DNA of 21,756 bases from a virus. Each line of letters begins with the position of its first letter. Position 1 is the stretch's first letter. This document shows, in pieces, positions 1 to 21,756 of the stretch. The stretch lies in IMG/VR virus record IMGVR_UViG_3300027797_001885, positions 1 through 21,756 of that record. One strand, written 5' to 3'. The notes beneath the pieces were generated by a model. It searched no databases, was not told the origin of the DNA, and saw nothing but the letters and a program-made list of their open reading frames with translations. The translations under genes and the position numbers were made by a program.

Positions 1-845
1 ACAAAGAGGAAGACGAATTCGAAGGTTTTGAAGACATTGATTCTTTCGGTAATGAAGAAGATGAAGAATCTGATATCGTTTACGAAATTGAAATGGATGA
101 TGAAATGGAGGAAGATGAAGAACCTGTTATGGAATCTAAAAAATCTATCCGACCAAAAGGTGTCGGAATGGGTAAAGCTAAATTTTCTTACGACTCTAAA
201 CCAAACCAAGGTAAAGGTTTTAATACTAAATTAAAACAAGGACCTAAATCTGTTGGAACAGGAAATGCGAAAAAAGGGTTCTCTTATGACAAATCAGGTG
301 AAAATCTTGATGGTGAATTTAAAGTGAAACCTAAAAAAGTTGAAGCGAAAGAGGCCTCAAGAATTAAAGGTAACGGTTCTGATTTTAGAGCAGGTGGTTT
401 ACCAAAACGAAGAGCACACTCATCAGCGAATACCGCAATCAAAGAAAACCAAAATAGACAAGAATTACAAATTCTTAGAGAGAAAAACGAAGAATACAGA
501 AAAGCACTTAACGTATTTAGAAATAAACTTAATGAAGTTGCGGTATTCAACTCAAACTTAGCTTACGCTACTCGTTTGTTTACTGAACACACTACAACTA
601 AACAAGAGAAAATCAATATTTTAAGACGTTTTGATTCTGTAGAAACTATCAAAGAATCTAAGAACTTATTCCAATCTCTAAAAAATGAGTTATCAGGTGA
701 TAATTCAAAACCATTAAATGAATCAATCGAAAGAACTATTGACAAATCACCTTCTACAGGGTCATCGGCAAACTTGATTGAATCAAAAACGTATGAAAAT
801 CCACAATTCCTAAGAATGAAAGATTTGATGACGAAAATAAAATAA
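1..845 (+). CDS. Prohead core scaffold protein, gp22-like (5' end outside the window)
   Basis: The frame is open to the left edge (first complete codon at 3), so the start is not visible; about 280 residues are seen. The visible N-terminal part is extremely acidic (runs of Glu/Asp), followed by a basic Gly/Lys-rich segment with a two-copy motif PK(G/S)VGxGxAK..FSYD, then a charged helical C-terminal half beginning near the codons at 440. That half contains FRNKLNEVAVFNSNLAYATR, reminiscent of T4-like core proteins, which scaffold the prohead and are cut up by the gp21 protease. Several (I/L)xE sites (IKE|N, LRE|K, LNE|V, LNE|S) fit such degradation. The position directly before the capsid gene matches the T4 order 22-23. 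The assignment is by context plus composition; an accessory head protein remains possible. Confidence 0.7.
   Translation, partial: KEEDEFEGFEDIDSFGNEEDEESDIVYEIEMDDEMEEDEEPVMESKKSIRPKGVGMGKAKFSYDSKPNQGKGFNTKLKQGPKSVGTGNAKKGFSYDKSGENLDGEFKVKPKKVEAKEASRIKGNGSDFRAGGLPKRRAHSSANTAIKENQNRQELQILREKNEEYRKALNVFRNKLNEVAVFNSNLAYATRLFTEHTTTKQEKINILRRFDSVETIKESKNLFQSLKNELSGDNSKPLNESIERTIDKSPSTGSSANLIESKTYENPQFLRMKDLMTKIK
153..290 (+). repeat. Two-copy protein repeat in the scaffold gene
   Basis: Two short copies, at about 153-194 and 243-290, encode PKGVGMGKAKFSYD and PKSVGTGNAKKGFSYD. They sit in the low-complexity basic linker between the acidic and helical parts. The repeat is visible at protein level; its function is unknown. 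Confidence 0.6.
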
Positions 846-880
846 AATAAACTAAAAACAAATAAAAACAAAAACTAAAA

Positions 881-2695
881 ATGGGAGCATTATTAGAATC
901 AGGTCTTGTAGGTAACATCGGGTTAAAACACCTTAAAGTTATCAAAGAAGATACAATCAACAAATGGGACAAATTAGGTTTCTTAGAAGACTTATCAGGT
1001 CACTTAAAAGAAAACGTAGCTCAGTTATATGAGAACCAAGCGTCTTTCTTAATTAACGAGGCAACTTCAGAAGGTTCAAACGGAGCGTTTGAAACTGTAG
1101 TTTTCCCTATCGTTAGACGTGTATTCTCTAAATTATTAGCGAATGACATCGTTTCTGTACAAGCAATGAACTTACCAATCGGTAAATTGTTCTACTTCGT
1201 ACCTAAAATCCAAGGATATGACGCTAACAACGAACACTACGCACCTGTAGGAGCACCTAACGGAGCTAACGTTGGTGATGGTTACGGAGCGGGTAGTACT
1301 TACGCAAATAAAAATCTTTATGATTTATTTTACGAAGGTTCTGAACCAGGTTTAGACCCAGCAGGATTATTTGATTACTCTAAAGGACAATGGACTGCAG
1401 TTACTGCAACTACTAATGTTCAAGTATGGTCAGGAAGTAGTTTAGTTGACGCAACATCAGCAACATTTAGTGGAGCTACAGTTAGAAAATTGATTCTTAA
1501 AGTATCAGGATTTTCTAACGTTGGTGCAGGTAAATTAATCGGACCTGACGGACAAGAAATGGATACTGAAACTTTCTTATCTGATTTAGTTATCACTAAA
1601 GGTGCAGGTTTAGAGATTGACGCTGACTCAGCTTGTGAAGTATCATCTACGTCACCATTATTATTTAGAGTTGTAACACAACAATATGGTAAAGGTATCG
1701 TTCAATACGGTGGTAGTCAATCAACAACTTTTGGTTCAGGAACAGGTAACAGTAACGGTGGTTCATTCTACGATATTTGTGACTCAACAGGGGTTATCTA
1801 TTTAGAAGTTGATTTGTCTTGTCCAGCTTGTGTTGGATGTGGAGCAGACACTTTAGATGGTTACACAGGTACAACAATTACATCTGCGGCAACTGCAACA
1901 TCATTCGTAGCAGTTTACAAAAGATACAAAGAATTAGAATTTGAAGACAAAATTGGTGAGGTTTCTTTTGACTTAGAGTCAGTTACAGTATCAGTTACTG
2001 AAAGAAAATTAAGAGCACAATGGTCTCCTGAGTTAGCTCAAGACGTTGCGGCTTTCCATAACATCGACGCTGAGGCTGAGTTAACTGCATTGTTATCTGA
2101 GCAAGTTGCAGCTGAGATTGACCGTGAAATCTTACGTGATTTACGTAAAGGAGCGGCTTGGAACCTACGTTGGGATTACAACGGATGGAGAAGAGTGAAC
2201 GGTTTAACTACATCTTATACTCAAAAAGATTGGAATCAAACGTTGATTACGGCTATTAACCAATTATCAGCACAAATTCACAAATCTACTTTGAGAGGTG
2301 GAGCTAACTGGATTGTTGTTTCTTCTGAAGTTTCAGCTATCTTTGATGATTTAGAATACTTCCACGTATCTAACGCATCTCCTGAACAAGACCAATACAA
2401 TATGGGTATTGAAAGAGTTGGTACATTAGCAGGTCGTTACCAAGTTTACCGTGACCCTTACTTCCCAGCAAACCAAGTATTGATTGGGCACAAAGGTACA
2501 TCATTGTTAGACACAGGTTACATCTACGCACCATACGTACCGTTACAATTAACTCCAACAATGTATAACCCATTCAACTTTACACCTATCAAAGGTATAA
2601 TGACGAGATACGCTAAGAAAATGGTTAATAACCGTTTCTACGCGAGAATCACAGTTGATGGTGTTCGTACATTTGACTTGAAAGAATTGAGATAA
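881..2695 (+). CDS. Major capsid protein (T4 gp23 family)
   Basis: This is the subunit of the phage head shell (HK97 fold), 604 residues against 521 in T4. The strongest family signature lies in the central/C-terminal part: VSFDLESVTVSVTERKLRAQ, then WSPELAQDVAAFHNIDAEAE and IDREIL, closely paralleling the T4 gp23 segment around 'ELAQDLRAVHGMDADAEL'. In the N-terminal part, the segment SFLINE|ATSEG (cut after residue 60, codon 61 at 1061) lines up with the T4 propeptide cleavage FLTE|AE after residue 65, so a gp21-type protease probably removes the first 60 residues. A Ser/Thr/Gly-rich stretch at about residues 120-330 looks like an enlarged insertion or surface domain and contains a CxxCxxC cluster (C314, C317, C320). 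The start is preceded by an A-rich leader without Shine-Dalgarno. A strong terminator follows, consistent with very high expression. Confidence 0.97.
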   Translation: MGALLESGLVGNIGLKHLKVIKEDTINKWDKLGFLEDLSGHLKENVAQLYENQASFLINEATSEGSNGAFETVVFPIVRRVFSKLLANDIVSVQAMNLPIGKLFYFVPKIQGYDANNEHYAPVGAPNGANVGDGYGAGSTYANKNLYDLFYEGSEPGLDPAGLFDYSKGQWTAVTATTNVQVWSGSSLVDATSATFSGATVRKLILKVSGFSNVGAGKLIGPDGQEMDTETFLSDLVITKGAGLEIDADSACEVSSTSPLLFRVVTQQYGKGIVQYGGSQSTTFGSGTGNSNGGSFYDICDSTGVIYLEVDLSCPACVGCGADTLDGYTGTTITSAATATSFVAVYKRYKELEFEDKIGEVSFDLESVTVSVTERKLRAQWSPELAQDVAAFHNIDAEAELTALLSEQVAAEIDREILRDLRKGAAWNLRWDYNGWRRVNGLTTSYTQKDWNQTLITAINQLSAQIHKSTLRGGANWIVVSSEVSAIFDDLEYFHVSNASPEQDQYNMGIERVGTLAGRYQVYRDPYFPANQVLIGHKGTSLLDTGYIYAPYVPLQLTPTMYNPFNFTPIKGIMTRYAKKMVNNRFYARITVDGVRTFDLKELR

Positions 2696-2714
2696 TCAAT
2701 TATTTCGTAATACT

Positions 2715-2742
2715 AAAAGGGACTTCACAGTCCCTTTTTTTA
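2715..2742 (+). terminator. Rho-independent terminator after the capsid gene
   Basis: A perfect 10-bp stem AAAAGGGACT / AGTCCCTTTT with a TCAC loop (2715-2738) runs into a T-rich tract. It lies 19 nt after the capsid stop codon and should end the scaffold-capsid transcript. Confidence 0.93.
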
Positions 2743-2751
2743 TTTAAAGGA

Positions 2752-2759
2752 TATTTATA
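2752..2759 (+). promoter_or_regulatory. TATTTATA box, candidate phage late promoter element
   Basis: The 8-mer TATTTATA lies 16 nt before the ATG of the downstream gene and just after a strong terminator, where a new promoter is needed. The same 8-mer precedes the genes starting at 3717 and 6572. It is the reverse complement of the T4 late promoter TATAAATA, so the resemblance is suggestive only. Such 8-mers also occur by chance in this A+T-rich sequence. Confidence 0.35.
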
Positions 2760-2775
2760 ATAAAACAAATTTAAT

Positions 2776-3453
2776 ATGAGAAACTTATTTGACCTTAGTA
2801 GTGAGGAACGTAATAGAATTTTATCATTACACGAAAATTCTACAAAAAAACAATATCTAAATGTAATTTCAGAACAAACAGGGACTGCATTAGACAATAA
2901 TAAGTTACCTGTGGGTAATGGTATCTCCAACTTTAAATCAAGTGTACCTAATATTACACCGTCAGCTGCACCAACAACACCAGCAACTTTAAAAGATGTT
3001 CAAACAATTTTAAGTGGGTTAGGTTATAATTTAGGTAAAGCGGGTGTTGATGGTAAATTAGGACCAAACACATTAAACGCATTAGTCGCGGCGTTAAAAA
3101 CGTCACAAAATTCAACCGCAACAAGTGGTAGTACGGCAACAAGTGGTGCGACAAGTGGAGGTACGGGTGATATTGTAACTCAATTATCTAACACCCCTTC
3201 AGCAAAAGCGATTATGGATAAATTAACTGCAGGTGGTGTTGACATAACAAAATTACCCGCAGACCAAATATTACCAAAAGTTCAGGAATTAGCCGGTGAT
3301 TTGTTAAAGGCCGACCCTAATTTATTAGCAACAATTAAAAGTACTATAGAGGCGGTAACTAAAACAAAATTACCCGACATTACGGCACCTGTCGCTTCAG
3401 GAGCAACAGTAACTAACGACGCATCAAATCCAGGGGGATTATTCAAACAATAA
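2776..3453 (+). CDS. Putative internal head/virion protein with peptidoglycan-binding-like domain
   Basis: This 225-residue protein has three visible parts. Residues 1-33 form a charged amphipathic helix (LSSEERNRILSLHE) ending in NVISE|Q, an (I/L)xE motif of the kind cut by T4-type prohead proteases. Residues about 71-110 resemble a PG_binding_1 domain (VQTILSGLGYNLG, then VDGKLGPNTLNAL). After a Ser/Thr/Gly/Ala linker (about 113-130), the C-terminal part is predicted helical and ends in a flexible tail. It lies just after the capsid gene and has its own TATTTATA box. I infer a small virion protein, possibly packaged in the head and matured by proteolysis; the family of the whole protein is not recognised. 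No catalytic lytic domain is visible, so a simple endolysin is unlikely. Confidence 0.65.
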   Translation: MRNLFDLSSEERNRILSLHENSTKKQYLNVISEQTGTALDNNKLPVGNGISNFKSSVPNITPSAAPTTPATLKDVQTILSGLGYNLGKAGVDGKLGPNTLNALVAALKTSQNSTATSGSTATSGATSGGTGDIVTQLSNTPSAKAIMDKLTAGGVDITKLPADQILPKVQELAGDLLKADPNLLATIKSTIEAVTKTKLPDITAPVASGATVTNDASNPGGLFKQ

Positions 3454-3455
3454 TC

Positions 3456-3689
3456 TTAATTAGTTTTGGTATTTTCTTCGGATGGTCTGTGAACTAATCT
3501 AACTGATTTTGAGATTATTTCACATTCCCCAAGAGAATAAACCCCATTTTCGTATGCGAATTTCACCGCCTGTGTTAAATAATATATGGCGGTTTTTTCG
3601 TCCATAGTGTTTATCATCATTTCAAGATGGTCCTCACTTAATAATGGGATTGAGTTAAATAAATTTCCGTATAATTGTTGTTCTTCCAT
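3456..3689 (-). CDS. Small hypothetical protein
   Basis: This 77-residue protein is not recognised. It is acidic in its first half and appears mostly helical (for example DEKTAIYYLTQAVKFAYENG). Its stop lies 2 nt from the stop of the convergent gene ending at 3453, with no obvious terminator between them. It is divergent from the gene at 3717, with a shared 27-nt A+T-rich spacer. Coding looks real because the frame fills the gap exactly and starts beside a plausible promoter box, but evidence is limited to that. Confidence 0.6.
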   Translation of the reverse strand: MEEQQLYGNLFNSIPLLSEDHLEMMINTMDEKTAIYYLTQAVKFAYENGVYSLGECEIISKSVRLVHRPSEENTKTN

Positions 3690-3698
3690 AATAATTAG

Positions 3699-3706
3699 TA
3701 TTTATA
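3699..3706. promoter_or_regulatory. TATTTATA/TATAAATA box in a divergent intergenic region
   Basis: The 27-nt spacer between divergent starts at 3689 and 3717 contains TATTTATA on the plus strand, 10 nt before ATG 3717. On the minus strand it reads TATAAATA, identical to the T4 late promoter consensus, 9 nt before ATG 3689. It could serve either gene, or both. Confidence 0.4.
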
Positions 3707-3716
3707 AAATATAGTA

Positions 3717-4376
3717 ATGAAAAATAATAAAATCCATATCAACGAAGCAACTTCCGACAGTTCGGGTAGTAGAGGTTCTTATGTAGCACCATTACAAATG
3801 GGGGTGAGAGAATTCAAAGACATTGATATGCAACCATTTACAATCCCTGTATCAAAATACAATGACGCAATGTTAGAGTACGATAGTTATGATGGTAAAA
3901 TGAGTCAACCTAAAAAAGTGGTTAACAAAATTGAGAAGAAAGCCAAAAAAAGTTCAGATTATCTTAAAAAACACCCAAATTTAACTAATAGTGATGAAGA
4001 TGGTAATGTGATTAACCAATATCCTGGTAAAGGAATGACTGTAGTCCCAATTAAAGAGGCCGACACATCAACAAGTTCGGGTGAATATTCAGGACCAATA
4101 GAACTTGGGATGAAGAAATGGGATTCAAATCATTTAGAACCTTTTACTGAATTTGTTAATACCGAAATCAATCATATAAAAGTGAAAAGTACAACAAAAA
4201 ATAACGTTAACAAAGTTGTTGGTGTTTGGGAAAAAAATAAAGAAGGTTCTTATGATGTTAACATCCATAATGTTCACACAATAAATGAACGTAGTCGTAA
4301 GAATAAAAAAATCATTAGATTAACTGAACGAGAGTTAATCAATATGATAAGACAAATAATTAATGAACAATATTAA
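3717..4376 (+). CDS. Repeat protein with prohead-protease-like sites; putative internal head protein
   Basis: This 219-residue protein is not recognised as a whole. It has two diverged copies of a unit: INEATSDSSGSRGSYVAPLQ onward (residues 8-42) and IKEADTSTSSGEYSGPIELG onward (112-144), each ending in (Q/E)PFT. Each unit opens with IxE|A, the cleavage pattern of T4-type prohead proteases, and the first (INE|ATS) is the same as the predicted maturation site of the capsid protein at 1052-1069. Two more sites occur at TINE|R (191) and IINE|Q (217). The C terminus, RLTERELINMIRQIINEQ, is an amphipathic helix that may act as a packaging tag. I infer a packaged internal protein cut into pieces during head maturation. 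A terminator follows immediately. Confidence 0.65.
   Translation: MKNNKIHINEATSDSSGSRGSYVAPLQMGVREFKDIDMQPFTIPVSKYNDAMLEYDSYDGKMSQPKKVVNKIEKKAKKSSDYLKKHPNLTNSDEDGNVINQYPGKGMTVVPIKEADTSTSSGEYSGPIELGMKKWDSNHLEPFTEFVNTEINHIKVKSTTKNNVNKVVGVWEKNKEGSYDVNIHNVHTINERSRKNKKIIRLTERELINMIRQIINEQY
3738..4148 (+). repeat. Diverged internal duplication within the 3717-4376 gene
   Basis: Copies at about 3738-3842 and 4050-4148 encode units aligned as I(N/K)EA...SSG...Y..P(L/I)(Q/E)(L/M)G(V/M)(R/K)...PFT, separated by a Lys-rich spacer. The similarity is clear at protein level and weak at DNA level, so the duplication is old. Confidence 0.75.
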
Positions 4377-4380
4377 ATAG

Positions 4381-4409
4381 AAAACCCCCAAGTAAATGGG
4401 GGTTTTTTT
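4381..4409. terminator. Bidirectional terminator between convergent genes
   Basis: The stem AAAACCCCC / GGGGGTTTT encloses an 8-nt loop (4381-4406) with a T tract to 4409. It ends the plus-strand gene finishing at 4376. On the minus strand it is followed by TTTTCTATTT, so it can also end the convergent gene whose stop codon (4408-4410) overlaps it. Confidence 0.9.
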
Positions 4410-4833
4410 ATTCTTCTAACTTTCCTGAGACTTTAGATAATATTGTGGACAATGAACAAACTATCTGTGACATCATTTCAGATTCAAATTCTTCTCTTAT
4501 TGATTCAGTCTTTTTATCATACAACTTAGAAATCCTATCAAAATCTTTTTCAGGTAATGTTATATCATAATGGTAGACGTGATTTGTTATGGTGATTTTT
4601 CTATCATCAAGAATTACAAAGATTTTTAACGCGTCATTTTTAATATATCGTTTTCCTGACATTGGAGCGATTAAAAACTTTGAGGTGGGGTTGTTTATCA
4701 ACTTATAACAAATAGACTTACAAATCTTATCATTATTGGTTAAAATTTGATGTTTCTGTGCAAATGAATTTCTAAGCATTAATAGATACTTTGCGTGTAA
4801 CCTTTTGGCCAATCTTTTAAAAAATGTTTTCAT
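4408..4833 (-). CDS. Hypothetical protein, probably early-expressed, in a self-contained cassette
   Basis: This 141-residue protein is not recognised. The N-terminal 25 residues are very basic and could form an amphipathic helix (KTFFKRLAKRLHAKY); the middle looks beta-rich (KIFVILDDRKITITNH) and the C-terminal third helical and acidic. There is no clear signal peptide or membrane segment. The gene has its own host-type promoter (4851-4881), a terminator from the upstream operon directly before it and a terminator at its end. That makes it an isolated transcription unit between head and tail modules, so host RNA polymerase could transcribe it early. The function cannot be assigned; host takeover or a moron-type accessory role is inference. 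Confidence 0.7.
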   Translation of the reverse strand: MKTFFKRLAKRLHAKYLLMLRNSFAQKHQILTNNDKICKSICYKLINNPTSKFLIAPMSGKRYIKNDALKIFVILDDRKITITNHVYHYDITLPEKDFDRISKLYDKKTESIREEFESEMMSQIVCSLSTILSKVSGKLEE

Positions 4834-4850
4834 CGTATAATTTGTTTATA

Positions 4851-4881
4851 CAAATATAGAGAAAGTTTTTAAATAAACAAA
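4851..4881 (-). promoter_or_regulatory. Bacteroidetes-type sigma-A promoter
   Basis: On the minus strand TTTG (4881-4878), a 19-bp spacer and TATATTTG (4858-4851) match the Bacteroidetes -33 TTTG / -7 TAnnTTTG consensus fully. It lies 17 nt upstream of ATG 4833. A 6-bp inverted repeat ATTTGT-TTAT-ACAAAT (4840-4855) overlaps the -7 element and could be an operator, though it may be chance. Confidence 0.8.
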
Positions 4882-4911
4882 AAATGGAGGAACGATTCAT
4901 CCCCCCATTTT
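4875..4911 (-). terminator. Minus-strand terminator of the tail operon
   Basis: A 10-pair stem with one A-C mismatch (4881-4890 with 4902-4911) and an 11-nt loop is followed on the minus strand by TTTTTTGTTTATTT. It lies just after the small gene ending at 4933. Its T tract overlaps the -33 element of the next promoter. Confidence 0.7.
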
Positions 4912-4932
4912 AATAATCTTTAAAATGAATGA

Positions 4933-5100
4933 TTAAGAATTTAATCCATTCTGACCACCAAGTTCAATTGCATTTAATTGAGTTACGGTATTACCCGATA
5001 ATCCATTATATTGAGGATGAGGTGGGTAAATTGTTACAGTATTACCACTACAATCAAATACGCATACTGTTGATTCGGTGTTTGCACTAATGTTCGCCAT
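4933..5100 (-). CDS. Small 55-residue protein at the end of the tail operon
   Basis: The ATG at 5100 opens a 55-residue frame starting MANISANTESTVCVFDC and ending ELGGQNGLNS with TAA. It has an A-rich leader like that of the capsid gene, lies 20 nt after the upstream stop and is followed closely by a terminator, all of which support a real gene. It is rich in Asn, Thr, Ser and Gly with two Cys, a composition typical of small beta-rich virion proteins, but no family is recognised. A role as a minor structural or decoration protein is inference from position only. Confidence 0.65.
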   Translation of the reverse strand: MANISANTESTVCVFDCSGNTVTIYPPHPQYNGLSGNTVTQLNAIELGGQNGLNS

Positions 5101-5120
5101 TTTTTTGTTTTTTATATTGT

Positions 5121-6572
5121 TTATTCTAAAAATTTAACGTTAACCACTTGGAATTTGATTTGACGTTTATATGTATTTATTTCCCCACTACTTTCAACTT
5201 TAATATCTATGTAGTATTCATTCGGTATTTTATCTCTTGTGTCGAACATAAAATAATATTCATTTGGTGTTCTATTAATTTTTGTCCAATCCTGAACTTC
5301 GACTTCAGTTTGACCTTCTCTAACATAAACTCTGTAGTATGCGTCAACTTTCTTTAATAATTTTTGAGTTGAGAATGCTTGTTTAATTATCACACCTACT
5401 TTACGAATATCAGTATTGTAAATCTTTTCATCTTGTTTCAACCCGTAGAAATCAAACCCATATAATTTAGGGTCCGCAGATGTTGTCGCACCAATTTGGA
5501 TTGAACTTTTAAAAGGATGTATTGTAAATTCGTTAGTTATGTCGGGTATATTGAACCCATTCAGGTAAAGGTTACTCCATTTATCAGAAAACATACAAGG
5601 TGTCTTATATCCGATTAATGGGGGTAATGTGACCTCATAAACTCCTTTGGTTCTTTGACACGTATTTAAATTTGTTAAGCTGGGGTCAGCAACACCCGAT
5701 GGACCAATAAGAGTGACATTTGGGTTAATGTCCAAATTAATTGGGGCTCCATTATCATACAGGTAAAGGTATAGTTTATTAGTTTTACCCAACGTAAATA
5801 AATTTCTATCATCTTCGATTAAATCATTATATGATGTCTCTAAGTATGGTTCATAAAATGTTTGGGTATGTCTAGTAAAAAATTGGACCTCGAAATTATC
5901 TGTTAAACCTGTTAAGTTCTCAACTTGAGGTTTATAAGCAACCCCCCATCCTGAAACATTAGTTAATGTACCGTCTAAGATATCGTTTATCTCATTAGTC
6001 ATATCAAAACTAATGTTCTCATCACCAAACTCAAAATGTTGAGTATCAACAATTAACAAATCGTTATAATTGACCACCCCGTTGTTTTTGTTGTCATATA
6101 GACCAGGTTGGACCCAATTTTCTATTGTTGTGGTTTGAAACCAATTTGATGGTCTTACAGAATAATTTTTGTCGTTTTTTATTTCATAGATTAAATCGGC
6201 GAAGTCATATCCAACACCTTCATCCCAAAGTTGGTCATTTGGAATTCTAAATAAAAATAAATCAAAAGAAGTTGCTCTTTGTCGACCTTGTGAAGTTTCG
6301 GTGTTAAGAACATCGTTAAAACTTGATGTGTTAATCATTCTTAACGTATGTTTTACCTCATCACCACAACCCGTTGAAATAGTTCCGTCGAGTACTTTTT
6401 CAGATAATAACGTCAAGTCCAAATCGAAAATGAAACGACTATAACCATTAGGGTATTGTGTGTTAATAACTGAACCATAAAATAATTCCATAACAGGGTT
6501 TCTACCCGTGTTAGTTAAACTATTTGAGATTATGGTGTTATTCTTGCTAAAATACGAATTATTTATTGACAT
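5121..6572 (-). CDS. Virion structural protein with DNRLRE-like beta-sandwich domain
   Basis: This 483-residue protein lacks enzymatic motifs. The first ~230 residues follow the DNRLRE-like pattern known from extracellular and phage fibre-type proteins: NPVMELFYG and SRFIFDLDL near the start, a central FDMTNEINDIL segment, GWGVAYKPQ, and FFTRHTQTFYEPYLETSYND at the end. The C-terminal part contains a beta-rich tail with two near-identical phrases, TPNEYYFMFDTRDK and IPNEYYIDIKVES, suggesting one or more small immunoglobulin-like domains. It is the gene after the gp5-like hub gene in the tail operon, with a TATTTATA box in the 21-nt gap. The likely role is a tail, neck or fibre component; the exact position in the virion cannot be told. 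Confidence 0.7.
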   Translation of the reverse strand: MSINNSYFSKNNTIISNSLTNTGRNPVMELFYGSVINTQYPNGYSRFIFDLDLTLLSEKVLDGTISTGCGDEVKHTLRMINTSSFNDVLNTETSQGRQRATSFDLFLFRIPNDQLWDEGVGYDFADLIYEIKNDKNYSVRPSNWFQTTTIENWVQPGLYDNKNNGVVNYNDLLIVDTQHFEFGDENISFDMTNEINDILDGTLTNVSGWGVAYKPQVENLTGLTDNFEVQFFTRHTQTFYEPYLETSYNDLIEDDRNLFTLGKTNKLYLYLYDNGAPINLDINPNVTLIGPSGVADPSLTNLNTCQRTKGVYEVTLPPLIGYKTPCMFSDKWSNLYLNGFNIPDITNEFTIHPFKSSIQIGATTSADPKLYGFDFYGLKQDEKIYNTDIRKVGVIIKQAFSTQKLLKKVDAYYRVYVREGQTEVEVQDWTKINRTPNEYYFMFDTRDKIPNEYYIDIKVESSGEINTYKRQIKFQVVNVKFLE

Positions 6573-6585
6573 TTAATGTTTTACA

Positions 6586-6593
6586 TATAAATA
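6586..6593 (-). promoter_or_regulatory. TATTTATA box before the DNRLRE-like gene
   Basis: On the minus strand TATTTATA lies 13 nt before ATG 6572 within a 21-nt intergenic gap. It is one of three such boxes upstream of structural genes, and a candidate late promoter element. Confidence 0.35.
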
Positions 6594-8183
6594 TCAATTC
6601 AATCTAATATTTTCGTTTAGAATTGTATTTTCCGCATCTGCAAGTAAACTATTTATCTCAACCAAGGATTGTCCACTACCAGATGCAATAGGAATTGGTG
6701 GTACTGTTGATATTGCGTGTACGTGACCTCCTAAGAAATCAACAATTTTTCTCATCACCTCAATCAACTTATCACCCCTAACCATTGGGTATGTTTTCGC
6801 CTCAATACTGTCTTTACTACCTGATTTACCATATCCACCGACAAACATATCTTGGGGAATCCCATATAATGTATCCGATAATGATATCTTACCATTAGGT
6901 CCTTCAGAATCGTGAGAGATTAAATATAGTTTTTGAGCCCCCAATGTTGCGTATGTAATTGATTCATTAGGTCTAAAAATAAAATTACTAACAGATTCAA
7001 TTATTGGTTTTAATGATGGACCAATTTTAAAGTTACCGTCAACATTGTCCCAAACCAAAAAGAAACCTTTATGAATGTTTGATGTTGTCGCCGGTTTTAT
7101 TTTGGCGTAAAATTTACCATAATTAGCAATTTCAATAATATCATCAGGTGTTGGGGTTGCATTGAACTTAACTCCTGTCTCATATGTTTTTTTTGACGGT
7201 GTAACAATAAATGGAAATGTCTTTTCGGGTGCCGCATTCATTTTGTTGTTAACTAAAAATTTAGACTCTTTAAATTGATTAAAAACTCCAACAATAAATT
7301 CATTAATAAGTGTAATTACTTCTTCAAAAGGTTTTGCGGTGAATGTTCTAATTTCAAGAGGACCACTATAATCAGTACCATTACTAATTTTAGTTATTGT
7401 GTCAACTTTGAAATTATCGGAATTAGTCTTTTCATTTGGTTTGACAGTGTATAATCCGACCGACCCTGTAAATGCGTCTTGTTGATTTTCTAAATTAAGA
7501 ATATCCCATACCACCATTTTTTGGACAACTTTAACGTCCTTTTTTGTTTTAATTTGGGTTTCAGGGTCTAATTCTTCCTTCTTTTGTTTAAATTTACTTA
7601 ATTGTAGAAAGGCTCTTGTTGTGTTCGCCGTAGGTAATTCTTTTTTGGTTAATTTATTTGTCTTACCCGCACGTAATAATAATTCATCTTCTTTCAGAAT
7701 AATATCCGCACTACCACGACCTAAAATTGCATTATCTCTCGCTTCAGGAAATACCCCTTTACTCTCTTTTCTTTTATACGTCCCGTCATCATTTAAAATT
7801 GAAAGACTGTCCTTTATTCTGTCACCACTTGATAAGAATTTTTTAGCACCTTGATAGAACTCGAAAGGTGAGGTCATTGGTGAGGAGAACGGTCCTTGTA
7901 CGTAAAATTGATTTTGAAATGGATAATCTTTGTTGGAATATATTAGATGAACATACTCACCTTTAATCGGAACCATCTTAACAAAAAACGGTAATAAAGG
8001 TAAGAACAAAATAGGGTCTTTACTTGTCCACGGGTCAATTTTCTCATTCCAATCCGGAATACTCTTAATTATGTCTTCATAATTTTTAGTCTCAGGAACG
8101 ACACGAATACGACCTAACATCATCGGGTCATTATCGGCGTAAACCTCACCTGGGAATATTATTTGATTATTTATTTCCGCCAT
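6594..8183 (-). CDS. Baseplate hub/spike protein, gp5-like (OB-fold, no lysozyme domain)
   Basis: This 529-residue protein belongs to the membrane-puncturing spike group by its N-terminal OB-fold: [17 protein letters not shown] followed by [20 protein letters not shown] (residues about 12-85) is the gp5/VgrG-type arrangement. Around 160 the phrase [17 protein letters not shown] resembles the repetitive beta segments leading to a spike. The C-terminal part holds [14 protein letters not shown], typical of the end of such hub proteins. The T4 gp5 lysozyme domain is not visible; the region between is of unknown fold. It would sit at the centre of the baseplate. It overlaps the preceding small gene by 17 nt, so the two are probably translationally coupled. 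Confidence 0.8.
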
Positions 8184-8388
8184 TAGTTCTTGTGTTATAT
8201 TCTTTTAATACTAAATTATAAGAAGTTTCTAAACTATCTAAATGGTGAGTTAATTGTAATAAAGTTTCTTTAACAGAATTAAAATCTTTTTGAATAACAT
8301 CCATCGCCAAAATTAACTCACTATTCGAACTTGATTTTGGGTCTTTAATAGTTTCCATTGTTTTATTTGTCAGTTCTTCCTTTGTCAT
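8167..8388 (-). CDS. Small coiled-coil protein in the baseplate operon
   Basis: The chosen start (ATG 8388, [18 protein letters not shown]) lies one nucleotide after the TAA of the upstream gene; an in-frame ATG at 8412 would force an overlap and is less likely. The 73-residue product is mainly helical with heptad-like hydrophobic spacing ([20 protein letters not shown]), so a short coiled coil is probable. It overlaps the gp5-like gene by 17 nt. It may be a chaperone or small structural partner of the hub, but this is only from position; no family is recognised. Confidence 0.65.
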
Positions 8389-8389
8389 A

Positions 8390-10294
8390 TTAAATTGATT
8401 TTCCAAAACCACTTGCAGGTATTGTTAACCCCGCCGGTGTTATAGTTAATGGTGGTATAGCGATTTGTACTTTACCATTTTCCGCCATTTCATTAGATTG
8501 GGCCTTCATTTGTGAAAACGCACTTAAAACGGATAGATTTGGACTACCGTCGGGCATATCACCTGTTGGTATCCCAACTTTTTGTAATTCTTCAATTGTA
8601 CCAATAAATGCTCTTGTCGCCGAATAACCATCAAGTAATTGTGACGCAAATAATAATGGTAATGATATACTACCACCCCAACCGGAGGTGGCTATTTTAA
8701 GTAACCACAATAATTCATCAATAACACTTTTACATTCCCGCCAATCTTTTATGAATTCGGCAATGGTAATTAACAATTGGACTAATTTTAAAATCATTGT
8801 TATTTTTTTATCGGCCTTTTCTTTGGCCAAATCCATAATAACACTTTGAATTAAATTTTTAATATCTTTCTTAATTAGTTTAAATAATTCCTGAACAAAG
8901 ATAGCCCCAATTTTGGATATAACATTTTTAAAGAATGTTTTAAATTTTTTGATAAAATCGTAGAATGAGTTAATCGCATCACTAACACTTTTACCAAGAG
9001 CCTTTAACATTACGAATAATGGTAATAAAATTTTAGGTGATAATAATGCGAATGCTAAACCTTTGACAATACCTTTTAAGAAGTTCAAGTCAATCTCGGC
9101 TTCAAGACTACCATTAATCGCCAATCCACCCCAATTTGGGTCACTAGCAATTAATTTAGTTATATTGTTCGCTGCGTCAACTTCTTTATCACCTTCAACA
9201 AATAACATTTCAGATAAAGCGTCAGTTATCGCTTGAGCATTTAACGGTAATTTTACATTATTACAGGTTTCAAACTGAATAACCCCATTTTTGATATTAT
9301 TTACCCTATCTTGGATGTTACGTAAATCAATATCGGTAAATTCGTAAAATGAATCGTCAACATCATCATATTCAGATAATTTAGAGATTCCACTCACATC
9401 AATAACTTTTCTATTATCAAAACATAACCCAAGTATTCTTTGGATGATTAACATCGCCTTACTTGAATCTTCGGCTTGACCAATACCAATATCCCCTTTG
9501 ATTGAAATCGCTCCCGTAATCGCCTCAATAATCCAAGAGATTATGTTATGGAAATCAACAATTTTAATTGTTTTGTAATAATCAACTAAGAATTCACTAA
9601 CATTGTTTATTCCATTAGCACGATTTTCTAAATCAACTTTAAACCACGGACCTGTTTGTCCGAAATTATCAGTATCAACATATTGTATGTTAAACAATGG
9701 TTGTCCTGACCTTCCGTTGTATAGTTGACCACCATTGTCTGTTTGGTAATCATTACCACTTTGAATCCTCTTATACAATTCTTTATTCATTGAGAACGGA
9801 GTACTCTGAACTACTAATTGTTTTTTTTCGTATAATAATTTACCAATCGGACTTGACGGGTCTTTTTTTAATAAATTACCAAAATCTACAGATTTAACTT
9901 TTACATAAATTGATTGATTTGAAAACGTTTGAGTTTGGTCACAACCAACCGCAGTTAAACATTCTGCAGCTAAAATTTCAGCAATTAAAGGCTCAATTTT
10001 TTTAATAACCTTGGTCATCATTCGTTTCATATACTGAACCGAATTACCACTTTTACCACCAAGAATTGATTTAATATCCAATAATTGTTCGAATTGGTTT
10101 TTTAATTCTCGTTGGTAACTTTTACTTTGGTCTTTTAACTTATCTAAAGATTGTGTAACGTCAGATTTCTTTTTATCAAAACTAGTTCCCGCATTCTTCT
10201 TCAAATCATCATACTTACCTTTTGCGTTAGTATATGTTTTAGTAGAATTAATCTTACTCTGTACTTTACTATATCCTGAAGCTAAATCCGCCAT
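8390..10294 (-). CDS. Probable tail/baseplate structural protein, 634 residues
   Basis: No enzymatic signature is seen. The first ~80 residues are Lys-rich and helical (KGKYDDLKKNAGTSFDKKKS, KSYQRELKNQFEQLLDIK), consistent with coiled coil. The middle is mixed. Residues about 400-560 carry several hydrophobic helices (LKGIVKGLAFALLSPKILLP, LKLVQLLITIAEFIKDW), which resemble membrane-interacting or tape-measure-like helices. The C terminus is Pro/Ile-rich (IAIPPLTITPAGLTIPASGF). It lies between the 126-residue coiled-coil gene and the hub genes in a tight operon (4-nt gap before it). I infer a baseplate or tail-tube-interior component. Assignment to a particular T4 gene is not possible by eye. 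Confidence 0.6.
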   Translation of the reverse strand: MADLASGYSKVQSKINSTKTYTNAKGKYDDLKKNAGTSFDKKKSDVTQSLDKLKDQSKSYQRELKNQFEQLLDIKSILGGKSGNSVQYMKRMMTKVIKKIEPLIAEILAAECLTAVGCDQTQTFSNQSIYVKVKSVDFGNLLKKDPSSPIGKLLYEKKQLVVQSTPFSMNKELYKRIQSGNDYQTDNGGQLYNGRSGQPLFNIQYVDTDNFGQTGPWFKVDLENRANGINNVSEFLVDYYKTIKIVDFHNIISWIIEAITGAISIKGDIGIGQAEDSSKAMLIIQRILGLCFDNRKVIDVSGISKLSEYDDVDDSFYEFTDIDLRNIQDRVNNIKNGVIQFETCNNVKLPLNAQAITDALSEMLFVEGDKEVDAANNITKLIASDPNWGGLAINGSLEAEIDLNFLKGIVKGLAFALLSPKILLPLFVMLKALGKSVSDAINSFYDFIKKFKTFFKNVISKIGAIFVQELFKLIKKDIKNLIQSVIMDLAKEKADKKITMILKLVQLLITIAEFIKDWRECKSVIDELLWLLKIATSGWGGSISLPLLFASQLLDGYSATRAFIGTIEELQKVGIPTGDMPDGSPNLSVLSAFSQMKAQSNEMAENGKVQIAIPPLTITPAGLTIPASGFGKSI

Positions 10295-10298
10295 AAAG

Positions 10299-10679
10299 TT
10301 ATTTCATTTTGTACGACCCACCGGTAGTATCGGTATCTTTATCTAATAAACTTTTGATAATATCATCATCCATATCAATATCTGAAATAGTAAAATTACC
10401 CCCCGTATTAGTGTTAAGGTTTGATTTTTCCCAAATACTGGATTGTAGTTTAGATAACGACAATTTTTTCTCAACACAATCGTTAATTATCTTTTGTTGT
10501 TTTTCAATAACAGGACCTATCAATGTCATATCTTCAGGGTCCTTCATCATTGTTAACATTTTGTTCTGAATTCTAATCGCAGTATTTCGTTGTTCCACAA
10601 GTTCGTTGTAGATTTCCTGCATTAACGACAAAATTGAGTCTTGTGTTAATTTAATTTCTTTTTTTGCTGGTCTTCCCAT
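10299..10679 (-). CDS. Small coiled-coil protein with acidic tail
   Basis: The 126-residue product begins MGRPAKKEIKLTQDSIL, has long helices (NELVEQRNTAIRIQNKML, VIEKQQKIINDCVEKKLS) and ends with an acidic segment (SDIDMDDDIIKSLLDKDTDT) and a basic tip. It is not recognised. It is first in the tail group, preceded by a 14-nt gap with an imperfect TATTTATG box (10692-10685 on the minus strand). It could be an assembly factor or DNA/nucleoprotein-binding protein, given the basic N terminus, but context favours a virion-assembly role. Confidence 0.65.
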   Translation of the reverse strand: MGRPAKKEIKLTQDSILSLMQEIYNELVEQRNTAIRIQNKMLTMMKDPEDMTLIGPVIEKQQKIINDCVEKKLSLSKLQSSIWEKSNLNTNTGGNFTISDIDMDDDIIKSLLDKDTDTTGGSYKMK

Positions 10680-10693
10680 AATAACATAAATAT

Positions 10694-11440
10694 TTACTTG
10701 ACCATTTTTTGAATTAATGAAAAATACATACTTTTATATTTCTTCATTGAACTCCTAATTTCTTTTGTGGATAGATTGGTCATTTCTCTGAGTGAGAGTA
10801 GAACTATATTTTTATTAAACTTATTATTATCATTACCAATGAAGATACTTTGATAATTTTCGAATAAATCATATAGTGCGTGACCAAGTTTCAATTCATT
10901 ATCTGACAAATTTTCATTCTTAACAAACTCATCTAACTCTTTTAAAAAATTAACAATAATAGTTGGGGCATCAATCCCGTCACTTTCTATACTGTAAGAA
11001 TACTCGTCATTATTTTCCAAATCATACGAAATGTCCTCATAGGAAATTTTTCGATTGGTTTCTTTTTGGTCTTTAATGATTTGACCCATTAAATAATTTT
11101 TACAGATAGTCCCAAAATAAGAATAAGCCTTCTTTTCTTTAGCCGGCTTGAACTTATCTATTTTGGTCATCAAAAAGGAGTGAGTATCTATATGGATTTC
11201 GTAAAAGTCCATATCTTTTCTGTATAGTTTGTATCTTCGAATAATTGAAGATATCATCTTATCTAAAGGTTTTCTTAAAAAATCATTGTATATTTTATTT
11301 TTTTCTTCGAAAGTAGTTGCGGTTAAATAATTTACAACCGCTAACTCCTCTCTGACATCAAAATAATTTTCTTGTGTTGGTTTTCTACCTTTCTTTTTTA
11401 ACTCCGTACTTGTTTCATTAATTACATTGTTATCGTCCAT
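10694..11440 (-). CDS. Late-transcription RNA polymerase sigma factor, gp55-like
   Basis: This 248-residue protein should direct host RNA polymerase to late phage promoters, as T4 gp55 does. The core signature is KFKPAKEKKAYSYFGTICKN followed by YLMGQIIKDQKETNRKISYE (about residues 113-153), matching the sigma-2 region of gp55 proteins in which 'aYFt.i..N.f...ikkekk' binds the polymerase coiled coil and the -10 region. The C-terminal part has a helical segment (LREMTNLSTKEIRSSMKKYK) that looks like a helix-turn-helix-type region. It starts with a 1-nt TAATG overlap with the upstream glycosyltransferase gene, so the two are cotranscribed. T4 late promoters are a bare -10 element, relevant to the TATTTATA boxes in this window. 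Confidence 0.82.
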   Translation of the reverse strand: MDDNNVINETSTELKKKGRKPTQENYFDVREELAVVNYLTATTFEEKNKIYNDFLRKPLDKMISSIIRRYKLYRKDMDFYEIHIDTHSFLMTKIDKFKPAKEKKAYSYFGTICKNYLMGQIIKDQKETNRKISYEDISYDLENNDEYSYSIESDGIDAPTIIVNFLKELDEFVKNENLSDNELKLGHALYDLFENYQSIFIGNDNNKFNKNIVLLSLREMTNLSTKEIRSSMKKYKSMYFSLIQKMVK

Positions 11441-12243
11441 TAAACTGTTTCAGGTTCAAATTTTATGGCTCTGTCATTGATAAAGAAATATTCTTTTTTA
11501 GCCGATTCAACCCAAAATCTAACCTCATCATCAGTTAATACGTCTTCACCATTTTTGTAGTTCCAAAAGATAGAACCTTCACGTAAATTTATGTGTTTAT
11601 AACCAATTCTTGGTATTGACATTATTTTAACTGAATTATGTGTCATTCTCAAGAAAAACTCATACCCAAACGTTAATTTGAATGATGGTTTAAATAAACC
11701 ATAATCAATGAATTTATCTTTTTTAATAACAATTCCTGATGTTTGGAAGTTTTGATATTGTTGTAAAGTTTCGTTACTTAAAATACCCATTTCTTGACTA
11801 AAGTTCGCCGCAAATGTTGCTTCGTTAGTAAATCCTGCAAATACACCTTTATCAGTTGTGTCAACAACAATAGGTAAAAATGCGTCAACATCAGAATATG
11901 ATTTAGAATATAAATCAACATTCTTAAACCAAATTGCCGAGTACTCGTCATCAAATTCAAATAATGATATCCATTTAGAACTCGCCTCTCTAACTCCAAG
12001 GTTTACTTGTTCCGCATAACTTGGGGATTTAGTCCATTCAATTTTTTTAACATTAATATCACCAAAATCAAATGAATCTAAAAATTCAACTAAATGAGTT
12101 TCATTGGTATGAACGATGATTAATTCGTTAATAGATAATCTTTGGAATTTAATTGATTCAATTGCTTTTCCAAAATATTCATCAAAGTTTAAAACTTTAG
12201 ATGATTTAATAGGTAATATTACCGATACGTCAAATTTTTCCAT
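11440..12243 (-). CDS. Glycosyltransferase family 2-like protein
   Basis: The start at 12243 (MEKFDVSVILPIKSS) is chosen because it follows the upstream TAA by one nucleotide and leaves the GT-A fold intact; an in-frame ATG at 12318 would overlap the upstream gene by 74 nt. The 267-residue protein has the GT2 opening beta strand (VSVILPIK), a middle 'QVNLGVREASSKWISLFEFDDE' type arrangement with an EFDDE acidic cluster where the metal-binding DxD usually lies, and later LFKPSFKLTFGYEFFLRM typical of the acceptor side. The acidic motif differs from a classical DxD, so activity is probable but not certain. It forms a pair with the adjacent GT-B gene; the target sugar and acceptor are unknown. 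Confidence 0.75.
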   Translation of the reverse strand: MEKFDVSVILPIKSSKVLNFDEYFGKAIESIKFQRLSINELIIVHTNETHLVEFLDSFDFGDINVKKIEWTKSPSYAEQVNLGVREASSKWISLFEFDDEYSAIWFKNVDLYSKSYSDVDAFLPIVVDTTDKGVFAGFTNEATFAANFSQEMGILSNETLQQYQNFQTSGIVIKKDKFIDYGLFKPSFKLTFGYEFFLRMTHNSVKIMSIPRIGYKHINLREGSIFWNYKNGEDVLTDDEVRFWVESAKKEYFFINDRAIKFEPETV

Positions 12244-12244
12244 A

Positions 12245-13306
12245 TTAGTCTTCGATTGTTTGTAGTTTAGATAATTGGTCCTCAAATGATTTTTGTCTAA
12301 ATGAGAAATACTCTTCAAATAAAGTAACCGCTTGTTTATTAAAATCTTCTTTAGTTGGTAATGATTCCACCGTAGATTTCATTTTTTCGTGAAATTCTTC
12401 ACTAATGTTGTCCTCTAACCAATTTTGTAAATGGTCAGCGATAACGTCAATAATTTGTGTTTTATTATGAACCCAAATACCATTATCTTCATTAATCCAA
12501 TTAGGTAGTAGATTTGGTACTAAACCAATAACCGGTACGTTAGACTTCATAGACTCCAATGGGAAAGTTCCGTAACCACTAACTTCGTCAACCCATACAG
12601 ATAAAAAACTCTCACCTAATTTTTTGGAAAATTCAACCTCACTTAAACCTCTCATATCACTTAGTGTTACCCATCTATATTGAGGGTATTTCAAATAAAA
12701 CCCTTTAATTATGTTGATAGTATCTCTTTGGTCTCTTGAGTGAATTGATACGATTGTCTTAGCCGGTAATTTACTTGGTTTGAAATTGTCTGAAATAACA
12801 GGTGTTAAGATATCAAAAGAAACGTTTTTCATAATTTGTTGAATATGTTCTTTTTGTTCTTCAGATGTTGTTATACATTTGTAGAAACCAAATTGTGACC
12901 AAGATTCACCTGGATTTAATGTTTCCAACATATTGTCATATGCTTGACATAAAACAATTTTACCACAAGGTAATTGAGTGATTTGACTCATAATGAACGC
13001 AAAAAGTTCAGGTACAACAATAAAATCATCAGGTGTTACTTGTAAAGATTGACCTTCAATTGATTGATGAGGTAACTCAGCATATTCTTCACCCAACCAA
13101 GACGATACACCTGTGTAATCAGGTTTTTCGTGTAAGATAATTGGGTTAAACCCATTACTCTTTAATGATAATGCCAATTTGTAAATGTACGCAATTGATG
13201 CTTTAGCGTTTCCTTTAGTGTCTTGAACCACTAAATAAATTTTTGAAGTCTTGTTTTTTAAGTTCTCAACTGACTTTTCAATTTTTTCGATTTGTTCTTG
13301 ATTCAT
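12245..13306 (-). CDS. GT-B fold glycosyltransferase (GT4-like)
   Basis: The 353-residue protein begins with a helical segment and a Rossmann strand (KIYLVVQDTKGNAKASIAYI) consistent with the acceptor domain. The C-terminal domain has the donor-binding signature of GT4-like enzymes: SVWVDEVSGYGTFPLESMKS followed by NVPVIGL, with the paired Glu spacing near positions 235-250, and GIWVHN. It is likely to transfer a nucleotide-activated sugar in the host cytoplasm. Gaps of 1 nt on each side place it in the same transcript as the GT2-like gene after it. A separate assembly or scaffold role is less likely. Confidence 0.78.
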   Translation of the reverse strand: MNQEQIEKIEKSVENLKNKTSKIYLVVQDTKGNAKASIAYIYKLALSLKSNGFNPIILHEKPDYTGVSSWLGEEYAELPHQSIEGQSLQVTPDDFIVVPELFAFIMSQITQLPCGKIVLCQAYDNMLETLNPGESWSQFGFYKCITTSEEQKEHIQQIMKNVSFDILTPVISDNFKPSKLPAKTIVSIHSRDQRDTINIIKGFYLKYPQYRWVTLSDMRGLSEVEFSKKLGESFLSVWVDEVSGYGTFPLESMKSNVPVIGLVPNLLPNWINEDNGIWVHNKTQIIDVIADHLQNWLEDNISEEFHEKMKSTVESLPTKEDFNKQAVTLFEEYFSFRQKSFEDQLSKLQTIED

Positions 13307-13307
13307 A

Positions 13308-13574
13308 TTAATATTTGTTTAGGATTTTTTTATTTAAAAGAGTGTTAAAAGCCAACTTAAACGGGATTGAAAGTTCAGAACTTTTAGACCCTAATGTTTC
13401 ATCAACTTCTTCAGCTTCGGTCATTAATATTTCGACCATTGTCTTAACCATTTCATATTTGACAACACTGATGTGAGTTTCTCCCGATACAACTTCTTTA
13501 GGATGTTCGATGTTGATATATGACTCCATTGCGTCAATATCTAAATAATAATGTTCATTTAATACTTTTAACAT
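13308..13574 (-). CDS. Small hypothetical protein
   Basis: This 88-residue protein is not recognised. The sequence starts MLKVLNEHYYLDIDAMESYI, is acidic overall, and predicts helix in the middle (VVKYEMVKTMVEILMTEAEE) and C terminus (SIPFKLAFNTLLNKKILNKY). It overlaps the HAD-like gene by 7 nt and is 1 nt before the GT-B gene, so it is translated from the same operon. Nothing in the sequence indicates a function. Confidence 0.65.
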   Translation of the reverse strand: MLKVLNEHYYLDIDAMESYINIEHPKEVVSGETHISVVKYEMVKTMVEILMTEAEEVDETLGSKSSELSIPFKLAFNTLLNKKILNKY

Positions 13575-14170
13575 TGTAATAATTCTTTTAATTTATCATC
13601 CAACTCTTTAATCGTTGTAATCGTATGTTTAGACTCAATATCTTTATTGTATTCAGTTTCATATTTAATCACAATTTTATTGTTTGGATACTCTAATAAT
13701 AACACAGGATTAGACGTAAGTAAAACATCAATTTCATCCCACATTGAATTTATTGTAAGATTACTATAAAATTTTACTTTTTCTAATTGACAACCGAACT
13801 TTGAAAGGAAGAATAATGTTGCCGGTTTTGATTTACCAATTTCGTCAGAAACAATCAACAATTCGTTTTCGTCTCGGTATTTAACATAAATTTCTTGTAA
13901 ATCGTTAAAGGAACTGTATTCGCTTGATTGTGAATGACCAAAGATTTCCATTGCAAATTCTTCATATAAAAATGAGAATAATTCCTCATCTGACTGAAAC
14001 TCAAAATGGTTTTTTAATTCTAAAGATGTGACGGGTAAATTAATCTTATATTCAAAAGGGTCTTCGTCATCAATCCCATCTGTTTTATCAATATAAAATT
14101 TTTGGTAAGTTTGTTCTATCTTACCAATGGTGTTCCGAAGAACACCATTAACTTCAATTCCAATTCTCAT
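13568..14170 (-). CDS. HAD-like protein with degenerate catalytic motif
   Basis: The N terminus MRIGIEVNGVLRNT aligns with the HAD hydrolase motif I pattern 'IGIDxDGVLRDT'. The nucleophile Asp is replaced by Glu (E6) and the acid/base Asp by Asn (N8), so ordinary HAD phosphatase chemistry is not expected. Later blocks also fit: LLIVSDEIGKSKPATLFFLS resembles motif II (Ser) and motif III (Lys), and FYSNLTINSMWDEIDVLLTS resembles the end of the fold. Length (200 residues) is normal for small HAD proteins. It lies 2 nt after the PhoH stop. A binding or structural role seems more likely than phosphatase activity; the function is inferred from fold only. Confidence 0.6.
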   Translation of the reverse strand: MRIGIEVNGVLRNTIGKIEQTYQKFYIDKTDGIDDEDPFEYKINLPVTSLELKNHFEFQSDEELFSFLYEEFAMEIFGHSQSSEYSSFNDLQEIYVKYRDENELLIVSDEIGKSKPATLFFLSKFGCQLEKVKFYSNLTINSMWDEIDVLLTSNPVLLLEYPNNKIVIKYETEYNKDIESKHTITTIKELDDKLKELLQC

Positions 14171-14172
14171 TC

Positions 14173-14922
14173 TTATTTTGACTCGTTATCGTATTTGTCA
14201 AGGATTCTTGAGATTTTTGGGTTTCTAACAATATCTTTTTTATTCGTGAATTCAAATACTTTTACAGTATCATCTGTATCATCCCTGAATTTTTGAATTG
14301 CGTCCCACAAACCACTCTGTCTCTTGTCTTTATATCTGTCAGACTGTTCAACGTCACCAGATATGAAAAATTTACTATTAAAACCTATTCTTGTCAATAG
14401 CAATTTCATTTGACTAGGTGTTGCGTTTTGTCCTTCTTCAAAAATTAAGATTGAATTGTCAATGTTCATACCTCTCATAAACGCCAATGCAAATACCTCG
14501 ATGACTTCAATTTCTTTTAACTTTTCTCTCGCCTCTTTACCTATAATCTTATTTAATAAGTAATAAGATGGGAAAATATACGGGTCCAACTTTTCCTCCA
14601 TATTACCGGGTAATGAACCTAATTTCTCTTCAGCTTCAACCGCAGGTCTAACTATGATTATCTTTTCGTATGGTGTTGTAGGGTCAGATAACAAATCAAT
14701 CGCTGCTTTCATTGTTATATAACTTTTACCAACACCTGCAGGTCCTGAACAGACCGTAATTTCATTATTAATTAATGTCTCGTAATACCTTTTTTGAGTG
14801 TCAGTTAAAAACTTCTCTTTAGTTTTACGTTTAATGATTTGGGCAATAATGTCTTTACGATTCATCGGTTGTTTAACCTCTGTTGTCTCAGTACTTGGTG
14901 TGACTTTTTTTCTGTTAGCCAT
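14173..14922 (-). CDS. phoH: PhoH-like P-loop ATPase
   Basis: This 249-residue protein is a common auxiliary gene of T4-like phages. Clear PhoH features are Walker A CSGPAGVGKS (residues 58-67), IVRPAVEAEEKLGSLPG with the family KLGxLPG phrase (about 90-106), Walker B ILIFEEGQNATPSQMK (158-172, EEGQN in place of the usual DEAQN) and SGDVEQSDR (188-196). The first 30 residues are a basic, low-complexity extension. PhoH proteins are predicted ATPases with roles in RNA metabolism or phosphate stress, not firmly known in phages. It starts a new segment after a 100-nt intergenic gap containing a palindrome. The gene symbol is by family resemblance. Confidence 0.92.
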   Translation of the reverse strand: MANRKKVTPSTETTEVKQPMNRKDIIAQIIKRKTKEKFLTDTQKRYYETLINNEITVCSGPAGVGKSYITMKAAIDLLSDPTTPYEKIIIVRPAVEAEEKLGSLPGNMEEKLDPYIFPSYYLLNKIIGKEAREKLKEIEVIEVFALAFMRGMNIDNSILIFEEGQNATPSQMKLLLTRIGFNSKFFISGDVEQSDRYKDKRQSGLWDAIQKFRDDTDDTVKVFEFTNKKDIVRNPKISRILDKYDNESK

Positions 14923-14942
14923 TTAATTTCATTTAAGTTTTA

Positions 14943-14959
14943 TAGATGATTATCATCTA
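14943..14959. promoter_or_regulatory. Palindrome upstream of phoH, candidate operator
   Basis: TAGATGAT-T-ATCATCTA is a perfect inverted repeat of 8-bp arms around one base, 20 nt upstream of the phoH ATG in the 100-nt gap 14923-15022. This is the only intergenic gap of that size in the minus-strand block, so a promoter is expected there; no full Bacteroidetes promoter match was seen (TAGATTTA is a near match to the -7 element). Confidence 0.4.
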
Positions 14960-15022
14960 ACTTTAAATAGTCATTACATTAAATCTATTTATTAAAGAAT
15001 AGTTAAGTCTAAGTAAAAGTAA

Positions 15023-16531
15023 TCAACGAATAACCTCTATATATTTTTTAATGTGAATCATATTATCAACAATGTATGGTGTCATAATATTATTAAAATC
15101 ATTACTCATAGACGTAACATTGTCGTTATTTTCATTTCTAGTTTGACTTTCGTAATGATACGCAACTAGTGAACCATCAAAAACATTTTCAAAACCCATA
15201 GTAATTAATGACAAATTTAATTCCACATCTTCAAAACAATTGGTGTATTTTTCGTTGAAGAGACCTGCATTAATAAATGATTTTTTTCTAACTCCTAATA
15301 ACGCACCTGTTGACCCGGCAATCGTTTTGGTTCCTGTTGTGTAATTAAAATAATTACGTAATCCGTGATGTGTTAAGGATATATTATTTGCTTGGCTAAA
15401 AAACAATTTAATTCCGTCGTGTTGGACTGTATTGTCTTCAAAATGAAGTCGACACCCAACCGTACCTGTTTTAGGTTTTTCCTTAAATGTTTTTAACATA
15501 CCATAAACAACATTATTTAATAGTTTAATATCGTTATTACAAAATAATAAAAATTCATATTCGTCACCAATATAATCCCTAACAACCTCATTATTTATCT
15601 TAGCGAAGTTATAGTAATCAAATTCAATTAAGTTAACATTAGTGTTCTCATATCTTGATTTAATAAGTTCTTTCTCTTCATTTGAAGAACCCGTGTCAGC
15701 AATAAAAATATCATATAATGATGAATTGCATTGTTTGTGAAATGAGTCAATACAATCAAATAATAAATCCAACTTACTTTTAGTTGGGATGATAACCGCC
15801 ATTTTACCTATATTTTTTATTTGTTTTTCTTTAATTTGGGAAACATAAATTTGGTTAGGTTTTAAATCTAACGGTAATTTATTCCCGTATTTTTTAACAA
15901 ATAATTCTTTAGATTCGAAAAATTCTTGATTAGGTCGACCAATTGATTGGTGAGTTATTTCAAAAGATGATGTTACCCCAATTTTAACCCCTTCCAAATA
16001 ATTTGGTACACAAAACAAATGGTCATAGAAATGGAAACGTCCAATAGATTCGTCAAATGTGTGCTTAATTTTTGTTTTATCAAACGAAATAAACAAACCG
16101 TCAATAGTTACCACAGGAACTAAAAAAGGTAATTTTGGTGAATACTTATTTAACCATTTTTTTGCTCCGTCGGGGTGGTGATAAACTTGACCAACCATAG
16201 TTTGTGTCATTCTATCCCAATAAACACCTGACTCAGGAAAATAACAACTACCCGCCTTTCCGATAATACCATATTCAGGATTCTCAGAAAAATCTTCTAA
16301 TAATTTTTTACCCCAATTTTTTTCAAGTTTGATGTCATTGTGACAACAAACTATAATATCATTTTCAGATATTTCAATTCCCAAGTTATACACATATGAC
16401 AATGAATATTCATTTCTGTTCTCAACCTCCAAGATTTGGGGGTTTTTAACTCCTATAGTTTCTAATAAATGTTTTTTAAACTTTTTATTGTATTCTGAAT
16501 CTTTGTGTGTTGAATATATTACTGTTATCAT
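15023..16531 (-). CDS. Tandem two-domain glycosyltransferase (two GT2 domains)
   Basis: The 502-residue product holds two GT-A type domains. Domain 1 (about 1-200) starts MITVIYSTHKDSEYN and has IIVCCHNDIKLEKNWGKKLL as its nucleotide/metal region. Domain 2 starts near residue 243 with MAVIIPTKSKLDLLFDCIDS and contains FLLFCNNDIKLLNN, then STGALLGVRK and FNEKYTNCFEDVELNLSL, which are typical GT2 rhamnosyl/galactofuranosyl-like phrases. Both acidic motifs read ND rather than the usual DxD. Such bifunctional enzymes often add alternating sugars to a polysaccharide. It starts with a 4-nt ATGA overlap with the methyltransferase gene, so it is translationally coupled to the sugar cluster. Confidence 0.85.
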   Translation of the reverse strand: MITVIYSTHKDSEYNKKFKKHLLETIGVKNPQILEVENRNEYSLSYVYNLGIEISENDIIVCCHNDIKLEKNWGKKLLEDFSENPEYGIIGKAGSCYFPESGVYWDRMTQTMVGQVYHHPDGAKKWLNKYSPKLPFLVPVVTIDGLFISFDKTKIKHTFDESIGRFHFYDHLFCVPNYLEGVKIGVTSSFEITHQSIGRPNQEFFESKELFVKKYGNKLPLDLKPNQIYVSQIKEKQIKNIGKMAVIIPTKSKLDLLFDCIDSFHKQCNSSLYDIFIADTGSSNEEKELIKSRYENTNVNLIEFDYYNFAKINNEVVRDYIGDEYEFLLFCNNDIKLLNNVVYGMLKTFKEKPKTGTVGCRLHFEDNTVQHDGIKLFFSQANNISLTHHGLRNYFNYTTGTKTIAGSTGALLGVRKKSFINAGLFNEKYTNCFEDVELNLSLITMGFENVFDGSLVAYHYESQTRNENNDNVTSMSNDFNNIMTPYIVDNMIHIKKYIEVIR

Positions 16532-17184
16532 AATTTCTTAATTACAAATAAATTACTACTTTTTAAATCGGGACAATTTGTTTTTTTGATTAAATCATAA
16601 TCAACACTTCCCATTATCTCAAATAAATTTGAGTCTAAACCATCCACTATCTCATTAACCGCACCAAAAACTTCAGGACTATGAATTTCATCCATATAAT
16701 CATCAAAAACAATGTACCCATTTTGTTTGACAATTTTTTCGTAGTTGTTGAAGTCATTAATTACCCCATTTCTAGTATGGTCACCATCAATAAACAAAAT
16801 ATCAACATTAGTTATTTTTTCGGTAACTTGTCTAACAATATCTACATTAGCCGAGTCACCTTCAATATATTCATATTCACATTGGTTATGTTTAAATTTA
16901 TTCACATTATTTATCGGTATCTCTTTATTAATCGGACGACCAATATCTAAACTATAACAATGACTAACTTTAGGGTTAGTTGACATTAAGGATGCGGAAC
17001 CACCGGCAAACGACCCAATTTCAAAATATTTTATATTGTCATTATCAATTGAGTTACAAATATCATACAGTATATGATAATGATTATGAAACGTATTACC
17101 GTCCATTTTATTAATAATCTCATTTACGAGATTTATTGATTCTTCAGTAATCTGAAAATCAATCGCGTTCAAAACCTTCTTCAT
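16528..17184 (-). CDS. Class I SAM-dependent methyltransferase (Methyltransf_24-like)
   Basis: The 218-residue protein has the usual methyltransferase strands in order: KYFEIGSFAGGSASLM (motif I, Gly-rich SAM loop), YSLDIGRP (motif II acidic), YEYIEGDSANVD, and VDILFIDGDHTRNGVINDFN (motif IV region), followed by NGYIVFDDY. The DGDH pattern is characteristic of the family that includes sugar O-methyltransferases. It probably methylates a sugar made by the neighbouring enzymes. It overlaps the upstream GT2 gene by 26 nt and the next gene by 4 nt. Protein or small-molecule methylation is an alternative. Confidence 0.82.
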   Translation of the reverse strand: MKKVLNAIDFQITEESINLVNEIINKMDGNTFHNHYHILYDICNSIDNDNIKYFEIGSFAGGSASLMSTNPKVSHCYSLDIGRPINKEIPINNVNKFKHNQCEYEYIEGDSANVDIVRQVTEKITNVDILFIDGDHTRNGVINDFNNYEKIVKQNGYIVFDDYMDEIHSPEVFGAVNEIVDGLDSNLFEIMGSVDYDLIKKTNCPDLKSSNLFVIKKL

Positions 17185-17869
17185 CGTGTCTACAAGTTAA
17201 TTTGTTTATGTATAAACTTTTTAAGTTTAAACTTTTAATTACAATTCTACATCTTTCCCATAAGTCCCCGTCAGACGGTAACCCAACAAATTTATTTATA
17301 TCAAATAAATCACGGTATTGTAGTGGTATTTTTTTAAAATTCATACAAACAGAAGAATGTATCAATCCAGCATATCTTGGGTAAAATATTTGATATTCTT
17401 CAGGGTTATTTGTAATAGGTAAATAATTTTGGTTAGATGCGTAAGTTGATTGTGTACAAACCCAATCCGCATTTGTTTCCTCAATACATTTGTTAATTTC
17501 AAATAAATGATTAGGTAACCACCAATCATCGTGGTCTAAATGACAAATATATTCATACCCATTATCTAAAGACTCTTTAATTCCAATATTAACCGCATTA
17601 ACCCCACCATATGACCATAAAGCCTGTTTATTATCTTGGTAGTTATCACGTTCTTTGGCGTAACTTAAATTCTTAAAACTAATTTTAGTATTATCGTAAT
17701 TACTAATTAAATCCAAAATATCTTGTTCGGTTTCATATTTATCACCGATTAAAAATATTTTAAAATTCTGATATGTTTGGTTAAAAACTGAATCTAACGC
17801 TCTTTTTAAACAAACAAGAGTACTACCATCTTTTCGTTCATATGTACTCATTACTATTGAAAACTCCAT
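17159..17869 (-). CDS. Glycosyltransferase family 2
   Basis: The 236-residue protein is a compact GT-A enzyme: FSIVMSTYERKDGSTLVCLK at the start, then RALDSVFNQTYQNFKIFLIG, and CHLDHDDWWLPNHLFEIN with the DHDD motif that binds the metal and nucleotide sugar. The catalytic region and the length are near the minimum for GT2 enzymes. It is likely to transfer one sugar in the host cytoplasm. It lies 1 nt after the PglD-like gene and overlaps the methyltransferase start by 26 nt, so these genes act together. The start MEFSIVMSTYER is supported by the position of the first beta strand. Confidence 0.85.
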   Translation of the reverse strand: MEFSIVMSTYERKDGSTLVCLKRALDSVFNQTYQNFKIFLIGDKYETEQDILDLISNYDNTKISFKNLSYAKERDNYQDNKQALWSYGGVNAVNIGIKESLDNGYEYICHLDHDDWWLPNHLFEINKCIEETNADWVCTQSTYASNQNYLPITNNPEEYQIFYPRYAGLIHSSVCMNFKKIPLQYRDLFDINKFVGLPSDGDLWERCRIVIKSLNLKSLYINKLTCRHDEEGFERD

Positions 17870-17870
17870 C

Positions 17871-18455
17871 CTATTTAATTTGTTTTGTTGGTGTTCCTAC
17901 ATAAACCCCACTTTTATCAATACTCTTAACCACCCCCGAATTTAACCCAATTACAACATCGTCAGTTATTGTTATTTTTTCTTTAATTGATGCGTTAGTA
18001 CCGATATAAACCCTATCTTTAATAATACAATTACCCGATATTTTAGCTCCAGGTGCCGTTGTAAAATAGTCTCCGATTATTGTATCGTGACCAACCGTTG
18101 TCATTAGATTCAAATGAGAGTGTTTACCTATTTTAATATTTGTTGTCAATATTGTACCCGCACAAACAATAGTTCCTTCAGATATTTCTATATTATTATC
18201 TAATATTAATACCGAAGGATGTATGAATGTAAAATATTTCGTGTCTTTTGGAAGTCTTTGGATTATATCAAATCGTAATTTTGGGTCCCCGATAGCTACT
18301 AAAACCTCAAACACTAAAGGATTAAAATCGGATAGTTTAAAAATATTTGGTTCGTTGTTATAATATTTGTCATCAACAAAACAAGGTAACTCAGTACCCA
18401 TATGTGCCATAATTTCTCTTGCAAAACCACCGGCACCAATTAATGCTTTTTTCAT
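17871..18455 (-). CDS. PglD/NeuD-like sugar acyltransferase (left-handed beta-helix)
   Basis: The 194-residue protein begins with a small Rossmann-like domain (MKKALIGAGGFAREIMAH), then DPKLRFDIIQRLP and FIHPSVLI, and ends in hexapeptide repeats of a left-handed beta-helix (NIEISEGTIVCAGTIL, IKIGKHSHLNLMTTVGHDTI, VYIGTNASIKEKITITDDVV, GVYVGTPTKQI). The NxxxxVGHD region carries the catalytic His of the PglD/NeuD family. Such enzymes acetylate an amino or hydroxyl group of a nucleotide sugar. With the DegT-like gene nearby this suggests an acetamido-sugar pathway. Adjacent genes abut directly, with no gap upstream. The length is normal for the family. Confidence 0.9.
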   Translation of the reverse strand: MKKALIGAGGFAREIMAHMGTELPCFVDDKYYNNEPNIFKLSDFNPLVFEVLVAIGDPKLRFDIIQRLPKDTKYFTFIHPSVLILDNNIEISEGTIVCAGTILTTNIKIGKHSHLNLMTTVGHDTIIGDYFTTAPGAKISGNCIIKDRVYIGTNASIKEKITITDDVVIGLNSGVVKSIDKSGVYVGTPTKQIK

Positions 18456-19178
18456 TTATGATTGGAAATTATGTTTATTTACTTTACCACCACTGTAGTC
18501 ATTATCGTAATAATTATAAATAAATTCTGAGTATAATCCACTCATATAAGTTAATATAATATTACCTTGTATATTTTGATTATATTCGTCAAATAAAATA
18601 TCTGATAGTTTTTCAAACATTGGATGTTGTACATTCCACCCAATATATTTTGCGGAAACAATACTTAATTCATTGTAATTAATTTTATTATCCTCTAAAA
18701 TTAATTTATATCTGTCTGTTGATTCTCGGATTTCTTTATGATTATATGACCATCTTGGTGTTCCACAAGAATGTTGACATTCAATTTCAAGGTTATCTCT
18801 ATCACCTTGAAAAAATCCTGATGTTACAAAAAGAGCGTATTTGTCTTCACAAGAATTAACAAACTTTTCATAGTTTAACCATAAACTATCAATGTTACTA
18901 TCACAAATAAAAACATATCGAGGATTTTCTAATTCAGGTACTGTTTTTAATGGGTATGAATTAATAAAAGCAATTAACCTACGACGTTCAATTGGGTCAA
19001 CAATATGTTCGTATTGTGTTACCCTTTTAATGTAATTCCACCCCAATTCTTTCGCTAACGTCACATTTTCAAGAGTGTCGGTAACATAAACGGTTTTTAA
19101 ATGTGTTGGTAAATTTTTAGGTGGCGCTACTACTTTTTCGTAATTGAAGAGATTCTTAACTAAAAAATAATCATTCAT
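18456..19178 (-). CDS. Uncharacterised protein, possibly glycosyltransferase-like
   Basis: The 240-residue protein is not confidently recognised. YVTDTLENVTLAKELGWNYI followed by PIERRRLIAFINSYPL and YVFICDSNIDSLWLNYEKF resembles a GT-A-like layout in which a DSN phrase would take the place of the DxD, as in some DUF616-type enzymes; this is a tentative reading. The C-terminal part contains HSCGTPRWSYNHKE and several Tyr-rich segments. Its place between the aminotransferase-like gene (8-nt overlap) and the PglD-like gene (abutting) supports a role in the same sugar pathway, for example as a transferase. Confidence 0.5.
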   Translation of the reverse strand: MNDYFLVKNLFNYEKVVAPPKNLPTHLKTVYVTDTLENVTLAKELGWNYIKRVTQYEHIVDPIERRRLIAFINSYPLKTVPELENPRYVFICDSNIDSLWLNYEKFVNSCEDKYALFVTSGFFQGDRDNLEIECQHSCGTPRWSYNHKEIRESTDRYKLILEDNKINYNELSIVSAKYIGWNVQHPMFEKLSDILFDEYNQNIQGNIILTYMSGLYSEFIYNYYDNDYSGGKVNKHNFQS

Positions 19179-19806
19179 TTTCGGAATATATTTTAAATTT
19201 AGACAAATCAGGATATGGTAATTCTAAATCTTCATTGTGTTTTGGAGTACCATCAATATTATAAAATTGTTTCATTAATAAAACCCCTCTAGCCGCCAAT
19301 TCAGGCATCATATAAAAATTCCATCCAATCATATCAAAATGGTCATCGTGATAAGAACATTCACGTCTACCACTATATCTTGCTCTTTTAAACCAAAGAT
19401 ACGCATCATAATCATCAGTTAATATCGCACCACCTTTAGATAATTTAAAATGTTTATAAGGACCTGTAAATGAAATACACATATGTGTGTTTGGTTTATA
19501 CATATTATGTGTAAATGATAATGCCGAATCCCAAACTTTAGTTGGTGACAATTGATAAGAACCTTTAATCGTTTTACCCTCTACCTGTCTAAATTTAACT
19601 TTACCACCTGCGTGAATAATTTCACAAGGAACTGACGGGTAAGTTCTGTTTGGTATTTCAATTTCTACACCTTTTACTTTTTCATACATTAATGACAAAA
19701 ATAAGGCATTACTTTGGTTGTCCACAGTAACCACATAAGGGGCTCCTGTATAATCGCCCAACTCTTTTTCAAAGTCTTCTGTTATTTTATAAATTCCGTT
19801 TGACAT
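19171..19806 (-). CDS. Short DegT/DnrJ/EryC1/StrS-type aminotransferase
   Basis: The 211-residue protein keeps the PLP-binding blocks of sugar aminotransferases: FEKELGDYTGAPYVVTVDNQ, IPNRTYPSVPCEIIHAGGKV, VWDSALSF (Asp that contacts the PLP ring), and ISFTGPYKHFKLSKGGAIL, where K118 sits seven residues before GG as the catalytic Lys does in the family. GWNFYMMPELAARGVLL matches the 'mpelqAA' block. Family members are usually about 370 residues; here the middle segment is compressed and the C-terminal ~150 residues are missing, with no frameshift visible. It may be a reduced but active enzyme, or may need a partner. It would transfer an amino group to a keto sugar, upstream of the PglD-like step. 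Confidence 0.75.
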   Translation of the reverse strand: MSNGIYKITEDFEKELGDYTGAPYVVTVDNQSNALFLSLMYEKVKGVEIEIPNRTYPSVPCEIIHAGGKVKFRQVEGKTIKGSYQLSPTKVWDSALSFTHNMYKPNTHMCISFTGPYKHFKLSKGGAILTDDYDAYLWFKRARYSGRRECSYHDDHFDMIGWNFYMMPELAARGVLLMKQFYNIDGTPKHNEDLELPYPDLSKFKIYSENE

Positions 19807-19827
19807 ATAATTAATTTAAAAACATTA

Positions 19828-20433
19828 TTATATTCCGGTCGAACCAAATCCGTTCTCACCTCTTTCTTTTTCGTTTATTGTTTCTTTTTGAACCAAATTA
19901 ACCCATTTTCCGTTAACTACAGGACATAACACCGCCTGAGCCACCTTCATACCTTTTGTTATGGTAAAAGGTTCGTTATTCGTATTAAAAATGATTGCCT
20001 TCACTTCACCCGTATAACCATTGTCCACAGTCCCTGGTGAGTTCAAACACATTAACCCTTGTTTAAGGGCCAATCCGCTTTTAGACCTTACTTGAACTTC
20101 AAAACCGTCATTAATATCTAATGAAATACCTGTTGGTACTAAAACTCTACCAAATGGCGGGACAATAATTTCCTCAGTTGAATGTAAATCAAATCCTGAA
20201 TCACTTTCGTAATTGTAAATTGGTTCAACCGCATCGGGATGTAATTTAGTAAATCCTAAATCCAACTTAGGGGTGTAATTGTCAAATTCTTTTTCAAGTT
20301 CTTTAACATCAACACCTAATTGGTCTAATATTTCGTTATAATCAACATCGTCATCGTTGATATCCATATCTAAAAACATTTTTTTAATGTTATCAGTTTC
20401 CTCCTTGAAGGTTTCAAAATCACTATTTATCAT
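19828..20433 (-). CDS. dut: dUTP diphosphatase (dUTPase)
   Basis: The enzyme converts dUTP to dUMP and diphosphate, keeping uracil out of phage DNA and supplying dTTP synthesis. All five motifs of the trimeric family are visible in 201 residues: SDSGFDLHS (77-85), RSKSGLA (116-122), GTVDNGYTGEVK (134-145), GMKVAQAVL (161-169) and RGENGFGSTG (191-200, the P-loop-like end that closes over the substrate). An acidic N-terminal extension of about 55 residues (SDFETFKEETDNIKKMFLDM onwards) is unusual in the family. The gene starts with a 4-nt ATGA overlap with the exonuclease gene and is followed after 21 nt by the aminotransferase-like gene. Confidence 0.95.
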   Translation of the reverse strand: MINSDFETFKEETDNIKKMFLDMDINDDDVDYNEILDQLGVDVKELEKEFDNYTPKLDLGFTKLHPDAVEPIYNYESDSGFDLHSTEEIIVPPFGRVLVPTGISLDINDGFEVQVRSKSGLALKQGLMCLNSPGTVDNGYTGEVKAIIFNTNNEPFTITKGMKVAQAVLCPVVNGKWVNLVQKETINEKERGENGFGSTGI

Positions 20434-21164
20434 TGTTCTAATTCTTTTAATTTAATTATTATATCAATTAATACTCTAACATCACGTTCACAATATTCTG
20501 TTATCTCTTTTAATTTACCATCATTCCAATAAGCAGTATGAACTTTATCTCCGGTAATCTCACCTTCTTTTGGTGAAGGAACACCTAATGATGCACATAG
20601 TAAGTCTAATGACCCAATAGAACTATACGCCCCATATTGCCACACATCTTTAGTGTCAATAGCCTTAACTTCCCAAGGTTTTGTATCATATGATGGTAAC
20701 ATTGACGACGGAGCAATTCCGTTGATTATCATTCGTTTTGCCAGCATCGGAATGTCAAAATTCTTTAAGTTATGACCACAAATATGAAAATCTAATCTAT
20801 AACATTTATCCAACACTTTTTTACATTCACGTAATAACACTTTTTCATCGTCACCTGAGAATGATTGTGATTTTACATCCCCATTATCCATCACGAACTG
20901 TACATTAACACAAACAATTTTAGCAAATTCAGGAACTAATGCGGTTCTTTTACTAAAAACTTCATTAACCCTTTTGTTTCTTTCTTCAATATTTTTTGGA
21001 ACTTCAGTATGGTCTTCAGGAAATCGTTTCTGAAACCAATCGTAATACTTCATAAATTGATGTGCAATCTCAGGTCTTTTTTCAAGACAATCATTGTAAT
21101 CTTTTTCAATTCCAACAGTTTCAATGTCTAAGAACAATATCTTAGTTAATGGTATTTTTATCAT
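20430..21164 (-). CDS. DnaQ-like 3'-5' exonuclease (PolB-type exonuclease domain)
   Basis: This 244-residue DEDDy exonuclease has motif I ILFLDIETVG (D13, E15), motif II HICGHNLKNFDIPML (N132 to D137) and motif III EYCERDV (Y224, D228). The metal-binding quartet is complete, so nuclease activity is expected. The layout matches stand-alone predicted 3'-5' exonucleases related to the PolB exonuclease domain (PF10108-type). It likely acts in DNA repair, proofreading or host DNA degradation. It lies 2 nt after the upstream glycosyltransferase gene and overlaps dUTPase by 4 nt, in a nucleotide/DNA metabolism pair. Confidence 0.88.
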   Translation of the reverse strand: MIKIPLTKILFLDIETVGIEKDYNDCLEKRPEIAHQFMKYYDWFQKRFPEDHTEVPKNIEERNKRVNEVFSKRTALVPEFAKIVCVNVQFVMDNGDVKSQSFSGDDEKVLLRECKKVLDKCYRLDFHICGHNLKNFDIPMLAKRMIINGIAPSSMLPSYDTKPWEVKAIDTKDVWQYGAYSSIGSLDLLCASLGVPSPKEGEITGDKVHTAYWNDGKLKEITEYCERDVRVLIDIIIKLKELEQ

Positions 21165-21166
21165 TT

Positions 21167-21756
21167 TTATTTAATTAAAGATTTGTAAAATTCTGCTCTT
21201 GTTTTGGTAACAACATTTAAGTCGTAAGTGTCTTTAACCGTTTCATAAAGTCTCTCACCCATATCAACAATCATATTAGGATTATCAACTAATTTTTTGA
21301 TGTATTTAGACCAATCACTATGGTTATTTGTTTTATTTACCAATAATGAGTTCCCATCAACAAATTTACCATTATCTAATGAATGTTTCAAGTCCAAAGT
21401 ATACGGACCAACATTTGATGCTATCAACGCTTTCTTATAAAACCCTGCTTCAATCACTTTTAACTGAGATTTCATACGATTAAAAATGTGGTCCATAATT
21501 GGTGCTAATGATATGTCGAATTTAGAATAGTTAATAGCGTATGTATTAACAGGTAAAGTCCAAACTCGTCGATATGCGTGGTTTATTTCATCCTCAAAAG
21601 GTTCATTCACGTATTTCTTTAAATATGTTAAATAATCACCATTAAGTGTTTGGTAATTGTTCGTAAATAAATTTTCATATTTAACCCAAACTGTTTCGTG
21701 AGGTAATATTGGTCGTTGTTTTTGTTCACCCGTTTGTTGATTCATTTCAGTTACAT
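21167..21756 (-). CDS. Glycosyltransferase, GT-B donor domain (5' end probably outside the window)
   Basis: An ATG at 21745 opens 192 residues, but the frame has no stop before the window edge at 21756, and the content looks like the C-terminal half of a larger GT-B enzyme, so the true start is probably outside. The donor-domain phrases are YAINYSKFDISLAPIMDHIF, NRMKSQLKVIEAGFYKKALI and ASNVGPYTLDLK, with a conserved KSQLKVIEA segment that corresponds to the 'K..lK..Ea' nucleotide-sugar binding motif. It lies 2 nt before the exonuclease gene. Substrate unknown; another member of the glycosyltransferase set of this phage. Confidence 0.75.
   Translation of the reverse strand, partial: VTEMNQQTGEQKQRPILPHETVWVKYENLFTNNYQTLNGDYLTYLKKYVNEPFEDEINHAYRRVWTLPVNTYAINYSKFDISLAPIMDHIFNRMKSQLKVIEAGFYKKALIASNVGPYTLDLKHSLDNGKFVDGNSLLVNKTNNHSDWSKYIKKLVDNPNMIVDMGERLYETVKDTYDLNVVTKTRAEFYKSLIK

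Follow-up and report, generated by a model that had tools for sequence, protein, structure and literature searches.

The C-terminal helix of a small protein encoded downstream of the capsid gene in a T4-like phage is one copy of a movable element, the LTE tag, which probably serves as a removable head-targeting propeptide, cut off once it has docked its protein in the prohead core. Comparison across phage sequences establishes the modularity of the element, its sharp boundary at a glutamate, the match of this boundary to the capsid cleavage site, its co-occurrence with gp23 and the S77 protease and its exchange for a short helix; for the tagged proteins, we infer core docking, actual cleavage, packaging and injection.

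The window analyzed here covers the whole of an IMG/VR record (21,756 bases) and carries the end of a T4-like phage head module, comprising the end of the presumed scaffold gene, gp23 and then the genes starting at 2776, 3456 (minus strand) and 3717. The features on which the argument draws are as follows, an arrow marking each boundary or predicted cut.

3-845 (+): C-terminal part of the presumed prohead scaffold protein (gp22 position), assigned by synteny
881-2695 (+): major capsid protein, gp23 family (PF07068, E=2.2e-74)
881-1060 (+): capsid protein propeptide, ending FLINE60↓A61, by alignment to T4 gp23 E65↓A66
2776-2874 (+): second tag family, MRNLFDLSSEERNRILSLHENSTKKQYLNVISE↓, residues 1-33 of the 225-aa protein encoded at 2776-3453
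3717-4376 (+): tagged protein of 219 aa, encoded downstream of gp23, its modules divided by [ILV]xE sites
3717-3746 (+): N-terminal leader MKNNKIHINE↓ of that protein, predicted cut INE10↓A11, identical to the capsid site from P3 to P1'
4050-4058 (+): predicted cut within the protein, IKE114↓A115, where two similar modules meet
4281-4289 (+): predicted cut INE191↓R192, preceding the C-terminal tag
4308-4367 (+): LTE-type tag, C-terminal copy KIIRLTERELINMIRQIINE, residues 198-217 (matrix score 41.5, null 0)

The scaffold assignment is based on a relative, G019, in which the counterpart sits between the S77 protease and gp23; the C terminus ESKTYENPQFLRMKDLM(T/S)KIK is common to the window and G019, and family searches with the presumed scaffold (3-845) returned no match. 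The small gene between the 2776 and 3717 genes (3456-3689, minus strand) has no family match, and its relatives are similarly placed in about 20 loci. Elsewhere in the window, the genes of a minus-strand run (11440-19806) look from their sequence like those for glycosyltransferases, acetyltransferases, aminotransferases and methyltransferases and may form a sugar-modification cluster. Descriptions exist of large freshwater phages that encode TerL, a prohead protease and MCP, with Bacteroidetes as predicted hosts (PMC9723584).

The consensus of the LTE tag is mostly MKKIIRLTESDLxRIVKRVIxE↓, and the last 20 residues of the 219-aa protein represent one copy. Among the fetched phage loci (2.0 Mb), a regular expression detected 153 copies, a count that is not a frequency because the tag pattern itself had served to fetch most of the loci; loci fetched as gp23 relatives, independently of that pattern, yielded 25 tag matches in 1.0 Mb. 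With a matrix of 20-21 positions, five large phage sequences (156-296 kb) gave 40-42 tagged ORFs, and shuffled or reversed proteins gave none. Across all the IMG/VR loci, 231 distinct tagged proteins fall into 159 unrelated clusters after removal of the tag (E<1e-4), so that it is not confined to one orthologous family. The original prediction, that the helix recurs on unrelated proteins rather than within a single family, is thereby borne out. The location of the element is, as a correction to the original picture, overwhelmingly N-terminal (223 copies, versus 6 C-terminal and 6 internal). Each phage sequence encodes 6-12 LTE-tagged proteins, in addition to proteins with other leader types, and the tagged proteins are no smaller than other phage proteins. 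Among 112 tagged representatives, matches were confined to 7 Pfam families, and the families recovered from Pfam and PHROGs are few and weak, with the exception of peptidoglycan-binding and endolysin-type domains.

The matrix found no tag in crAss001 and 63 crAss-like loci (821 kb), nor in T4 and immuto (329 kb), though both of the latter have S77; a tblastn search of isolated phages with the consensus tag gave no match, the query being too short to inform alone. Two tagged genes, MKIKKNG(K/Q)VIRLTESDLKKIVKRVLIE, were observed together with gp23 and S77 on a Prochlorococcus AG-409-L21 contig of 63,985 bases (L483, L486), which extends the range of the tag to a marine phage captured within a single-cell assembly of a cyanobacterium. 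The motif string is not mentioned in the papers searched, and no paper in the literature searched joins the terms capsid targeting sequence, metagenomics and Bacteroid-.

The boundary of the tag is defined by its terminal glutamate. Among unrelated representatives every tag position carries 1-4 bits of information, the terminal glutamate 3.8 bits; beyond it, in the short-form tags, the content falls to 1.2 bits at the next residue, 0.4 at the second and about 0.1 further on. When N-terminal tags were picked by their first 16 positions only (n=247), glutamate was found to end 245 of them, at position 19 in 221 cases and at position 23 in 24, the latter form being four residues, or about one helical turn, longer; one tag ends in aspartate. 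P3 is I, L or V in all 122 short-form representatives.

This boundary corresponds to the cleavage site of the capsid protein, in that the P1 glutamate of the tag is the P1 residue of the capsid site and the P3 preference matches as well. The window capsid sequence FLINE60↓ATSEG aligns with T4 gp23 E65↓A66, and INE↓A is present in 47 of the 47 capsid proteins matched by search. The propeptide of T4 gp23 comprises 65 residues (PMC5694885). In G019 the S77 protease lies 2 kb upstream of gp23, with H85, S140 and D168 of the T4 enzyme kept. S77 was detected in 26 of the 37 large records examined, most of which were chosen for carrying the tag pattern, and gp23 occurs together with it; wherever both were searched, tag-bearing records that have a full gp23 also have S77. 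Thirteen tested tag-pattern records without S77 and gp23 are also without terminase (PF03237), which was present in 7 of 7 S77-positive records tested, and the gaps are for this reason best read as incomplete contigs. The expected coincidence with T4-like capsid genes was thus observed, since none of the tag-bearing viral records tested that has a terminase is without gp23 and S77, although this co-occurrence is supportive rather than independent proof, as the tag-bearing phages are largely one clade.

A natural exchange of leaders is found in the YMFFSN protein (L417 1119-1799, minus strand, and 35 relatives; alignment A5, 36 members), a family that adjoins the capsid gene in relatives and was not found in the window. 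Members of the family begin with one of two leaders, the LTE tag MKKIIKLTESDLNKIVKKVLQE↓Q or the short helix MRNLDRIIKKVLRE↓E; ahead of the conserved mature part, no residue other than E22 is invariant. The swap points to a common core of roughly [IL][IV][KR][KR][IV][IL]xE↓, which is near in size to the T4 capsid targeting sequence, or CTS (10 residues). In the five large phage sequences, N-terminal helices of this type that end in glutamate occur within the first 50 residues at 3-8 times their density in the remainder, compared with 1.0-1.9 times when the pattern ends in another polar residue. The AlphaFold2 model of the YMFFSN protein is of low overall confidence (pTM 0.32).

In the 3717-4376 protein, the C terminus reads ...HTINERSRKNKKIIRLTERELINMIRQIINEQY, of which RLTERELINMIRQIINEQ represents residues 201-218 (4317-4370). 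AlphaFold2 predicts a confident, isolated helix at residues 204-218 with a disordered linker before it, in a model of low overall confidence (pTM 0.34). Cleavage at the originally proposed terminal INE↓QY would remove only two residues, and the predicted useful site is instead INE191↓R192 upstream; the column of E191 is near-invariant across 39 homologues, and a cut at this position would free the last 28 residues. The 39 aligned family members are chains of two or three modules with [ILV]xE sites between them, a polyprotein-like architecture in which the sites read INE↓ATSDSSG, IKE↓ADTSTSSG, often TINE↓DLAVWFG (basic module), and NE↓S before the C-terminal helix. The basic module, DLAVWFGTKKKPKG...PKCRAAGVAGKM, is found in most homologues (alignment A4) and is absent from the window copy. 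The window copy also ends differently, with the LTE tag in place of the last module, behind INE191↓RS. The N-terminal leader is swapped in homologues for other short ones, mostly ending [ILV]xE↓A/S/G.

An upstream site is common among the eight C-terminal tag copies (window, L001, L012, L028, L456 and L370, all of the 3717 family; L180; and G007 185198). An [NK]E site lies no more than about 14 residues upstream in seven of the eight, across three unrelated families, with a chance expectation of 5-8% per sequence; the sole exception, L370, has no such site. P3 of the upstream site is sometimes P or another non-hydrophobic residue instead of I or L. A fixed-offset pattern for C-terminal tags also picked one record in which the matrix sees no tag.

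As a removable propeptide, the amphipathic helix, located mostly at the N terminus and in a few proteins at the C terminus, would dock the protein into the prohead core, where the gp21-type (S77) protease of the phage would cleave [I/L/V]-x-E behind its glutamate. Tags at the N terminus would be released by a cut at their own end and tags at the C terminus by a cut at a second xNE site just upstream (INE191↓RS in the 3717 protein), and the freed protein would remain in the head with the DNA and probably be injected. Docking alone might explain why an amphipathic helix stands at one end of a protein or the other, if the helix were a scaffold- or host-binding motif that is kept uncut and its terminal glutamate merely the end of the helix. 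This is unlikely, given that the terminal glutamate is essentially never replaced by D or Q, that the P1 and P3 preferences are those of the capsid site, that E22 is the sole invariant N-terminal residue of the YMFFSN family despite the swapped prefix, and that C-terminal copies bring a second site.

The prediction that a gp21-type protease always accompanies the tag is upheld by the terminase-bearing viral records tested but not by a few Prevotella chromosomes. The form of the tag that is longer by four residues, SDLHRIVKESVNRVLxE, is found in single orphan genes in about 9 of 200 Prevotella/Segatella genomes, and neither S77 nor gp23 was detected in the 12 Bacteroidales genomes tested.

L491 1104-1367, L501 5795-6823, L504 53-874, L505 256-981 (-): longer-form tags standing as orphans on chromosomes or MAG contigs of Prevotella/Segatella

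Several of these copies come after diverse N-terminal regions and a linker of low complexity, to which they are fused, and they may be captured phage genes; their occurrence without S77 and gp23 means that the tag is not strictly confined to protease-bearing genomes. These sporadic copies, together with the restriction of the tag largely to one T4-like clade, in which co-occurrences are not independent, would suit a host-takeover or localization label that acts in the infected cell independently of the head, the association with gp21 and gp23 then reflecting shared ancestry. The cleavage-type boundary, the leader swap and the position of a tagged family next to the capsid gene make such a role decidedly improbable.

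It is more improbable still that the helix forms half of a ribbon-helix-helix DNA-binding domain, or part of another folded N-terminal domain. The segment KxIIRLTESDL... does read as a strand plus a helix, as in the CopG/Arc proteins, but conservation stops after one helix with unrelated sequence beyond, tag copies also occur C-terminally and mid-protein, and 0 of 112 representatives match such a Pfam family; with no conserved second helix to complete a strand and two conserved helices, this candidate was rejected. A mobile DNA or translation-start element, as opposed to a protein signal, is scarcely credible and was likewise rejected, for although most copies of the tag open a gene, others are C-terminal or internal, and all common synonymous codons are in use for its conserved residues, which indicates that selection acts on the protein.

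The N-terminal helix of the 2776 protein, originally regarded as analogous, belongs to a separate, also recurrent family. The leader MRNLFDLSSEERNRILSLHENSTKKQYLNVISE precedes Q, and the core of the family, [IL][ST]EEEKxRILxxH ... YLxE↓Q, recurs N-terminally in many unrelated proteins of these phages and was found in 0 of 1,687 control genes; only this core motif was used, as the iterated matrix drifted to an unrelated minus-strand family. The second tag also tends to end [L/I]xE↓Q, while its sequence family differs from that of the LTE tag. Behind the leader, the 2776-3453 protein has weak peptidoglycan-binding similarity (PF09374, E=0.006; PF01471, E=0.02). In a broader scheme, offered as a long shot, interchangeable labels (LTE, SEEEKNRIL and the short IIKKVLxE helix) would load some 12-24 proteins per phage into the head from either end, and the Prevotella orphans would be proteins of a host or satellite that enter heads by means of a copied label.

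If the propeptide reading is correct, sequence alone would tell, by way of the tag, which of the many unannotated proteins that uncultured T4-like jumbo phages encode travel in the head, probably to be injected. With only 7 Pfam families among the 112 representatives, it would provide the first functional hint for well over a hundred families, as well as a candidate signal for packaging, possibly one that can act at the C terminus too.

The closest parallel is the CTS of the T4 internal proteins IPI-III, which, like the LTE tag, is a short N-terminal peptide common to otherwise unrelated proteins, with glutamate at P1 and a hydrophobic P3; in the T4 genome it ends FIAE↓A or FIKE↓D. In the T4 propeptide, residues 4 and 7 target the protein to the core and P3 and P1 (residues 8 and 10) govern processing, and in IPIII aspartate at position 10 permits targeting and blocks processing (PMC9026906). 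The originally proposed likeness to the T4 CTS is supported by modularity, the glutamate boundary and gp23/S77 co-occurrence, but does not extend to homology, as the tag has no similarity to MKTYQEFIxE beyond the cleavage site and its matrix has no T4 match. On the points tested the tag appears to work like the T4 CTS; membership is not claimed, because homology was sought and not found and packaging and cleavage are predicted only. The propeptides of SPN3US and phiKZ head and ejection proteins are cut after glutamate by S77-related proteases, with head targeting inferred (PMC5694885), as is predicted for the LTE tag, but are described as mostly longer than 100 residues and not one shared movable sequence (PMC5694885). 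T4 Alt, which has N- and C-terminal propeptides and is cut by gp21 at both ends (PMC9026906), provides a known case in which the prohead protease removes a C-terminal propeptide, although it is one protein, without a movable shared tag. Compared with the T4 CTS of 10-19 residues, the LTE tag is 20-24 residues in length, has C-terminal and internal copies and is found on 6-12 proteins per phage sequence, and would represent a label of different sequence that is far more widely used.
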